The translations under genes were made by a program, and so were the position numbers. A stretch of DNA of 64,000 bases from Comamonadaceae bacterium (GTDB taxonomy: Bacteria; Pseudomonadota; Gammaproteobacteria; Burkholderiales; Burkholderiaceae_C): NCBI GenBank assembly GCA_947478725.1, contig CANJWZ010000011.1, forward strand, positions 40,687 through 104,686, given 5' to 3'. Under the pieces are notes generated by a model. The model did no database searches, was not told the DNA's origin, and was given only the letters and a program-made list of their open reading frames with translations. This document shows positions 1 to 64,000 of the stretch, piece after piece; within the stretch, counting starts at the first letter, position 1; the number at the start of each line of letters is the position of its first letter.

Positions 1-2
1 CA

Positions 3-578
3 GCCGGTGTCAGGCGTAACCAGTCAGACGGTGAAGTCAACCCGGTAGACGACCCTGCAAATCCAGGCTTTTCGCAGGCAACAGGGGCAACTTTCAGCCC
101 GCTGAATGAATTTCGTTATCTGCAAACGCGGGCCAGATTTACCGGGTTTGAAACCAGTGGAAATATTCGTCTGACAGACGGCGCAGCGCCAATTGACCTG
201 GCCTTGCGCGCTGATAGGGTGAAGGCAAGCAACTTGAACAGCGGTCAGCCCTTGTCGCGCATTCCGCCGATGCGCCTGGGCGCGACCTTGAAATATGCCA
301 GCGGCCCGTTTGGTGCCAATCTCGGCGTTGACTATTCAGCAGCGCAAAAGTCGGTGCCCACAGGGGACCAGGCAACGGCGGCCAATACCCGCTGGAACGC
401 CGGCGCGTCTTACCGAATGAAAACCGGCCCCGCCAGTTTGCTGTGGTACGCGCGGCTGGACAACATCACCAACAAGCTGGCTTACAGCTCGACATCAGTC
501 CTGACGACGACAGCTTTCCCAAATGCGCCACCATTGCCGGGGCGGAGTTTGAAGGTGGGTTTGCAGGCCAGTTTTTGA
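3..578 (+). CDS. TonB-dependent receptor, C-terminal part (5' end outside window)
   Basis: The frame is open from the left edge of the window to a TGA at 576-578, giving about 191 residues. The chain has the alternating polar/aromatic pattern of outer-membrane beta strands, a run reading WYARLDNITNK close to the end, and a terminal Phe after 'LKVGLQASF'. These are the usual last strands and C-terminal signature of TonB-dependent siderophore/vitamin receptors. The protein would sit in the outer membrane and import a ligand with TonB energy. The plug domain and TonB box are off the window, so the ligand cannot be guessed. Family confidence is good; everything else is open. Confidence 0.75.
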   Translation, partial: AGVRRNQSDGEVNPVDDPANPGFSQATGATFSPLNEFRYLQTRARFTGFETSGNIRLTDGAAPIDLALRADRVKASNLNSGQPLSRIPPMRLGATLKYASGPFGANLGVDYSAAQKSVPTGDQATAANTRWNAGASYRMKTGPASLLWYARLDNITNKLAYSSTSVLTTTAFPNAPPLPGRSLKVGLQASF

Positions 579-837
579 TGGATGATTCATGTCTGTTTAA
601 CTGACAGGTGGGCGGCTGGCCCAAGGCAAAGATGGTTCTTTAAGCCTGCTAGCAACACAGCCATGCCACCCCTTCAGTCCCTGCAATCATTGCCTCTATC
701 CGTTCAGACCATTGGCCTGTAGGCACTGCCTAATGTCTTGATGACCTTTGCCTGCTGGGGGGCGGTGTATTTTATTTTTCGTGGTGCTTGATGAGGAAAT
801 TGCAGCGCAAGATTGAAATTTAGTGGCGCCATAAAAG

Positions 838-903
838 TAGGGCCGAAGGCGCAGCGGCCCCCTGGGGGCAGGGCGCGACACGATGTGAGCAACTGTGGGG
901 GCC
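838..903 (+). repeat. Dispersed GC-rich repeat, copy 1
   Basis: This stretch lies in the 395-bp gap between the receptor and the phosphate genes. It contains a GGCCCCCTGGGGGCAG core and ends in TGTGGGGGCC. The same ordered blocks (CCCC..GGGGGGCAG core, then about 30 bases, then GTGGGGGC) recur at 4098-4184 and, inverted, at 51836-51920. The rest of the gap (579-837) shows no gene or recognisable site that I can support. Confidence 0.5.
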
Positions 904-925
904 ACGTACCCGGTTAAACTCCCAA

Positions 926-943
926 CAGTCATAAATTTGTCAT
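926..943 (+). promoter_or_regulatory. Pho-box-like tandem repeat upstream of the DUF47-pit pair
   Basis: CAGTCAT (926-932) and TTGTCAT (937-943) form direct repeats with an 11-bp period and the A/T-rich spacer typical of PhoB sites (consensus CTGTCAT-N4-CTGTCAT). The site ends 30 bp before the ATG of a phosphate transport pair. That is very close to the gene, so it could serve as a repressor site overlapping the promoter as easily as an activator site. Confidence 0.6.
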
Positions 944-973
944 ATTTCTGACGTATCCCAACGAGGAGACCGA

Positions 974-1621
974 ATGTTGTTTGGCAAGCTGCTGCCGCGT
1001 GAAGGCAATTTTTTTGAGATGTTCAATCAGCATGCAGGCTATATCGTTGAGGCGGCCAATGCTTTTTCCAGCATGGTCGCCAACTACAGCGATCTTGAAA
1101 AACGCGAAGCCTACAACCGTGAAGTTGACAACGCCGAACGCTCTGCCGACCGCATCACGCACGAAGTCAACCGCACGCTGCACAAGACGTTCATCACGCC
1201 GATTGACCGCGAGCAAATTCACAAGCTGATCAACACCATGGACGATGTGGCCGACCTGATCCAGGATTCGGCTGAAACCATGGCGCTGTATGACGTGCGC
1301 AAGATGAATGACGATATCGTGCGGCTGACGGAACTGTTCGTGAAATGTTGCTTGCGCCTCAAGCACGCCGTGTCTTTGCTGGCCAATGTGAGCCAGGCCG
1401 ATAGCGCCGAAGCAGCGCTGAAAACCTGCGAAGAAATTGACAAGCTTGAATCAGATGCAGACCATGTGATGCGGTCGGCCATGAGCCGCTTGTTCCGCGA
1501 AGAGCCGGATGTGCGCGAAGTGATCAAGCTCAAGGCGGTTTATGAGCTGCTGGAGACGATCACTGACAAATGTGAGGATGTTGCCAACCTGATTGAGGGC
1601 GTGGTCCTCGAAAACTCCTGA
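974..1621 (+). CDS. DUF47/PhoU-like phosphate transport accessory protein
   Basis: This is a 215-residue, largely helical, charged protein of the DUF47 (YkaA/TIGR00153) family, related to PhoU. It shows the family's N-terminal 'LFGKLLPREGNFFEMF' start and several long amphipathic helices rich in Glu/Asp. Members are encoded next to low-affinity PiT transporters and are thought to modulate them in the cytoplasm. Here the pit gene follows 18 bp downstream, so the two are probably one operon. A GAGGAG Shine-Dalgarno sits 6 bases before the ATG. A Pho-box-like repeat precedes it. The exact biochemical role of the family is not settled. Confidence 0.9.
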   Translation: MLFGKLLPREGNFFEMFNQHAGYIVEAANAFSSMVANYSDLEKREAYNREVDNAERSADRITHEVNRTLHKTFITPIDREQIHKLINTMDDVADLIQDSAETMALYDVRKMNDDIVRLTELFVKCCLRLKHAVSLLANVSQADSAEAALKTCEEIDKLESDADHVMRSAMSRLFREEPDVREVIKLKAVYELLETITDKCEDVANLIEGVVLENS

Positions 1622-1639
1622 TCGCCGGTTAGTCTCTTA

Positions 1640-2650
1640 ATGCAAACTGCACAAACTGCGCTGTGGGTGGTCATCATGCTGGTGGTGCTGGCCATCGCGT
1701 TTGACTTCATGAATGGCTTTCACGATGCTGCCAATTCGATTGCAACCGTGGTGTCAACGGGAGTTCTCAAGCCGGGGCAAGCAGTTTTGTTTGCTGCTTT
1801 TTTTAATTTCATCGCGATTTTCATCTTCCACTTAAGCGTTGCCGCAACGGTTGGCAAAGGCATTGTGCAGCCTGGTATTGTGGACACCCATGTGGTGTTT
1901 GGCGCTTTGACGGGAGCCATCACCTGGAATTTGTTGACCTGGTACTACGGTATCCCCAGCAGCTCATCACACGCGTTGATTGGCGGCATTGTGGGCGCGG
2001 TGATTGCCAAGGCGGGTGCTGCGGCATTGATCTCTAGCGGCATCATGAAAACGGTGGCGTTCATTTTTGTGTCGCCTTTGCTTGGGTTTTTGTTGGGTTC
2101 GCTCATGATGGTGGTCGTGGCCTGGGTCTGCAGGCGCGCAACGCCATCAAAAGTTGACAGATGGTTTCGCCGCTTGCAACTGGTGTCTGCCGGGGCTTAC
2201 AGCCTGGGCCACGGCGGCAACGATGCACAAAAAACCATCGGCATCATCTGGATGCTGCTGATTGCCACGGGCTATGCCGCCAGCTCTGACAAAGCGCCCC
2301 CCACCTGGACGATCGTGAGCTGCTACATGGCCATTGCTGCGGGCACCATGTTTGGTGGCTGGCGGATTGTCAAAACCATGGGCCAAAAAATCACCAAGCT
2401 CAAGCCTGTGGGCGGCTTTTGCGCTGAAACGGGCGGCGCACTGACGCTGTTTTTGGCCACCGGTTTGGGCATTCCGGTGTCGACCACGCATACCATCACC
2501 GGTGCGATTGTGGGTGTGGGGTCCACCCAGCGCGCATCTGCGGTGCGCTGGGGTGTGGCAGGCAACATTGTCTGGGCCTGGATTTTTACGATTCCAGCTT
2601 CCGCGTTCGTCGCTGCTTTGGCTTACTGGATCAGCTGGCAAATTTTCTAG
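1640..2650 (+). CDS. pit: PiT-family inorganic phosphate transporter
   Basis: The 336-residue polytopic membrane protein carries the duplicated PiT signature: GFHDAANS at residues 26-33 and GHGGNDAQ at residues 190-197, each followed by hydrophobic segments. PiT proteins take up metal-phosphate complexes by proton symport with low affinity. The length is that of short bacterial PiT proteins lacking the large central loop of E. coli PitA. It follows the DUF47 gene closely and likely shares its promoter. The next genes are on the opposite strand and convergent. Confidence 0.93.
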   Translation: MQTAQTALWVVIMLVVLAIAFDFMNGFHDAANSIATVVSTGVLKPGQAVLFAAFFNFIAIFIFHLSVAATVGKGIVQPGIVDTHVVFGALTGAITWNLLTWYYGIPSSSSHALIGGIVGAVIAKAGAAALISSGIMKTVAFIFVSPLLGFLLGSLMMVVVAWVCRRATPSKVDRWFRRLQLVSAGAYSLGHGGNDAQKTIGIIWMLLIATGYAASSDKAPPTWTIVSCYMAIAAGTMFGGWRIVKTMGQKITKLKPVGGFCAETGGALTLFLATGLGIPVSTTHTITGAIVGVGSTQRASAVRWGVAGNIVWAWIFTIPASAFVAALAYWISWQIF

Positions 2651-2662
2651 GGACGCTCTTGC

Positions 2663-3118
2663 TCATTGTGAAATTTTGCGGGCTTCTTCAATCTGATATT
2701 CAAAGTAACGCTGAAAGCTAAACGCGATACTCGACATCAAGGCAGTAGCGCCCATCAGCAATGAAAAAACCACGGCGCCTATGACAAGCCAATTGGTTTG
2801 TCCTGCGAGCGATTCTGGATGCTGTGGGTTGTGCGTAGCGTTCCACTTTTCCAGTGACGACAAACCGTAATAAATGGCCGTGATGGCTGTGGCTGCCAGC
2901 AAAAAGCCAAGCACGGGTACCAGCAGCCAAGCCAGTTGGTCGTCTTGCCCCAGGGTGCGTACCCTTTGCACGCCGTACCAGCCGATGGCTGCAAACAGTG
3001 GGTGAAGCCAAGCCAGCTTGTCTTTGAAGCCAAACAGATAAAAACGATGCAGGCCTAGCTGACCGAAGATGAAAGCCAGCCAAGTGGCTATGGTTTTGTT
3101 TTTGATGGATGCAAGCAT
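2663..3118 (-). CDS. TM2-domain small membrane protein
   Basis: The protein is about 151 residues if it starts at the internal ATG at 3118. A longer in-frame start at 3163 would overlap the upstream gene and adds no conserved residues. Near the N-terminus it has the TM2 pattern, a hydrophobic helix, GLHRFYLFG, then a second helix. Two more hydrophobic segments follow at roughly residues 65-90 and 115-140. The function of the family is unknown; TM2 proteins are inner-membrane proteins. It lies 10 bp after a GNAT gene on the same strand and may be cotranscribed. Confidence 0.7.
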   Translation of the reverse strand: MLASIKNKTIATWLAFIFGQLGLHRFYLFGFKDKLAWLHPLFAAIGWYGVQRVRTLGQDDQLAWLLVPVLGFLLAATAITAIYYGLSSLEKWNATHNPQHPESLAGQTNWLVIGAVVFSLLMGATALMSSIAFSFQRYFEYQIEEARKISQ

Positions 3119-3128
3119 CTCGCGATTA

Positions 3129-3662
3129 TCAGCGCGGCATATCAACAGGCGGTTGCGTGTCACCTAATCCCAAGGATTTCTGCATGATGACAATGTCACG
3201 CCAGGCGCCAAACTTCCAGCCGCAGGCATCAATTTTTCCGATCTGCTCAAAGCCCAGCGCCAGATGCACGCCAACCGATGCCGCATTGGCTGAATCGCCC
3301 ACAATGGCCATCATTTTGCGAATCCCCACTGCCTCGCAACGCGCCATCAGCTCGGCCAGCAGCGCGCGGCCCAGGCCCTTGCCAGCATGACCTGGTGCCA
3401 GATAAATGGAGTCTTCCACCGAATAGCGGTAGGCGGGCCGGGGCTTGAACCAGTTGCCATAGGCAAAGCCGACGACTCGGTTGCCATCGACAGCCACCAG
3501 ATACGGCAGGCCTTTACCAAGTACATCGGCTCGCCGGATTGTCATCTCCTGCACGCTGGGGGCTTCGGTTTCAAACGTGCCGGTGCTGTTCAGCACATGG
3601 TGGGCGTAAATGGTGGTAACGGCCGCAATGTCGGCGTCCAAGCTGGCGCGGATGATGGTCAT
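3129..3662 (-). CDS. GNAT-family N-acetyltransferase, phosphinothricin acetyltransferase-like
   Basis: The 177-residue protein matches the Pat/Bar-like branch of GNAT. The opening 'IRASLDADIAAVTTIYAHHV' region, the 'TFETEAPS' segment and the acetyl-CoA loop 'APGHAGKGLGRALL' (residues about 91-104, an R/Q-x-x-G-x-G/A variant) are all visible. Such enzymes acetylate amino groups of small molecules such as methionine sulfoximine or phosphinothricin, or amino acids. The true substrate cannot be read from sequence. It is probably cotranscribed with the TM2 gene just downstream. Confidence 0.85.
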   Translation of the reverse strand: MTIIRASLDADIAAVTTIYAHHVLNSTGTFETEAPSVQEMTIRRADVLGKGLPYLVAVDGNRVVGFAYGNWFKPRPAYRYSVEDSIYLAPGHAGKGLGRALLAELMARCEAVGIRKMMAIVGDSANAASVGVHLALGFEQIGKIDACGWKFGAWRDIVIMQKSLGLGDTQPPVDMPR

Positions 3663-3706
3663 GGGGATGGAGCCGCTAAGAAAATTTCAATGATACCGAC
3701 TGACGG

Positions 3707-3724
3707 GCTATAATCAAAGGCTTT
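3707..3724 (+). promoter_or_regulatory. rpsP promoter -10 and initial transcribed block
   Basis: TATAAT lies at 3709-3714 and is followed by CAAAGGCTTT. The 18-mer GCTATAATCAAAGGCTTT is repeated exactly in front of rplS (5574-5591) and with two changes in front of the DEAD-box helicase (11150-11167). The -35 region is weak (TTTCAA at 3685-3690, 18-bp spacer). Confidence 0.6.
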
Positions 3725-3783
3725 GCAGCAGTTCGCTGGCCGGGTGGTCATGTCGAGTGTCTCAACCGCTGCAAGAACTTTTT

Positions 3784-3812
3784 GGGCATGCACACTTCTG
3801 GTTGGCATGCCC
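3784..3812 (+). other. Hairpin in the rpsP leader
   Basis: GGGCATGC (3784-3791) pairs with GCATGCCC (3805-3812) over a 13-base loop, 19 bases before the rpsP start codon. Its place in a leader of about 110 nt suggests a translational control element, but no T-run follows, so it is not a terminator. Confidence 0.4.
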
Positions 3813-3831
3813 TCCACCCTGGGAATACATC

Positions 3832-4092
3832 ATGGTCGTCATCCGGCTTGCACGCGGCGGTTCTAAGCACCGTCCATTTTTTAACATTGTTGTGGCTGAC
3901 AAGCGCGTTCGCCGCGACGGTCGCTTTATCGAGCGCATCGGCTTTTACAACCCGATTGCCAAGGGCGGCGAAGAAGGCTTGCGCATCATGCAAGACCGTC
4001 TGACCCACTGGGTTGGCGTTGGCGCACAAGCGTCCCCAACCGTTGAGCGCCTGATCAAGCAAGGCGCAACAGCTGCCGCCAAGGTCGCTTAA
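3832..4092 (+). CDS. rpsP: 30S ribosomal protein S16
   Basis: This 86-residue protein starts [18 protein letters not shown] and contains [14 protein letters not shown], both hallmark S16 segments. S16 is needed for assembly of the 30S 5' domain. The ATG at 3832 gives the standard N-terminus; an in-frame ATG 75 bases upstream would add unrelated residues. It heads the usual rpsP-rimM-trmD-rplS ribosome and tRNA maturation block. A perfect TATAAT promoter box precedes it. Confidence 0.97.
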
Positions 4093-4097
4093 CTTCG

Positions 4098-4184
4098 AAA
4101 ATGGCAATTTCCCGCTGGGCCGCCCCAAGGGAAATGAGTCCCCGTGGGGGGCAGTGCCTTACGCGCAGTAAAAAGCGTGGGGGC
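4098..4184 (+). repeat. Dispersed GC-rich repeat, copy 2 (rpsP-rimM gap)
   Basis: This segment fills nearly the whole rpsP-rimM gap. It shows the ordered blocks CCGCCCCAAGG, GTGGGGGGCAG and AAAAAGCGTGGGGGC. These align with the reverse complement of 51836-51920, and more loosely with 838-903. Its last bases (GTGGGGGC) lie where the rimM ribosome-binding site should be. Confidence 0.6.
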
Positions 4185-4188
4185 TCAA

Positions 4189-4776
4189 ATGATTAATTTG
4201 AAGTCATCCGCATTGCCGGATGATTCTGTAGAAGTTGGGCGTATTTTAGATGCGTGGGGCGTCAAGGGATGGCTCAAAATCCTGCCCCACAGCTCTGATC
4301 CTGAGGCCTTGTTCTCAGCCAAATCCTGGTTTTTGCAGGCACCCGACACCAAGTTTCGTCCGGGTTTTAACGCCTTCAGCGGCACCGTCTCGATCGCGGT
4401 TGACGAGGCCAAAACCCATTCTGATTCAGTGGTCGCCAAAATCGACGGTCTGGATGACCGCAACGACGCCGAATCGCTGCGTGGTTGCCGCATCTTTTTG
4501 TCGCGCAGTGCTTTCCCCAAAGCCTCCAAAGACGAGTACTACTGGGTCGACCTGATTGGCCTGAAGGTTGTTAACCGCGAAGGCATCGCGCTTGGTTGTG
4601 TACGTGACCTGATGGCGACCGGTCCCAACTCAGTACTTTGCGTTGAATACCAAGCCATGCAAGAAGACGGCAGCAACAAGGCCGAGGAGCGCATGATTCC
4701 GTTTGTGTCGGCTTATGTTGATACGGTTGATATAGCGGCCAAGCTGATCACGGTTGACTGGCAGCCGGATTACTGA
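4189..4776 (+). CDS. rimM: Ribosome maturation factor RimM
   Basis: The 195-residue protein begins near VEVGRILDAWGVKGWLKI, the characteristic RimM N-terminal beta-barrel sequence. It ends with a PRC-barrel domain (DEYYWVDLIGLKV about residues 109-121, then the loop ending ERMIPFV and IDV-like DTVDIAAKLITVDW). RimM binds S19 and assists 30S head maturation. I chose the ATG at 4189 because an upstream in-frame ATG lies inside the dispersed repeat. The start signal is only a G-run contributed by that repeat. The gene sits between rpsP and trmD as is usual. Confidence 0.95.
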   Translation: MINLKSSALPDDSVEVGRILDAWGVKGWLKILPHSSDPEALFSAKSWFLQAPDTKFRPGFNAFSGTVSIAVDEAKTHSDSVVAKIDGLDDRNDAESLRGCRIFLSRSAFPKASKDEYYWVDLIGLKVVNREGIALGCVRDLMATGPNSVLCVEYQAMQEDGSNKAEERMIPFVSAYVDTVDIAAKLITVDWQPDY

Positions 4777-4799
4777 GTTGCTTTTCATTGACATAAACC

Positions 4800-5570
4800 A
4801 TGCGCTTTGATGTCATCACTCTTTTTCCTGAACTATTTGTGCCATTTTTAACGAGTGGCGTCACGCGGCGTGCTTACGAATCCGGGTTGGTCGAGGTCAA
4901 GCTCTGGAACCCGCGCGACTTTGCGGACGGCAATTACAAAAGGGTTGATGACAGGCCGTTTGGCGGTGGACCCGGCATGGTCATGCTGGCCGAACCGCTG
5001 GCGCTGTGCCTGGCCGCCATTCGTGCTGAGCGGACATCTGGCAACGACCCGGTTGTCCTTTTTTCTCCCATTGGTAAAACTTTGACGCACAGCAGCGTTG
5101 AAGGCTGGTCCGCCAGCGAAGGCGCGGTATTGATCTGTGGCCGCTACGAGGGCATAGACCAGCGCTTTGTTGACAAGCACGTCACGCACCAGATCAGTCT
5201 GGGCGACTTTGTGCTGTCGGGCGGTGAAATTGCCGCCATGGCTTTGCTCGATGCGTTGGCCCGGCTGCAACCCGGCGTGCTCAATGACGAGGGCAGCCAC
5301 CAGATGGACAGCTTTAACCCTGCGCTTGATGGCCTGCTGGACTGCCCGCATTACACCCGGCCAGAAGACTGGCATGGGCAAACCGTGCCAAATGTGCTGA
5401 TGTCAGGAAACCATGCCCATATTGAGCGCTGGCGGCGTGAACAGCGGCTGCAGTTGACCCTTCTACAGCGGCCAGAACTGATTGAAAAAGCGCGTTTGGC
5501 TGGGCAGTTGACGGCTAAAGATGAAGCTTTTTTGGCTTCTGCGGCTGGTCATCCCGGCCATCAACCATAA
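4800..5570 (+). CDS. trmD: tRNA (guanine-37-N1)-methyltransferase
   Basis: The 256-residue SPOUT methyltransferase starts MRFDVITLFPELF. It contains the knotted cofactor-binding region with LICGRYEGIDQRF and the loop DFVLSGGEIAAMALLDA, both TrmD signatures. It methylates G37 of tRNAs reading CNN codons, preventing +1 frameshifts. Length is normal for the family. The C-terminal 'HYTRPEDWHGQTVPNVLMSGNHAHIERWRR'-type region (about residues 181-210) is intact. It follows rimM by 23 bp. rplS follows after its own promoter. Confidence 0.97.
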   Translation: MRFDVITLFPELFVPFLTSGVTRRAYESGLVEVKLWNPRDFADGNYKRVDDRPFGGGPGMVMLAEPLALCLAAIRAERTSGNDPVVLFSPIGKTLTHSSVEGWSASEGAVLICGRYEGIDQRFVDKHVTHQISLGDFVLSGGEIAAMALLDALARLQPGVLNDEGSHQMDSFNPALDGLLDCPHYTRPEDWHGQTVPNVLMSGNHAHIERWRREQRLQLTLLQRPELIEKARLAGQLTAKDEAFLASAAGHPGHQP

Positions 5571-5573
5571 ATT

Positions 5574-5591
5574 GCTATAATCAAAGGCTTT
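5574..5591 (+). promoter_or_regulatory. rplS promoter -10 and initial transcribed block
   Basis: TATAAT at 5576-5581 is embedded in the 18-mer GCTATAATCAAAGGCTTT shared exactly with the rpsP promoter. It starts 3 bases after the trmD stop, so rplS has its own promoter and a leader of roughly 130 nt inside an otherwise cotranscribed block. Confidence 0.6.
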
Positions 5592-5719
5592 TCGGTCCTC
5601 TGGCGGCCACTGCAACTTCCTTTACTGGGGCCATTTATTTGGCTCCGTCCTTAAAAAAGCAAGATTTGCGGTCTTTAGCGTAGCGCGTGAATGAACGAAA
5701 AAGTATTTTTGGAACTGTC

Positions 5720-6085
5720 ATGAATCTGATTCAAACCCTTGAGCAAGAAGAAATTGCTCGCCTGAACAAAACCATCCCTGTTTACGCTCCCGGCGACACC
5801 GTCATTGTCAGCGTTAACGTGGTTGAGGGCACCCGCAAACGTGTGCAGGCTTTTGAAGGTGTGGTGATTGCCAAGCGCAATCGCGGCCTGAACTCCAGCT
5901 TCATCGTTCGCAAGATCTCCAATGGCGAAGGTGTCGAGCGTACCTTTCAGGTTTACAGCCCACTGATCGCCAAGATCGAAGTCAAGCGCCGTGGTGACGT
6001 GCGCCGCGCCAAACTGTACTACCTGCGCAGCCGCAGCGGCAAGTCGGCGCGTATCAAGGAAAAACTGGGCGCCAAGGCTGCTTGA
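5720..6085 (+). CDS. rplS: 50S ribosomal protein L19
   Basis: The 121-residue protein starts [17 protein letters not shown] and contains [17 protein letters not shown] and [16 protein letters not shown], all L19 hallmarks. L19 lies at the 30S-50S interface. An in-frame ATG 33 bases upstream is ignored because L19 proteins start at the chosen Met. GGAA precedes the ATG. A strong terminator follows the stop. Confidence 0.97.
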
Positions 6086-6107
6086 TTGCATCCTGCGGTT
6101 TATAGAG

Positions 6108-6132
6108 GCCACTCCGTTGAGTGGCTTTTTTT
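6108..6132 (+). terminator. Rho-independent terminator after rplS
   Basis: GCCACTC (6108-6114), loop CGTT, GAGTGGC (6119-6125), then seven Ts. It closes the rpsP-rplS block. Confidence 0.9.
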
Positions 6133-6145
6133 ATGCGGATAACTT

Positions 6146-6853
6146 ATGCAATTCAGTAAACCTCTTCCCAAGTTCGACCCTCGAAGCATTCCGGTCCAGG
6201 GCATTGACGATCACCTCGAATGTATCGCGTTTGATCGCCTCACGCCTGCTGAGCTTAGACGGCGTTTTGCCAACCCACCGATCTGGACACCCGAGCACAG
6301 TGTTGAGAAGAGGTTTGAAAACCGAGAACCTGCTGCTGCGGCGGTGCTGGTGCCGCTGGTCATGCGGGATGAACTGATGCTGCTTCTGACGCAACGCACG
6401 ACCAACCTGTCTACTCACTCAGGTCAAATCGCGCTACCGGGTGGCCGTGCCGACGACACAGATACAGATGCGGCTGACACCGCCCAGCGCGAAGCGACGG
6501 AAGAAATAGGCCTGCCGCGTAACCACACTGAAGTGCTGGGCACATTGCCTGTTTATGTCACTGGCACTGCCTACATCATCACGCCCGTGGTGGCGCTGGT
6601 GACACCCGGCTTTGTGCTCCAGCCCAACCCAGCTGAAGTGGCGGACGTGTTTGAAGTCCCGCTGGCCTATTTGATGAACCCGGCCAACCATCGCCGACAT
6701 GCTGTGGAGTTTGACGGCATCACGCGCGAATGGCTGTCCATGCCGTATCTTGATGCTGCCGTCAGGCAGGACGACGGCCAGTCGACAGAGCGCTTTATTT
6801 GGGGCGCTACGGCAGGGATGCTGCGCAATTTGTATCGATTTTTATCAGCTTGA
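6146..6853 (+). CDS. NudL-type Nudix hydrolase, probable CoA pyrophosphatase
   Basis: The 235-residue protein has the UPF0035 motif (LLTQRTTNLSTHSGQ at about residues 80-94) running straight into the Nudix box at residues 99-123 (GGRADDTDTD, then REATEEIGL). The box has the same spacing as E. coli NudL. NudL-type enzymes hydrolyse CoA and its derivatives to phosphopantetheine and 3',5'-ADP in the cytoplasm. The gene lies just after the rplS terminator and 15 bp before a CbiB-like gene. Substrate specificity is inferred from the family only. Confidence 0.85.
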   Translation: MQFSKPLPKFDPRSIPVQGIDDHLECIAFDRLTPAELRRRFANPPIWTPEHSVEKRFENREPAAAAVLVPLVMRDELMLLLTQRTTNLSTHSGQIALPGGRADDTDTDAADTAQREATEEIGLPRNHTEVLGTLPVYVTGTAYIITPVVALVTPGFVLQPNPAEVADVFEVPLAYLMNPANHRRHAVEFDGITREWLSMPYLDAAVRQDDGQSTERFIWGATAGMLRNLYRFLSA

Positions 6854-6868
6854 CAGTTATCATTTGGC

Positions 6869-7918
6869 ATGAGTTTTTTTTCGGTTCTATTCGCTCTGCT
6901 GATTGAACAAGCCCGACCACTGGCGCGGGGCAACTGGATTCATGCCACTTTCAGATCATGGGCACGCTGGACCAGTCGTAATCTGGACGCAGGTAAACCG
7001 CAGCACGGCTGGATCGCCTGGGCGATAGTGGTCATGCTGCCCAGCCTGGCGACACTGGTGATTCACTGGGCGCTTTGGTACGTGACGCCGCTGCTGGCAT
7101 TTGCGTGGAGCGTGGGAATTTTGTACGTCACGCTGGGCTTTCGCCAATTCAGTCACTACTTTACCGACATCCGCGATGCGCTCGATGATGGCGATGAAGC
7201 GTCTGCCCGCGAATTGTTGGCCGATTGGCGACAGGTTGATGCCAGTGAACTGCCGCGCAGTGAAATTGTTCGCCATGTGATTGAATATTCAGTTCTGGCT
7301 GCGCACCGACATGTGTTTGGCGTGCTGGGCTGGTTTTCAGTTCTGGCTGCGCTGGGCTTGGGGCCAGCAGGCGCGGTCTTGTACCGCATGAGCGAATTTG
7401 TGACCCGCTATTGGCGCTACAAAAGCAAGTCGCTGCAAGCCGGTGAGGGTGCGAGTCCTGCTTTGCAGATGGCTGCCAGCACCGCCTGGGGTGTGATTGA
7501 CTACGTGCCTGCCCGGGTGACATCACTCGGGTTTGCAGTGGTCGGCAGTTTTGAGGATGCGATTGACGCCTGGCGCAACTATGCGCAGCGGTTTTTGAGC
7601 GGGCAACCGGTCAATGAACTCGGTGAACACAAAGAACTCACGCTCGAAAATCACAACGACGGCATTATTCTGGCGGCAACTTCAGGTGCGGTCAATGTGC
7701 GTTTGGGTGGGGCAGCACTGCAATCCAAGCTTGATCCCGGTGCCGCTGCTGGCTTTTTGGCAGCCAACGTCGACACGCTTGATGTGGCCACCCAAACCAC
7801 GCCAGGCCGTGAACCCGAAGTCGCCCATCTGCGCAGCATCGTGGGGCTGGTCTGGCGCTCCGTTGTGCTGTGGATGGTGCTGCTGGCCTTGCTGACGCTG
7901 GCCAAACTGCTGGGCTGA
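6869..7918 (+). CDS. CobD/CbiB-like membrane protein
   Basis: The 349-residue protein starts MSFFSVLFALLIEQARPL and has hydrophobic segments near residues 45-95, 155-180 and 325-347. Betaproteobacterial proteins of this kind are grouped with CobD/CbiB, the adenosylcobinamide-phosphate synthase family, and are also distantly related to AmpE. No other cobalamin genes are nearby, so a role in B12 synthesis is doubtful. The C-terminal membrane anchor at the end is typical of the AmpE-like branch. Function should be read as unknown beyond membrane location. Confidence 0.6.
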   Translation: MSFFSVLFALLIEQARPLARGNWIHATFRSWARWTSRNLDAGKPQHGWIAWAIVVMLPSLATLVIHWALWYVTPLLAFAWSVGILYVTLGFRQFSHYFTDIRDALDDGDEASARELLADWRQVDASELPRSEIVRHVIEYSVLAAHRHVFGVLGWFSVLAALGLGPAGAVLYRMSEFVTRYWRYKSKSLQAGEGASPALQMAASTAWGVIDYVPARVTSLGFAVVGSFEDAIDAWRNYAQRFLSGQPVNELGEHKELTLENHNDGIILAATSGAVNVRLGGAALQSKLDPGAAAGFLAANVDTLDVATQTTPGREPEVAHLRSIVGLVWRSVVLWMVLLALLTLAKLLG

Positions 7919-7927
7919 CGCAGGTCT

Positions 7928-8887
7928 TCAGTACCGCGTCTGCGACAGTTCTGCAAATAATTCGCTATATAAACGATAGCGATTAACGCTTATATTTATG
8001 GGTCCTGCGCCCGACTTAAGCTCTGAAATCACGCCACATCCAGGTTCATGCAAGTGCGTGCAGTTGTAGAACTTGCAGTTTTGCGCATGCGCTTTGAAGT
8101 CTGGCATCAATTGCGCAAGTTGCATAGGCTCAATGTGGTTCAGACCAAACTCCTGAAAGCCTGGCGAATCAATGATTGCTGCAGTGCGCGCTGCGTCGAT
8201 CCAATACAGCGTTGTGCTGGTGGTGGTGTGCTTGCCAGAATTTAGGGCCCGCGAGATTTCTGCCGTCAGCACCTTGGCCTTCGGTACGAGCAGGTTGGTC
8301 AAACTGCTTTTGCCCGAGCCTGATGGCCCCAGCACCAAGGTTTTTTTACCTTCAAGCAGAGCCATCAACCGATCGGTTTGCGCGGTGTCTACAGCCCTGT
8401 CCGGCTCTGGCTTGATAGCCAGTGGCAGCATCTGGTAGCCCATCGCCCGGTAGGGTGAGAGCTTGGTCCAGGCTCTGCCAAACGGTTCAGCCAAATCACT
8501 TTTATTCAGCGCAACGATGGGCGTGATGCCAGCTGCTTCAGCGGCAATCAGCGCGCGCGTCAGTTGACTTTCCGAAAATTCAGGGTCCGCCGCAATCAGT
8601 ATCAGTATCTGATCCAAATTGGCCGCAAACGACTTGGTTCGCAGCTCGTCCTGGCGATAAAAAACGTTGCTGCGTTCGTCAATTTTTTCAATCGTCCCCT
8701 CGTCCTCGCTCGGCAGCCAGCGCACCTCGTCGCCGACCAGCGCCTGGCCTTTTTTACCGCGCGGGTGGCAAATGATGCGTTGGCCGTCAGCAGTTTCAAC
8801 CAGCACATGCCGGCCAAAACCTGCCACGACCAGACCTTGCTGCATGCCCGCTGAGGAGGTATTTGCCGGGTGTTGAAATTTACTCAA
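7928..8887 (-). CDS. rsgA: Ribosome small-subunit-dependent GTPase A
   Basis: The 319-residue protein has the circularly permuted GTPase order: G4 ALNKSDL near residue 151, then G1 GPSGSGKSSL near 193, then G3 DSPGF near 241. An N-terminal OB fold (residues about 18-85) precedes it and a zinc knuckle follows (C-N-CTHLHEPGC near 276-285). RsgA checks late 30S assembly. Its ATG overlaps the stop of phhB by 4 bp, so rsgA is translationally coupled as the third gene of an M48 protease-phhB-rsgA operon. Confidence 0.95.
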   Translation of the reverse strand: MSKFQHPANTSSAGMQQGLVVAGFGRHVLVETADGQRIICHPRGKKGQALVGDEVRWLPSEDEGTIEKIDERSNVFYRQDELRTKSFAANLDQILILIAADPEFSESQLTRALIAAEAAGITPIVALNKSDLAEPFGRAWTKLSPYRAMGYQMLPLAIKPEPDRAVDTAQTDRLMALLEGKKTLVLGPSGSGKSSLTNLLVPKAKVLTAEISRALNSGKHTTTSTTLYWIDAARTAAIIDSPGFQEFGLNHIEPMQLAQLMPDFKAHAQNCKFYNCTHLHEPGCGVISELKSGAGPINISVNRYRLYSELFAELSQTRY

Positions 8888-9204
8888 GTGAGCAGCGCGT
8901 CAGCTTTTGATGCGCAAAAAAAGTCGCTGACTGAAATGCCCTTCACATCGTGGGTGTTAAAGCGCACGGTGCATTTGCTGAAGCTCACTGTCAGGTCTGG
9001 GTGGTGGTTTTCTGCATTGGCAATAAAGGCCAGGGCATTCACAAACCCAATCGTTTCGTGATAGTTTTTAAACGCGTAGGTTTTCTCTAGCGCACCGTCT
9101 ATCAGCCGCCAGCCCAGGGCCTGCTCGCCATTGAGCTTGCTCAGTTGCGTCACTATTTCAGTGGCGCTCAGGGCTTTGCGGTTGTTGTGAATCGGGTTGC
9201 TCAT
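8884..9204 (-). CDS. phhB: 4a-hydroxytetrahydrobiopterin dehydratase
   Basis: The 106-residue protein matches pterin-4a-carbinolamine dehydratase: the core KTYAFKNYHETIGFVNALAF is followed by NAENHHPDLTVSFSKCTVRF, which has the EnHHPdl catalytic motif. It recycles the pterin cofactor of phenylalanine hydroxylase. No phhA is in this window. It overlaps the genes on both sides by 4 bp, so it is the middle gene of a tightly coupled three-gene operon. Confidence 0.93.
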   Translation of the reverse strand: MSNPIHNNRKALSATEIVTQLSKLNGEQALGWRLIDGALEKTYAFKNYHETIGFVNALAFIANAENHHPDLTVSFSKCTVRFNTHDVKGISVSDFFCASKADALLT

Positions 9205-10484
9205 GCTGTGCCTCCGGCGCGGTTCATCCGCGACAGGCGTTCAGACGCAGGCGGGTGCGAGTAATAAAATTTCACAAATACCGGGTCGGGTGTCAGCGTG
9301 CTGGCGTTGTCCTGGTACAGCTTGAGCAGGGCGCTTTGTAAATCCTTGCCATCGGTTTGCGCCACCGCATAGGCATCGGCTTCAAACTCATGCTTGCGCG
9401 AAAACTGCGCAAAAATGGGCGATATAAAAAAACTGAACAGCGGCACGACCAGCATGAACAGCAGCAGCGCCAGCGCATCATTGCCACCGTTCAAATTGGG
9501 TCTGACGCCCAGTCCGGTATAAAACCAGACTTGCGATGACAACCAGCCCAGCAGCGCAAAGCCCACCAGACTCATTGCAAACATACCGATGATGCGTTTG
9601 ATGATGTGCTTGTGCTTGAAGTGACCCAATTCGTGGGCCAGCACGGCATCGACTTCAGCCGGGCTGAGCTGCTTGAGCAGCGTGTCGTAAAACACCACGC
9701 GCTTGGCCGCACCAAAGCCGGTAAAGTAAGCATTGGCGTGGGCTGAACGCTTGCTGCCGTCCATCACAAACAAGCCCTTGGCGGCAAAGCCGCAGCGCTG
9801 CATCAGAGTCGTGACGCGCGCTTTTAAGGTTTCGTCCTCAAGGGGTTTGAACTTGTTAAACAGCGGTGCAATCACGGTAGGGTATAGCACCAGTACCAGC
9901 AGGTTAAAGCCCATCCAGGCACACCATGCCCACAGCCACCACAGGCTGCCCGCACTGCTCATCAACCACAGGATCAACGCGACAATGGGCAAGCCAATCA
10001 CTGCGCCCACCACGACGCCCTTGACCGCGTCTGTCAGCCACAAAGCGAATGTCATTTTGTTAAATCCAAAGCGCTCTTCAATCTTGAAAGTGCTGTACAG
10101 CGTGAAAGGCAAGTCCAGCAGGCCGCTGATCAGCGCGAACCCGGCCAGTAGCGCCAACTGCGGGACCAGGCTGCCGTAGCTGGCCAAAGAGGTCGAGTTG
10201 ATGGCCTGATTCAGTGCATCAATGCCGCCCAGAAGTGTCCAGCCCAGCAGCAAGGCCGCACCAAAGGCCATTTCTAACAAACCAAAACGCGCCTTGGTGA
10301 TGGTGTAGCTAGCGGCCTTTTGATGCGATGCCAGCGAGATGGTGGCGGCAAAGGCAGCAGGTACTGCGCTGCGGTTTTGCGCCACATGGCGAATTTGCCG
10401 TGTCGCCAAATAAAACCTCACCAGCAAGCCCACGACAAGCACGGCAGCAAATACGAGCGTGAAAACGAAAGAATAATTGAGCAT
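9201..10484 (-). CDS. M48-family membrane metallopeptidase (STE24/CAAX-protease-like)
   Basis: The roughly 427-residue protein has several transmembrane segments, the zinc site HELGHFKHKH (HExxH) near residue 279 and the third ligand in FEADAYAV about 75 residues later. This is the architecture of Ste24p-like intramembrane zinc proteases, which in bacteria degrade membrane proteins. I use the ATG at 10484; a TTG codon directly before it is also possible. No clear Shine-Dalgarno is visible. It leads the operon with phhB and rsgA and is divergent from orn. Confidence 0.92.
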   Translation of the reverse strand: MLNYSFVFTLVFAAVLVVGLLVRFYLATRQIRHVAQNRSAVPAAFAATISLASHQKAASYTITKARFGLLEMAFGAALLLGWTLLGGIDALNQAINSTSLASYGSLVPQLALLAGFALISGLLDLPFTLYSTFKIEERFGFNKMTFALWLTDAVKGVVVGAVIGLPIVALILWLMSSAGSLWWLWAWCAWMGFNLLVLVLYPTVIAPLFNKFKPLEDETLKARVTTLMQRCGFAAKGLFVMDGSKRSAHANAYFTGFGAAKRVVFYDTLLKQLSPAEVDAVLAHELGHFKHKHIIKRIIGMFAMSLVGFALLGWLSSQVWFYTGLGVRPNLNGGNDALALLLFMLVVPLFSFFISPIFAQFSRKHEFEADAYAVAQTDGKDLQSALLKLYQDNASTLTPDPVFVKFYYSHPPASERLSRMNRAGGTA

Positions 10485-10518
10485 CAAGGGAGTTTAGGCC
10501 ATCAGCGAGAATAGTGTG

Positions 10519-11082
10519 ATGACAGACACTGAAACACAACTCAAGAAGTCCGATCAAAACCTCGTCTGGCTGGACTGCGAAATGACCGGCCTGGACCCCG
10601 AAAAAGAGCGTTTGATCGAGATCGCCATCATTGTCACTGGCCCCCAGCTCACCCCGCGTATTGAAGGCCCTGTTCTGGCCATCCACCAGCCGGATGAGGT
10701 ACTTGACCTGATGGACAAGTGGAACAAAGGCACGCACGGCAGAAGTGGCTTGATCGACAAGGTCAAGGCCAGCACCATCACAGACGCGGATGCCGAAGCC
10801 CAAATCCTCGCTTTCATTGCACAGTACGTGCCCAAAGGCGTTTCTCCCCTGTGCGGCAACACCATTAGCCAGGACCGGCGCTTTCTGGTCAAGTACATGC
10901 CCAAGCTGGAGGCCTACCTGCATTACCGCAACATCGACGTCAGCACCTTCAAGGAACTTGCCAAACGCTGGCGTCCCGAGGTGTACAACGCGTTTAAAAA
11001 GCAACAAAAACACACGGCACTGGCCGATGTGCATGAGTCAATTGATGAGCTAGAGCATTACCGGACTCACTTTTTGAAGTGA
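10519..11082 (+). CDS. orn: Oligoribonuclease
   Basis: The 187-residue DEDDh exonuclease begins with [20 protein letters not shown] (DxE motif), contains [12 protein letters not shown] in the middle and the late [14 protein letters not shown] (HxxxxD) motif. Orn degrades RNA dinucleotides including pGpG from c-di-GMP breakdown. The ATG at 10519 follows a GTG codon that is also in frame; I prefer the ATG. It stands alone, divergent from the M48 protease gene, with the helicase leader downstream. Confidence 0.97.
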
Positions 11083-11149
11083 TCCAGGGATCAATCTAGC
11101 CGCTCATCGTTTCAAAAAAGCAAACCCCCAGTACAAACCCTTAAGCTGT

Positions 11150-11167
11150 GCTATAATCAGAGGCTTG
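11150..11167 (+). promoter_or_regulatory. DEAD-box helicase promoter
   Basis: TATAAT at 11152-11157 lies in GCTATAATCAGAGGCTTG, two mismatches from the shared rpsP/rplS promoter block. It implies a 5' leader of about 230 nt before the helicase ATG. In that leader ATGGTT (11279-11284) can pair with AACCAT (11296-11301). Confidence 0.55.
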
Positions 11168-11299
11168 GCTCAGCACACGGGTGCGAACCATTTGTACATC
11201 TACCTCACACTTGTGGACTCTTCTTGATAGGGTCACCGTCTCGGGCAAATTCTTTGACCTGACTCGCATATTCGTTTGATGGTTGATGTTTTATTAACC

Positions 11300-11401
11300 A
11301 TGAACGAAGCGGCCCGCAACAGCGGGGCGTGCAAGTTCTTCTGCGCCATGCTTTTACTTATAGCAGCGGCGGGGATGATTAGTGAGAAAAAACATGACTG
11401 A
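11300..11401 (+). CDS. Possible leader peptide overlapping the helicase start
   Basis: An ATG at 11300 opens a 33-codon frame with a hydrophobic middle (CAMLLLIAAAGMI) and a charged end (SEKKHD). It ends at TGA 11399-11401, overlapping the first codons of the helicase gene in another frame. The arrangement would allow translational coupling. There is no Shine-Dalgarno, and the ATG lies in the right arm of a small leader hairpin, so this may be chance. Confidence 0.22.
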   Translation: MNEAARNSGACKFFCAMLLLIAAAGMISEKKHD

Positions 11402-13355
11402 CTCTTTTGAGGCTCGCGGTGACTCGTTTGCCGAAACAAACTTTGACGCTGAAAATACCGGCGCATCCGACCTTTCAAACGCGCCTGACTTCACTGATGC
11501 GCCTGGCGTGCTGGAAACATCTCTGGATGCCATCGCTCCTGAGCCCAACGGCTTTGTAAAACTGGGCCTGGCCAAAGAGCTGCTGCAAGCTGTCGCAGAC
11601 ATGGGCTTTACCCAGCCCACGGCGGTGCAAATGGCAACCATCCCCAAGGCCATGCAGGCGCTAGATGATGAGAACGCAGACAAGAAAGCAAAGTTCACCG
11701 ATCTGCTGGTGTCCAGCCAGACCGGTAGCGGCAAGACCGCTGCGTTTTTGTTGCCCGTGCTGCACACGCTTTTGAAACAGCAAGAGCAAGCCGAGCGTGA
11801 TGAGCGTGCCGAGTTTGAACGCTTGTCTGCCGAGGCGATTGCCCGCGGCGAGGCACCAGCCAAAAAGCCAAAGCGCAAAGACCCGACCAACATGCGCAAC
11901 TTCAAAGCCGCCACCCCCGGCGCGCTGATTTTGTGCCCCACACGTGAGCTGGCTCAGCAAGTTTGTGCTGACGCGATTGACCTGGTGCGCCATTGCCGTG
12001 GCTTGCGCATTGCCAACGTGGTCGGCGGCATTCCTTACCAGTTGCAAATTGCCAAGCTGCAAAACGCCAACCTGGTGGTTGCCACGCCCGGCCGTTTGCT
12101 TGATTTGCAGCGCAGCATGCAAATCAAACTCGACCAGGTTCAGTTCCTGGTGGTGGACGAAGCTGACCGCATGCTTGACCTCGGCTTTGCCGATGACCTG
12201 ACCGAAGTCAACCAGCTGACGATTGAGCGCAAGCAGACCATGATGTTCAGCGCCACCTTTGCGCCGCGCATCATGCAACTGGCCACGCGAGTGATGCGCC
12301 AGCCGCAGCGCGTTGAGATTGACTCGCCACATGAAAAACATGCATCCATCACCCAGGCACTGCACTGGGCTGACAACATGACGCACAAGCGCAAGCTGCT
12401 CGACCACCTGCTGCGCGACACCACGATCAACCAGGCGATCGTGTTTGCCTGCACGCAGGTTGAATGCGATGGCTTGGCCAATGATTTGGTGCAAGACGGC
12501 TTTAGCGCGGTGGCCTTACACGGTGCGCTGGGCCAGGGCCTGCGCAACCGCCGCTTGATGGCTTTCCGCGATGGCCGTGTACAGGTGCTGGTGGCAACCG
12601 ACGTTGCTGCTCGTGGCTTGGATGTGCCCACGATTACCCACGTGATCAACTACGGCTTGCCAATGAAGGCTGAGGACTACGTGCACCGCATTGGCCGCAC
12701 AGGCCGTGCTGGCCGTGAAGGCAATGCCATCACGATTGCAGAGTTTCGTGACCGCCGCAAGATCCAGGACATTGAGCACTACTCGCAGCAAAACCTCAAA
12801 GCCAGCGTGATTGCTGGCCTGGAGCCGCAGCAGCGTTTTGCGCCCACGTCTGATCGCCCACGCGGTAACTTTGGTGGCCGTGATGACCGGGGCGGCCCAC
12901 GCGGCAACTTTGGCGCGAATTCTGGTGGGGGCGGCTATGCTGGCCGCAAGCCGGCTGGCGGCGGTTTTAATGCCGGCGGTGGTGACCGCAATTTTGGCGG
13001 TGATCGCGGCGGTAACTTCCAGGGGCGCCCAGCGCCGCAAGGCGGCTACGCAGACCGCAGCGGCTTCAATGACCGTGGCCCACGCCGCGATGACAACGGT
13101 GGCAATTTTGCGCCGCAAGAGCAACGCAGTTTTGCTCCGCGCGAAGACCGCAACTTTGCGCCTCGCCAAGAGCGTTCGTTTGCACCACGCAACGATTCAT
13201 TCGCACCACGCGGTGATGGCTTCGCTTCACGCGGTGAGGGCTTTGCGCCCAAGCCTGCGTTTGCCAAGCCCGCATTCGCCAAGCCAGCCGGCAAGGTGTT
13301 TGTGCCTCGTGATGCCGCCAAGAAAGCGGCCAAGTTTTCAAAGGCGCGTGACTGA
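11394..13355 (+). CDS. DEAD-box ATP-dependent RNA helicase with long RGG/FAPR tail
   Basis: The 653-residue protein has the full DEAD-box set: Q-motif region (GFTQPTAVQ), motif I SSQTGSGKT at about 107-115, DEAD at 255-258, SAT at 286-288 and HRIGRTGR near 426. An acidic N-terminal extension of about 50 residues precedes the core. A charged insert (about residues 125-175) lies between motifs I and Ia. The last 170 residues are low-complexity: first Gly/Arg-rich, then repeats of the type FAPR. Such tails bind RNA and can drive condensation. The long leader suggests post-transcriptional, perhaps cold-linked, control. RhlE-like is the best label. GTG at 11382 is an alternative start. Confidence 0.93.
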   Translation: MTDSFEARGDSFAETNFDAENTGASDLSNAPDFTDAPGVLETSLDAIAPEPNGFVKLGLAKELLQAVADMGFTQPTAVQMATIPKAMQALDDENADKKAKFTDLLVSSQTGSGKTAAFLLPVLHTLLKQQEQAERDERAEFERLSAEAIARGEAPAKKPKRKDPTNMRNFKAATPGALILCPTRELAQQVCADAIDLVRHCRGLRIANVVGGIPYQLQIAKLQNANLVVATPGRLLDLQRSMQIKLDQVQFLVVDEADRMLDLGFADDLTEVNQLTIERKQTMMFSATFAPRIMQLATRVMRQPQRVEIDSPHEKHASITQALHWADNMTHKRKLLDHLLRDTTINQAIVFACTQVECDGLANDLVQDGFSAVALHGALGQGLRNRRLMAFRDGRVQVLVATDVAARGLDVPTITHVINYGLPMKAEDYVHRIGRTGRAGREGNAITIAEFRDRRKIQDIEHYSQQNLKASVIAGLEPQQRFAPTSDRPRGNFGGRDDRGGPRGNFGANSGGGGYAGRKPAGGGFNAGGGDRNFGGDRGGNFQGRPAPQGGYADRSGFNDRGPRRDDNGGNFAPQEQRSFAPREDRNFAPRQERSFAPRNDSFAPRGDGFASRGEGFAPKPAFAKPAFAKPAGKVFVPRDAAKKAAKFSKARD

Positions 13356-13390
13356 TCAAGCGACATGAGCTTTGCGGCTGTGCCGCAAAA

Positions 13391-13428
13391 AAGCCGCGAC
13401 AGACCTGATGGTTTGTCGCGGCTTTTTT
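13391..13428. terminator. Bidirectional terminator between helicase and D-aminoacylase genes
   Basis: AAGCCGCGACA (13391-13401) pairs with TGTCGCGGCTT (13414-13424) around a 12-base loop. A T-run follows on the plus strand and an A-run precedes, so it can stop transcripts from both converging genes. Confidence 0.9.
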
Positions 13429-13442
13429 CTTTTCGCCAGCAA

Positions 13443-15128
13443 CTATGTCGACGCAAACTCCGTCAACAACTTGCCAGCCAGTGGTGGTTTTGCCAGCATA
13501 CCCTGGCTATCTGCCACCTGCTGGCCGTTCACCCACACACCGTGCACGCCCAGCGCATCGGTTGTTAGCCGGGCTGCGCCGCCAGGCAGGTCAAACACGC
13601 GGCGCTTCGGGCCGCGGCCTACGGTTTCTGGGTCAAACAGCAGCAGGTCAGCCGCCATACCTTCTTTGATCATGCCTCGGTCGGTCATGCCGAAGATGCT
13701 GGCGGGTTGCGATGTCAGGCGGCGAGTGGCTTCTTGCAGGCTCATGGCTTTTAAATCACGCACCCAGTGACCCAGCAAGTGCAGACCAAAACCGGCGTCA
13801 TTGAAAAAAGTCAAGTGTGCACCGGCATCACTGAGCGACACAAGGCTGTGCGGGTGCTTGAGCATCTGGCCCACGGCCTCTGTGTCGCTGTTCAGCAACT
13901 GGGCGGTAAACACGGTTTGCAGGTCTTCAGCCAAGGCTAAATCCAGCATCACATCCAGCGGGTCGCGTGACTGTTCTTTCGCAATCTCAGCCACGGTGCG
14001 CTGCTCGAGCAATATATTCGTAGGTAACGATGTCTCCACCACATGCACCTTGTCCCACTCACCGTTAAACAGGCGAAAGGTCGTCGGCGCTGCAATCTCA
14101 TCGCGCACCGATTGCCTGAACGCCCGGTCTTTCAGGACCGTCTTCAGAGCCTCGCCTTGCAGGCCCAGTGCTGGCTTCCAGCTTTGCAAGCCTTCTACGG
14201 GGTAGGGGGATGCCAGAGTGAAGTCCATCGTCAAGGGGCAGCAAGACACCTGGCCAATCAGGCGCTGGCCGCGTGTGTTGGCTTCAAGAATTTGATTCAG
14301 GTCTTTGAAGACTGCTTGCGGGTTGGTGCTGTTGTGCAGCAGCGCGGCAATCATCACGGGCCGGCCTGACTGCTTGGCCATACTTTCTAAAAAAGGCACG
14401 GGCATTTGCCCGCCTTTGGTCACCATGTACACGCCAGTGCCGCGTTCACCCATGGCTGTGATCAGCGCCATCATCTCCGCATCACTGGCCAGTCGCGATG
14501 GCATGGGCAAGCCGCCTTCTCCGTTGTGCGCTGGGCTGGTGCTGCTGGCAAAACCGACAGCGCCTGCAGCCATCGCGTCCCTGACGATGGTTTGCATCTG
14601 TTCAATTTCATGCGGTGTTGCTTCACGCCTTGAGGCGTCTGCACCCATCACCCAGGTGCGTACCGACGAATGGCCAATGTAGGCGGCGGTATTGACCACA
14701 CAGCCTTTGCTGCGCAGCATCGCCAGATATTCGTCAAAGGTTTCAAAGCCCCAGTCGATGCCGCTTTTAAGAACCTCAAGCGACATGCCTTCGACCTGCG
14801 TCAGGTTGCGCATCGTCATGTCGCGGTCAGCCGGCTTGCAGGGGGCGATGGTAAAGCCGCAGTTGCCAATCACGGCGGTTGTGACGCCCAGTGCGGGTGA
14901 GGGTTTGAGCGTCGCGTCCCAGGTGATTTGCGCATCAAAATGGGTGTGGCTGTCGATGATGCCAGGCATCAGTGCCAAGCCTGTGCCATCAATGATATGG
15001 CTTGCATTACCAGGTAAATTTGAGCCTACAGCCCTTATTTTATGAGCGCTAACTGCTACGTCTTTGATAGCGGGCTCGGCACCCGAACCGTCATACAGCA
15101 ACGCGCCTTTGATCAGCAAGTCGTCCAT
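13443..15128 (-). CDS. N-acyl-D-amino-acid deacylase family amidohydrolase
   Basis: The 561-residue protein shows the D-aminoacylase layout: an N-terminal beta strand domain with IIDGTGLALMPGIIDSHTHFD (HxH metal site near residue 62), GNCGFTIAPCKP about 40 residues later (the conserved metal-binding Cys), AYIGHSSVR near 147, and a C-terminal GMAADLLLFDPETV. The family removes acyl groups from N-acyl-D-amino acids or acts on related amides and ureas. It is the last gene of a minus-strand cluster with two dehydrogenases, a PhyH oxygenase and a GntR regulator. Part of its 5' end (about 15021-15073) resembles a dispersed repeat found elsewhere in the window. Confidence 0.85.
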   Translation of the reverse strand: MDDLLIKGALLYDGSGAEPAIKDVAVSAHKIRAVGSNLPGNASHIIDGTGLALMPGIIDSHTHFDAQITWDATLKPSPALGVTTAVIGNCGFTIAPCKPADRDMTMRNLTQVEGMSLEVLKSGIDWGFETFDEYLAMLRSKGCVVNTAAYIGHSSVRTWVMGADASRREATPHEIEQMQTIVRDAMAAGAVGFASSTSPAHNGEGGLPMPSRLASDAEMMALITAMGERGTGVYMVTKGGQMPVPFLESMAKQSGRPVMIAALLHNSTNPQAVFKDLNQILEANTRGQRLIGQVSCCPLTMDFTLASPYPVEGLQSWKPALGLQGEALKTVLKDRAFRQSVRDEIAAPTTFRLFNGEWDKVHVVETSLPTNILLEQRTVAEIAKEQSRDPLDVMLDLALAEDLQTVFTAQLLNSDTEAVGQMLKHPHSLVSLSDAGAHLTFFNDAGFGLHLLGHWVRDLKAMSLQEATRRLTSQPASIFGMTDRGMIKEGMAADLLLFDPETVGRGPKRRVFDLPGGAARLTTDALGVHGVWVNGQQVADSQGMLAKPPLAGKLLTEFAST

Positions 15129-15140
15129 CTTTGCGTCTTT

Positions 15141-16010
15141 CTATTGCATACCGTTGCGGTTGGCCAGCTCTACAAAAAGACCCGCGTGATCCAGGTCGCT
15201 CAGCCCGTGCTCAATGCCGTCGGCGTAAAGCTTTTCAAACAGAGCCGTCACCGGTGCCGCAAAACCGATTTCCTGCGCAGTGGCCAGTGCATTGCGCATG
15301 TCCTTGAGCTGGATGCTCATGCGCGCGCGTGGTGCAAAGTCGCGCTCGACCATGCGCTGGCCGTGCACCTGCAAAATACGGCTGTCGGCAAAGCCGCCGG
15401 TGATCGCTTCTTTGACTTTGGCCATGTCGGCACCGCCGCGTTGGGTAAACAGCAGCGCCTCGGCCACGGCGCCGATGGTGATGCCCACGATCATCTGGTT
15501 GGCCAGTTTGGTGAGCTGGCCACTGCCATGCGGGCCCACATGCGTGGCACGGCCAAAGTGCGCGAACACCGGCTGTGCCCGTTCAAAATCGGCCGCCTTG
15601 CCGCCCACCATGATGACCAGTTTGCCGTCTTCAGCGCCCGCCACGCCGCCCGACACCGGGGCGTCAAGATGGGCAATGCCGAGCGCACCCAACCGGGCCG
15701 CGTGGTCGCGTGCTTCGCGTGGTTTGATCGAGGCCATGTCAATCAGCAGCGCACCTGGCTTCATCGCTTCGGCCACGCCTTGGTTAAACAGCACGTCCTC
15801 AACCACCGGGCCACTTTCCAGCATGCTGACCACGATGTCTGCACTTTTGACGGCCAGGCTTGCTTGCAGGTGCACTGTCGCGCCTAGTGCTGCCAGGCTG
15901 TCTGCCTTGCCCGGCGAGCGGTTCCATACGCTGATGCTGTGCCCTGAGGCACACAGCCGCTGGCTCATGGGCAAACCCATGTTTCCTAAACCGAGTACGG
16001 TGATCTTCAT
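15141..16010 (-). CDS. 3-hydroxyisobutyrate dehydrogenase-family NAD(P) oxidoreductase
   Basis: The 289-residue protein starts MKITVLGLGNMGLPMSQRL (Rossmann GxGxMG), and has the substrate-binding DAPVSGGVAGAEDGKL (DxPVSGG) and the catalytic-lysine region GSGQLTKLANQM. This beta-hydroxyacid dehydrogenase family oxidises 3-hydroxyisobutyrate, tartronate semialdehyde and similar acids. Its ATG overlaps the stop of the upstream SAF-domain oxidoreductase by 4 bp, so the two are coupled. The substrate presumably belongs to the same unknown pathway as its neighbours. Confidence 0.9.
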   Translation of the reverse strand: MKITVLGLGNMGLPMSQRLCASGHSISVWNRSPGKADSLAALGATVHLQASLAVKSADIVVSMLESGPVVEDVLFNQGVAEAMKPGALLIDMASIKPREARDHAARLGALGIAHLDAPVSGGVAGAEDGKLVIMVGGKAADFERAQPVFAHFGRATHVGPHGSGQLTKLANQMIVGITIGAVAEALLFTQRGGADMAKVKEAITGGFADSRILQVHGQRMVERDFAPRARMSIQLKDMRNALATAQEIGFAAPVTALFEKLYADGIEHGLSDLDHAGLFVELANRNGMQ

Positions 16011-17365
16011 GCGGCTTTCTGCAAGGGCGTTGCAAACATCCCCTCCATCTCGCGCCGGACTTGATAGGCATCGGTGGATGTGTCCATGGCGATATCGGCC
16101 CAGCTCAGGCTTTGGCCTTTTTTAACGGCACGAATCACCTTTACGTTGTGCGCCAGGCCCAAGGGCAACCCGCCCATGCGCATGGAAGTGTCAGCGGGCA
16201 GCAACTTGCCCCATACGGTGTAGCCACCTTCACCGTCCAGCATGTCACCCGGTTTCAGGTCGCGCTTGGCGGTGGCCACCACGTCCGCATTCCAGCAGGT
16301 GGCTACGCCCGTCGGCTCACCGCGCAGTGCCACGCTGGCCACCGACACGCCAACTTCAAGCCCGATCAAATGCCAGCGTTTGTACAGTGTGAAGTACCTC
16401 CCGCTGGGATCGGTGTGGGCGTTGTACTCTTCAAAGCAGTTTTTGATGTAGTCGGTTTCAGCCTCGACCGTGACCCACACGCCCATGCGGATGTCGTACG
16501 GAATTTTGCGACCATTGGCCTCTAGCGACGAGATCACCTCGACCATGCCCTTGCGCTCCAGCACGCCGCCCTCGCTGATAGGCCGCGTGACAAACGGAAT
16601 GTCTTCCACGCTGGCCGGTGGGTACAGCAGGCCGTTGCTGGGCACTGTCAAACCTGTGGCGTTGGCCACTGCGGTTGACTCAATCGACGGTTTGGAGCCA
16701 TCCAGAAAGCTGTTGAACATTTTGGGGTTCAGTCCGCCGCGCACCGCTTGCTCTGGCGTCAAACCGTAGTTGGCCCACACCGTGTCGGGTGTGCTCTCAG
16801 AAAAATGGGGCAACCATTTGTGGCCACGACCGGCCGCCACAACCGGGAAGCCGCAGGTACGGGCCCAGTCCACCAAATCGCAAATCAGCGCAGGCTGATC
16901 GCCAAACGCCAGTGAATAAACCACACCCGCGTCAGCCGCTTTTCGCGCCAGCAAGGGCCCGCAAAATGCATCAGCCTCTACCGTCACGTTCACCACATGC
17001 TTGCCATGCGCAAAAGCCGCCAGGCAATGCGCAACCGCCGCCACCGGGTTGCCAGTGCATTCCACGATGATGTCGATTTGCGGATGCGTGACCACAGCGC
17101 GCCAGTCATCGGTGATCCATGTTGTGCCTGCTTTGATGGCTGCCTGCGCAGATTCCGCCTGGGTCAAAAGCGGGTTCCACCCCACACGGGCAAGGTTGGT
17201 GCGGGCTGCATCGGGAGACAGGTCAGCAATCGCCACCAGATGCACGCCCGGCGTCTTGGGGATTTGTGCCAGGTACATGCTGCCGAATTTACCTGCACCT
17301 ATCAGGCCGATGCGGATGGGTTTTTGGTCAGCCGCGCGTTGTTGGAGTTTTGTGTAAAGATTCAT
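16007..17365 (-). CDS. Gfo/Idh-like NAD(P) oxidoreductase with C-terminal SAF domain
   Basis: The 452-residue protein has an N-terminal Rossmann fold (RIGLIGAGKFGSMYLAQI at residues 18-35) and a homoserine-dehydrogenase-like middle with IIVECTGNP. Its C-terminal SAF domain (about residues 365-430, DLKPGDMLDGEGGYTVWG) is of the kind found in FlgA/antifreeze-like proteins and altronate dehydratase. Proteins with this fusion are often loosely called homoserine dehydrogenase-like; their reaction is not established to my knowledge. It lies 15 bp downstream of the PhyH dioxygenase gene and overlaps the HIBADH-like gene, so it belongs to the same operon. Confidence 0.8.
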   Translation of the reverse strand: MNLYTKLQQRAADQKPIRIGLIGAGKFGSMYLAQIPKTPGVHLVAIADLSPDAARTNLARVGWNPLLTQAESAQAAIKAGTTWITDDWRAVVTHPQIDIIVECTGNPVAAVAHCLAAFAHGKHVVNVTVEADAFCGPLLARKAADAGVVYSLAFGDQPALICDLVDWARTCGFPVVAAGRGHKWLPHFSESTPDTVWANYGLTPEQAVRGGLNPKMFNSFLDGSKPSIESTAVANATGLTVPSNGLLYPPASVEDIPFVTRPISEGGVLERKGMVEVISSLEANGRKIPYDIRMGVWVTVEAETDYIKNCFEEYNAHTDPSGRYFTLYKRWHLIGLEVGVSVASVALRGEPTGVATCWNADVVATAKRDLKPGDMLDGEGGYTVWGKLLPADTSMRMGGLPLGLAHNVKVIRAVKKGQSLSWADIAMDTSTDAYQVRREMEGMFATPLQKAA

Positions 17366-17380
17366 AAAACAATTTTTCAG

Positions 17381-18253
17381 TCAAGCGGCGAGTTTGAGTT
17401 GATCCAGCGATGTTTGCAACGCACTTGCAGGCACGCCATCCTTCCAGGGCAGATCAACCGGATAGTCTTTCACCAAGCAATCGTCGGGCAGGCAACTGAT
17501 GGGCGTGAAGTCCCGGTGCGCGATGTATTCGGGACGTTTGTGGCGGCGAATGTGGTTGCTCACCGCGCACAGGCTCAGGTACACGCTGACCCGGTCAAAC
17601 GGCGACAGGTTGCTGCCTGAGGCATGCACCAGGCAGGAATGAAACAGAATCATCGAACCCGCTGGGCCCTTGGGGCTGACGATGCCACCTTCTTTACCAC
17701 CAGCGCGCTGCACCAGTTGGCGAATCAGGTTGTTATCGACCGTCCATAGCGGGTAGCTGGTCGTCGTCAGGTCATGTTTGGCCTCGACCACCCCTTTTTT
17801 GTGGCTGCCGGGGATGAACATCAACGGGCCGTTGTGCTCGGTCACATCGTCCAGAAAAATGGCCACGTTCATCGCACGTTCGGTGGGCATGTGGTCGTCG
17901 TTCAGCCAGGTGCCGTAGTCCTGGTGCCACTGCCACACATCGCCTTCAAAGGCCATCTTGCCGTTGATCTTGAACTGGTGCATGTAAAGCTGCTCGCCCA
18001 GCAGGCTTTCGACGGGTTCAATCATGCGTGGGTGCCTGGCCAGCTTGGCAAACGGCTCGCTGTACATGTGGGCTGCAAAGTTGGTGCGCACCGCGTCTTT
18101 GCCTTTTTCACGCACGTTGTAGTCCTCACGGCGTGAATAAAGTTCAGGCACAGCGTCGTTCAGCTTTTTCGTTTCTTCTGGCGTGAAGAGGCCTGGAAAA
18201 AACAGATAGCCGTCGCGATCAAATTGGGCCAGTTGGTCAGGGGTTAATTTCAT
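17381..18253 (-). CDS. Phytanoyl-CoA dioxygenase (PhyH) family oxygenase
   Basis: The protein is 290 residues from the ATG at 18253. A 29-codon extension reading upstream has no family resemblance and would run into the regulator gene. The Fe(II)/2-oxoglutarate site is visible: WHQD (H110, D112), the distal H210 in LVHASGSNL and R221 for 2-oxoglutarate. The WHQDYGTWLNDD stretch resembles the EctD/PhyH branch that hydroxylates small compatible-solute-like or acyl substrates. It is the first structural gene after the GntR regulator. The substrate is unknown. Confidence 0.88.
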   Translation of the reverse strand: MKLTPDQLAQFDRDGYLFFPGLFTPEETKKLNDAVPELYSRREDYNVREKGKDAVRTNFAAHMYSEPFAKLARHPRMIEPVESLLGEQLYMHQFKINGKMAFEGDVWQWHQDYGTWLNDDHMPTERAMNVAIFLDDVTEHNGPLMFIPGSHKKGVVEAKHDLTTTSYPLWTVDNNLIRQLVQRAGGKEGGIVSPKGPAGSMILFHSCLVHASGSNLSPFDRVSVYLSLCAVSNHIRRHKRPEYIAHRDFTPISCLPDDCLVKDYPVDLPWKDGVPASALQTSLDQLKLAA

Positions 18254-18263
18254 GGTGTGTGTC

Positions 18264-18947
18264 CTAGGTCGTTTTAAAAAGGGTTTGGTTGAGCAAATGC
18301 GCCAGTAAATGAGACAGGTTTTGGCCTGCGTCTTCGCCATGCTGACGGATCAGGGTTTCGGCTTTGGCGGCATCACCGCGTTCGATGGCTTTGGCAATCG
18401 CTTCATGCTCGTCCCAGATCGATTCACGCATGGTGGACAACTGCAGCACTGCCCCCATGGCGCGGCGAATATGGTGCCAGTGCGTTTGTGCGGTTTGTGC
18501 AATCAGCGGGTTGCCCGATGCAACATAAATGGCGTTATGAAAGGCGGCATCAGCCGTCATCATGGCCTTGATGTCTGTGCCGCGCGCGGCCATGCGGCCC
18601 TGCGTGATGAGCCGCGCATCCATCGCGTAGCGTGACTGCGCTGCCAGCCTGGCGGCCAGCGCGTCCAGCGTACTGCGCACCTGGTAAATCTGCACCAGTG
18701 TTGTGACGTCCAGCGGCGACACCAGCACACCACGGCCTGGCGCATCCAGCACAAAACCGTCTTTGCGCAACAGGCGCAGTGCCTGCAAAACCGGCTGGCG
18801 CGACACAGCCAGTTGCTCGGCAATGTCTTCCTGCGTGATGCGCGCACCAGGCTGCAGTGTGCCGTCGCTGATGGCGTCCAGCAGGCTCGCATAGACCTGT
18901 TCAACCATGTCGGGCGTGGATTCGATTTTGATCAGCTTGGTGGCCAT
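18264..18947 (-). CDS. GntR-family (FCD subfamily) transcriptional regulator
   Basis: The 227-residue protein has an N-terminal winged helix (residues about 10-75, with ITQEDIAEQLAVSRQPVLQALRLL as the recognition region) and an all-helical FCD ligand domain ending near residue 215, with the metal-type motif ADAAFHNAIYVASGN. FCD regulators sense organic acids and usually repress the adjacent operon. It heads the minus-strand cluster running to 13443 and is divergent from an esterase. A perfect palindrome CTGTATACAG lies 11 bp upstream of its ATG. Confidence 0.92.
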   Translation of the reverse strand: MATKLIKIESTPDMVEQVYASLLDAISDGTLQPGARITQEDIAEQLAVSRQPVLQALRLLRKDGFVLDAPGRGVLVSPLDVTTLVQIYQVRSTLDALAARLAAQSRYAMDARLITQGRMAARGTDIKAMMTADAAFHNAIYVASGNPLIAQTAQTHWHHIRRAMGAVLQLSTMRESIWDEHEAIAKAIERGDAAKAETLIRQHGEDAGQNLSHLLAHLLNQTLFKTT

Positions 18948-18957
18948 GTCTTAAACT

Positions 18958-18967
18958 CTGTATACAG
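18958..18967. promoter_or_regulatory. Candidate GntR operator
   Basis: CTGTATACAG is a perfect 10-bp palindrome in the divergent promoter region of the GntR gene and the esterase gene. FCD-type regulators commonly bind palindromes centred on GTATAC. Confidence 0.6.
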
Positions 18968-19074
18968 AATACGTCAGTTGGATGGTTCTGCCTCTCGGGT
19001 TAACCCGCGGTCATCCTGCGCATCTTTCAGATGTGCAAAGATAGCGCTGGATCAATCATTTTTAGGACCGCGAC

Positions 19075-19929
19075 ATGAACCTCAAAGACCCCGCATGGCT
19101 GGACAGCATGTACAACAACCGCAAGCTGGTGGCCGACTACGCCACCTACTTTGACAACTGGGTGCAAGCCTCAACCGCCGCCAGAAGCAGCCAGCCATGC
19201 ACGCTGGATGTGGCTTACGGCCAAGCGCCAGGCGAAAAGCTGGATGTGTTCCACGGCGCAGCCAAAGATGCGCCTGTGATGGTGTTTATCCACGGCGGTT
19301 ACTGGCGCTCGCTCGACAAGTCTGACCACTCATTTGTCGCCCCCGCCTTCACAGCGCAAGGCGCATGCGTGGTGGTGGTGAATTACGACTTGTGCCCGGC
19401 GGTGACGATTCCCGAGATCACCATGCAAATGGTGCGATCGCTCGCCTGGGTGTACCGCAACATTGCCAAGCATGGCGGCAACCCCAAGCGCATCAGCGTG
19501 GTGGGCCACTCGGCGGGCGGGCACCTGGCGGCCATGATGTTGGCGTGTGTGTGGAAGGCCTACGCCGCTGATTTGCCGGCTGACCTGGTAAAAAACGCGC
19601 TGTCTATCTCAGGCTTGTACGACCTGGAGCCGCTGCGCCACGCACCGAATGTGAAAGACGCCCTCAAACTGACACCAGCGCAGGTGCGCAAAGCCAGCCC
19701 GGCCTTGTTACCCGCACCTCGCAAAGGTGTGCTTTACAGCGTCGCGGGTGGCAATGAAAGCGCCGAGTTTTTACGCCACAACCAGTTGATTCAAAAAGCC
19801 TGGGGCAACAAAACCGTGCCTGTGTGCGAAGCGTTGCCGGGTCTGCATCACTTTAGCGTGATGGATGCGTTGATTGACCCGGCGCATCGGCTGCATCGGT
19901 TGGCGCAGCAGCTTATTGCGGCTGCATAG
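19075..19929 (+). CDS. Alpha/beta hydrolase (esterase / arylformamidase-like)
   Basis: The 284-residue protein has the HGGYW oxyanion motif at 73-77, nucleophile elbow GHSAGG with S146, and a late His in LHHFSVMDAL. This is the pattern of hormone-sensitive-lipase-like esterases and of kynurenine formamidases. There are no kyn genes nearby. Its divergent position next to the GntR regulator suggests that it acts on an ester or formamide in the same pathway as the minus-strand cluster. Confidence 0.85.
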   Translation: MNLKDPAWLDSMYNNRKLVADYATYFDNWVQASTAARSSQPCTLDVAYGQAPGEKLDVFHGAAKDAPVMVFIHGGYWRSLDKSDHSFVAPAFTAQGACVVVVNYDLCPAVTIPEITMQMVRSLAWVYRNIAKHGGNPKRISVVGHSAGGHLAAMMLACVWKAYAADLPADLVKNALSISGLYDLEPLRHAPNVKDALKLTPAQVRKASPALLPAPRKGVLYSVAGGNESAEFLRHNQLIQKAWGNKTVPVCEALPGLHHFSVMDALIDPAHRLHRLAQQLIAAA

Positions 19930-19950
19930 CGCTTAATTCGCCATTTTTGG

Positions 19951-20012
19951 ATGCTATTTAAGACTGTAAGCCAATGAATACGTGTGCGAAAAGCTCTTAA
20001 AAATATAGCAAA
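19951..20012. repeat. Second dispersed repeat family, degenerate copy
   Basis: This segment contains AAGCCAATGAATACGTGTGCG followed by AAAGCTC and ATATAGCAAA. The blocks AGCCCAATRAATA-ATG and ATAGC recur in order at 48868-48918, at 52323-52375 and, inside a gene, near 15021-15073. It fills part of the gap after the esterase gene. Confidence 0.35.
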
Positions 20013-20035
20013 CCTACATTCTTGTTGAATCCCCT

Positions 20036-20194
20036 CAAAATCGTCCCACCAGCGTTGTGATCACGACCAACTTGGGCTTTGCCGAATGGGCGCAAGTATT
20101 TGGAGATGCCAAGATGACAACGGCGCTGCCGGACCGATTGACGCATCACTGCCATATCGTGGAGACGGACAATGAGAGTTGGCGGCTCAAATAA
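20036..20194 (+). pseudogene. istB remnant (IS21-family ATPase, last 50 codons)
   Basis: Reading from 20042, the frame encodes [16 protein letters not shown], then [23 protein letters not shown] and a stop at 20192-20194. This is the well-conserved C-terminal end of the IstB helper ATPase of IS21 elements. No start codon, Walker motifs or istA are present upstream, so only the tail survived. Confidence 0.85.
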
Positions 20195-20380
20195 TCAAGC
20201 GTTAAATCGAAAACTACCGCTGGGCTTGCAACCCCAGCGAAGATTGGCTCTTGCAGCAAGGTGTCCGCAACCAAAAAAGCAGAAATGTCACCAGAAAATT
20301 CAACGGACCTAGACTTATCCAGAGCCTCTTGAGGAGGGCTTTAAACTGCAATTGGTGGGGTCAACTTTGGATGGAAATCA
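20036..20380 (+). mobile_element. Right-end remnant of an IS21-family insertion sequence
   Basis: The istB tail is followed by about 185 bp of non-coding DNA ending in GGGGTCAACTTTGGATGG and AAATCA at 20380. The terminal CA and the GGGGTCAA-type end resemble IS21 termini. A Bug receptor reading frame on the other strand stops exactly at this edge. The left end of the element and istA are missing. Confidence 0.75.
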
Positions 20381-20674
20381 ACCGCTGGCTGCGCTGGAGT
20401 GCCAAAGCAGAGTCAAACCGTTCGGAGGGGCTGCTTTGATCAGCAGCATTCCGACAAGGCCGGGGCGGTTTTCAACTATAAAAGTTTGCCCCAGAGTTTT
20501 TGAGAGTTCCTTGGCAAAGACACGTGCAGTCGCATCCGTCAAACTGCCTGGAGCAAAAGGCACAGCCAGTGTCGCTGGTTTTGGCGGATAGTCCTGCGCC
20601 CAAGTGGCTGAACAAAGAAACACGCAGGCAACAGAATATATTTGCCTCAGGAATTTTTCCGGGAGTTTCAGCAT
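20378..20674 (-). pseudogene. Truncated Bug (TctC-like) tricarboxylate-binding receptor
   Basis: The first 98 residues of a Bug-family periplasmic receptor remain: a signal peptide ending at TWAQ, then PPKPATLAVPFAPGSLTDA, the LGQTFIVENRPG motif and APPNGLTLLW. Intact members are about 320 residues. The frame ends in a TGA formed at the terminus of the IS21 remnant, so the rest of the gene was lost by insertion and deletion. A good CAGGAG ribosome site remains before the ATG. It lies 88 bp downstream of the SDR gene on the same strand and was probably part of that operon. Confidence 0.85.
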
Positions 20675-20761
20675 AAGTGTCTCCTGACTCTTTTACTAAC
20701 TGCTTAAAACCCCGCACGACAAAAAGGTTAAAAATTTTGCAGCCCTCGGGAGCTGTGTTGA

Positions 20762-21544
20762 TCACCATCCGCCGAATGAGAGGCCGCCGTTGACGCTAAT
20801 CGTTTGACCGGTGACCTGCGATGTTTCTTCTGACGCCAAAAAAGCAGCTACTCGCGCCACTTCCTCCGCGCTTGGCGGGCGGCCCGAGGGGAAACGCTCG
20901 GCAATTTTCCCGAAAAGCTTGGCGTCAAAAGTGTCGCCGGCGCCGAATATCCTTTCCCAAGATGGCGTGTCCGATGTGAGTGTGAGTGCGACACTGTTGA
21001 CGCGGATGTTCCAGCGCGCAAATTCCTTTGCCAGCACCTTGGTCAGCAGGATGACGCCAGCGCCTGCCGCCCCGACGATTGATTCGCCCGGCGTCGGGTG
21101 GCGGGCGGCGTCGGTGCACACCATTACCACCGCACCTCCGCGCTTGCGCAGGAAAGGCAGGGACGCGTGGACCGGAAATATCTTGGGGAAAAGGCGAGTT
21201 TCAAATGCCTCGACCAGTTGCGCGCCCGTCATGTCAGCGAATGGCATGGGTGGTACACGACCTTGCGCGCCAGCGCTGACGAGGATGTCGATGCCGCCGT
21301 TCAAGGCTGAAGCCTGTACCGCGATGGCCTGTGCATCGGCATAGCTGTTGCAATCTCCTTCGCAAAAATCTATCTTGTCGGATATGGCCCGCAGCCGGTC
21401 AAGCGCCTGCTGCGCATTCTTTTTTGTGCGGCCATTGATGAAGACGGTCGCGCCGCCGTTCGCCAGTTTTTCGGCGACGTGAAGGCCAATACCGCCTGTG
21501 GCCCCAGTGACCAGAGCCACCTTGTTTTCAAAATCTGCTGGCAC
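20762..21544 (-). CDS. SDR-family protein lacking the usual catalytic tetrad
   Basis: The 260-residue Rossmann protein has the cofactor motif TGATGGIG at 13-20 and a standard C-terminal end (VTGQTISVNGGLSFGG). The usual YxxxK is replaced by VGAAG (residues 157-161), and the catalytic Ser position reads C143/T144. The NNAG motif is SAGA. So it folds like a short-chain dehydrogenase but probably does not use the standard Tyr-Lys chemistry. It is the last intact gene of the IclR-locus minus operon, after the MDR reductase. It could be an isomerase, hydratase or binding protein; I cannot tell. Confidence 0.8.
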   Translation of the reverse strand: MPADFENKVALVTGATGGIGLHVAEKLANGGATVFINGRTKKNAQQALDRLRAISDKIDFCEGDCNSYADAQAIAVQASALNGGIDILVSAGAQGRVPPMPFADMTGAQLVEAFETRLFPKIFPVHASLPFLRKRGGAVVMVCTDAARHPTPGESIVGAAGAGVILLTKVLAKEFARWNIRVNSVALTLTSDTPSWERIFGAGDTFDAKLFGKIAERFPSGRPPSAEEVARVAAFLASEETSQVTGQTISVNGGLSFGGW

Positions 21545-21570
21545 TTTTTCTCCTTGAAGGTACTCAATGT

Positions 21571-22623
21571 TCAGTAGCCAAGACGTTCAGCTTCCTTGTC
21601 AAAAACCACGGCGACGCGGCCAATGGAATCTCGCGCCAATACCGTCCGCATGGCCTCCTTGTAGTCGTCAAAACGGAAGGTATGGCTGTTTTCGGGGCGC
21701 ATCCTGCCTTCAATAACCCAGCGGAACATCTGGGCAAGGCCGGCCCTGACCTGTGACTCGTAGACCTTGCCCATGTCCTTGTGCCGGCTTGGGTCCACCC
21801 CCCACTGGCCGTTGTAGTAACCCGCATTGAGTGCCAGCACCTTGAGGTTTTTCACGAGCAGGATATTGGCGGGAATTTGCGGAACGTCGCCGCTCGCAAA
21901 GCCAATCGGCACGATACGACCTTCCGGCGCCATGCACCGCAGTGATTGCATGAAGGTGTCGCCCCCCACAGGGTCGTAGACCGCGTTGACGCCTTCGTCG
22001 GCAGTGATCTGTCGGACGCGGTTCAGGAAATTTTCGGTGTGGTAGTTGATGACGTGGTCCGCACCGTGTTCACGGCACACCTGCACCTTTTCTTCCGATC
22101 CGCAGGTGGCAATCACCTTGGCTCCCAGGATTTTGGCGATGTCTAATGCTGCAAGCCCGACACCGCCTGCTGCGCCGTGTATCAGGATGGTCTCGCCGAA
22201 CTGCAGGTTGATCCATTGCGGCCAGACCAGCGCAATATATGACGTCATGTGCGAGCTTGGAAAGCCGACGGCCATGCGGAATGTCATTTCGTCGGGCAAC
22301 TTGAATGCGCGATGCTCCGGCACGATACATTCTTCGGCAAACGCGCCGTGGTTCACAAAACAGGTCACGCGGTCGCCTATTTTGAGCTGGGTGACCTCCT
22401 CGCCAATTTCAGTGACGATCCCGCAGGCATCGATGCCGGGGACATGGGGCAGCGGGAATTTGATCTGGTACTTGCCCTGCACCCGCAGAGACAGGGCGAA
22501 GTTCATGCCCACAGCCTGTGTGCGTACGCGCACCGTACCCGGCAGGATTGGCGGGGCTGGCCAATCATCTTCTATACGGAGGTTCTCAAAGTCGGTCCAC
22601 TCCCTGACGACCAAAGCTCGCAT
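21571..22623 (-). CDS. MDR-family NADPH:quinone/enoyl reductase-like oxidoreductase
   Basis: The protein is 350 residues from the ATG at 22623, which has an AAAGGAAA ribosome site. A longer frame runs 42 codons upstream into livG and is not credible. It has the quinone-oxidoreductase signature HGAAGGVGLAALDIAK (about residues 145-160), NADP-site sequence HVINYHTENF and no zinc ligands. Family members reduce quinones or act as medium-chain enoyl reductases. In this operon, between ABC transporter genes and an SDR, an enoyl-CoA or enoyl-acid reductase role fits. Confidence 0.85.
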   Translation of the reverse strand: MRALVVREWTDFENLRIEDDWPAPPILPGTVRVRTQAVGMNFALSLRVQGKYQIKFPLPHVPGIDACGIVTEIGEEVTQLKIGDRVTCFVNHGAFAEECIVPEHRAFKLPDEMTFRMAVGFPSSHMTSYIALVWPQWINLQFGETILIHGAAGGVGLAALDIAKILGAKVIATCGSEEKVQVCREHGADHVINYHTENFLNRVRQITADEGVNAVYDPVGGDTFMQSLRCMAPEGRIVPIGFASGDVPQIPANILLVKNLKVLALNAGYYNGQWGVDPSRHKDMGKVYESQVRAGLAQMFRWVIEGRMRPENSHTFRFDDYKEAMRTVLARDSIGRVAVVFDKEAERLGY

Positions 22624-22633
22624 GTGTTTCCTT

Positions 22634-23407
22634 TCAGGAACCAGTGCCCTGCATCGGCAGGTTAGGAAGGGATTTACCGAGGTAAGACTCGATGACATCC
22701 GGGTGTTCGAGGACGTCCGCCGGTTTTCCATCGCAGATGTTGCGCCCAAAATTCAGCACCACCAGGCGGTCTACAAGTTTCACCAGTGCGCGAATCACGT
22801 GCTCAATCATCAGGATGGCCGTCCCCTTCTGGTGAACCTTGCGCAGGGCGATGGATATCTGCTCGATCTCCTGTTCAGACAGACCGCCAAGCACTTCATC
22901 GAGCAAAAGCAGTTTGGGCTGTGTGGCCAGGGACCGGGCGAGTTCGAGACGTTTCTTTTCACCCAGTGTCAGGATGCCTGCCGAAACATCCAGGCGATCA
23001 CCCAGCCCGACAAGCTCCAGCAGTTCCACACACCGCGCTGTCGCGTCCGTACGTTCACGTTTAGCAGTGCCTGCGCCGTCGCCGGAAAACAGCGCTCCGG
23101 TCAACACGTTTTCAAGGACTGTCATGTCCGGGAATGGCCGTACGATCTGGAAGGTGCGCGCAATGCCCAGCCTGCAGCACTGGTAGGGCCTTAAGCCGAC
23201 GATGCCACGACCTTCAAAAACAATAGTACCGGAGTCCGGTTTGGCATAGCCCGTGATCAGATTCATCAGCGTGGTTTTGCCGGCGCCATTGGGTCCGATC
23301 ACACCGCAGAATTCATGCGCGCCAAGCTCCAGCGAGAAATCGCCAATGGCAGGAATGCCGCCAAAATTCTTTTTGAGATTGCTGACCGAGAGGATGCTTG
23401 TGCTCAT
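22634..23407 (-). CDS. livG: Branched-chain-type ABC importer ATPase (LivG)
   Basis: The 257-residue ATPase has Walker A GPNGAGKTTL near residue 37, Walker B LLLLDEVLGGL and a LivG-like C-terminus. The signature loop reads LTLGEKKRLELA, slightly unlike the usual LSGGQ form but common in LivG. It powers the HAAT-type importer with LivF, LivM, LivH and the periplasmic receptor. Its ATG overlaps the livF stop by 4 bp. Confidence 0.93.
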   Translation of the reverse strand: MSTSILSVSNLKKNFGGIPAIGDFSLELGAHEFCGVIGPNGAGKTTLMNLITGYAKPDSGTIVFEGRGIVGLRPYQCCRLGIARTFQIVRPFPDMTVLENVLTGALFSGDGAGTAKRERTDATARCVELLELVGLGDRLDVSAGILTLGEKKRLELARSLATQPKLLLLDEVLGGLSEQEIEQISIALRKVHQKGTAILMIEHVIRALVKLVDRLVVLNFGRNICDGKPADVLEHPDVIESYLGKSLPNLPMQGTGS

Positions 23408-24186
23408 GATGCTGCTCCGATTGAGGCGGCGGAACCGGACGTCTGCGAGGAGCCGAAAAAAGCTTCGCGAATAGCTGTGGCGTCCATCAGCTCGGTATTG
23501 CTGCCGCTCAACGCGACCTGTCCATGGGAGAGCACGTAACCCCGTTCGGCAACCGACAGGGCGGTCTGCGTGTTTTGCTCAACTAGCAGGATACTGATGC
23601 CTGAGGCTGCTATTCGCGCGATGACTTCATACACCTGCAGCGCGATTTTTGGCGCCAGGCCCAGCGAAGGTTCGTCAAGCATCAACAGCCTCGGGTCTGA
23701 CATGAGGGCGCGGCCTACAGCCAGCATTTGCTGCTCCCCGCCCGACATCAGGCCAGCCACCTGCTGGCGCCGTTCGGCCAGCCTTGGAAACATGCTGTAT
23801 ACCTCTTCAAGTTTGGTACGGCGGACCTTGCGACCCCTTTTGCTGAAGGAGCCGAGCAGCAGGTTTTCATGCACTGTGCAATGCTGGAAGACCTGGCGAC
23901 CCTCGGGCGCCAATGCAATGCCGAGCTCGACACGTTGATGCGCAGCTATACCCAGCAGGCTTTGTCCGTCGAAAAAAATATCACCGGCATTCGGTGTGAC
24001 GATTCCGGTGATGGCCATCAACGTAGTTGACTTGCCGACGCCATTGGCCCCCAGCAGGCAAACCACCTGGCCGGCCCCGACATTGATCGAAAGCCCTTCG
24101 AGCACCAGTGATTCGCCGTAACCTGCGTGGACGTTACGAATGTCCAGCAACGGGGACGTGCTTGTTTGAATTCGCGGAACGTTCAT
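23404..24186 (-). CDS. livF: Branched-chain-type ABC importer ATPase (LivF)
   Basis: The protein is 260 residues from the ATG at 24186, which overlaps the livM stop as ATGA. A longer frame into livM is rejected. Walker A is GANGVGKSTT, signature MSGGEQQMLAVGRAL and Walker B LLMLDEPSLGLAP. LivF is the second nucleotide-binding subunit of the importer. The gene order livH-livM-livF-livG with 4-bp overlaps shows a single translationally coupled operon. Confidence 0.93.
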   Translation of the reverse strand: MNVPRIQTSTSPLLDIRNVHAGYGESLVLEGLSINVGAGQVVCLLGANGVGKSTTLMAITGIVTPNAGDIFFDGQSLLGIAAHQRVELGIALAPEGRQVFQHCTVHENLLLGSFSKRGRKVRRTKLEEVYSMFPRLAERRQQVAGLMSGGEQQMLAVGRALMSDPRLLMLDEPSLGLAPKIALQVYEVIARIAASGISILLVEQNTQTALSVAERGYVLSHGQVALSGSNTELMDATAIREAFFGSSQTSGSAASIGAAS

Positions 24187-25166
24187 AACAGAGCCTTTTC
24201 GCCAGCCGCTGCGATTCGCGTGGGGCGTTTTGTGGAGGCGTTGCGCCGGGGCATAAAAAGGCGGTACAGGCCCTTGGGCGTGAAGGTGATTGCGCACACC
24301 AGCAAGATGCCGTAGATCAGTAGGCTGTAACCCGCCTTGATGCCTAGGGCCGTGCGCGAAAGCTCCGAGAATCCGATGATGGCAAAGGCACCGATCACCG
24401 GGCCTGCAAGGGTATGGACGCCGCCGATGATGGGCGCGATCTGCGCAAGAATCGCGAAATGTAGAGAGAAGGCAACATCAGGCGCAAGGTAGGCTGAATG
24501 CCAGAGGTTGAGGGCGCCGGCACCGGCGGCCATGGCGCCGGCGATGGTTGAAATGAGCGTACGGTAATAAAGCGGATTGATGCCCAGCATCTGTGCTGCG
24601 TCTTCGTTGTCGTGCATGGCGCGCATCGCGTAACGCAAACGTGTTTTCGAGAGAAACCAGGCGACCATCACCGTGAGGAGGGCGGCGACGACGGAGGAGT
24701 AATAAAGCACCGAGGCCGTCGGCCTTGCGCCATGGCGCAGGAACATACCTGCCGCGCCTCCTGTAAGGTCAGGCAGCATGAGCCCGATAATGCGGCAGCC
24801 TTCCGATAGCGCCAGAGTGGCGATGGCGAAAAACACGCCCTTCAGGCGCCCGGTGGACAGCGCCAGCAGCATGCCGATCACTGCGCCAAAAACAAGTGCG
24901 GGCAGGAACGACAGGAAGAACGGAAGCTTCATGTAGTTGATAGCCAGCAGGGCGCCATAGCTGCCCACGCCCCAGAACGCCGAATGGCCGAGCGAGATCA
25001 TGCCGGCGCTGGCCATCATGTTCCAGCTGACGGCCAGCATGATTAGCGTGGCGATGCGGAAAAGCCAGTCATTCATCTGCGGCAGGTCGAACGGGATGAG
25101 CACCAGTGCGGCCAGCAGCGCGATGGTGCCGGCCACTCCGAAGCGGTTGATTTCTGGCGTGGTCAT
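24183..25166 (-). CDS. livM: Branched-chain-type ABC importer permease (LivM)
   Basis: The 327-residue protein has eight or more hydrophobic helices and the LivM-type sequences SLGHSAFWGVGSYGALLA (about residues 57-74) and MRAMHDNEDAAQMLGI (about residues 181-196, the EAA-like ATPase-coupling loop). It forms the channel with LivH. It overlaps livH upstream and livF downstream by 4 bp each. Confidence 0.93.
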   Translation of the reverse strand: MTTPEINRFGVAGTIALLAALVLIPFDLPQMNDWLFRIATLIMLAVSWNMMASAGMISLGHSAFWGVGSYGALLAINYMKLPFFLSFLPALVFGAVIGMLLALSTGRLKGVFFAIATLALSEGCRIIGLMLPDLTGGAAGMFLRHGARPTASVLYYSSVVAALLTVMVAWFLSKTRLRYAMRAMHDNEDAAQMLGINPLYYRTLISTIAGAMAAGAGALNLWHSAYLAPDVAFSLHFAILAQIAPIIGGVHTLAGPVIGAFAIIGFSELSRTALGIKAGYSLLIYGILLVCAITFTPKGLYRLFMPRRNASTKRPTRIAAAGEKALL

Positions 25167-26032
25167 TCCGCAACCTGTCCTGCGATCCCGCGCGGCCTGA
25201 CGATAAGAATGAGGAAGAGCACGGCAAATGCCACGCCTTCCGCCCAGCCTATGCCCTCCGGCACAAAATAGGCCACCGATGTTTCGAGGACGCCAAGCAG
25301 GAAGGCGCCCAGCATGGCGCCGCCTATGCTGCCGATGCCGCCAAGAACGATGATGGCAAATGCCTTGACCAAAAGGTGAAAGCCCATGAAAGGCGTGACA
25401 GGCGTAACCCAGCTAAGCACCACTCCGGTCGCAACCCCGATTGCGATGCTGATGCCAAAGGCGACGGCATAGACATTCTTGAGGTCGATTCCTGAGAGAG
25501 TTGATGCCAGCTGGTTTTGGGCCACTGCACGGCAGGCTCTGCCGTACTCCGTGCGGTGTAACCACAGGAGCAGCGTCACAGCCATCAGACAGGCCACGCC
25601 GAACGCGATAAGACGACCCGTGGGCAGGTAGGCTTCGCCGAGCCGGATCGCTTCTGACGCATAGGAAGGGTTGGCGGAACGCATGTCGCCTGAGAATGCA
25701 ATAGCGGCAGTGTTGTTGAGGATCATGCCGATGCCGAAGGTCAGCAGGATCTGGTTGACTTGCGGTTCGCTCAGCACGCGTTTGAGAAAGTACCGAAACA
25801 GTCCGTAGCCGGCTGCAAAGCCAACGGCCATAAGCACGGGCAGGGCGAGCAGGGGGTCCACGCCCCCCAGGGAGAACGCAAAAAAAGCGCCATAGGCTCC
25901 CAGCATGATGGCTTCACCATGCGCAAAGTTAAGGATGTTGGTGACACCAAAGCTGAGCGCCAGTCCGAGGGCCATCAGGGCGTAGAGCCCGCCAAGCAGC
26001 AGGGAATCGATCACAAGTTGCACGTAAATCAT
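25163..26032 (-). CDS. livH: Branched-chain-type ABC importer permease (LivH)
   Basis: The 289-residue permease has the N-terminal LLLGGLYALMALGLALSFG and NILNFAHGE sequences typical of LivH, and the coupling loop CRAVAQNQLASTLSGID. It is an inner-membrane subunit of the importer. A 76-bp gap separates it from the receptor gene upstream; no terminator is visible in that gap. Confidence 0.93.
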   Translation of the reverse strand: MIYVQLVIDSLLLGGLYALMALGLALSFGVTNILNFAHGEAIMLGAYGAFFAFSLGGVDPLLALPVLMAVGFAAGYGLFRYFLKRVLSEPQVNQILLTFGIGMILNNTAAIAFSGDMRSANPSYASEAIRLGEAYLPTGRLIAFGVACLMAVTLLLWLHRTEYGRACRAVAQNQLASTLSGIDLKNVYAVAFGISIAIGVATGVVLSWVTPVTPFMGFHLLVKAFAIIVLGGIGSIGGAMLGAFLLGVLETSVAYFVPEGIGWAEGVAFAVLFLILIVRPRGIAGQVAE

Positions 26033-26108
26033 CGGGCTGGCCCAATCTGAAAATTCTGTGAACCGTGGCGGCCCGCGTTACCTTGAGCAACTCGGGCGGG
26101 GATCCTGC

Positions 26109-27359
26109 TTATTTGCCGGTACGGGGAATGACTTTGCCGGTCGCAAGCTCGTTCGGATAAAAGACAACATTCTTGCCACCCTGGCGCTGTGCCACCATCA
26201 GGTCCTGGAAGGCCTGATTCAACGTACCCGAAGGGGTTGGGACAAAACGGCCGCGCCCGATCAGTGTCTGAACGTCCAGTTTCTTGAGTTCGGCTGCGAC
26301 CTTGTCCGGGTCATCCGATCCTGCCTTGTCGACCGCCATCAGAAGCATGATGGTGGCCGAATAGGCACCGACGTCCAGATAGGCCGGAGCGACGTTGTAA
26401 CGCTGGCGGTATTTGGCTTCCCAGTCTGTCAGGCTGGGGAAAAGGTCAGGCCTGTCCTTGCTTGCCGGCCTCGCCATTCCGGGGAAATAGCCTGCAACGC
26501 CAATCCATCCCTCCTGTGCATCACCGACAGCCTTTTGCCACTCTTCGATAAAGATGTCGGTTCCGTCGGTCAGGTAAGGCGTATCCAGGCCAGCAATTCG
26601 AATCTGTTTGGCGAGCGTCGCCAGGTCATTGGTCTGGACAAGGCTGATCAGCACGTCAGGCTTGGCAAAGCGCACTTTTTGCAGGATCGGATTCATGTCC
26701 GAAGCACCAGACCGCACCAGCTCTTCCACGCCAAGCTTGAAACCCGCTTCGGAAAAATATTTCTTTGCGGCCGGCAGACCCGCGCGCCCGTAGGCATCGT
26801 CGGCATAAATGATGGCTACCGTCTTTCCTGGACCCATCGCCTGTTTCAGGCCCGCCGACATTGCCGCCTGGTAGTGGTATGAATAGGGGTAGGTGTGGAA
26901 AAACCTGGGCTCTGCGCCGACCTCTTCTTCGGTGCGGGGCGTAGTTGAGCCGTGAGCGATCCAGATCGGTTTGCCCTGGCGCCATGCCGGGATGGCTGCC
27001 GAAACCATGGCGCTGGAAATCGGTCCGACCAGCAGGTTGACCTTTTTCTGTGTGATCAGGTCATTGAGGACCTGAACGGTAACCTGCGCATCGGACTGCA
27101 CATCGCGCAGGAGGATTTCAATTTTCTTGCCTGCAACCCTTCCCTTGAATGCATCGACGGCCATTTCCACGCCGCGCTTGCCGGAGGTCCCAAACGTAAC
27201 GAAGCGTCCGCTGAGCTCCATCGGCACGCCAATCTGTATGGTGTCTTCTGCTGCCTGTGCGGGCAACCACGAGCTGGCTGCGAACAGGCATCCCATGGTG
27301 AAGCCCGCTACAGTTGAATTAAGGAAAGTCCGCTTGCGCTGCTTGTTTTGGTTGGCCAC
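26109..27359 (-). CDS. Periplasmic substrate-binding protein of the Liv-type importer
   Basis: The 416-residue protein has a signal peptide (basic KQRKR, hydrophobic core, cleavage near AQA at about residue 36) and a type I periplasmic-binding fold with IQIGVPMELSGRFVTFG at the start and YADDAYGRAG in the middle. Receptors of this HAAT class bind amino acids, amides, aromatic acids or dicarboxylic acids. Since the flanking genes are CoA-transferases, an organic acid ligand is more likely than an amino acid. It directly precedes livH-M-F-G. Confidence 0.9.
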   Translation of the reverse strand: MANQNKQRKRTFLNSTVAGFTMGCLFAASSWLPAQAAEDTIQIGVPMELSGRFVTFGTSGKRGVEMAVDAFKGRVAGKKIEILLRDVQSDAQVTVQVLNDLITQKKVNLLVGPISSAMVSAAIPAWRQGKPIWIAHGSTTPRTEEEVGAEPRFFHTYPYSYHYQAAMSAGLKQAMGPGKTVAIIYADDAYGRAGLPAAKKYFSEAGFKLGVEELVRSGASDMNPILQKVRFAKPDVLISLVQTNDLATLAKQIRIAGLDTPYLTDGTDIFIEEWQKAVGDAQEGWIGVAGYFPGMARPASKDRPDLFPSLTDWEAKYRQRYNVAPAYLDVGAYSATIMLLMAVDKAGSDDPDKVAAELKKLDVQTLIGRGRFVPTPSGTLNQAFQDLMVAQRQGGKNVVFYPNELATGKVIPRTGK

Positions 27360-27416
27360 TTTCTTGTCTCCTTTGGTGAATACATCGATTGTTGATGCCG
27401 CTACCTGACTATTGAT

Positions 27417-28625
27417 TCATGTTTTGTTCTGTTGGGGCTGAATTCCCACCACGCCTCTTTGCCGCAAGGCGCTGAGTTGTTCACCAGAAATGCTGATTTC
27501 GCCCAATATCTCGTCGGTATGTTCGCCATGCAGTGGCGGCGGATGGCGAACCCGTCTCTCCGCACCTTCGAAGAGGACCGGGTGGGCGACCCCTTTCATG
27601 GTGCCGCCCACAGGATGCTGGTAGTCCATCACCATGTGGCGGGCCGCGATCTGCGGGTCGGCCAAAACGGTATCGATGTTGTTTACCGGTGAGGCCGGGA
27701 TACCGGCCGCGGTGAAAATCTCCAACCACTCACTCACAGTTTTCCGGGTTATGGCTTCCTGGACAAGCGCGATCGTGTCATTGAGGTGTTTTACGCGTTC
27801 GGGATTGGTGCGAAAACGCGGATCGTCGCGATAAGCCTCAAGTCCCGTGGCATTGCAAAATTTTCGCCATAACTGGTCACTTCCCACAGCCAGCAGGATC
27901 CAGGCATCACTGGCCATGAATGCCTGGTAGGGTGTCAGGGACCCATGGCCTGAGCCGGGGCGCTCCGGCAAGGATCCGTTCATCCAGTAGGCCTGCGCGT
28001 GCCAGCCCATGAACGCCGTTGCGGTTTCCAGGAGTGATACTTCGACATACGAGCCTTTGCCTGTGCGGTCACGCATCCGCAGCGCAGCGAGCACGCCCGT
28101 GGCTCCGTGTATGCCGGTGGTCTGGTCCAGCGGTGAGAAGCCGATACGCAAAGGCCCAGTACCGGTCTCCCCTGTTGTCATCATCATCCCGGAATAGGCC
28201 TGCATCATCAGTTCGAACCCCGGCCGTGAGGCCAGCGGCCCCGTGCGGCCAAAGCCCGACACGCTGCAATACACCAGACGGGGGTTCAGCTCGCGCATGG
28301 CGACCTGCCCGATGCCCAGACGGTCCGCCACACCTGTGCCGTAGCTCTCAACCAATACGTCGGCTTTGGCGACAAGTTTCAGTGCGAGAGCCAGCCCTTC
28401 GGGTATTTTGAGGTTCAGGGCAACGCTGCGTTTGTTGCGGTTCATACAAAAAAACATTGCGCCGTCGGTGCCGACAAAAGGCGGCATGGCCCGGAGGTCA
28501 TCGCCCCGCTCGCAATCTTCAACCTTGATGATTTCGGCGCCCATGTCACCCAGGTACTGGGTACAAAGCGGACCGGCAATCAGCTTGGTGAAATCGACGA
28601 CAACGATGTCGTCAAGTGGCTGCAA
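27417..28625 (-). CDS. Class III CoA-transferase (CaiB/BaiF family), copy 1
   Basis: The CDS encodes 402 residues if it starts at TTG 28625-28623, which has a perfect AGGAG seven bases upstream. The only nearby ATG is out of frame and a longer frame has no family match before QPLDDIVVVDFTKL. It contains GPLCTQYLGDMGAEIIKVE, the FCMNRNKRSVALNLK segment and SVSGFGRTGPLASRPG. The residue at the family's catalytic Asp position is Glu (E138, PGFE). Copy 3 of the same locus is clearly a paralogue and keeps Asp. It would transfer CoA between carboxylic acids. It overlaps the upstream CoA-transferase gene by 14 bp. Confidence 0.9.
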   Translation of the reverse strand: MQPLDDIVVVDFTKLIAGPLCTQYLGDMGAEIIKVEDCERGDDLRAMPPFVGTDGAMFFCMNRNKRSVALNLKIPEGLALALKLVAKADVLVESYGTGVADRLGIGQVAMRELNPRLVYCSVSGFGRTGPLASRPGFELMMQAYSGMMMTTGETGTGPLRIGFSPLDQTTGIHGATGVLAALRMRDRTGKGSYVEVSLLETATAFMGWHAQAYWMNGSLPERPGSGHGSLTPYQAFMASDAWILLAVGSDQLWRKFCNATGLEAYRDDPRFRTNPERVKHLNDTIALVQEAITRKTVSEWLEIFTAAGIPASPVNNIDTVLADPQIAARHMVMDYQHPVGGTMKGVAHPVLFEGAERRVRHPPPLHGEHTDEILGEISISGEQLSALRQRGVVGIQPQQNKT

Positions 28626-29823
28626 GGCATGTCTCCTGTTTTGATGTGCCTGCCCTGGTGCGTTTGGCAATTTCCAACAATTCAGCGCGTATGGTCGGGC
28701 CATGTTCATCGATCACGGGTGCGGGCGTCTGCGAACCTGCGTACAAACCGCCAGGAAGAGCCGCTGAACCGATGCGCTCCCCGCCTTGAGTGGTAATGCT
28801 TGAGACCACGCCGCGCGCCACAAAATGTGGATCGCTGAACACCTCCTCAGAGCCACTCACAGTTGAAAACGGAATGTCGCCAGCCTGCAGGACACGTTTC
28901 CAGTGAGCTAGGTCATGTTGACTGATGTGCTGGGTCAGCTCCGTACGAAGCCGGTTCCCCAGTTGCTGGCGGGTCACTTCACTGGACGCGTTTTCAAAAT
29001 CATGGGCAATCTGCGGGGCCTCCGGCCATAAGGAGGCTTCGCCAAAGTTACGCCAGAACTTTTCTTCTACCAGCCCGATCGCGATCGGCTGCCCATCGGA
29101 CGTGGTGAAGATGTCGTTACCTGGGCGAACATGGTGCCAGTCTTCACCCGCATGTTCGTCATGGTCGGCAAAACGTACTTGACTCCAGTGCAGGACAGAT
29201 TCGGTGATGGAAAGGTCGATGTGTGCGCCGCGGCCACTCGTATCGCGGCTGAGCAATGCTGCAAGTATGTTGATGACTGCGTACAGGGATGCAGAAAGGT
29301 CGCCCACAGGAAGGCCGCTCCTGCGCGGTCCCTCTTGCCAATGCGCGGGTATCGATAGGGCGCCACCGCGTGCCAGATAGTTGATGTCATGGCCCGGAAG
29401 CAGCGCCAGCGGACCGGTTTGCCCATAGCCGGAAATCGACGCGTAAATGATCTTGGGATGGCGTGCCGACAGCGTTGCATAGTCGATCTCCAGCCTGGCG
29501 GCAACGCCTGGCCTGAAACCTTCGACCACGACGTCGGTGTTTTCCAGAAGTTCATCGAGCAAAGCCCTGCCACTCTCCGATTTGAGGTCAATGGCAATAC
29601 TGCGTTTTCCCCTGTTAACGAGAGCGTAAGCAGCAGGAAGAATTTCACGCAGGTAATCGCCGCCGTCAGGCCGCTCGACCTTGATGACCTCCGCACCCAG
29701 TTCGACCAGCACATGTGTGCAAAAGGGTCCGGGGAGCAGCCAGCTCAAATCAAGTACCCGCACACCGGCCAGCGGTGCAGGATTCGATATTTTCGGCTCT
29801 GCGGCGCGCTCGGAGTTATCCAT
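28612..29823 (-). CDS. Class III CoA-transferase (CaiB/BaiF family), copy 2
   Basis: The protein is 403 residues from the ATG at 29823. It has LDLSWLLPGPFCTHVLVELGAEVIKVE (about residues 24-50), SISGYGQTGPLALLPGHD with the catalytic Asp at D146, and a C-terminal domain ending in a conserved 'GEHT'-like segment replaced by IDEHGPTIRAEL. It is more divergent than copies 1 and 3. It is the first gene of the minus operon leading to the ABC importer. Two tandem IclR-type inverted repeats sit 36-70 bp before its start. Confidence 0.9.
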   Translation of the reverse strand: MDNSERAAEPKISNPAPLAGVRVLDLSWLLPGPFCTHVLVELGAEVIKVERPDGGDYLREILPAAYALVNRGKRSIAIDLKSESGRALLDELLENTDVVVEGFRPGVAARLEIDYATLSARHPKIIYASISGYGQTGPLALLPGHDINYLARGGALSIPAHWQEGPRRSGLPVGDLSASLYAVINILAALLSRDTSGRGAHIDLSITESVLHWSQVRFADHDEHAGEDWHHVRPGNDIFTTSDGQPIAIGLVEEKFWRNFGEASLWPEAPQIAHDFENASSEVTRQQLGNRLRTELTQHISQHDLAHWKRVLQAGDIPFSTVSGSEEVFSDPHFVARGVVSSITTQGGERIGSAALPGGLYAGSQTPAPVIDEHGPTIRAELLEIAKRTRAGTSKQETCLAAT

Positions 29824-29858
29824 TTTTTGAGGGGATTCGGGCGATAACAAAAGTTGGT

Positions 29859-29893
29859 ATTCGTACAATCGAATGGTATTCGCAAATTCGAAT
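29859..29893. promoter_or_regulatory. Two tandem IclR-type operators
   Basis: ATTCG-TACAAT-CGAAT (29859-29874) and ATTCG-CAAATT-CGAAT (29878-29893) are perfect 5-bp inverted repeats with 6-bp spacers, centres 19 bp apart. They lie between the IclR gene and the CoA-transferase operon and match a third site (GTTCG-N6-CGAAC) at 30993-31008. Confidence 0.7.
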
Positions 29894-29968
29894 ATAAACA
29901 ACTTTCAACTTGCCGTCAACAATTTGCCATGGTGCGCCGCCGCATCCACCGCATTGCCAGCTGCGGCC

Positions 29969-30958
29969 TTACTTGCGCCTTGAAGACTTTTGCGCTTGGC
30001 GTGGTACCGGTGCAAGAGCGGTGGACAGGCGCGCTGCAGTGCTTCCAGGCGAGATCGCTGAGGGGGCGTAAAAGCCTTCTGTCAGTGTGGTCTTGAGGGT
30101 CGCGCCAGCATGGCCAAAGCCAAAGGAAATGCTTTCTGCCGCTGCCTTGACCCGCTTGGCGATCTGTTGCGGGCTTCGGGTGCGACTCACAGGTGCCGCC
30201 ATGGTCAGTGATGCTATGACCTCGCCTTGATGATCGAAGATGGGGGCGGCGAATCCCGCCACATCGCTTGAGACCTCTCCTGACGTGACCGCCATTCCCT
30301 GTTCCCGAATTGTCGGAAGGAGTTTTTTCAGGTCGGCCGGACGGGTCAGGGTTTGCGGCGTCAAGGGGACAAAAGTTTCGGTTTTCAGGTAGTGCCCGAT
30401 GTACTCTTCATCGGCATATGCGAGCAGTACGCGTCCTGCGGCGGAGCAATAGAGCGGGCGCGCAGTGCCGAGAGGGACCGTGTAGCGGATGGAGCGCGAG
30501 CTCTCAATTTTTTCAACGTATGTTGCGCGGCCCGCACCTCTGTCCAGGGTTGCAATCAGTACTGTTTCGTTGCAATGGTCCAGCAATTCCCTCATGATGG
30601 GAATCGCTATCTTGGACATTGACAGCACCGGCATGATCGCAACGCCCAGCCGATAGGCCGCAGGGCCCAGCTCATAGCGCCCTTTGGTATTGACGATATA
30701 GCCAAAACCGCACAGGGGACGCAGCAGGCCAAGCAGGCTGCTTTTGGGCGCATCGAGTTCGGCACTCAGATGGGCAAGCGTGGGGCCTTCGGTCGCTGCC
30801 GCAATGTATTCAATGATCCGTAAGGTGCGTATCAGGGATCTGGGCCCCGCATCGCCCCTGTCCGAAACCGGTTCCTGAATGTCACCGTCTCCTGGCGCTG
30901 GAGAGGCTGATTTTGTTGTGGGTTTGATCAATTTTCTTGCTCCGCCTTGTTTGCACAA
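29969..30958 (-). CDS. IclR-family transcriptional regulator
   Basis: The 329-residue protein has a disordered N-terminal stretch of about 38 residues, a winged helix (SLIRTLRIIEYIAAATEGPTLAHLSAELDAPKSSL region, about residues 41-75) and a C-terminal IclR effector domain with GRVLLAYADEEYIGHYL and the GFAAPIFDHQGEVIASLTMA loop. IclR proteins respond to organic acids and may repress or activate. It sits between the two operons of the CoA locus, with matching inverted repeats on both sides, so it probably controls both and itself. Confidence 0.92.
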   Translation of the reverse strand: MCKQGGARKLIKPTTKSASPAPGDGDIQEPVSDRGDAGPRSLIRTLRIIEYIAAATEGPTLAHLSAELDAPKSSLLGLLRPLCGFGYIVNTKGRYELGPAAYRLGVAIMPVLSMSKIAIPIMRELLDHCNETVLIATLDRGAGRATYVEKIESSRSIRYTVPLGTARPLYCSAAGRVLLAYADEEYIGHYLKTETFVPLTPQTLTRPADLKKLLPTIREQGMAVTSGEVSSDVAGFAAPIFDHQGEVIASLTMAAPVSRTRSPQQIAKRVKAAAESISFGFGHAGATLKTTLTEGFYAPSAISPGSTAARLSTALAPVPRQAQKSSRRK

Positions 30959-30992
30959 GAAGTATGCCGCAATTGGCCGAAAGCGGTTTGTT

Positions 30993-31008
30993 GTTCGAAA
31001 TTGCGAAC
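30993..31008. promoter_or_regulatory. IclR-type operator in the divergent iclR/acyl-CoA dehydrogenase promoter
   Basis: GTTCG-AAATTG-CGAAC has the same geometry as the two sites at 29859-29893. An overlapping second palindrome ACATAT-TGCGT-ATATGT follows at 31007-31023. Confidence 0.7.
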
Positions 31009-31107
31009 ATATTGCGTATATGTGAACATGTGAGCTACAATTCCCCTGGCTATATTTTTTGCGGCTGTGCGCAAAAGCCGGTTGCCTATTAGCGGCGTGA
31101 GGAAGAC

Positions 31108-32274
31108 ATGGACTTTGAATTCAGCTCCGACCAGATGCAGCTTCGTGAGGCTGTGCTCGATTTATGTGGCCAATTTGACGGGCAGTACTGGTTACGAAAA
31201 GACCGGGAAGGCGGCTTTCCCGACGACTTCTATCGTGCAATCGCCGATGCCGGGTGGCTTGGCATTGCCATGCCAGAAGCGTATGGCGGTGCCGGTCTTG
31301 GCATCACCGAAGCAGCGCTGATGTTGCAGGCTGTGGCTGAGAGTGGCGGAGGGATGTCTGCCACCTCATCGGTTCACATGAATATTTTTGGCCTGAACCC
31401 GGTTGTGGTTTTCGGCAGTGAAGAGCAAAAAAAACGGGCCTTGCCGCCGCTGATCAGGGGCGAGGTCAAGGCCTGTTTTGCGGTAACCGAGCCAGATGCT
31501 GGCCTGAACACGACCAAACTCAAGACGCGTGCCGTTAGGAAAGGGGACCGTTATGTAGTTAACGGGAGGAAGATCTGGATTTCTACCGCGCAGGTTGCCG
31601 ATCACATGCTGATCCTGGCGCGGACCACACCCATCGAAGAGGTCAAGAAGCCGACTGAGGGGCTCAGCCTTTTTTACACGAAACTTGATCGCAACTACAT
31701 TGATGTCCGTGAGATCGACAAGATGGGGCGCAAGGCTGTCGATTCGAATGAACTGTTCATCGATGGACTGCCGATTCCTGTCGAAGACCGCATCGGCGAG
31801 GAAGGCAAAGGCTTTCATTACATACTCCATGGCCTTAATCCCGAGCGGATTCTTGTTTCCGCGGAAGCCATCGGTATCGGACGGTCGGCTCTGGCCAAGG
31901 CTACCCAGTACGCAAAAGAGCGAGTGGTGTTTGACAGGCCAATCGGGATGAACCAGGGCATACAGCATCCGCTGGCCCAGTGCTGGGCCGAGCTTGAGGC
32001 TGCCCACTTGATGACTTTCAGGGCGGCCAGTCTCTATGACGCACAAAAACCTTGCGGCAGTCAAGCCAACGCTGCCAAGCTGTTGGCGGCCGAAGCGGCG
32101 GTCAAGACCTGCGAGGTGGCGATGCTGACGCACGGTGGTTTTGGGTATGCCAAGGAGTACCACGTGGAACGCTACCTGCGTGAAGCCATGATATTGCGCA
32201 TTGCACCGGTAAGCCCGCAACTCATTCTTTGCAATATTGCGGAGAAGGTGCTTGGCCTGCCAAAGTCCTACTAG
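31108..32274 (+). CDS. Acyl-CoA dehydrogenase
   Basis: The 388-residue flavoenzyme has the acyl-CoA dehydrogenase motifs ACFAVTEPDAGLNTT (about 122-136) and WISTAQVADHMLIL. The late MLTHGGFGYAKEYHVERYLREA is present, but the usual C-terminal YEGT/EIQ catalytic segment reads IAPVSPQLIL instead. A Glu is found at E246 in LNPERIL, the site used by isovaleryl- and long-chain dehydrogenases. It would oxidise an acyl-CoA to the 2,3-enoyl-CoA using ETF. A GAGGAAG ribosome site precedes the ATG. First gene of the plus operon. Confidence 0.93.
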   Translation: MDFEFSSDQMQLREAVLDLCGQFDGQYWLRKDREGGFPDDFYRAIADAGWLGIAMPEAYGGAGLGITEAALMLQAVAESGGGMSATSSVHMNIFGLNPVVVFGSEEQKKRALPPLIRGEVKACFAVTEPDAGLNTTKLKTRAVRKGDRYVVNGRKIWISTAQVADHMLILARTTPIEEVKKPTEGLSLFYTKLDRNYIDVREIDKMGRKAVDSNELFIDGLPIPVEDRIGEEGKGFHYILHGLNPERILVSAEAIGIGRSALAKATQYAKERVVFDRPIGMNQGIQHPLAQCWAELEAAHLMTFRAASLYDAQKPCGSQANAAKLLAAEAAVKTCEVAMLTHGGFGYAKEYHVERYLREAMILRIAPVSPQLILCNIAEKVLGLPKSY

Positions 32275-32303
32275 CGCTGTCTATTGATTTGGGGAGGACA
32301 CTT

Positions 32304-33185
32304 ATGAAGCCGATACGTTCGTTTCTTTTTGTTCCCGGGAGCAGGGCAAGCTGGCTGGACAAAGTCCCGGCCTATGGCGCGGACGCCATTATTCTTGATC
32401 TTGAGGACAGTGTGCCCCTAGCAAGCAAGGATGAGGCGCGCAATATTGTGGCATCCAAAATTGCGATGCTGGCTGCTGCGGGCCAACGTGTTTTTGTCCG
32501 CATCAACAAAAGCGCTTTTCTTTACAGCATGAAGGATCTGGAAGCTGTTGTAGTGCCCGGTGTGGAGGGCATTGTCTTGTCAAAGCCCAATGGTCCAGAA
32601 GACGTTGACATGGCTGCGCTGATGGTCTCGGAAGCTGAAACTCTTAACGGGCTCGCTGTCGGTTCATTGGTTCTTGTGCCGACTCTGGAAACAGCAAGGT
32701 CGATACAGTTTGCCCACGACATTGCACTGAGGCCGCGTGTTGCCGCCATAGCCTGTGCTGCAGCCCGTAACGGCGATGTTGCAAGGTCGGTTGGGTTCCA
32801 GTGGACCCGTGAAGGGCTTGAAAGCCTGCACTTCAAGTCCGCCGTGGTGATTGCTGCACGAGCGGCCGGCAAGATGCCGATCACTGGCCTGTGGCAGGAG
32901 GTGCATGACCTCGAGGGGCTTCGCCTGGCGGCACTGGCGCACAGGAGGCTCGGATTTGTGGGCGAATTGCTCCTGCATCCTTCGAATGTTCCGGTGGTGA
33001 ATGCAGCGTACAGCCCGACACCGGACGAGATTGCGTATTACGAGGGAATGATCAAGGCCTTTGACGCTGCCCAGGCCCTTGGGCGTGCAGCCGTGATTTA
33101 CGACGGCGAGCATGTTGACTACGCTCACGTCAAGACAGCGCGTGAAATCGTCGCCGAGGCGCGGTTGATGTCCACCACGGATTGA
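32304..33185 (+). CDS. CitE/HpcH-family acyl-CoA C-C lyase (malyl/citramalyl-CoA lyase-like)
   Basis: The protein is 293 residues from the ATG at 32304, which has a GGGGAGGA ribosome site; an upstream in-frame ATG lies inside the previous gene. It shows FVPGSRASWLDKVPAYGADAIILDLEDSV, the VRINK strand, LVPTLETARS and GFVGELLLHPSNV, all characteristic of CitE-like TIM barrels with a CoA-binding start and Mg2+ ligands (Glu in LETA, Asp in RNGDVA). Family members cleave (S)-malyl-CoA, citramalyl-CoA or beta-methylmalyl-CoA. With a MaoC hydratase and CoA-transferases beside it, cleavage of a 3-hydroxy-acyl-CoA formed in this pathway is likely. Confidence 0.88.
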   Translation: MKPIRSFLFVPGSRASWLDKVPAYGADAIILDLEDSVPLASKDEARNIVASKIAMLAAAGQRVFVRINKSAFLYSMKDLEAVVVPGVEGIVLSKPNGPEDVDMAALMVSEAETLNGLAVGSLVLVPTLETARSIQFAHDIALRPRVAAIACAAARNGDVARSVGFQWTREGLESLHFKSAVVIAARAAGKMPITGLWQEVHDLEGLRLAALAHRRLGFVGELLLHPSNVPVVNAAYSPTPDEIAYYEGMIKAFDAAQALGRAAVIYDGEHVDYAHVKTAREIVAEARLMSTTD

Positions 33186-33224
33186 TTCGCCATATTGCAA
33201 CCACACTAATTCCATCACACCATC

Positions 33225-33698
33225 ATGCCAAACATTGCCTCTGGTAAATACCTTGAAGAACTCGTGGTCGGAGACGTTTACCGGCATTCAGTCACCCGTA
33301 CCGTGACTGAAACCGACAACATCCTTTTCTGTGCATTGACACACAACACACAGCCGCTGCACCTGGATGAAGAATTCGGCAAGGCATCGATTTACGGCAC
33401 ACGTGTGGTCAACAGCATTTACACGCTTGGGCTGGTGGTCGGTGTGGGGGTGACCGAGCTGACGCTGGGCACAACGCTGGGAAACCTCGGTTTTGGTGAA
33501 ATTGCATTTCCCAACCCGGTACGCATAGGCGACACGCTACGTTCAGAGACCGAGGTCGTCAGCAACCGGGAATCGAAATCTCGGCCGGATGCAGGCGTCG
33601 TCGAATTCGAAACGCGAGGGTATAACCAGAGGGGTGAGCTCGTGGCAACTGTCCGCCGAAAAGCTCTCATGATGCGCAGGGGTGCCAAGGCATCATGA
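33225..33698 (+). CDS. MaoC-family enoyl-CoA hydratase
   Basis: The 157-residue hot-dog-fold protein has the hydratase motif region DNILFCALTHNTQPLHLDEEFG (Asp/His at about residues 41-47) and GTRVVNSIYTLGLVVG. It resembles hydratases acting on mesaconyl-CoA or itaconyl-CoA. It would hydrate the enoyl-CoA produced by the dehydrogenase. Its stop overlaps the next gene's ATG by 4 bp (ATGA), so translation is coupled to the ANL ligase. Confidence 0.9.
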   Translation: MPNIASGKYLEELVVGDVYRHSVTRTVTETDNILFCALTHNTQPLHLDEEFGKASIYGTRVVNSIYTLGLVVGVGVTELTLGTTLGNLGFGEIAFPNPVRIGDTLRSETEVVSNRESKSRPDAGVVEFETRGYNQRGELVATVRRKALMMRRGAKAS

Positions 33699-35659
33699 TC
33701 AGCCCGAACCCCGCTGATAACGGGTTTGTTTGGCATCCGCCGGAGGCGCTGATCAAAGCGAGCAATATGCAGGCCTTCATGAATGGCCTTGGTGTGGGGG
33801 ATTACGATGATCTGATCAAAAGAGCCGATGAAGACCCGGCCTGGTTCTGGGGTGCTGTAGTGGAACTCCTGAAGTTTGATGTAAAGCACGATGTGCTTCT
33901 TGATCTGACCGGTGGCCCTGAGTTTGCCCGCTGGTGTGTGGGCGGCAAGGGAAACATAGTCCTTAATTGCCTTGACTGCCATCGTGACACACCGATCTGG
34001 CATCGCGATGCACTGGTCTGGGAAAACGAAGCCGGAGAAAAACTGCGCTGGACCTACGAAGACCTCGATCGTGAGGTGTGCCTTCTTGCGGACTCCATGC
34101 AAAAGCTCGGTCTGATAGCGGGCGAAGTTGCCGGCCTGTTTTTGCCCAACATCGCGCATGCGATGGCTGCCTTCCTTGCCTGCGCAAAGATTGGCGTGAT
34201 TGCCTTGCCTCTCTTTTCGGGTTTCGGCGTCAGCGCTATTTCGGACCGCCTGCGTTCTTCAGGTGCAGCGCTGCTGATCACTGCCGATGGCACGTCGCGG
34301 CGCAGCACGCAGGTGCCCATGAAGGCTGTGGCCGATGCTGCTGCTCGCAGCGCACCTGATTTGCGCCACATGATCGTTGTCAAAAACAATGGCATGCAGG
34401 TCCAGTGGGAGAACAATCGAGACCACTGGCTCCATGAACTGACGCGCGATGGCAACGCGGCGCTCCCCACTGCTTCATTGTCGGCCGACGCTCCGCTGAT
34501 GCTGATGTACACCTCGGGCACCACGGGCAAGCCCAAGGGCACGGTGCATACACATACGGGCTTTGCCGCAAAGATGAGGCTGGACATCGGCTTGATCATG
34601 GATTTGAAGTCAGAGGACTGCGTACTCTGGATGAGCGATATGGGCTGGCTGGTGGGGCCCATGATGGCGGTAGCTGTGCCTTTGCACGGTGCATGCCTCA
34701 TGCTGGCCGAGGGCAGTCCGGACTATCCCGACAGTGGCCGGATGTGGCGGCTGATAGAAAGTTACAAGGTCAGTTTTCTGGGACTTGCTCCGACCACCGC
34801 GCGCAGTTTCATTAAAAATGGCGGGGGCGGGATAGAAAAGTATGACTTGTCCTGCCTGCGCATATGTGTTTCCACCGGGGAGGTGTGGACACCTCAGGCC
34901 TGGCAATGGACTTTTGACAATGTTTGCCGCCGCAACATACCCTTTATCAATTACTCCGGTGGCACAGAGGCAGGCGGCGGTATTCTCAGCGGCACTGTAC
35001 TGCACCCCGTCAAGCCATGTGCATTCAGCCGGCCGATTCCTGGTATGGGGGTGCAGGTTTTTGATGAGGCCGGCAAGCCGGCTGCCCCGGGTGTGGTGGG
35101 TGAACTTGTGCTGACCGTGCCGTCCATTGGACTGACGCGCAGCCTGTGGAGGGATGATGAAACCTACCTGAAGAGTTACTGGTCTACCTTCCCTGGCATC
35201 TGGCGTCATGGCGACTGGGCCATGGTGGACGCTGACGGGTGGTGGAGCATTCTCGGCAGGTCCGATGACACCCTGAAGATTGCCGGAAAAAGAACAGGGC
35301 CTTCCGAAATTGAAGCGTTGCTTGCAGGGACGGGACTCGTTGTCGAGTCTGCCGTGGTGGGCCTGCCTGATCCGGTCAAGGGCCAGCATGTTTTCTGTGT
35401 TGTGACACTTATGCCGGGATTCACACTCGATGACCAGGTGAGGTCAAAACTCGTCGTTGCAGTGGTCAACGGCCTGGGGGCGCCGTTCAGGCCGCAGGCC
35501 ATTGTGGCCGTCGACGAACTGCCCAAAACGCGCAATATGAAAATCATGCGGCGTGTCGTTCGCGCAGCCTGCCTCGGTGAGGACGCTGGCGACCTTTCCT
35601 CTCTGGTAAATCCTGAAACGGTGCAGATTTTGCGCAGCAAGGTTTTGGCCGCCATGTGA
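33695..35659 (+). CDS. ANL-superfamily acyl-CoA synthetase (acetyl/propionyl-CoA synthetase-like)
   Basis: The 654-residue protein has the P-loop MYTSGTTGKPKGTVHTH, YSGGTEAGGG in the substrate pocket, the hinge GRSDDTLKIAGKR and a C-terminal lysine region (LPKTRNMKIMRRVVR) typical of AMP-forming acetyl-CoA synthetases, with an N-terminal ACS-like extension. The canonical SGKI-type ending is replaced by MKIMRR. It could activate the pathway substrate, or the acetate/propionate released from it. It is coupled to the MaoC gene upstream and followed 13 bp later by a CoA-transferase gene. Confidence 0.92.
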   Translation: MISPNPADNGFVWHPPEALIKASNMQAFMNGLGVGDYDDLIKRADEDPAWFWGAVVELLKFDVKHDVLLDLTGGPEFARWCVGGKGNIVLNCLDCHRDTPIWHRDALVWENEAGEKLRWTYEDLDREVCLLADSMQKLGLIAGEVAGLFLPNIAHAMAAFLACAKIGVIALPLFSGFGVSAISDRLRSSGAALLITADGTSRRSTQVPMKAVADAAARSAPDLRHMIVVKNNGMQVQWENNRDHWLHELTRDGNAALPTASLSADAPLMLMYTSGTTGKPKGTVHTHTGFAAKMRLDIGLIMDLKSEDCVLWMSDMGWLVGPMMAVAVPLHGACLMLAEGSPDYPDSGRMWRLIESYKVSFLGLAPTTARSFIKNGGGGIEKYDLSCLRICVSTGEVWTPQAWQWTFDNVCRRNIPFINYSGGTEAGGGILSGTVLHPVKPCAFSRPIPGMGVQVFDEAGKPAAPGVVGELVLTVPSIGLTRSLWRDDETYLKSYWSTFPGIWRHGDWAMVDADGWWSILGRSDDTLKIAGKRTGPSEIEALLAGTGLVVESAVVGLPDPVKGQHVFCVVTLMPGFTLDDQVRSKLVVAVVNGLGAPFRPQAIVAVDELPKTRNMKIMRRVVRAACLGEDAGDLSSLVNPETVQILRSKVLAAM

Positions 35660-35672
35660 ATGCCATGGACAT

Positions 35673-36926
35673 ATGAAAAAACAACCAACACCATCATCAA
35701 GTACAGCACGATCCCGCTTTACGCCGCTTGCCGACCTGCGCGTGCTCGACCTTACCAAGGTGTTGGCGGGACCACTCTGCACGCAATACCTGGGTGATCT
35801 CGGCGCTGACGTGATCAAGGTAGAGCCTTGCGATGGCGGCGATGACACCCGCTCATGGCCCCCGCTCACCAACGGTGATGGAGCCGTGTTCCTCAGCGCC
35901 AACCGTAACAAGCGAAGTGTCGCGATTGATTTGAAGACGCCGGGAGGCAAGGCCGTCATCATGCGGCTGGTGGACAAAGCCGACATCCTGGTAGAAAGCT
36001 ATCGCAAGGGCGCAATGGAACGGCTGGGCTTGGGGTACGAAGAACTCAAGCTGCGAAACCCCAGGCTTGTTTATGCAAGCATTTCCGGGTTCGGGCGACA
36101 TGGGCCCTTATCAGACCTACCAGGTTACGACGTCATGGTTCAGGCTTTCAGCGGCATCATGGGAATCACAGGTGAGAAGGACGGTGGTCCCGTTCGAAGT
36201 GCGTTTTCCCCCATTGATCAAACCACCGGCATTTGGGCTGCGCTGGGCATCATGGCCGCGTTGCGGCAACGTGATGCCACCGGGGAGGGACAGTTCCTAG
36301 AGGTGTCGCTGTTCGACACGTCGATGGCCTTTTTGAACTACACCGCTCAGACTTATTGGGCCACCGGGCGGACACCGCCGCGCAGCGGGTCCGGACATGA
36401 GTCACTGTGTCCCTACCAGGCCTTTGGTGCCAGTGATGCGTTTATTTTGATTGCAGTGGGCAACGACAAGTTATGGCAAAAATTTTGCGCTGTCAGCGGG
36501 CTGGATTCCATTGTTGCGGACCCGAAATTTCGTACCAACGCCGACCGGGTGGCGCACTTTGATGAAACGGTATCGCTCGTCAGTGAGCGCATTCGCGGCA
36601 ACACGGTCGGGCACTGGGCAAAGGTATTGACCGCTGCCGGAATCCCCAACTCACCCATCAACGATCTCAACGACGTGCTCGCGATGCCCCATACGAAAGC
36701 GCGAAACATCGTGCTGGATTACGAGGATCCGGTTCATGGACACCAGCGGGGAATGGCCCTGCCCGTCGTTTTTAATGGAGAAGAGCGCAAGGTACGGCTA
36801 CCGCCGCCAGCGCTCGGTGCTGATAGCTCCAGCATCCTGGTGGACCTGGGCTACAGCCCCGATGAAATTCAGGAACTGATGACTGATGGTGCCGTGCAGG
36901 ACAAAAGTACGCCGGCAACAGCTTAG
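35673..36926 (+). CDS. Class III CoA-transferase (CaiB/BaiF family), copy 3
   Basis: The 417-residue protein has VLDLTKVLAGPLCTQYLGDLGADVIKVE, FLSANRNKRSVAIDLK and SISGFGRHGPLSDLPGYD with catalytic Asp D153. It is closely similar to copy 1 across its length (for example GSGHESLCPYQAF matching GSGHGSLTPYQAF). It is the last gene of the plus operon. Having paralogues in both operons suggests two CoA-transfer steps, or two acids activated by one system. Confidence 0.92.
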   Translation: MKKQPTPSSSTARSRFTPLADLRVLDLTKVLAGPLCTQYLGDLGADVIKVEPCDGGDDTRSWPPLTNGDGAVFLSANRNKRSVAIDLKTPGGKAVIMRLVDKADILVESYRKGAMERLGLGYEELKLRNPRLVYASISGFGRHGPLSDLPGYDVMVQAFSGIMGITGEKDGGPVRSAFSPIDQTTGIWAALGIMAALRQRDATGEGQFLEVSLFDTSMAFLNYTAQTYWATGRTPPRSGSGHESLCPYQAFGASDAFILIAVGNDKLWQKFCAVSGLDSIVADPKFRTNADRVAHFDETVSLVSERIRGNTVGHWAKVLTAAGIPNSPINDLNDVLAMPHTKARNIVLDYEDPVHGHQRGMALPVVFNGEERKVRLPPPALGADSSSILVDLGYSPDEIQELMTDGAVQDKSTPATA

Positions 36927-36967
36927 GTAGTTAGTCGCCCCTGAGAAACACTGTTTGACTTAAAAGA

Positions 36968-37013
36968 ATCAATAGTTATACTGATATTTAAAATACTCAG
37001 TATAACTATTGAT
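36968..37013. promoter_or_regulatory. Large palindrome covering the start codon of the nucleotidyltransferase gene
   Basis: ATCAATAGTTATACTGA (36968-36984) is perfectly inverted at 36997-37013, TCAGTATAACTATTGAT, around a 12-bp A/T-rich spacer. The right arm ends in the first two bases of the ATG (37012-37014). It contains TATACT/TATAAC -10-like boxes. It could be an operator for autoregulation or a start-codon-blocking RNA hairpin. No Shine-Dalgarno is visible. Confidence 0.8.
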
Positions 37014-38046
37014 GTCCCACGCGTCTCTGTCAACAGCCGCCCAAACCGCTTACGCATCCATCACCAGCGCCAGCCGATTGGAAGACCTGCGCACCGTCGC
37101 CGATTTACCTGGCAGCTTTTCCAAAAAAATTGTCAAGGGGCGGGACTATTGGTATTACCAGACTGCCGACCTGACGGGCAAGCAAATACAGATCTTCTTG
37201 GGGCTGGCATCTCATGAGCTGACCGATTTAATTGCTTTACATCGCAGCGGAGGCGGTAAGACATTACACCTGCGCCAGCTTGCCCGGCAAGCCATTGCAG
37301 CGGGTTGCCTTTCCATCGTTCCAGCGCATGCAAAAATTCTTGAACGTCTGTCGGATGCCGGTTTCTTCAGGGCGGGCGGCATTCTGGTCGGTACCCACGT
37401 TTACATGGCGTACCAAAACTACCTGGGCATTCGCTGGGACTGTGCCGCGCAAACGCTTGATCTGGACCAGAACCCGGATTTTTTGCACCCCGGGCGAAAT
37501 GTGTCAGTTGCCATTCCTTCGGGCGTCACGATGGACATGGGTAGCGAAATTGAAGCTCTCAAAATGGGTTTTGTGCCCGTCAAAAGCTTGACCACGTACG
37601 TGAAGTCGGATGAGCAGGACTTGCAAATCGACTTTGTGACCTGCATGCACCGTGGGGGGGACACGCCAGTGTTGATCAAAGCTTTGAGAGCGACCATGCG
37701 GCCCTTGAAGTTCATGGAGTTTTCGATGGAGGCGCCGATTCAAATCACGCTGCTTGCCCAGCGCGGAGCAATGACGGTTAACGCGCCGCCCCCAGAAAAA
37801 TACGCCCTGCACAAGCTGCTGGTGTATGGCGAACGGCCTCAAAACATGCGCATCAAAGCCAGCAAGGACTTGGCGCAGGCTGCGTCCCTCATCGACTACC
37901 TTTCAAAAAACGATGCTGAACTGTTAGCTGACACGTGGGCTGGGCTGATGGGCCGGGGCCCCAGTTGGCGAGGGCGGGCGACTGAGGGGCTCATGGCCTT
38001 GAAGGAGCAATATCCTGATGTGGATACTTCTGCGTTGGTCGTGTAG
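37012..38046 (+). CDS. GSU2403-family nucleotidyltransferase-fold protein
   Basis: The 344-residue protein has GSFSKKIVKGRDYWYYQ at about 34-50, a nucleotidyltransferase-like GT motif LVGTHVYMAYQNYLG (G127), TLDLD with D150/D152, and a third acid in LQIDFVT (D207). The later PEKYALHKLLVYGER and KASKDLAQA helices (about 261-290) are like those of AbiEii/MenT-type nucleotidyltransferases. Family members are of unknown function and often occur as orphans. Here it lies alone between the CoA operon and guaC. A TTG codon just before the ATG is also in frame. The palindrome over its start suggests tight or autogenous control, as for toxins. Confidence 0.75.
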   Translation: MSHASLSTAAQTAYASITSASRLEDLRTVADLPGSFSKKIVKGRDYWYYQTADLTGKQIQIFLGLASHELTDLIALHRSGGGKTLHLRQLARQAIAAGCLSIVPAHAKILERLSDAGFFRAGGILVGTHVYMAYQNYLGIRWDCAAQTLDLDQNPDFLHPGRNVSVAIPSGVTMDMGSEIEALKMGFVPVKSLTTYVKSDEQDLQIDFVTCMHRGGDTPVLIKALRATMRPLKFMEFSMEAPIQITLLAQRGAMTVNAPPPEKYALHKLLVYGERPQNMRIKASKDLAQAASLIDYLSKNDAELLADTWAGLMGRGPSWRGRATEGLMALKEQYPDVDTSALVV

Positions 38047-38070
38047 CGCTTTACAGCCCCCCGAAACCCA

Positions 38071-39048
38071 TCACATCAGCAAATGCTCGCCCGCATTGTC
38101 CCCACCCAGCGTCACATAGTTCACCTTGCGGATGTCCATCAGCTTTTTGCCACCCGCATAGCTGATGGCGCTTTGAATGTCTTCTTCCATTTCGCGTAGC
38201 GTGTCCGCCAGCGTGCCTTTGACCGGCTCCAAAATGCGCTTGCCTTCAACGTGTTTGTACTCGCCTTTGTTAAAGTCTGAGGCGCTGCCGTAATACTCTT
38301 TGAACCGCTTACCGTCGACTTCAACCGTTTTGCCGGGGCTTTCTTCCAGGCCTGCCAGCATGGAGCCAATCATCACCATGGTTGCGCCAAAGCGAATCGA
38401 CTTGGCGATGTCGCCATGCTCACGTATGCCGCCGTCGGCAATGATGGGCTTGGTCGCCACACGTGCGCACCACTTGAGCGCTGACAACTGCCAGCCGCCG
38501 GTACCAAAACCGGTCTTCATTTTGGTAATACACACCTTGCCGGGGCCAATGCCCACCTTGGTGGCGTCAGCGCCCCAGTTCTCCAGGTCAATCACCGCCT
38601 CGGGCGTGGCCACGTTGCCTGCAATCACGAACGACGCAGGCAGCTTTTGCTTGATGTAGCCAATCATCTTTTGTACGCTGTCGGCATGGCCGTGGGCGAT
38701 GTCGATGGTGATGTATTCAGGCGCCAAAGCCTGGGCCACCATTTGGTCTACCGCGTCGTAGTCCGGCTTTTTCACGCCGAGTGAGATCGACGCATACACG
38801 CCTTGCGCCTTCATGGCTTTGACAAACGCCAGGTTGTCCAGGTCAAACCGGTGCATCACATAAAAATAGCCGTTTTTCGCCATCCACACGCAGATGTCTT
38901 GATTGATGACGGTCTTCATGTTGGCCGGTACCACCGGGATGCGAAAGGTACGCCCACCGAGTTCTACCCCGGCATCGCATTCAGACCGGCTGTCAACGCG
39001 GCATTTGCGCGGCAGCAGCAGGATGTTGTCGTAGTCAAAAATTTCCAT
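38071..39048 (-). CDS. guaC: GMP reductase
   Basis: The 325-residue protein has the IMPDH/GMPR barrel without CBS domains: [19 protein letters not shown] at the start, [15 protein letters not shown], and the active-site loop [33 protein letters not shown] follows. Length and loop match GuaC (type 2) rather than GuaB, which is about 490 residues. It converts GMP to IMP with NADPH. I start at the ATG 39048; a TTG three codons upstream is an alternative. A terminator-like hairpin lies in its leader. Confidence 0.92.
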
Positions 39049-39140
39049 AACTCTCAAGCCTTTAAAACTGTTACTTCAACGGTTGAACAGAAGGCGCTTG
39101 GGAGATGCCCGGTGCTTTATGGGGGTCTGGCCCAGACAAT

Positions 39141-39172
39141 AAAAAACCGGGCGCTTGTCACTTGGGCCCGGT
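39141..39172 (-). terminator. Terminator-like hairpin in the guaC leader (possible attenuator)
   Basis: On the minus strand ACCGGGC (39172-39166) pairs with GCCCGGT (39152-39146), with a T-run to 39141. It lies 93 bp before the guaC ATG and 69 bp before the divergent helicase gene, so no minus-strand gene ends here. It is therefore oriented to stop guaC transcripts early. Confidence 0.65.
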
Positions 39173-39240
39173 GTCCGATTTTAGGCGTGTTTTCAATCCG
39201 TCAGGTTCAGCTTGTTGATTTGCCCTCCCTACAATGACGC

Positions 39241-41682
39241 ATGCTCTTTGACGCCGCGCCCGCTTCCCCCCTTCTCAACAACCTCAACCCCGAGCAACTG
39301 GCCGCCGTCACGCTGCCAGCCACCCACGCGCTGATTCTGGCCGGCGCGGGTTCTGGCAAGACCCGGGTGCTGACCACCCGCATCGCCTGGCTGCTGCAAA
39401 CCGGGCAGGTGTCCCCCGGCGGTATTTTGGCGGTCACGTTTACCAACAAGGCGGCCAAAGAGATGATGCTGCGCCTGACCAGCATGCTGCCCGTCAATGT
39501 GCGCGGCATGTGGATTGGTACTTTTCATGGTTTGTGCAACCGCTTTTTGCGGGCGCATTACAAGCTGGCCAATTTGCCGTCGACGTTTCAGATTCTGGAC
39601 ACGCAGGACCAGTTGTCCAGCATCAAGCGGCTGTGCAAGCAGTTCAACATCGACGACGAACGCTTTCCTCCCAAGCAACTGATGTACTTCATTGCCGGCT
39701 GCAAAGAAGACGGCCAGCGGCCCAAAGACGTTGCCGCACGTGACGAGGAGATGCGCAAGAAGATTGAGATTTATGCCTTGTACGAAGAGCAATGCCAGCG
39801 CGAAGGCGTGGTCGACTTCGGCGAGCTGATGCTGCGCAGCTATGAGCTGCTGCGAGACAACGCGCCCATACGCGAGCACTACCAGCGCCGCTTTCGGCAC
39901 ATCCTGATTGATGAGTTTCAGGACACCAACAAGCTGCAATACGCGTGGATCAAAATGCTGGCCGGGCAGGGCGCAGAAGGAGATGAACCGACGCTGGCCG
40001 GTGGTTCAGTGATCGCTGTGGGTGATGATGACCAAAGCATTTATGCCTTCAGGGGGGCACGGGTCGGCAACATGGCCGACTTTGTGCGCGAGTTTGCAGT
40101 CACCCATCAGATCAAGCTGGAGCGCAACTACCGCAGCTTTGGCAACATTCTGGATTCAGCCAACGCACTCATCAGCCACAACACCAAACGCCTGGGTAAA
40201 AACCTGCGCACCGAGGCCGGGCCGGGCGAGCTGGTACGGGTGCATGAATCACCGAGCGACTTTGCCGAGGCACAGTGGTTTGTCGATGAGGTCAAGCAGC
40301 TCGTGCGTGACGGCACCGAGCGCAAGGAAATCGCGCTGCTCTACCGCAGCAATGCCCAAAGCCGGGTGATGGAAACCGCACTGTTCAATGCCGGCTTGCC
40401 GTACCGGGTGTATGGCGGCCTGCGGTTTTTTGAACGCGCCGAGATCAAACACGCGCTGGCCTATTTGCGCCTGCTCGAAAACCCCCACGACGACACCAGC
40501 TTCATGCGGGTCGTCAACTTTCCGCCGCGCGGCATTGGCGCGCGCAGCATCGAGCAGTTGCAGGACATTGCCAAAACATCAGGTTGTTCGCTGCATGATG
40601 CGGTCAGCGCGGTGGGCGGTAAGGCTGGGACCAACATTGGCGCGTTTGTCGCCAAGATTGACGTGATGCGCGAGCAGACCGTCGGCAGCACCCTGCGCGA
40701 CATCATTGAACTGGTGCTGCAGCACAGCGGGTTGGAGGAGCATTACAAGCTTGACCGTGAAGGGCAGGACAGGCTGGAGAACTTGGCTGAACTGGTCAAC
40801 GCGGCTGAATCATTTGTGGGGCAGGAAGGCTTTGGGCGTGATGCGGTGGCGCTGCCGGTGGACGAACTCGGCTCGTCGCTGACGCAAAGCCCAGCCAGCC
40901 AGGGCCTGACGGTTGACGCGCTTGACAATCCGTCGCCCGAGTTTTTGGCCCCAGACTTTGAAACCGGCGAAACCCTCAGCCCCCTGGTTGCGTTTTTGAC
41001 CCACGCCGCGCTGGAGTCAGGCGACAACCAGGCCAAGGCCGGGCAAGACGCGGTGCAGCTGATGACGGTGCATTCCTCCAAAGGCCTGGAGTTTGACTGT
41101 GTCTTCATCACCGGGCTGGAAGACGGCATCTTTCCGCATGAAAATTCATTGACCGAGACGGGGGGCATTGAAGAAGAACGCCGCCTGATGTATGTGGCCA
41201 TCACGCGTGCGCGCAAGCGCCTGTACCTGAGCCATTCGCAAACCCGCATGCTGCACGGTCAGACGCGCTACAACCTGAAAAGCCGGTTTTTTGACGAACT
41301 GCCAGAAGCCGCATTGAAGTGGATCACGCCCAAGAACCAGGGCTTTTCATCTGGCCTGAGCAGTGGCCGAAACCCCTGGGGCGATGCTACGGATTCAGGA
41401 GCTGCTGGCGCACGTAAAGAATGGGCCAGCAGTGTTTTTTCTTCCCAGAAGGTGGGGGGCCATGGAAATTCAGAGCGCTTTGTCAATCCTGCGGTGCCGC
41501 CGCAGCGCCAGGCACCTGCTCACGGCATCAAGACCGGCATCAATGTGTTTCACGCCAAGTTTGGCGAAGGCAAGGTGTTGATGCTTGAGGGCAGCGGCGA
41601 CGACGCGCGTGCCCAAATCAATTTCACCCGGCATGGGGTCAAGTGGCTGGCATTGTCTGTGGCCAAGCTCACCGTCGTTTAG
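39241..41682 (+). CDS. UvrD/Rep-family ATP-dependent DNA helicase
   Basis: The 813-residue SF1A helicase has the motifs LNPEQLAAV, AGAGSGKT (about 34-41), GTFHGLCNRFLR, DEFQDTN, GDDDQSIYAFRGA, LERNYRS, TVHSSKGLEFDCVFI and YVAITRARKRLYLS in order. The C-terminal 100 residues carry a Tudor-like end (FGEGKVLMLEGSG) as in UvrD/PcrA, which binds RNA polymerase. It unwinds DNA 3'-5' in repair. It is divergent from guaC and stands alone. I cannot separate uvrD from a paralogue such as pcrA/rep-like by sequence alone. Confidence 0.92.
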   Translation: MLFDAAPASPLLNNLNPEQLAAVTLPATHALILAGAGSGKTRVLTTRIAWLLQTGQVSPGGILAVTFTNKAAKEMMLRLTSMLPVNVRGMWIGTFHGLCNRFLRAHYKLANLPSTFQILDTQDQLSSIKRLCKQFNIDDERFPPKQLMYFIAGCKEDGQRPKDVAARDEEMRKKIEIYALYEEQCQREGVVDFGELMLRSYELLRDNAPIREHYQRRFRHILIDEFQDTNKLQYAWIKMLAGQGAEGDEPTLAGGSVIAVGDDDQSIYAFRGARVGNMADFVREFAVTHQIKLERNYRSFGNILDSANALISHNTKRLGKNLRTEAGPGELVRVHESPSDFAEAQWFVDEVKQLVRDGTERKEIALLYRSNAQSRVMETALFNAGLPYRVYGGLRFFERAEIKHALAYLRLLENPHDDTSFMRVVNFPPRGIGARSIEQLQDIAKTSGCSLHDAVSAVGGKAGTNIGAFVAKIDVMREQTVGSTLRDIIELVLQHSGLEEHYKLDREGQDRLENLAELVNAAESFVGQEGFGRDAVALPVDELGSSLTQSPASQGLTVDALDNPSPEFLAPDFETGETLSPLVAFLTHAALESGDNQAKAGQDAVQLMTVHSSKGLEFDCVFITGLEDGIFPHENSLTETGGIEEERRLMYVAITRARKRLYLSHSQTRMLHGQTRYNLKSRFFDELPEAALKWITPKNQGFSSGLSSGRNPWGDATDSGAAGARKEWASSVFSSQKVGGHGNSERFVNPAVPPQRQAPAHGIKTGINVFHAKFGEGKVLMLEGSGDDARAQINFTRHGVKWLALSVAKLTVV

Positions 41683-41806
41683 CCTTTGGTATCCTGTCTT
41701 GGCGCTGCCGTGCTTGTTTTTTAATGCCCCCAAACGGCGGGCAGCGCATCACGCTTTTGCTACCGGGTGAATTCTTTTTCAGTGCGGCCTTGCCGTGTGT
41801 GCCGTG

Positions 41807-42598
41807 TCATGGCGCATCTGCTGGCCCGTCTGCTGGAGTGGCTTCAAAGCTGTCTAGAAAGGTGAAATAGACCGAGGTAAAAAACATCGCAAAAAAGATC
41901 AGGGCAACGGGAAGCATCGCCAGCCCTGCAAGGCCAGGGTTACCCAGCAGGAGTGCCAACAGGCCAACGAGCAACAGGGCGAGCATGAAGGCGCCGGTCC
42001 ACACCAATCCGTAAACAGTGAAGGCACCGAAATTTTTGTAGCAGGCCATGAAGCTGAAAAACACGCTCTTGACAGGTGTCACACCGTGCCAGTGCACCAG
42101 CGCAGGCGCATGCCAGAACATCAGTGACAAAGGCATGTACAGCACTAATGTGACCCACATGGCTACCTGAAAACTGCTTTGCATCACCAGCTCTTCGGTG
42201 ATCTTGCCGCCCACCAGGTAGAGCCTGGCAAACTGCCCACCGTCGATCAGACTGGACACCGCCATGATGGCCAGAAAACCGATGGCATACATGGCACCCA
42301 GCGTCGCCATGGCTTTGAGGCGTTGCTGCCCCGCACGAAAAGCACTGATCAGAATCGAGGGCATGGGGAATTTGCCTTTGGTGGCTTCCTGCGTCGCAGC
42401 CATCAGGCCCAGCGTGGCGGCGGGCAACAGCGCCAGCGCCAATGCCGAGCCGATGAAGGGCAGCAAAGAGGCAACAGACAGCATCGCCATGAACATGAAA
42501 AACAGACCCGACATGGCCAACGGTTGCTGCAAAAAGGTTTTAAAACCCAGTTTGGCCCAGACCAGGCCAGTGCGAGCGGGGACGATGTTGAGTTTCAT
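41807..42598 (-). CDS. BPSS1780-family membrane protein
   Basis: The 263-residue protein has an N-terminal amphipathic MKLNIVPARTGLVWAKLGFKTF and about six hydrophobic segments, including LLPFIGSALALALLPAATLGLM and a C-terminal GLAMLPVALIFFAMFFTSVYF. This pattern is the BPSS1780 family, widespread in betaproteobacteria and of unknown function. It lies 20 bp downstream of thrB on the same strand and is probably cotranscribed. Confidence 0.85.
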   Translation of the reverse strand: MKLNIVPARTGLVWAKLGFKTFLQQPLAMSGLFFMFMAMLSVASLLPFIGSALALALLPAATLGLMAATQEATKGKFPMPSILISAFRAGQQRLKAMATLGAMYAIGFLAIMAVSSLIDGGQFARLYLVGGKITEELVMQSSFQVAMWVTLVLYMPLSLMFWHAPALVHWHGVTPVKSVFFSFMACYKNFGAFTVYGLVWTGAFMLALLLVGLLALLLGNPGLAGLAMLPVALIFFAMFFTSVYFTFLDSFEATPADGPADAP

Positions 42599-42618
42599 GA
42601 TGATGGATGAGGTGTACG

Positions 42619-43584
42619 TCAGGACAAATGGACTGGATGCAGCATTGGAAATACGGTCCGTTGGCGCAATACACGCTCGAAGTGGGTTGGGTCATGGGCT
42701 TTGAGCAGCGAGGCCTCACGCGGCAAATAAAAGTCCCACAAGCGCGATATCCAAAAGCGCAGCGCGCCAGCGCGTGCCATGGCTGGCAATAAGCTGCGCT
42801 CTTGCGCCGTCAGGGGACGTACCGCCTGGTAGGCTGACAAAAACGCGGCGGCGCGGGCTTCATTGTGCTGGCCTGTCGCCAGATCAATGCACCAGTCGTT
42901 CAGGCAGACGCTGATATCAAACAAAAATGTGTCGCAGCCGGCAAAGTAAAAATCGAAAAACCCGGTCAGCTCATCGCCTTCAAACATCACGTTGTCACGA
43001 AACAGGTCGGCATGAATGACGCCCACCGGCAAGGCTTTGAAGGCTGAACTGGCCTGGACATGGTTTTGATAAGCCAGCTCTCTGAGCAGCAGGCTGCGCT
43101 GTTCGGCGGTGACATGTGGCAGCACAGCGCTGAGGGTGTCGTTCCACCAGGGCAGGGCACGCAGGTTGGGTTGCCGCAGCTCAAAACTCTGGCTTGCCAG
43201 ATGCATGCGTGCCAGCATGCCGCCGACTTTGGCGCAGTGGGCTTGCGCGGGCTGCAACTGGCTGCTGCCGCGCAGCCGGTTGACGACGGCGGCAGGCTTG
43301 CCTTTGAGCCTATGCAAAATGGCGCCGCTGCCGTCAAGCGCTGGGTCTGGCACCGGGATGCCGCAGCCGGCCAGATGCTTCATCAGGTGCAGGTAAAACG
43401 GCAGTTGCTCAGATGTCAGGCGCTCAAACAGCGTCAGAACATAGGAACCCCCCTCGGTATCTGCAAAATAGTTGGTGTTTTCAATGCCGCCCTCACATGC
43501 CTTCAAGGACTGCAGGCGGCCCAGCTTGAGTTTGTCAAAGAGTTGCTCCGCCTCGTCAAACGAGACTTCGGTGTAAACGGCCAT
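42619..43584 (-). CDS. thrB: Homoserine kinase, ThrB2 (APH-fold) type
   Basis: The 321-residue protein has the aminoglycoside-phosphotransferase fold of the alternative homoserine kinase: MAVYTEVSFDEAEQLFDKL, ENTNYFADT near residue 32, the catalytic VIHADLFRDNVMFEGDEL (HxDxxxxN), and DFYFAGCDTFLFDISV (metal-binding D). It phosphorylates homoserine for threonine synthesis. Together with the DUF2782 gene and polA it forms a neighbourhood also seen in Pseudomonas, which supports the assignment. Confidence 0.94.
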   Translation of the reverse strand: MAVYTEVSFDEAEQLFDKLKLGRLQSLKACEGGIENTNYFADTEGGSYVLTLFERLTSEQLPFYLHLMKHLAGCGIPVPDPALDGSGAILHRLKGKPAAVVNRLRGSSQLQPAQAHCAKVGGMLARMHLASQSFELRQPNLRALPWWNDTLSAVLPHVTAEQRSLLLRELAYQNHVQASSAFKALPVGVIHADLFRDNVMFEGDELTGFFDFYFAGCDTFLFDISVCLNDWCIDLATGQHNEARAAAFLSAYQAVRPLTAQERSLLPAMARAGALRFWISRLWDFYLPREASLLKAHDPTHFERVLRQRTVFPMLHPVHLS

Positions 43585-43608
43585 GCCTGAAAGGTCGCTT
43601 TGAAAAAA

Positions 43609-43980
43609 TCAGAACTTCAGCACATTCCAGACGCGCGAACCCGTGGTGCCGCCCGATGTAGAGCCCGGCGCGCTGCCTTTGGTGTTGTCTGAGGGTCTGA
43701 CTTCGTAGGCCGGCACGTCGGTGCCGGTTTTGGGCTGCACCGTGATGCTTTGCGTTTCACCGCCCACCCGCACCTCGTCGATGCGCGAGCCGGCGTCTTC
43801 CGTGCGGATGCGCTCGGTGGCTTTTTGCGGTCGCTCGCTTGTCGCCGCCTTGGGCGCATCTGGCGCAGGGGCAGGGGCAGGGGCGGGGGCGGGGGCCGCG
43901 GTTTGTGCGCTGGCTGCGGCGCCGATGGCAAGCAGCAAGGCGGTGGCGAAGTAGTGCAAGTTTGAAGGAGCATTTCTCAT
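43609..43980 (-). CDS. DUF2782-like exported protein
   Basis: The protein is 123 residues from the ATG at 43980. It has a signal peptide (LHYFATALLLAIGAAASAQ), a six-fold proline-alanine run, and a small domain with RIDEVRVGGETQSITVQPK and PAYEVRPSD that resembles DUF2782. Its position between thrB and polA is the classical place for DUF2782. Function unknown; location periplasmic. It is probably cotranscribed with thrB, 24 bp downstream. Confidence 0.7.
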   Translation of the reverse strand: MRNAPSNLHYFATALLLAIGAAASAQTAAPAPAPAPAPAPDAPKAATSERPQKATERIRTEDAGSRIDEVRVGGETQSITVQPKTGTDVPAYEVRPSDNTKGSAPGSTSGGTTGSRVWNVLKF

Positions 43981-44077
43981 CCGGACATTGTAGGCTTGCG
44001 CAGGCCGTCTGCGGGGCAAACCTGCGCAGGATGGGCTTGCCCACAAGCAGCCGGGAATTTACCGGACAATTCCATTC

Positions 44078-46876
44078 ATGACACTTGAGAAAAAAACCCT
44101 GCTGCTGGTCGATGGCTCCAGCTACCTGTACCGCGCCTTTCATGCCATGCCCGACCTTCGCGCCAACCCGGCTGACCCCAGCAGCCCCGCCACCGGCGCG
44201 ATTCGCGGCATGGTCAACATGCTGCAAAAGCTGCGCAAAGACCATCGCGCTGACTACGCCGCCTGCGTGTTTGATGCCAAAGGCCCGACTTTCAGGGATG
44301 CCATGTACCCGGCCTACAAAGCCACCCGTTCGCCCATGCCGCCCGATTTGCGCAGCCAGATCGAGCCGGTGCATGAGGTGGTGGCGCTGATGGGGTGGCC
44401 GGTGTTGACGGTGCCGGGTGTTGAGGCCGATGACGTGATTGGCACGCTGGCCTGCATGGCATCAAGCCAGGGCATTGAGGTCATCATCTCCAGTGGCGAC
44501 AAAGACCTGAGCCAACTCGTTGACCAGCACATCACCGTGATCGACACCATGAACGACAAGCGCCGCGACCTGGCCGGCGTGGAGGCTGAATTTGGCGTGC
44601 CGCCACGCTTGATGGTGGACTACCAGGCGCTGGTGGGCGACACCGTTGACAACGTCCCCGGCGTGCCTAAATGCGGCCCCAAAACAGCCGTGAAATGGCT
44701 GCTCGAATACGGCTCACTCGACAACCTGGTGGCGCATGCCTCTGCCATCAAAGGCGTGGTCGGTGACAACCTGCGTGCTTCCCTGGACTGGCTGCCGCAG
44801 GCCAAAGCGCTCGTCACGATCAAGAAAGACTGTGATCTGGACGACCACGTGAAAGGCCTGCCTGCTCTTCATTCAATAGCGATTGGCCCACAGAAACAGG
44901 AGCCGCTGGCCGTTTTTTATGAAAAATACGGCTTCAAGGGACTGGTCAGGTCGCTTGAAAGTGCCGCGCCTGCGACTGTTTCTAAGGCCAAGACTGACAA
45001 GCCAAGCGATGCATCCGCGCCCGGTCTTTTTGATGAACCCGAAACTGCCATCGCCCCCCCCAAGGCGCCCAGCACACTGGTGTTTGACACCGTTGTGACC
45101 TGGGATGCGTTTGACGCTTGGCTGGCCAAGTTGCAGGCGGCTGAACTGGTGGCAATCGACACCGAAACGACCTCCCTCGACGAGATGCGCGCCGAGATTG
45201 TGGGCGTCAGCTTTTCTGTCAAGCCCGGTGAAGCAGCCTATGTTCCGCTGACCCACGACTACCCGGGTGCGCCCGCGCAATTGCCGCGTGACGAGGTGCT
45301 GACCAGGCTCAAGCCCTGGCTTGAAGACCCGGCCAAACTCAAGCTTGGCCAGCACATCAAATACGACCGCCATGTGTTTGCCAACCACGGCATTGAGGTG
45401 CAAGGCTACGCACACGACACCCTGCTGCAAAGCTATGTGCTGGAGGTCCACAAGCCGCATGGCCTGAGCAGTCTTGCCGACAGGCATCTGGGCCGCGGCG
45501 GCATCACCTTTGAAGAGCTGTGTGGCAAGGGCGCACACCAGATCACCTTCAACCAGGTTGAGATTGCCAAGGCAGCTGAATACTCATGCGAAGACGCCGA
45601 CCAGACGCTGGCCGTTCACCAGGTCTTGTGGCCGCAATTGCAAGCCAATGACAAGCTGCGCTTTATTTATGAGCTGGAGATCAAAAGCAGCGAAAGTCTT
45701 TACCGAATCGAACGCAATGGCGTGTTGATTGACGGCCCCATGCTGGCCAAACAAAGCGGTGAGCTGGGGCTGCGCCTGGTGCAATTGGAGACCGAGGCCT
45801 ATGCGATCGCCGGCCAGCCCTTCAACCTGGGCAGCCCCAAACAGCTGGGCGAGATTTTCTTTGACAAACTGGGCATGCCCGTCGTCAAAAAAACGCCCAG
45901 TGGCGCCCGCAGCACCGACGAAGAAGTGCTCGAAAAACTGGCTGAAGACTACCCCCTGCCGGCCAAACTGCTGGAGCACCGCAGCCTGTCCAAACTCAAG
46001 GGCACCTACACCGACAAGCTGGCTCAATTGGCCTTGCCCAGAACCGGCCGCGTGCACACCCACTATGCCCAGGCCGTGGCCGTCACAGGCCGCCTCAGCA
46101 GCAACGACCCCAACCTGCAAAACATCCCGGTCAAAACCGCTGATGGCCGCCGTGTGCGCGAAGCGTTTGTCGCGCCTGGCGGCAGCGTGATTGCAAGTGC
46201 CGACTACTCACAAATCGAGCTGCGCATCATGGCGCACATCAGCCAAGACGCCGCGCTGCTCAAAGCCTTTACGGACGGCATAGACGTCCACCGCGCAACC
46301 GCTGCCGAGGTGTTTGGCGTGGCGGTGGATCAAGTCAGCAGCGAGCAGCGCCGCTATGCCAAGGTGATCAATTTCGGGCTGATTTACGGCATGAGCAGCT
46401 TTGGCCTGGCGCGCAATCTGGGCATCGAGACCAAAGCCGCAGCGGCCTACATCGACACTTATTTTCAGCGCTATCCCGGCGTTAAAAATTACATGGACGA
46501 AACGCGCCTGTCAGCCAAAAGCAAAGGCTATGTCGAAACCGTTTTTGGCCGCCGCCTGTACCTGCCAGAGATCAACTCCCCCAATGGCCCCCGCCAAAAA
46601 GGCGCAGAACGTGCCGCCATCAACGCCCCCATGCAAGGCACGGCGGCAGACCTGATCAAATTGAGCATGAACACCGTGCAAGAAGTGCTGGACAGCGAAA
46701 ACCGCAAAACCAAAATGATCATGCAGGTGCACGACGAACTGGTGTTTGAGGTGCCCGAGGCCGAGGTGGCGTGGCTGCGGGTGGAGATTCCGCGTCTGAT
46801 GGCTGGCGTGGCGCAGCTCAAGGTGCCTTTGCTGGCCGAAATCGGTATCGGCGACAACTGGGAAAAAGCGCACTAA
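44078..46876 (+). CDS. polA: DNA polymerase I
   Basis: The 932-residue protein contains all three domains. The 5' nuclease comes first (LLLVDGSSYLYRAFHAMPDLR, DADDVIG-like VEADDVIGTL). The 3'-5' exonuclease keeps its acids (VAIDTETTSL), so proofreading is expected. The polymerase domain has SADYSQIELRIMAHIS, RRYAKVINFGLIYGMS and QVHDELVFEVP. Length is close to E. coli Pol I. It is divergent from the DUF2782/thrB genes. Confidence 0.98.
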   Translation: MTLEKKTLLLVDGSSYLYRAFHAMPDLRANPADPSSPATGAIRGMVNMLQKLRKDHRADYAACVFDAKGPTFRDAMYPAYKATRSPMPPDLRSQIEPVHEVVALMGWPVLTVPGVEADDVIGTLACMASSQGIEVIISSGDKDLSQLVDQHITVIDTMNDKRRDLAGVEAEFGVPPRLMVDYQALVGDTVDNVPGVPKCGPKTAVKWLLEYGSLDNLVAHASAIKGVVGDNLRASLDWLPQAKALVTIKKDCDLDDHVKGLPALHSIAIGPQKQEPLAVFYEKYGFKGLVRSLESAAPATVSKAKTDKPSDASAPGLFDEPETAIAPPKAPSTLVFDTVVTWDAFDAWLAKLQAAELVAIDTETTSLDEMRAEIVGVSFSVKPGEAAYVPLTHDYPGAPAQLPRDEVLTRLKPWLEDPAKLKLGQHIKYDRHVFANHGIEVQGYAHDTLLQSYVLEVHKPHGLSSLADRHLGRGGITFEELCGKGAHQITFNQVEIAKAAEYSCEDADQTLAVHQVLWPQLQANDKLRFIYELEIKSSESLYRIERNGVLIDGPMLAKQSGELGLRLVQLETEAYAIAGQPFNLGSPKQLGEIFFDKLGMPVVKKTPSGARSTDEEVLEKLAEDYPLPAKLLEHRSLSKLKGTYTDKLAQLALPRTGRVHTHYAQAVAVTGRLSSNDPNLQNIPVKTADGRRVREAFVAPGGSVIASADYSQIELRIMAHISQDAALLKAFTDGIDVHRATAAEVFGVAVDQVSSEQRRYAKVINFGLIYGMSSFGLARNLGIETKAAAAYIDTYFQRYPGVKNYMDETRLSAKSKGYVETVFGRRLYLPEINSPNGPRQKGAERAAINAPMQGTAADLIKLSMNTVQEVLDSENRKTKMIMQVHDELVFEVPEAEVAWLRVEIPRLMAGVAQLKVPLLAEIGIGDNWEKAH

Positions 46877-46943
46877 GGCGCGAGTGGGAAAAAGCGCATG
46901 AAGGCGCATCTATGTGCGAGCGAATCAAAAAACGGAGACGACC

Positions 46944-47765
46944 ATGACTCAAAGCAATCAGCCCAACAAACCCGTCAACCTGACCAAACGCGGCCTGCTG
47001 CAATCTGGCGCGCTGATGACTGCAGGGGCCGTGATCGGCTGTGCCACACCCGGTAACGCAGCTCATGCACCGGCCACGCCCTTCAGCGTTGCCGGCACCT
47101 ATGTGCCGATTGCTGGCAGCAGCGAGATGTTTCCGGTACGCCGCATCTATTGCATTGGCCGCAACTACGCCGCGCATGCGATTGAAATGGGCTCGGACCC
47201 GACGCGCGAGCCACCCTTTTTCTTTCAAAAACCGACCGACGCCATTCAGCTCGTGCCGCCCGGCAAGGTGGTGGACCATGCCTACCCCAGCCTGACCAAA
47301 AACTATCACTACGAGGTGGAATTGGTAGCGGCTTTGAACAAGGGCGGACGCAACATTCCCATCAATAAAGCGCTTGAACTGGTTTACGGCTATGCGCTGG
47401 GTCTGGACATGACGCGGCGCGACTTGCAGCGCGGCATGGGCGACCAGAAAAAGCCATGGGAGATTGGCAAAAGCTTTGACCAGTCTGCGCCGATCGGCCC
47501 GATTCACAAGGTCGCGCAAACCGGCCACTACACCCAGGGCAGCATCTGGCTCAAGGTCAATGGACAGCTCAAACAGCAGGCCACGCTGAACCACATGATC
47601 TGGTCTGTGGCTGAGCAGATATCCAAGCTTTCAGAAGCGTTTGAACTGTTTCCGGGAGACATCATTTACTCGGGCACGCCTGAAAATGTCGGCCCGGTGG
47701 TCAAAGGCGACGTGATTGAATGCCATATTGACGGCTTGCCAGAGCTGAGCATCAAGATCGTTTAG
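46944..47765 (+). CDS. Fumarylacetoacetate-hydrolase-family protein with export signal
   Basis: The protein is 273 residues from the ATG at 46944, with GGAGAC upstream. An N-terminal KRGLLQSGALMTAGAVIGC looks like a Tat-type or Sec signal with a lipobox (VIGC, Cys33). The mature part has the FAH core: YCIGRNYAAHAIEMG, HYEVELVAALNKGG (metal-ligand Glu), LDMTRRDLQR and SGTPENVGPVVKGD. FAH enzymes hydrolyse or decarboxylate acyl-pyruvates in the cytoplasm, so an exported, possibly lipid-anchored version is odd. It sits just before an exported dienelactone hydrolase, about 95 bp apart. Confidence 0.88.
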   Translation: MTQSNQPNKPVNLTKRGLLQSGALMTAGAVIGCATPGNAAHAPATPFSVAGTYVPIAGSSEMFPVRRIYCIGRNYAAHAIEMGSDPTREPPFFFQKPTDAIQLVPPGKVVDHAYPSLTKNYHYEVELVAALNKGGRNIPINKALELVYGYALGLDMTRRDLQRGMGDQKKPWEIGKSFDQSAPIGPIHKVAQTGHYTQGSIWLKVNGQLKQQATLNHMIWSVAEQISKLSEAFELFPGDIIYSGTPENVGPVVKGDVIECHIDGLPELSIKIV

Positions 47766-47860
47766 ATTCCCGTGGCTAGAACTTATTGGGCTCAATGGAC
47801 TCCATCGCCCAGCCCCCTTTTTTATAAGCTCATTTTTTAAACCAATCCTCAGGACATTTC

Positions 47861-48772
47861 ATGCTGAACCAAGACCAGAAAACCGAATTTGACGCCCTGC
47901 TGCCCGGCCAAAGCACCGAGGCCGGCGCCACCCGACGCAGCGCCTTAAAAGCCGCTTTAGGTGTGGGCTACGCCGCCACTGCTATGCCCATCATGGCCCA
48001 AACCTCGATCAAAACCTCGTCTGAAGGCCTCAAAACCGGCGAAACCACCTTTGAAGTCAATGGCTTCAAAGTCCCTGCTTTTTACGCCGCGCCTGCCGGC
48101 AAAACCAACTTGCCCGTGATTTTGGTGATTCAGGAAATTTTTGGCGTGCATGAATACATTGCCGACACCGCCCGCCGTTTTGCCAAGGCCGGCTACCTGG
48201 CCATTGCCCCCGAGCTGTTTGCCCGTCAGGGCGACCCGACCCAGTACGGCGAAATCGCCAAACTGATGGCTGAAGTGGTGTCCAAAGTGCCTGATGACCA
48301 GGTGATGGCTGACCTGGATGGTGCTGTCAAGTGGGCCGGTGCCAACGGCGGTGACCTGAAAAAAGTTGGCATCACCGGCTTTTGTTGGGGTGGCCGCATC
48401 ACCTGGCTGTACTCACAGCAAAGCAGCAACGTCAAGGCGGGCGTGGCCTGGTATGGCCGCTTGGTCGGCGCATCGTCTGCACTGCTGCCTAAACACCCGG
48501 TCGACCTGGCAGCTGGCATCAAAGCGCCCGTGCTCGGGCTTTATGGCGGCCAAGACAGCGGCATACCGGTCTCGACGGTGGACCAAATGAAAGCCGCGCT
48601 GGCAGACGCGGGCGGTAAAGGTAACGCCGCCGCCAAAGCGTCTGAATTTGTGATTTACCCCGATGCGCCACACGCTTTTCACGCCGACTACCGCCCCAGC
48701 TACCGCAAGGAAGCAGCCGAAGACGGCTTCAAGCGGGCGCTGGCCTGGTTCAAGACGAATGGTGTCGCTTAA
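47861..48772 (+). CDS. Dienelactone hydrolase-family protein with Tat signal
   Basis: The 303-residue protein starts with a soluble leader, then twin arginines (TRRSALKAALG, R25-R26) and a hydrophobic stretch ending at MPIMAQ, i.e. a Tat signal placed rather far in. The hydrolase part has VIQEIFGVHEYI, the nucleophile elbow GFCWGG (C175), YGGQDSGIP and the catalytic His in DAPHAFHADY. Such enzymes open dienelactones or similar lactones; the Tat-exported forms are of unknown substrate. It is followed by a strong terminator. Confidence 0.92.
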   Translation: MLNQDQKTEFDALLPGQSTEAGATRRSALKAALGVGYAATAMPIMAQTSIKTSSEGLKTGETTFEVNGFKVPAFYAAPAGKTNLPVILVIQEIFGVHEYIADTARRFAKAGYLAIAPELFARQGDPTQYGEIAKLMAEVVSKVPDDQVMADLDGAVKWAGANGGDLKKVGITGFCWGGRITWLYSQQSSNVKAGVAWYGRLVGASSALLPKHPVDLAAGIKAPVLGLYGGQDSGIPVSTVDQMKAALADAGGKGNAAAKASEFVIYPDAPHAFHADYRPSYRKEAAEDGFKRALAWFKTNGVA

Positions 48773-48788
48773 AATCTAGCTTCACAAC

Positions 48789-48824
48789 AAAAAGCCGCCC
48801 ACGGCAACGTGCGGCGGCTTTTTT
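48789..48824 (+). terminator. Rho-independent terminator after the dienelactone hydrolase gene
   Basis: GCCGCC (48794-48799) pairs with GGCGGC (48813-48818), with an inner CACG/CGTG stem and a GCAA loop, followed by six Ts. Confidence 0.9.
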
Positions 48825-48867
48825 AATGCCCTGCATGCCTTTGTGGCCTGTTTTAAACCCTTCTTTA

Positions 48868-48918
48868 GGCCTCCAGCCCAATAAATACATGCGCGACGAG
48901 CTATGACTTTGATAGCGA
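48868..48918. repeat. Second dispersed repeat family, copy overlapping the ZIP start
   Basis: Blocks CCTCCAGCCCAATAAATACATG, GCGCGACGAGCTATGA and TTTGATAGCG match in order those at 52323-52375, 19951-20012 and 15021-15073. The ATG of the ZIP transporter gene lies inside this copy. Confidence 0.4.
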
Positions 48919-49721
48919 TTATTCTTGGTACGCTGACCGCTGGTATTGGCAGCGTCTGGCTGGCAGCGGCACTCAGCTTTGGTGCTTTGGCCAAATATAC
49001 CCAGCACATGCTGAGCTTGGCCGCGGGCGCGCTGCTGGCCACGGCCTTCATGCATCTGCTGCCCGAAGCGTTTGAGAGCCAGGCCGGCGCGCAAGAGCTG
49101 TTCGCCGCCTTGCTGGCCGGGCTGGTGTTTTTCTTTTTGCTCGACAAGGCCGAGCTGTGGCATCACGGGCATGAACACGGTGCTGGGCATGGACATGAAC
49201 CCCATGATCACGGTCATTCGCATCATCAGCATGCCCACGATAGCGAACGCAGCGCAGAGCCGAACGGTGCTTCGGGTGGTTGGGCTGTACTGGCTGGCGA
49301 CAGCGTGCATTGCTTTGGCGACGGGATCATGATCGCTTCTGCGTTCATGGCCGACATGCGGCTGGGCATTGTTGCCTCGCTGGCTGTGCTGGCCCACGAA
49401 GTGCCGCACCACATGGGCGATTTGGTGGTGCTGCGCCAGTCGACGGGCAACCAGCGCGCCGCCATCGTCAAAGTGTCTCTGGCCGGGGCCGTGACCGCGC
49501 TGGGCGGCGTGCTGGGCTATGTGCTGGTCGAGCAGCTGTTTGACTTTTTGCCATTCTTTTTAACCCTGGCGTCCAGCAGTTTTATTTACGTGGCGCTGGC
49601 GGACTTGATTCCGCAACTGCAAAAACGCGTCAGCCCGCGCGAAACGGCTGCTCAGATCGCCTGGTTGCTGGCCGGCATCGCACTGGTGATGCTGATCAGC
49701 GCTCTGGCGCATTCGCGCTGA
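48903..49721 (+). CDS. ZIP-family metal transporter
   Basis: The 272-residue protein has ZIP topology: helices near residues 1-20, 32-55 and 65-85, then a histidine-rich cytoplasmic loop with about a dozen His (residues about 85-115), then VHCFGDGIMIASAFM and LAVLAHEVPHHMGDLVVLRQS, the paired metal-binding helices IV and V. It moves Zn2+ or Fe2+ into the cytoplasm. The start codon lies within a dispersed repeat, but the N-terminus TLIAIILGTLTAGIGSVWLA fits the family. Its 3' end overlaps the convergent vapC gene by 26 bp. Confidence 0.92.
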   Translation: MTLIAIILGTLTAGIGSVWLAAALSFGALAKYTQHMLSLAAGALLATAFMHLLPEAFESQAGAQELFAALLAGLVFFFLLDKAELWHHGHEHGAGHGHEPHDHGHSHHQHAHDSERSAEPNGASGGWAVLAGDSVHCFGDGIMIASAFMADMRLGIVASLAVLAHEVPHHMGDLVVLRQSTGNQRAAIVKVSLAGAVTALGGVLGYVLVEQLFDFLPFFLTLASSSFIYVALADLIPQLQKRVSPRETAAQIAWLLAGIALVMLISALAHSR

Positions 49722-50070
49722 GCCCCATCTGATGGGCTGCGGCCTGCAAGCGTTTGTCCAGCGTCCACAAACGGGCAGCCGGGCTCAAGCGGCTGGATGC
49801 CAGCAAGTGTGCATCGACATAGCCAATACCCATGCCCTGCAAGGCGTGTGTGCCGATAAAAGTCAACACTTCATCATTGCTGGCGACGGCTGCCATGGGC
49901 AGGTTTTGCATCGCGTCCAACACCTTGGCGCGCTGCCGTAAGCTGCCCAATGCCAGTTCGCCCAGTACAAAAGGGTGTGCCAGGACCTGGCCCTTACCCA
50001 GTTGTTCTGCCAACTGGGCATTGCCGTGTTGCAGGTGGTCTACCCACACCGAGGTGTCTACCAAAATCAT
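49696..50070 (-). CDS. vapC: VapC-family PIN-domain toxin
   Basis: The 124-residue PIN-domain protein has the four acidic residues of the active site: D5 (MILVDTSVWV), E38 (VLGELA), D86 (GYVDAHLL) and D105 (WTLDKRL). VapC toxins are Mg2+-dependent RNases cutting tRNA or rRNA. Its ATG overlaps the vapB stop by 4 bp, the standard antitoxin-toxin layout. Its 3' end overlaps the ZIP gene on the other strand. Confidence 0.93.
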   Translation of the reverse strand: MILVDTSVWVDHLQHGNAQLAEQLGKGQVLAHPFVLGELALGSLRQRAKVLDAMQNLPMAAVASNDEVLTFIGTHALQGMGIGYVDAHLLASSRLSPAARLWTLDKRLQAAAHQMGLSANAPER

Positions 50071-50258
50071 GCAGGCCTGCGGCGGGGAGCGGCTTCAAGC
50101 TCAGGCTCGGTGCCGCCCAGCAGCGCCAGGCGGCGTGCGCTTTCGCGCTCAATCAATGCCTTGAGCGCTTCGCGGATGAGGGCTGATTTTTCTTTCAAAC
50201 CCGTCATCAATTGGGCCTGGTTGAGCAAGTTGTCGTCAAGGGCAAGGGTGGTGCGCAT
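50067..50258 (-). CDS. vapB: VapB-family antitoxin
   Basis: The 63-residue protein starts MRTTLALDDNLLNQAQLMTG, an N-terminal ribbon-helix-helix strand and helix of the VapB/RHH type, and ends in a basic C-terminal tail (PRRRPA) expected to clamp the toxin. A good AGGAT ribosome site precedes the ATG. It neutralises VapC and should repress its own promoter. Confidence 0.9.
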   Translation of the reverse strand: MRTTLALDDNLLNQAQLMTGLKEKSALIREALKALIERESARRLALLGGTEPELEAAPRRRPA

Positions 50259-50307
50259 GTTTTGGATCCTGGGTTCTGGTGTGTTTTGAGGCGGAATACG
50301 GGCTGAT

Positions 50308-50337
50308 GATGCACTGATATTAGCATCTAATGATGCT
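50308..50337. promoter_or_regulatory. Candidate VapB operator
   Basis: AGCATC-TAAT-GATGCT (50322-50337) is a 6-4-6 inverted repeat 64 bp before vapB. A further GATGC at 50308-50312 also inverts GCATC at 50323-50327. This is the tandem-palindrome form typical of RHH-antitoxin operators. Confidence 0.55.
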
Positions 50338-50388
50338 CTTAATCGTGCTTTGTGTCCGCATGCATCGCTACCGTTGGCTCGTGTGACG

Positions 50389-51252
50389 CTAACCCTGCGC
50401 CATCGGCCGACTGGCATCACTGCACCAGTCGCTCCAGCTGCCTGCATATAAACCTGTGGGGCCCAGCCCGGCGATCTGCATGGCCAGAATATTGGGCACA
50501 GCGCTGACGCCGCTGCCGCAGTGGTGCACCACTGTGGCTGGGTCGCGGCCGGCCAGCAAGGCTTCAAACTCAGCCTTCAGCAGCGCCGCTGGTTTGAACT
50601 TGCCCTCTGGCGTCATGTTGTGATTAAAAGGGCGGTTCAGCGCACCCGGGATGTGGCCTGCAATCGGGTCCAGCGGCTCCACTTCGCCGCGAAAGCGGGG
50701 GGCGCCGCGGGCGTCGATCAAGGTTTGAACCGGGCGGCCCAGGTTGTCGGCGACGGTTTGGGTCGCCACCAGCCTGGCCAGCTCGGGTGCCAGGGCAAAG
50801 CTTGACGGGGCGTGTGCAGGTTCTTCGCCGCTGGCCAACTCGCCACCCGCACCCTGCCAGGCCTGCAGGCCGCCGTCCAGTACCGCCACATGGGCGTGAC
50901 CGGCCCACTTCAGCATCCACCACAAACGGCCGCAGTAGTTGACGCCATTGCGGTCGTACACCACCGCCTGCATGTTGTTGGCAAGGCCCACGCTGGACAA
51001 CCACTCGGCGAATATTTCGCGGCTGGGCAGCGGGTGGCGGCCACCGGATGCGGTCGTGTCTTTGCCGTGTTTGGCGCTCAAATGGGTGTCCAGGTTGGCA
51101 TAAACAGCGCCAGGAATGTGCGACTGCTGGTATTGCAGCTCCCCCGCAGACGGTTGCGCCAGATCAAATGTGCAGTCGAACACGCGCAGCGGCACTTTGC
51201 TGGCAACCAGGGTTTGCAGTTGTTCAGCAGTTATCAGCAGGTCATGCGTCAT
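50389..51252 (-). CDS. sseA: 3-mercaptopyruvate / thiosulfate sulfurtransferase
   Basis: The 287-residue protein has two rhodanese domains. The N-terminal one is inactive-type (YDRNGVNYCGRLWWML) and the C-terminal one carries the active-site loop HHCGSGVSA with C245. The CGSGV loop is characteristic of mercaptopyruvate sulfurtransferases. It transfers sulfur to thiols or cyanide. It lies 28 bp after the EamA transporter gene on the same strand; vapB follows 130 bp further on. Confidence 0.92.
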   Translation of the reverse strand: MTHDLLITAEQLQTLVASKVPLRVFDCTFDLAQPSAGELQYQQSHIPGAVYANLDTHLSAKHGKDTTASGGRHPLPSREIFAEWLSSVGLANNMQAVVYDRNGVNYCGRLWWMLKWAGHAHVAVLDGGLQAWQGAGGELASGEEPAHAPSSFALAPELARLVATQTVADNLGRPVQTLIDARGAPRFRGEVEPLDPIAGHIPGALNRPFNHNMTPEGKFKPAALLKAEFEALLAGRDPATVVHHCGSGVSAVPNILAMQIAGLGPTGLYAGSWSDWCSDASRPMAQG

Positions 51253-51280
51253 GTCAAGCTCCGTTCATGTCGGTGGTGGA

Positions 51281-52267
51281 TCAATGCTCTTCAGCCGGGG
51301 CATCCGGCGCGGCACGGGCGCGCAGCACCGTGGCGGCAATGGCGCTCAGCACAATCAGCCCCATGCCTGCCCAGCCTAGCGGCGGTATGGTGTCGCCCAA
51401 CAGGGCCAAGCCAAACAGGGCCGAAAAGATGATGCCCGAGTATTGCAAATTAGCCACCATCAGCGTGCCGCCGTGGTTGGTGGACATCGAATAAGCCTTG
51501 GTCATGCACAACTGGCCCAGGCTGGCCAACAGACCGATCGGCAGCAACCACAGCGCGTGTTGCCAGTGCCACGGCGACAACCCCAGCAGGACCATGCCCA
51601 GCGCGCCCGCGATAGTGCTGCCAACGGCAAAGTAAAACACGGTACGGGCTTCCGGCTCGCCTATGCGGGCCAGCGCCATCACCTGCATGTAAGCAAACGC
51701 TGATCCCAGGCCAGACAGCAGGCCAATCAGACCGGCAAAAGCCTGGTTTTGGGCGATCGTGGGGCGCAGCAGCATGACCACCCCGGCAAAGCTGGCCAGG
51801 ATGGCGCCCACCAGTACGCCTTGAGACTGGAAAAGCGCCCCCACGCTTTCCGCTTCACGAGATGCGCTGCCCCCCTGGGGGGGTAATTTTCCTTGGGGTG
51901 GCCGGGCAGAAAATGGCCCTACCCCTGCCTTGGCAAACACCAGCGTGCCGCCGACCAAAAACACGGCAATCCAGACGCTGCTCATGTAGTTCAGCGTCAT
52001 GGCCGTGGCCAGGGGCAGGTGCGCGATGGCGTAAAACCAGGCCGACAGCGCCGTCACGCCGGCCACGCTGCGCCAGATGTGCATGGGCAGCACGGTGGTG
52101 GCCAGGGACGTGCCGCGCATGCGGGCAAAAGCGGCCATGAACACCATCCCGATCACACCCCGGTAAAACACCAGCTCGGCGTTGTTGAAGTATTGCGCTG
52201 CAAACTTGACGCATACCGCCATGCTGGAGAAGAGGAAGGCGGACAGAATCATCCAGATGGCTTGCAT
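51281..52267 (-). CDS. EamA/DMT-family transporter with repeat-derived insert
   Basis: The 328-residue protein has ten predicted helices in two EamA repeats (start MQAIWMILSAFLFSSMAVCVKF; second repeat near FAGLIGLLSGLGSAFAYM; end PLGWAGMGLIVLSAIAATV). Between helices at about residues 115-147 is a hydrophilic stretch (SARPPQGKLPPQGG, SREAESVG) that has no counterpart in the family. It is encoded by a copy of the dispersed GC-rich repeat (51836-51920) inserted in frame. Members export amino acids, nucleosides or other metabolites. Neighbour of sseA, probably cotranscribed. Confidence 0.88.
   Translation of the reverse strand: MQAIWMILSAFLFSSMAVCVKFAAQYFNNAELVFYRGVIGMVFMAAFARMRGTSLATTVLPMHIWRSVAGVTALSAWFYAIAHLPLATAMTLNYMSSVWIAVFLVGGTLVFAKAGVGPFSARPPQGKLPPQGGSASREAESVGALFQSQGVLVGAILASFAGVVMLLRPTIAQNQAFAGLIGLLSGLGSAFAYMQVMALARIGEPEARTVFYFAVGSTIAGALGMVLLGLSPWHWQHALWLLPIGLLASLGQLCMTKAYSMSTNHGGTLMVANLQYSGIIFSALFGLALLGDTIPPLGWAGMGLIVLSAIAATVLRARAAPDAPAEEH
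51836..51920 (-). repeat. Dispersed GC-rich repeat, copy 3, inside the EamA gene
   Basis: Read on the minus strand it gives CGGCCACCCCAAGG, GGGGGGCAG and AAGCGTGGGGGC in the same order and spacing as copy 2 at 4098-4184. Its length keeps the transporter frame open. Confidence 0.65.
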
Positions 52268-52322
52268 GGGGGTGGTGGGCTCTCGTTTGGCTGGTCAAGC
52301 CGTTTTCAGGAAGGTTTTAGGG

Positions 52323-52375
52323 TGCTAGCCCAATGAATATATGCACTAGAAGCGACTCAATTCATAGCAAAAAAA
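52323..52375. repeat. Second dispersed repeat family, copy upstream of the EamA gene
   Basis: GCTAGCCCAATGAATATATG, AAGCGACTCAATTC and ATAGCAA follow the block order of the copies at 48868 and 19951. It fills the gap between the EamA and Rieske oxygenase genes. Confidence 0.4.
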
Positions 52376-52379
52376 TGCA

Positions 52380-53498
52380 TCAGATCATCTGCGTGGTTTT
52401 GCTGGCGCCCATTTTGCGGCGGTACCACTCGTGGAAATGCTGCATACCGTCTTCCATCGGGCTTTGGTAGGGGCCAAACTCGTTGTCGCCCCTGTCCAGC
52501 AAGGCCTTGCGGCCAGCGTCCATCCGCAGGGCGATTTCGTCGTCTTCGACACAGGTCTCCATGTAGGCGGCTTGCTGCGCCTCGATAAATTCACGTTCAA
52601 AGGCGCAGATTTCTTCGGGGTAAAAAAACTCGACCACATTCAGTGTCTTGTCGGGTCCGCGCGGGTGCAAGGTGCTGACCACCAGCACATGCGGGTACCA
52701 CTCCACCATCACATGCGGGTAGTAAGTCAGCCAGATCGCACCGTACTTGGGTGCCACGCCTTTGCGGTACTGCAGCACCACGTCGTGCCATTTTTTATAG
52801 GTGTCGGTGCCGGGCTTGCCCAGTTTGTCTGACACGCCCACGGTTTGCACCGAGTAATCCGGCTGTAGTTCCCACCGCAAGTCATGGGTGGTGACAAAAC
52901 CGCCCAGCCCGGGATGAAACGGCCCCACGTGGTAGTCCTCCAGATACACCTCAATGAAGGTTTTCCAGTTGTAGTGGCATTCGTGCAGGTGCACTTTGTC
53001 GAGCTGATAGCCAGAAAAGTCCAAGTCCTTGGCCACACCCAGCTGGCTCATTTCGTTCGCAATGTCGCGGCCCGTGTCTTCAAACACCAGGCCGTTCCAG
53101 GTGGTGGTTTTGTAGCGGTTCAGGTTCAGGCAGGGGTCGATTTCAAAGTGCGGTGCGCCTATCAGTTCGCCCGAGGTGTTGTAGGTCCAGCGGTGCAGCG
53201 GGCAGACGATGTTGGCCCCGGTGTTACCGCGGCCTTGCAGCATGGTGGACTGGCGATGCCGGCAGACGTTGGAAATCAGCTCAATGCCCGAGGCGTTGCG
53301 CACCAGCGCCCGCCCTTCGCCTTCGTGGGGCAGGGCGTAAAAGTCGCCCATATTGGGCACGGCCAGCTCATGGCCCAGGTAGCGCGGCCCGCCTGCAAAC
53401 AGCTTTTGCTGCTCTCGCTGATAGAGCGCGGCGTCAAAATAACTGGAGATCGGGAGCTGGCTGGTGGCTTGCAGCAGGCGAAGACTTAAATCGGACAT
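52380..53498 (-). CDS. Rieske-type aromatic-ring-hydroxylating oxygenase, alpha subunit
   Basis: The 372-residue protein has the [2Fe-2S] Rieske site C79-x-H81 and C99-x2-H102 (CRHRQS, VCPLHRW). The mononuclear iron site is in EDYHVGPFHPG (H190, H195), and the bridging-acid helix KTFIEVYLEDYH is typical of choline monooxygenase-like and phthalate-type oxygenases. No ferredoxin, reductase or beta subunit gene is adjacent, so its electron partner must come from elsewhere. It stands alone, divergent from xseB. Substrate unknown. Confidence 0.9.
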   Translation of the reverse strand: MSDLSLRLLQATSQLPISSYFDAALYQREQQKLFAGGPRYLGHELAVPNMGDFYALPHEGEGRALVRNASGIELISNVCRHRQSTMLQGRGNTGANIVCPLHRWTYNTSGELIGAPHFEIDPCLNLNRYKTTTWNGLVFEDTGRDIANEMSQLGVAKDLDFSGYQLDKVHLHECHYNWKTFIEVYLEDYHVGPFHPGLGGFVTTHDLRWELQPDYSVQTVGVSDKLGKPGTDTYKKWHDVVLQYRKGVAPKYGAIWLTYYPHVMVEWYPHVLVVSTLHPRGPDKTLNVVEFFYPEEICAFEREFIEAQQAAYMETCVEDDEIALRMDAGRKALLDRGDNEFGPYQSPMEDGMQHFHEWYRRKMGASKTTQMI

Positions 53499-53613
53499 CG
53501 GTACGTGGCGGTGGGCAACCGCAGGGGTGTTTTTTGATTTTACCCGCCGCTATCTGCGGCAATCAGGTACCAGCCTTGTGACACTCTAAAATCGGGAACT
53601 ACATCCAAAAACC

Positions 53614-53868
53614 ATGGCCAAATCCACCCCACAAAAAACCACTGATGCAGCCCCCGGACTGCCCGAGACGTATGAGCTGGCCCTGCAAGAGCTGGAGCGG
53701 CTGATCGTTGACCTGGAGTCCGGTCAGTTGCCGCTGGACCAACTCTTGAGCAGCTACCAGCGCGGCGCACAGCTGATGTCTTTCTGCAAAGGCAGGCTCG
53801 AAGCGGTTGAAAACCAGATCAAGGTGCTGGAAGGCAATGAGCTGAAAAACTGGAGCGCTTCAAAGTGA
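53614..53868 (+). CDS. xseB: Exodeoxyribonuclease VII small subunit
   Basis: The 84-residue protein has the XseB core [35 protein letters not shown], a helical hairpin that binds XseA. Its stop overlaps the GTG start of ispA (GTGA), giving the common xseB-ispA-dxs order. XseA is not in the window. Confidence 0.94.
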
Positions 53869-54827
53869 GTCAAGTCAGTCAAGTCAGTCTACCGAGCGCA
53901 AAAATGGTGCCCAGCTTTGACCTGAAAGCATGGACGCAAGAACAAGCCGGACGGCTCGAAAAGGCGCTGTCTGACTGGGTGGCCCCGCCTTCGAAAGCCG
54001 CTGCTTCTGCTGGTCTGCAGCAGCTCAACCAAGCCATGCGTTACGCCGTGCTGGATGGCGGCAAGCGGCTGCGCCCGCTGCTGGCACTGGCCGCCTGTGA
54101 GGCGGTGGGCGGCAACCCGCAAGCCGCCCTGCGCGCCGCCTGTGCGGTGGAGCTGATCCATGCCTATTCATTGGTGCACGACGACATGCCTTGCATGGAC
54201 AACGACGTGCTGCGCCGCGGCAAGCCAACGGTGCATGTCCAGTTTGGCGAGGCCCAGGCGCTGCTGGTCGGTGATGCGCTGCAAGCGCTGGCTTTTGAGC
54301 TGTTGACACCTGCAGACACCGCGGTTGACACGGCGACCCAGGCCCGGTTGTGCCGGGTGCTGGCCCAGGCGTCGGGTGCTCAGGGCATGGCCGGCGGGCA
54401 GGCGATCGATCTGGCCAGTGTGGGGCTGCCGCTGGACGCCGACCAGCTCCATGAAATGCATCGGCTGAAAACCGGTGCACTGCTCAAAGCCAGCGTTCTG
54501 ATGGGCGCACTATGCGGCCACCCGAACGACGCTACCTTGCTTGCGCTGGGAGAGTACGGCGCCGCCATTGGCCTGGCGTTCCAGGTCGTCGACGACATTC
54601 TGGACGTGACGGCAGACTCGGCCACGCTGGGCAAGACGGCGGGCAAGGACGCTTTTCATGACAAACCCACTTTTGTGTCGCTGATGGGGCTTGACGCCTC
54701 CAAAGCCTACGCCGGGCAATTGCTGGCGCGGGCTTTGACCAGTCTGGATGCGGTAGACGGGGCAAACCCGCACGGCACCGCCGCACTGCGCGCACTAGCT
54801 GATATGCTGGTCAACCGGCAGTATTGA
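53865..54827 (+). CDS. ispA: Polyprenyl synthetase, probable farnesyl diphosphate synthase
   Basis: The 320-residue protein starts at GTG 53865, overlapping xseB by 4 bp. An ATG 13 codons later is an alternative; the extra residues come from a small GTCAA/GTCA direct repeat. It has the first aspartate-rich motif DDMPCMD at 106-112 and a second near residue 242 ([12 protein letters not shown]). The two-residue insertion inside the first DDxxxxD is that of bacterial FPP/GPP synthases. It makes C15 diphosphate for ubiquinone and undecaprenyl synthesis. dxs follows directly. Confidence 0.95.
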
Positions 54828-54864
54828 ATTGACACCCACTCGCTTTTAAACCGACCGTTCCAAG

Positions 54865-56775
54865 ATGACCCCTTTGCTTGACACCATTGAAAGCCCGGCT
54901 GATGTACGCAAACTCCCGCGCGGCCAGCTGAAAACCCTGAGCGATGAGCTGCGTGCCTACCTGCTTGACAGCGTCTCCAAAACCGGCGGGCACTTGAGCT
55001 CCAACCTGGGCACGGTTGAACTGACAGTTGCTTTGCACTATGTGTTCAACACCCCGGAAGATCGGCTGGTGTGGGATGTGGGTCATCAAACCTACCCGCA
55101 CAAAATCCTCACAGGCAGAAAAGACCGGATGGGCACCCTGCGCCAATTCGGCGGCCTGTCAGGCTTTCCACGGCGCGATGAAAGCCCTTATGACACCTTT
55201 GGGACGGCGCATTCGTCCACATCGATTTCTGCTGCCCTGGGCATGGCACTGGCGGCCCGGCAAAAGGGGGAAGAGCGTTATTCAGTGGCCATCATTGGCG
55301 ACGGCGCCATGAGTGCAGGCATGGCGTTTGAGGCGATGAACAACGCGGGCATACAAGACAATTGCAAGATGCTGGTGGTGCTGAACGACAACGACATGAG
55401 CATCAGCCCGCCCGTGGGGGCGCTCAACCGCTATTTGGCGCAGCTCATGAGCGGGCGGTTTTATGCATCGGCGCGCAGCGTCGGCCTGCAGGTATTGAGC
55501 GTGGCGCCGCCGCTGTTAGAGCTGGCCAAGCGGCTGGAATCACACGCCAAAGGCATGGTGGTGCCGGCCACGATGTTTGAAAATTTCGGCTTCAACTACA
55601 TCGGCCCGATTGACGGGCATGACCTCAATTCGCTGGTGCCCACCCTGGAGAACATCAGGCAACTGATGAAAAACGGGTCGGGCCCGCAGTTTTTGCACGT
55701 TGTCACCAAAAAAGGCCAGGGCTACAAAATGGCCGAGGCCGACCCGATTGCCTACCATGGCCCCGGCAAGTTTGACCCGGCCATGGGCTTGCAAAAAGCC
55801 CTGACACCAGCGAAACAAACTTTCACGCAAGTGTTCGGTACCTGGCTGTGCGACATGGCAGCGCACGACACGCGGCTGGTGGGCATCACGCCGGCCATGC
55901 GTGAAGGCTCGGGCATGGTCGAGTTTCATCAGCGCTTTCCTGGCCGTTACCACGATGTGGGTATTGCCGAGCAGCACGCGGTCACGTTTGCAGCCGGCAT
56001 GGCCTGCGAGGGGCTCAAGCCGGTGGTGGCGATTTACTCGACCTTCCTGCAGCGCGGCTACGACCAACTGGTGCACGATGTCGCGCTGCAAAACCTGCCG
56101 GTGGTGTTTGCGCTGGACCGTGCCGGTCTGGTGGGTGCCGACGGCGCAACCCATGCGGGCGCCTACGACATTGCGTTTTTGCGCTGCATTCCCAACATGA
56201 GCATTGCCTGCCCCGCAGACGAACGCGAATGCCGCATGCTGCTGAGCAGCGCCTACGAGCAAAACCATCCGGTTGCCGTGCGCTACCCGCGTGGTGCAGG
56301 CGCGGGTGTGGCGCCCGAAGCAGGTCTTGAGGCGCTGCCATTTGGCAAAGCTGAGGTGCGCCGCGAAGGCAAGGGGGTTGCGATTTTGGCCTTCGGCACA
56401 CTGCTTTATCCGGCGCTGCAAGTGGCTGACAAACTGGGCGTGACCGTGGTCAACATGCGCTGGGCCAAACCACTCGATGTGGAGCTGCTGTTGCATATAG
56501 CTGCCAGTCACGATGCGCTGGTCACGGTGGAAGACGGTGCCATCATGGGCGGTGCGGGCAGTGCCGTCAGCGAGGCGCTGCAAGCGGCGGGTGTGGTCAA
56601 GCCGGTGCTGCATCTGGGCCTCCCCGACGAGTTCATTGAGCATGGCGACCCAGCCAAATTAATGGCCATGCAAGGGCTGGATGCGGCGGGTATTGAGGCC
56701 TCCGTCGTCGCCCGTTTTGGAGATCTGATGGCGGCAAGCCAAGCCGTCAAGGTCGCGCTCAAGTCAGTGGCCTGA
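54865..56775 (+). CDS. dxs: 1-deoxy-D-xylulose-5-phosphate synthase
   Basis: The 636-residue thiamine-diphosphate enzyme has [16 protein letters not shown] with H43, the ThDP/Mg motif [16 protein letters not shown] starting at residue 145, [15 protein letters not shown], and the [15 protein letters not shown] loop. It makes DXP from pyruvate and glyceraldehyde-3-phosphate, the first step of the MEP isoprenoid route. It is the last gene of xseB-ispA-dxs, supplying precursors to the IspA product line. Confidence 0.97.
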
Positions 56776-56926
56776 CGTCAATTTTCAAAGGGCGCTGCCC
56801 AAGAAATATGAGCCTCTTGGCTGAGCGCTGAGAGTGTTCGAAGCCATTGACCAAGGGGCGCCTTGGTTTGCTGCTTGATGTCGGGGGGTTGAGGGTAAAC
56901 CCCACCGATCCCACGATCAGTCGTTT

Positions 56927-57122
56927 TATAATTTTCGGCATCGGCAGGCTGTCAGCCCAAAACCACCCACTACGGGTAAAAACCGGGTCAGGGCCTGCGT
57001 GAACACTGCCAAAATATGCACCTCAGTCGAGCAGCCAGTCGGTTCTGAAGAGAACCTTACTGACCACGCGGCAGATCAATGCAGTGTGAATTTCAAACTT
57101 CAAAACCTCTCAGGAGATATTC
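56927..57122 (+). promoter_or_regulatory. Promoter and structured leader of the TRAP receptor gene
   Basis: The 347-bp gap after dxs has TATAAT at 56927-56932 with no good -35. A leader of about 185 nt follows, with C/G-rich inverted segments (GGCAGGCTGTCAGCCC near 56943) and a hairpin GGTTCT-GAAG-AGAACC at 57041-57056. A CTCAGGAGATATTC ribosome site precedes the ATG at 57123. The first part of the gap (56776-56920) shows no gene. Confidence 0.45.
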
Positions 57123-58202
57123 ATGGATCGTCGTTCCCTCATTAAAAATGCTGGCATTGCCGGCGTGCTGGCCGCTGGCGTAGCGCCTGCTGTACACGCA
57201 CAGGCGGCAGTGCGCTGGCGCCTTGCGTCCAGCTTTCCCAAGTCACTGGACACCATCTTCGGTGCCGCGGATACTTTCTCGAAAGCCGTCAAGGCCATGT
57301 CGGGCGGCAAGTTTGAGGTTTCGGTTCATGCTGCGGGCGAGCTGATGCCTGCTTTTGGTGTGGTAGACGGCGTGCAGCAAGGGTCGATAGAGTGCGCGCA
57401 CACCGCTCCTTACTATTTCTTTGGCAAGGACGAAACTTTTGCGCTGGGCTGCGCCATTCCTTTTGGCCTGAACAGCCGCCAGATGACAGCCTGGATGTAC
57501 GAAGGCAACGGCATGAAGCTGATGCGCGAGTTCTACGCCAAGTACAACATCGTCAACTTCCCAGGCGGCAACACCGGCGCGCAAATGGGCGGCTGGTACC
57601 GCAAAGAGATCAAAACCTTGGCCGACATGAAAGGCCTGAAAATGCGCATCGGCGGCTTCGGCGGTAAGGTGCTGGAAAAATTGGGTTCGGTGCCGCAAAA
57701 CATTCCCGGTGGCGAGATTTATCAAGCGCTGGAAAAAGGCACGATTGACGCCGCCGAATGGGTAGGCCCCTACGACGACCAGAAACTGGGCTTTAACAAA
57801 GTGGCTCCGTTTTACTACTACCCTGGCTGGTGGGAGGGCGGCCCTGAGCTGGACTTCTTCATCAACAACAAGGCATTTGAAGCGCTCACCCCTGAGTACA
57901 AGGCGATTGTTGAAGCCGCGGCCGCACAGGCCCACACGACCATGCAGGCCAGATATGACGCGCTCAATCCAATAGCCCTCAAGCAGCTCGTGGGTGCAAA
58001 AACCAAGCTGCGTCCCTTCCCGAAAGACGTGATGAACGCCGCGTTCAAGGCTTCAATGGCTTTGTACGACGAACTGTCTGCCAAGAACGAAAACTGGAAA
58101 AAAATCTACGCTGACTACTCCAAGTTCCGCGCAGACCAGAACCTGTGGTTCCGTTTCACAGAAGCGTCGTTTGACAAGTTCATGCAAGATCAAAAGTTGT
58201 AA
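57123..58202 (+). CDS. dctP: TRAP transporter solute-binding protein (DctP family, TakP-like)
   Basis: The 359-residue periplasmic receptor has a twin-arginine-type signal (MDRRSLIKNAGIAG ... VHAQA) and the TRAP fold with VRWRLASSFPKSLDTIFG, the ligand-arginine region LKMRIGGFGGKV and IDAAEWVGPYDDQKLGF. The EWVGPYDD sequence places it near the TakP group that binds 2-oxo acids or lactate. The permease genes lie 0.7 kb away on the other strand (58873-61016). The gene has its own promoter and terminator, so receptor and permeases are separate transcripts. Confidence 0.92.
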   Translation: MDRRSLIKNAGIAGVLAAGVAPAVHAQAAVRWRLASSFPKSLDTIFGAADTFSKAVKAMSGGKFEVSVHAAGELMPAFGVVDGVQQGSIECAHTAPYYFFGKDETFALGCAIPFGLNSRQMTAWMYEGNGMKLMREFYAKYNIVNFPGGNTGAQMGGWYRKEIKTLADMKGLKMRIGGFGGKVLEKLGSVPQNIPGGEIYQALEKGTIDAAEWVGPYDDQKLGFNKVAPFYYYPGWWEGGPELDFFINNKAFEALTPEYKAIVEAAAAQAHTTMQARYDALNPIALKQLVGAKTKLRPFPKDVMNAAFKASMALYDELSAKNENWKKIYADYSKFRADQNLWFRFTEASFDKFMQDQKL

Positions 58203-58225
58203 TCCGGCTTTTCCTTTTTGACGTC

Positions 58226-58255
58226 AAAAAGCCGCACTCAGGTGCGGCTTTTTTT
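58226..58255 (+). terminator. Rho-independent terminator after dctP
   Basis: GCCGCAC (58231-58237), loop TCAG, GTGCGGC (58242-58248), then a seven-T run, with AAAAA before the stem. Confidence 0.92.
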
Positions 58256-58284
58256 ATGTCCGCCTTTTTTAGCCGCACCCGGCC

Positions 58285-58776
58285 CTAGCGCATGTCCCTG
58301 AAAGCCTTGAGCTCCTTCACCAGCCGTTCAAACTCGGCAATCATCTCGGGCGAGGTGGCATAAAAAACCGCAAATTTTCCCATCAGCGTGCGCACGTACA
58401 GGCGCGGCGCAATCAGCCATTCCAGCCCGCGCACCCGAATCAGTTTTCCGTAGGCCAGCTCGCGCAATTCCATGTGCTTGTTCCAGACCCAGCTTTGATG
58501 CAGAGCCTGCTCGTCAATGCGGGTTGTGCTGCGCAAAATATGGACCCAGGTGTAAAGCAGCAGCAACACCGCCCCCAAAAACCAGCCCCCGCCGGCCACT
58601 CCGCCTGCGGCCCTGCCAGCCCACCAGTTCTGCAAAAAAGCCGCCGAACAGGCGAACACGATCAGTGTGGCCAGCAGCTTGAAGGTGACGGAATAAGCTG
58701 GGCTGCTGACTCCCGCAACTTTCGGTACAAATTTAAACGGCGGTGGGCCCATGGCGGGCAAGGTGTTGTTGAACAT
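58285..58776 (-). CDS. Small membrane protein with PH-like C-terminal domain, unknown
   Basis: The 163-residue protein has two hydrophobic helices (residues about 28-50 and 64-80) separated by a Gly/Trp-rich turn, followed by a soluble domain of about 80 residues starting TRIDEQALHQSWVWNK. The turn-rich beta pattern ending in ERLVKELKAFR resembles bacterial PH-like domains. I do not recognise a named family. It lies between the TRAP receptor and permease genes, after the permease terminator on the same strand, so it has its own transcript. Confidence 0.65.
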   Translation of the reverse strand: MFNNTLPAMGPPPFKFVPKVAGVSSPAYSVTFKLLATLIVFACSAAFLQNWWAGRAAGGVAGGGWFLGAVLLLLYTWVHILRSTTRIDEQALHQSWVWNKHMELRELAYGKLIRVRGLEWLIAPRLYVRTLMGKFAVFYATSPEMIAEFERLVKELKAFRDMR

Positions 58777-58803
58777 CGTCTGCGCTGGTTGGTGGCTGTA
58801 TGA

Positions 58804-58832
58804 ATAAAAAATGCCCCTCGACGAGGGGCATT
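58804..58832 (-). terminator. Rho-independent terminator of the TRAP permease operon
   Basis: On the minus strand AATGCCCCTCG pairs with CGAGGGGCATT (58832-58822 and 58820-58810) and runs into a T-tract ending near 58804. It lies 40 bp after the dctM stop. Confidence 0.88.
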
Positions 58833-58872
58833 CCTGGATATTTTCGAATCCGGATGAAAGAAAGATGCCGGC

Positions 58873-60423
58873 CTATTTGCCTTTGAATAACTCGTCCATC
58901 TTTTTTTGTTCGTCGTCAGAACTGGTCGCGTCTGATTTTGGTGCCAGAGGGTCACTGCCAGCCGCGCCGCTGGCGGCTGTGCCCGGGGCCGTCACCGGGT
59001 CAGGCGTTTCCATGGGCATTTCAATCTTTACCTTGTCGATGTCAATTTTTTCTTCCTTGTCCAAGAACATGGTGACAGTTTGGGGCACAAAGATCACGAT
59101 CAGAACCAGAATCATCTGCATGGCCACCCAGGGAATCGCTCCCAGGTAAATGTCGTTGGACTTGATGGCTTCGGGAATACGTTTTTCCTTGAACAGCGTG
59201 TCGGCAATACCGCGCAAGTAAAACAGAGCAAAGCCAAACGGTGGGTGCATGAAGCTGGTTTGCATGTTCACGCACAGCAGCACGCCGAACCAGATCGGGT
59301 TGATGCCCAGCTTGACCGCCACCGGGCCCAGCATCGGCAAGATGATGAAGGCAATCTCAAAAAAGTCCAGGAAGAAGGCCAGGAAGAAAATGAAGATGTT
59401 GACAACGATCAGAAAGCCGGTTTGGCCGCCTGGCAAGCCAGTCAGCAAATGCTCAACCCACTTGGCACCGTCCACGCCCTGAAACACCATGGAGAACACG
59501 CGCGCACCAATCAGGATAAACACCACCATGGCAGTCAGGCGCATGGTGCCGCTCATGGCTTCCCAGATCAGCGCCATCGTCAGGCGCTTGTGAATGGCCG
59601 CCAGCACCAGCGCACCCACCACGCCCATGGCACCGGCTTCAGTCGGTGTGGCAATGGCGGTGTTGATGCCCGGCAGGCCGCCCATCGATCCAAGCACTGC
59701 AAAAATCAGGATGGCTGAGGGAATGATGCCGCGCAGGCATTTTCCCCACAAGGCCCAGCCGTGCAGGGTGCGTGCCTCTTTGGGCACACCCGGCACATGG
59801 TGCGGCTTGAAAACACCCAGAAGATAGGTGTAGGCTGCAAAAATCAGCACCTGCAAAATTGACGGGCCCCAGGCGCCCTTGTACATGTCACCCACAGACT
59901 GGCCCAATTGGTCGGCCATCACGATCAGCACCAGCGAAGGCGGCACCAGCTGCGTGATGGTGCCTGACGCCGCCAGCACGCCAGTGGCGTAGCGCATGTT
60001 GTAGCCGTAACGGATCATCACGGGCAGCGAAATCATGGCCATGGCAATCACCTGACCTGCCACCGTGCCGGTGATCGCGCCCAGGATAAAACCCACGATG
60101 ATGACGGAATAACCCAGGCCGCCCTTGGCCGGGCCAAACAGCTGACCCATGGAATCGAGCATGTCTTCTGCCAGGCCGCATTTTTCAAGAATCGAGCCCA
60201 TGAAGGTGAAAAACGGAATGGCCAGCAGCAGGTCGTTTGACAAAATGCCAAACATATTGAGCGGCAGATTGGACATGAAGCTGGCCGGGAACCAGCCCAT
60301 TTCAATGGCCAGAAAGCCAGAGCCCAGGCCCAGCGCTGCCAGTGAGAAAGCCACTGGAAAGCCAATCAGCATGATCAGCACGAGGCCCGCGAACATGATC
60401 GGTGCGAAATTTTCCATTTGCAT
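58873..60423 (-). CDS. dctM: TRAP transporter large permease (DctM) with extended C-terminus
   Basis: The 516-residue permease has about 12 hydrophobic helices with the DctM sequences IPFFTFMGSILEKCGLAEDML and SGTITQLVPPSLVLIVMA. The core of the family is about 430 residues. Here a loop enlargement in the middle and a hydrophilic tail of about 60 residues (KIEMPMETPDPVTAPG ... DELFKGK) account for the excess. It carries out sodium-driven uptake with DctQ and the DctP receptor at 57123. It is the second gene of dctQ-dctM. Confidence 0.94.
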   Translation of the reverse strand: MQMENFAPIMFAGLVLIMLIGFPVAFSLAALGLGSGFLAIEMGWFPASFMSNLPLNMFGILSNDLLLAIPFFTFMGSILEKCGLAEDMLDSMGQLFGPAKGGLGYSVIIVGFILGAITGTVAGQVIAMAMISLPVMIRYGYNMRYATGVLAASGTITQLVPPSLVLIVMADQLGQSVGDMYKGAWGPSILQVLIFAAYTYLLGVFKPHHVPGVPKEARTLHGWALWGKCLRGIIPSAILIFAVLGSMGGLPGINTAIATPTEAGAMGVVGALVLAAIHKRLTMALIWEAMSGTMRLTAMVVFILIGARVFSMVFQGVDGAKWVEHLLTGLPGGQTGFLIVVNIFIFFLAFFLDFFEIAFIILPMLGPVAVKLGINPIWFGVLLCVNMQTSFMHPPFGFALFYLRGIADTLFKEKRIPEAIKSNDIYLGAIPWVAMQMILVLIVIFVPQTVTMFLDKEEKIDIDKVKIEMPMETPDPVTAPGTAASGAAGSDPLAPKSDATSSDDEQKKMDELFKGK

Positions 60424-60476
60424 TTTTATTGTCCTGAAACGACTTGAAGGGAGATGAACCGTTGAGCGGCAGCCGC

Positions 60477-61016
60477 TTATTGAACCGGCTTTTCGTAATG
60501 CGTGTTCATCTCGAACTTGCCAGCCAGATAGCTGACGCGCTTGATGATTTCAGAAATGCCCTGCAAAAACATCATGCCAAAACCCACCGGCAACAGCAGC
60601 ATGGCGGGCCAGCGAATCAGGCCGCCTGCGTTGGGCGACATTTCTCCGGACTTGTACATGCTGATGAACAAGGGCCAGCTCAGGTAAGCCAGCAAAGCCA
60701 TGACTGGCAACAGGAAAAATATCAGGCCAAAAATATCAACATAGACCGGACCGTTGCCTTTGAGTTTGCCGTAAATGATGTCAACCCGCACATGTTCATT
60801 GAGCTTGAGAACATACGGTGCGCCCAGCATCACCATGGCTGCAAACAGATACCACTGGATTTCAAGCCAGCCGTTCGAGCTGAGGTCAAAACCATAGCGT
60901 ACAAACGCGTTACCCGACGAGATCAGGGCTGCCAGCAACACAGCCCAGGAGGCTATTTTGCCGATTTGGGCGGCCAGCCAGTCGTACGCCAATGCAAGTT
61001 TGAGTAATGCAGCCAC
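60477..61016 (-). CDS. dctQ: TRAP transporter small permease (DctQ)
   Basis: The protein is 179 residues from GTG 61016, which has GGAG nine bases upstream; a TTG start five codons earlier would overlap that site. It has four hydrophobic segments and the DctQ-type sequences SNGWLEIQWYLFAAMVMLGAPYVLKLNEHVRVDI (about residues 46-80). It associates with DctM in the membrane. First gene of the permease operon, 53 bp before dctM. Confidence 0.92.
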   Translation of the reverse strand: MAALLKLALAYDWLAAQIGKIASWAVLLAALISSGNAFVRYGFDLSSNGWLEIQWYLFAAMVMLGAPYVLKLNEHVRVDIIYGKLKGNGPVYVDIFGLIFFLLPVMALLAYLSWPLFISMYKSGEMSPNAGGLIRWPAMLLLPVGFGMMFLQGISEIIKRVSYLAGKFEMNTHYEKPVQ

Positions 61017-61184
61017 GTGAAGAGTCTCCAAAAATGGGCGGGATGGTTTCTAAAAACAAAAGGGCCATGCAAATATGCAGCCGACTTGCACCGATGGTAA
61101 CTGCGAAGGCAAGACGGCTACTTAAGGAATGTCAACCTAAAAAACTCGGGAAAACCCTGGTCTTTCCACAAGGGTCCTCAAGGG

Positions 61185-62249
61185 TCAATAAACGCTGACG
61201 CCGCTGCCTTGCGCCACTTCACCGATCACCGCCGCCTCTGCAAAGCCTTGCGTGTGAAAGATCTCTAGCACTTGGCGTGCCAGGTCCGGGCGGCATGACA
61301 CCAACAATCCGCCCGAGGTTTGCGGGTCGCTCAGCAGCGCCTTGTCGGCTTCAGCAAAAACGCCAGGCAGCGTGACTTCATTGCCATAACTTTCCCAGTT
61401 GCGGCCAGAAGCACCGGTGACGCATCCTTGCGCTGCCAGCTCGCGCACGCCAGCAATCAGCGGCATGCGCGACCAGTCCAGGCGAATTTGCACTTTTGCG
61501 CCTCTGGCCAACTCCATCGTATGTCCTGCCAGGCCAAAGCCGGTGATGTCGGTCAAAGCGTGCACCCCATCGAGGGCGGCCAGCGCGATGCCGGGTTTGT
61601 TCAATTGCGTGGTCACTTCAATCATCTTGGCGTAGCCTGCGGGCGGCAGCATTTCTTTTTTCAAGGCAGCAGACAAAATGCCCACGCCCAGCGGTTTGCT
61701 CATGACCAGCACATCGCCCACTTTGGCGCCGGAGTTTTTCTTGACCCTGGACGGATGCACCAGGCCCAGCACCACCAAGCCATAAATCGGCTCGACTGAA
61801 TCAATCGTGTGGCCACCGGCAATCGGGATGCCAGCATCGCGGCACACGTCCTGCCCGCCGCGCAAAATCGCGCCTATGACGTCCAGCGGCAGCACATTGA
61901 TCGGCATGCCGACCAGGCCCAGCGCCATGATGGGTGTGCCGCCCATGGCGTACACATCGCTGATGGCGTTGGTTGCGGCGATGCGGCCAAAGTCATACGG
62001 GTCATCGACGATGGGCATGAAAAAGTCGGTGGTGGCAATCAGCGCCTGGTTTTCATTGAGCAGGTACACCGCCGCGTCGTCTGCGGTCTCAATGCCCACC
62101 AGCAGTTCCGGGGGAATCGGCAGATTGCTGGAGTTTTTCAAGATTTCACTGAGCACGCCTGGCGCAATCTTGCAGCCACAGCCGCCGCCATGGGACAGGC
62201 TGGTCAGGCGCGGAGCCACAAGCGAGCTGAGTTTTTCGGGGGCGTTCAT
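61185..62249 (-). CDS. senC: Selenophosphate synthetase (SelD homologue; likely SenC)
   Basis: The 354-residue protein has the catalytic SHGGGCGCK motif (C24 and K27, matching C17 and K20 of E. coli SelD), DDAAVYLLNENQALIATTDFFMPIVDDPYDFG and GHTIDSVEP. It makes selenophosphate from selenide and ATP. Its start overlaps the stop of the glycosyltransferase gene by 4 bp (ATGA). Together with that gene and the EgtB-like gene it matches the selenoneine cluster, where the SelD homologue is called SenC. A plain selD serving tRNA or protein selenation cannot be excluded; no selA, selB or selU is in the window. Confidence 0.9.
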   Translation of the reverse strand: MNAPEKLSSLVAPRLTSLSHGGGCGCKIAPGVLSEILKNSSNLPIPPELLVGIETADDAAVYLLNENQALIATTDFFMPIVDDPYDFGRIAATNAISDVYAMGGTPIMALGLVGMPINVLPLDVIGAILRGGQDVCRDAGIPIAGGHTIDSVEPIYGLVVLGLVHPSRVKKNSGAKVGDVLVMSKPLGVGILSAALKKEMLPPAGYAKMIEVTTQLNKPGIALAALDGVHALTDITGFGLAGHTMELARGAKVQIRLDWSRMPLIAGVRELAAQGCVTGASGRNWESYGNEVTLPGVFAEADKALLSDPQTSGGLLVSCRPDLARQVLEIFHTQGFAEAAVIGEVAQGSGVSVY

Positions 62250-63208
62250 GGCGATTCCTTGATGACAGATGCGAGCAATTTTAAAACATGGCGCTTTTCA
62301 ACAGCCGGCTCAAACAATTCGGCCCGCAACGCGCACTGGTTTTGTAAATGTGCCAAAAAGGCAGGCTCAGTTGCGCAGCGTTTGACCAGCGCTGCCAGTC
62401 CAGCGGCATCGCCCACATCAAAATAGCCCGCGTAGTCAGCCCCCAGCATGCCCAGATTGCCGCTGATGCGGGATGCCAGCACCGGCGTGCCCGACTGCAC
62501 GGCCTCCAGAATCACATGCGCACCGCCTTCCATGACAGAACTGTTCACCAGCACATGGGCGCGTTTGATGCGTTGGCGCGTCAGGGGGCGGGGCAGGCCG
62601 CCCAACCAGCGGTAGTGGGGAAGTTGGTCTGCTGCCAGGCGCGCCGCATCAGCCAGCGCGGCATCCAGCCCAGCGCCGATCTGGTCAAAGTACGCAGCAC
62701 CTGCGCACAGCCTTGCCGCTTGCATAAACGTCACCGGGTCTTTTTCGTCGCGCAAATGGCCCACCATCACCACCCTGAAACGCTGACTGGATTTAACGGC
62801 TGGGCTCAAGCGCGGTGCAGACTGAAAAATCACGCACGCTTTGCGTTGCAGTTCTTGGGAAAGTTCTGCCAAGCCTTCCTCTTGCAGCACCACCAGTTGG
62901 GTTGCCAGCCGCAAAGACTGCTGTGCATCGGCGCCCCGGTGAATGTCGCGGTACAAATCGGTGCCGGTCAGCACAACGATCAAAGGCTTGTGCGGATGCT
63001 GCGCCGCCCAGGCGTGAATAGCCGGTGCAGAACGCCGCGCATGCAGCGCAATCATGGCATCCGGCGTTTCACCGTCCGCGTTCCATTGCTGTGTGACTGC
63101 AATGTCACAATGTCCAGAGAGAAACTTTGCCCAGCGGTGTGCGGTATGCCAGTTGCCATTGTTGGCCTCTCTTGAGGCTGGGCTCACCAGGACTATTTTT
63201 GACTTCAA
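62246..63208 (-). CDS. senB: Selenosugar synthase-type glycosyltransferase (SenB)
   Basis: The protein is 320 residues from TTG 63208, with AAGG eight bases upstream; a longer upstream frame overlaps senA and has no family match before KIVLVSPASREANNGNW. It is a GT-B glycosyltransferase with a C-terminal nucleotide-sugar motif (SSVMEGGAHVILEAVQSGTPVLAS, about residues 230-253). In selenoneine synthesis SenB joins selenophosphate to a UDP-sugar to give a selenosugar. It is coupled to the SelD homologue and divergent from the EgtB-like gene with only 41 bp between starts. Confidence 0.88.
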   Translation of the reverse strand: MKSKIVLVSPASREANNGNWHTAHRWAKFLSGHCDIAVTQQWNADGETPDAMIALHARRSAPAIHAWAAQHPHKPLIVVLTGTDLYRDIHRGADAQQSLRLATQLVVLQEEGLAELSQELQRKACVIFQSAPRLSPAVKSSQRFRVVMVGHLRDEKDPVTFMQAARLCAGAAYFDQIGAGLDAALADAARLAADQLPHYRWLGGLPRPLTRQRIKRAHVLVNSSVMEGGAHVILEAVQSGTPVLASRISGNLGMLGADYAGYFDVGDAAGLAALVKRCATEPAFLAHLQNQCALRAELFEPAVEKRHVLKLLASVIKESP

Positions 63209-63249
63209 GCAAAACACCTTTTCATGCCAACTTTGCAACGGCAACCAGC

Positions 63250-64000
63250 ATGGCCGGCCAGATCGATTTGCCCACCATGCGTAGCGGCGGCCGGGCGATG
63301 CTGTCGCTGGCGTTGATGGATGCGCGCAATCATACGCTGCACCTTTTTGCGCAGTATCAAAACGCACTTGAAGCGGCAAATTATGTGGTGCCCCAACTGG
63401 CCACGGTCAACCCGCCTTTGTGGGAGCTGGGCCACATCGGCTGGTTTCAGGAATGGTGGATTGCCCGCAACATGCAACGCGCACTGGGCCCGCGCTGCGA
63501 GCCGGCGCACACGCGGCTGGCCAGCATTGAGCCCAACGCCGACCGATGGTGGGACAGCACCCATGTACCGCACAGCACACGCTGGCAACTTGACTTGCTT
63601 GATGCCAACAGTATCCGCAGCTATTTGCTCAACACGCTCGAAGGCACGCTGGACTTGCTCGAAAAGGCCGGCGACAGCGACGACGCCCTGTACTTTTACC
63701 GGCTGTGCCTGTTCCATGAAGACATGCATGCCGAAGCAATGGTGTACACCGCCCAAACGCTGGGTTTGGCGCTTGACAAACCCATGCAGCAAGCCTTCAC
63801 CCCGGCCCCCATGAGCTTGCGCGAACCGCTTTTGGTGCCGGCTTGCACCTGGGCCTTGGGCAGCAGCCTAATTGATGGGTTTTCGTTTGACAACGAAAGA
63901 CCGCAGCACAGTGTGACCGTGCCGGAATTTGAAATTGACGCCCAGCCTGTGACCTGGGCGCAGTACGTCGAGTTTGTCGACGACGATGGCTATGACCGCC
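63250..64000 (+). CDS. senA: Selenoneine synthase SenA (EgtB-like), N-terminal part
   Basis: The frame from ATG 63250 is open to the right edge (250 codons). The first 190 residues are a DinB-like four-helix domain with the iron ligands expected of EgtB-type enzymes: H62 in ELGHIGWF, H156 and H160 in FHEDMHAEA. A formylglycine-generating-enzyme-like domain starts near residue 199 (TWALGSSLIDGFSFDNERPQHSVTV). EgtB couples hercynine and a thiol; SenA couples hercynine and the selenosugar. Linkage to senB and the SelD homologue favours SenA. ATG 63277 is an alternative start; no clear Shine-Dalgarno is seen. Confidence 0.85.
   Translation, partial: MAGQIDLPTMRSGGRAMLSLALMDARNHTLHLFAQYQNALEAANYVVPQLATVNPPLWELGHIGWFQEWWIARNMQRALGPRCEPAHTRLASIEPNADRWWDSTHVPHSTRWQLDLLDANSIRSYLLNTLEGTLDLLEKAGDSDDALYFYRLCLFHEDMHAEAMVYTAQTLGLALDKPMQQAFTPAPMSLREPLLVPACTWALGSSLIDGFSFDNERPQHSVTVPEFEIDAQPVTWAQYVEFVDDDGYDR

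Follow-up and report, generated by a model that had tools for sequence, protein, structure and literature searches.

Results

Gene content of the locus

The window, by which we mean the whole stretch of 64,000 nt that was analysed (G000:C11:40687-104686), ends on the right exactly where contig C11 ends, and the genes considered here lie against that end (Table 1). A gene for a SelD-family selenophosphate synthetase, senC, overlaps a gene for a GT-B glycosyltransferase, senB, and senA is read in the opposite direction across a gap of 41 bp when its start is placed at ATG 63250. The initial annotation had described this set as a SelD homologue overlapping a glycosyltransferase gene with a divergent EgtB-like gene nearby; its boundaries were recovered as given, and family models and a tree support the identity of the genes as senA, senB and senC. 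The overlapping senB and senC are probably co-transcribed. A scan of positions 60350-63600 for promoters and terminators returned no sigma-70-like sites (shuffle mean 1.2) and six terminator-like ones (mean 4.7), neither count being informative, and Rfam at gathering thresholds gave no match in the entire window. Five same-genus loci match named Polaromonas records exactly over the senA/senB start region (L045=L095, L037=L096, L048=L097, L043=L098, L050=L100), and from this we infer Polaromonas as the source genus.

Table 1. Features of the senA-senBC locus and its surroundings (window positions unless another locus is named)
Feature	Position	Strand	Description
senC	61185..62249	-	SelD-family selenophosphate synthetase, 354 aa, ATG start
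senB	62246..63208	-	GT-B selenosugar synthase, 320 aa, TTG start
senB stop/senC start overlap	62246..62249	-	ATGA, 4 bp common to both genes
Likely ribosome-binding sequence of senB	63215..63222	-	AAAAGGTG, six bases upstream of TTG
Gap between senB and senA starts	63209..63249		41 bp
senA, first 250 codons	63250..64000	+	truncated by the end of contig C11
senA remainder, codon 48 to stop	L002 979-2109	-	end of contig C24, same assembly
dctQ and dctM	58873-61031	-	TRAP genes, following senC on the same strand
dctP	57123-58202	+	TRAP gene beyond dctQ and dctM, opposite strand

SenB and SenC

SenB scored 441.5 bits against TIGR04348, the NCBI selenosugar synthase model (cut-off 300, E = 1.3e-132), and SenC scored 536.9 bits against the SelD equivalog model (cut-off 299, E = 1.8e-161) and 427.1 against TIGR00476 (cut-off 125); the E-values of the SenB and SelD models rule out chance. 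The solved chains closest to SenB were 8k5u, 8jjq, 8fbx and 8jjn, at 314-321 bits. For V. paradoxus SenB, excerpts of PMC10891094 name N20, T23, K158 and E231 as donor or catalytic residues, Q131, H235 and E239 as further contacts, and V157 as contacting the acetyl group. The window's SenB carries the counterparts N19, T22, Q129, K156, E227, H231 and E235, all of which except H231 are invariant across a 13-row alignment, while position 157 differs, being Val in V. paradoxus and Glu155 here. The TTG start proposed for senB is retained in all four members of the window's clade (the window, L038, L041 and L091), each with AAAAGGTG six bases before it as read by eye. Among the genomes searched, SenB was above cut-off in 36 of 61, and none of the 14 named control genomes reached it, weaker matches being present in all 14.

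SenC carries the AIRS (PF00586) and AIRS_C (PF02769) domains. Its closest solved chain is the SelD structure 3u0o, with which its CGCK motif near the N-terminus aligns; in E. coli SelD, Cys17 and Lys20 of the Cys..Lys motif have a catalytic role. Its position adjoining senB, with the 4-bp overlap, also places this SelD-type gene within the cluster.

SenA and its separation from EgtB

On their own, the 250 SenA codons of the window scored 264.8 bits on the SenA model (cut-off 420), covering profile positions 2-226 of 382, and 106.4 bits on the EgtB model; the piece stays under the SenA cut-off because the gene is truncated by the contig end. The initial annotation had proposed completing senA to the right, and this succeeded in part: a remainder was found on contig C24, but the window's piece ends with C11 and a single intact gene was not obtained, the two pieces being 95.2% identical in DNA across a 609-bp overlap and left unjoined. 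This degree of identity suggests two co-assembled strains. The gene past senA on C24 has a PBP-like domain, and in G015, a near relative, the same gene comes after senA. A second sen locus, an idea raised by the second senA match, was rejected on account of this shared neighbour. Most likely, the ends of C11 and C24 represent one locus broken by assembly, and two senA copies, each at a contig end, are just about conceivable.

The C24 piece scored 471.9 bits on the SenA model NF041186 (cut-off 420) and 235.6 bits, from profile position 31 on, against the cut-off of 360 on the EgtB model TIGR03440; it carries the EgtB-related signature TIGR04373 and reached 67.1 bits of the 400 set as cut-off for the ovoA model. 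Among solved chains, SenA 8ryz and 8k5i were closest (330 bits), ahead of OvsA (179 and 170) and EgtB (138). The product had been described as an EgtB-like enzyme with three iron-binding histidines and an FGE-like domain, and both traits were confirmed: the Pfam FGE-sulfatase domain scored 33.1 bits (cut-off 23.3), and SenA of the window has His62, His156 and His160, which on the C24 piece of the gene align with histidines of EgtB 4x8b. In excerpts of PMC4768315, the iron ligands of EgtB are His51, His134 and His138. The SenA histidines are kept in 24, 23 and 22, respectively, of the 24 SenA-labelled rows.

In a midpoint-rooted tree of 35 rows, from which one duplicate EgtB row and the 250 codons lying in the window were omitted, a 100/100 branch split all eight EgtB rows from the 27 rows of the SenA side (22 SenA, four SenA-like and the window's gene, represented by its C24 piece); within that side, the C24 piece groups with G015 and then G012. 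Fifteen alignment columns separate the 22 SenA from the eight EgtB rows at a level of at least 90%, with the sets labelled from earlier model scores, and the window agrees with SenA at all 15. Loci L148, L195 and L196 yielded no match that got through the filters. The initial annotation had left room for the EgtB-like gene being a true EgtB by phylogeny, or the glycosyltransferase belonging to another family; the outcome favoured the sen identity.

The start of senA is less certain than that annotation implied. ATG 63250 is the simplest choice, but it is not kept in relatives, which have GTG (L041), ACT (L038) or GTA (L091) at its position. For this reason, a later start at ATG 63277, leaving a gap of 68 bp, was considered; it was rejected as the variation in codons 5-8, all of which precede it, falls mainly on the third base, with entropies of 0.25, 0.08 and 1.07 bits by codon position in 32 Polaromonas-type segments, and the start is thus at or before codon 4. 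In the same segments, codons 1-4 are ambiguous (1.32, 0.87 and 1.31 bits) and codons 19-30 show clear codon constraint (0.17, 0.02 and 0.62 bits). With ATG 63250 as the simplest candidate, the in-frame TTG at 63199, with which senA and senB would have 10 bases in common, could also serve as the start.

Head-to-head layout among relatives

The divergent order had been presented as a departure from the arrangement in Variovorax, and this did not hold. We fetched 116 loci with a SenB match, 28 of which lacked a SenA match in the fetched stretch; in 87 of the remaining 88, some being copies of one locus, senA and senB are head-to-head, and these include a Variovorax MAG (L142). The lone exception, L046, has on the same strand, 4 kb away, a SenA-like protein of only 32% identity. 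As a rule, the two genes diverge in the fetched relatives, and the sen gene set and order are common to the window and its relatives. Counted from the most downstream possible start codons in 75 distinct loci, window included, the median start-to-start gap is 49 bp, with at most 80 bp in 56 loci and at most 120 bp in 69; these counts leave out identical segments, the loci with a 2.2-kb insert, L046 with its genes on one strand, and gaps below -60 or above 400. A senA-senB gap of 2.2 kb was seen in eight loci, two of which (L056 and L106) look like one locus, and at L044 (5587-7587) a 666-aa ORF with no NCBIfam or Pfam match lies between the two genes.

The TRAP neighbourhood recurs at many Polaromonas-type sen loci. 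Every locus with a DctM match of at least 43% has a SenB with 60% or more identity to that of the window; shared descent explains these matches, and no functional link to the TRAP genes is claimed.

Variant loci

An alternative layout is seen at L057 (8291-10582), where egtD and senB are followed by a 763-aa oxidoreductase-SelD fusion. As in the window, SenB is paired with a selenophosphate synthetase, but SelD is there the C-terminal part of the fusion (TIGR03169 502 bits, selD 285.5), whereas the window's SenC stands alone; the fetched stretch of L057 gave no SenA match. The spacing after senB is similar in, for example, L055, L062, L067, L132 and L143, which may share this layout. At L199 (G005) and L053, senA lies beside senC without senB, and senB is found with egtD on another contig.

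Four further loci (L189, L190, L191 and L192, of G013, G022, G034 and G007, respectively) encode SenA-like proteins that are placed within Polaromonas SenA by the tree but lack two of the three iron histidines, His62 being replaced by Arg and His160 by Gln or Arg in all four; their genomes have no SenB or EgtD above cut-off. These proteins are perhaps repurposed SenA. In the near-complete genomes G024 (L193) and G032 (L194), SenA adjoins SelD, and EgtD and EgtB are present with no SenB above cut-off. The 100% complete genome G050 has a SenB of 444 bits (L035 7127-8131) and no SenA or EgtD above cut-off, and its selenosugar may have another fate. In G028, the senA frame is broken (L048 6125-7373), through pseudogene formation or an error in sequencing.

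Other selenium genes and hercynine supply

The search for egtD that had been recommended located it in the assembly, unlinked to the sen genes, at C52:17693-18601 (364 bits, cut-off 290.9), and this EgtD is a likely source of hercynine. The assembly is given as 98.98% complete with 1.33% contamination, and no EgtB above cut-off was found in it. The lack of EgtB was discarded as a unique feature: 6 of 17 comparable genomes are in the same state (G000, G038, G039, G047, G048 and G052), the comparable ones being, by our own count, those of at least 95% completeness with SenA, SenB and EgtD above cut-off.

SenC is the sole SelD above cut-off in the assembly, the other match reaching 38 bits. Also present are the tRNA selenouridine synthase SelU (355.6 bits, cut-off 219.75) and two SelA (572.1 and 556 bits). 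The latter belong to two separate selenocysteine loci, L170 on contig C43 and L171 on C8, each with SelA and tRNA-Sec, a condition rare for the genus, and each with SelB-like and thioredoxin-reductase-like ORFs, named by eye. An ORF near the C43 set has an in-frame TGA in a Sec-Gly-Ala-Cys context; it passed the Pfam UGSC model (68 bits, cut-off 25), failed that of NCBIfam (36.3 against 125) and is likely a UGSC-type selenoprotein. SelA was above cut-off in only 2 of 37 same-genus genomes (G000 and G036), and it is therefore possible that the SelA contigs are contaminants.

Discussion

The three genes very probably constitute the known sen cluster, and its predicted product is selenoneine. The assignment to this pathway is well supported, with selenoneine as a prediction made from sequence, and the genome is an ordinary but sound addition to a known pathway; a literature search for Polaromonas together with selenoneine found no paper. 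In the published chemistry, as given in PMC9814287 and in excerpts of PMC10702425 and PMC10903977, selenide is converted by SenC to selenophosphate, by SenB to a selenosugar and by SenA, with hercynine, to a selenoxide that leads to selenoneine. By homology, SenC of the window would use ATP to turn selenide into selenophosphate, and SenB would place its selenium onto a UDP-sugar, probably UDP-GlcNAc; with its three-His iron centre and O2, SenA would couple the selenosugar to hercynine, likely provided by the unlinked EgtD, and breakdown of the selenoxide followed by reduction would yield selenoneine. Transcription of senA would run opposite to that of senB-senC from the 41-bp gap, in a layout common to relatives. 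The cluster shares its three families, the SenB catalytic residues and the SenA iron ligands with that of V. paradoxus DSM 30034 and differs from it in that EgtD is unlinked to sen; EgtD, the fold and the three iron histidines also belong to the EgtB/EgtD pathway of ergothioneine, but SenA of the window scores below the EgtB cut-off and forms a separate branch. Several observations weigh against this reading: senA lies on two contigs with 95.2% DNA identity, hence one intact gene is not established; the sen set is not always whole in relatives, G024 and G032 being without SenB above cut-off and G028 having a broken senA frame; SenB has Glu155 in place of the Val157 of V. paradoxus; and the SelA contigs could be contaminants.

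These three relatives, together with the position of SenC as the sole SelD above cut-off in a genome with two SelA and SelU, would fit a senC retained only as a housekeeping SelD for selenocysteine and selenouridine, with decaying senA and senB beside it; we find this very unlikely, as the reading frames of senB and of the senA pieces are open, with the catalytic residues in place, and codon constraint is clear at codons 19-30 of Polaromonas-type SenA. There is only a slight chance of a different selenium product, for instance a free selenosugar or a compound resembling ovoselenol: the solved SenA chains score far higher than OvsA, the ovoA model was barely matched and EgtD is present, against which stand the relationship of SenA to OvsA at 179 bits and the occurrence of SenB without SenA or EgtD above cut-off in G050. 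That the divergent gene is a true EgtB for ergothioneine, its neighbours serving another selenium use, is hardly credible: SenA does share with EgtB its fold, the three iron histidines and the domains DinB_2 and FGE, and EgtD is present, but the C24 piece lies above the SenA and below the EgtB cut-off and outside the EgtB branch.

With the sen cluster as the preferred reading, the position of SenC deserves attention. As the sole SelD above cut-off, it would also have to supply the two SelA selenocysteine loci and the tRNA selenouridine synthase, so that, given correct binning, three uses of selenium would depend on a single sen gene. Excerpts of PMC11448449 and PMC10903977 give SelD and SenC as alternative names, and a part for SenC in other selenium uses is thus expected rather than radical. 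A bolder proposal, which we consider doubtful, is that the sen operon acts as a master selenium valve: with SenC as the sole source of selenophosphate, the 41-bp divergent region would set selenoneine output as well as what reaches the two selenocysteine systems and tRNA selenouridine; without EgtB, all hercynine would go to selenoneine; and the start spacing of at most 80 bp in 56 of 75 loci would reflect a conserved shared switch, with interlocked promoters extending into the opposing genes.

Overall, the locus adds a well-supported Polaromonas member to the small number of dedicated pathways by which selenium enters a small molecule, and the idea of head-to-head senA and senBC as something unusual is corrected. 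The interest of the locus lies mostly in its sole-SelD context and in the widely kept, short start-to-start gap, and these raise the questions of how selenoneine, selenocysteine and selenouridine would share one SelD and how so short a gap allows two transcripts to start.
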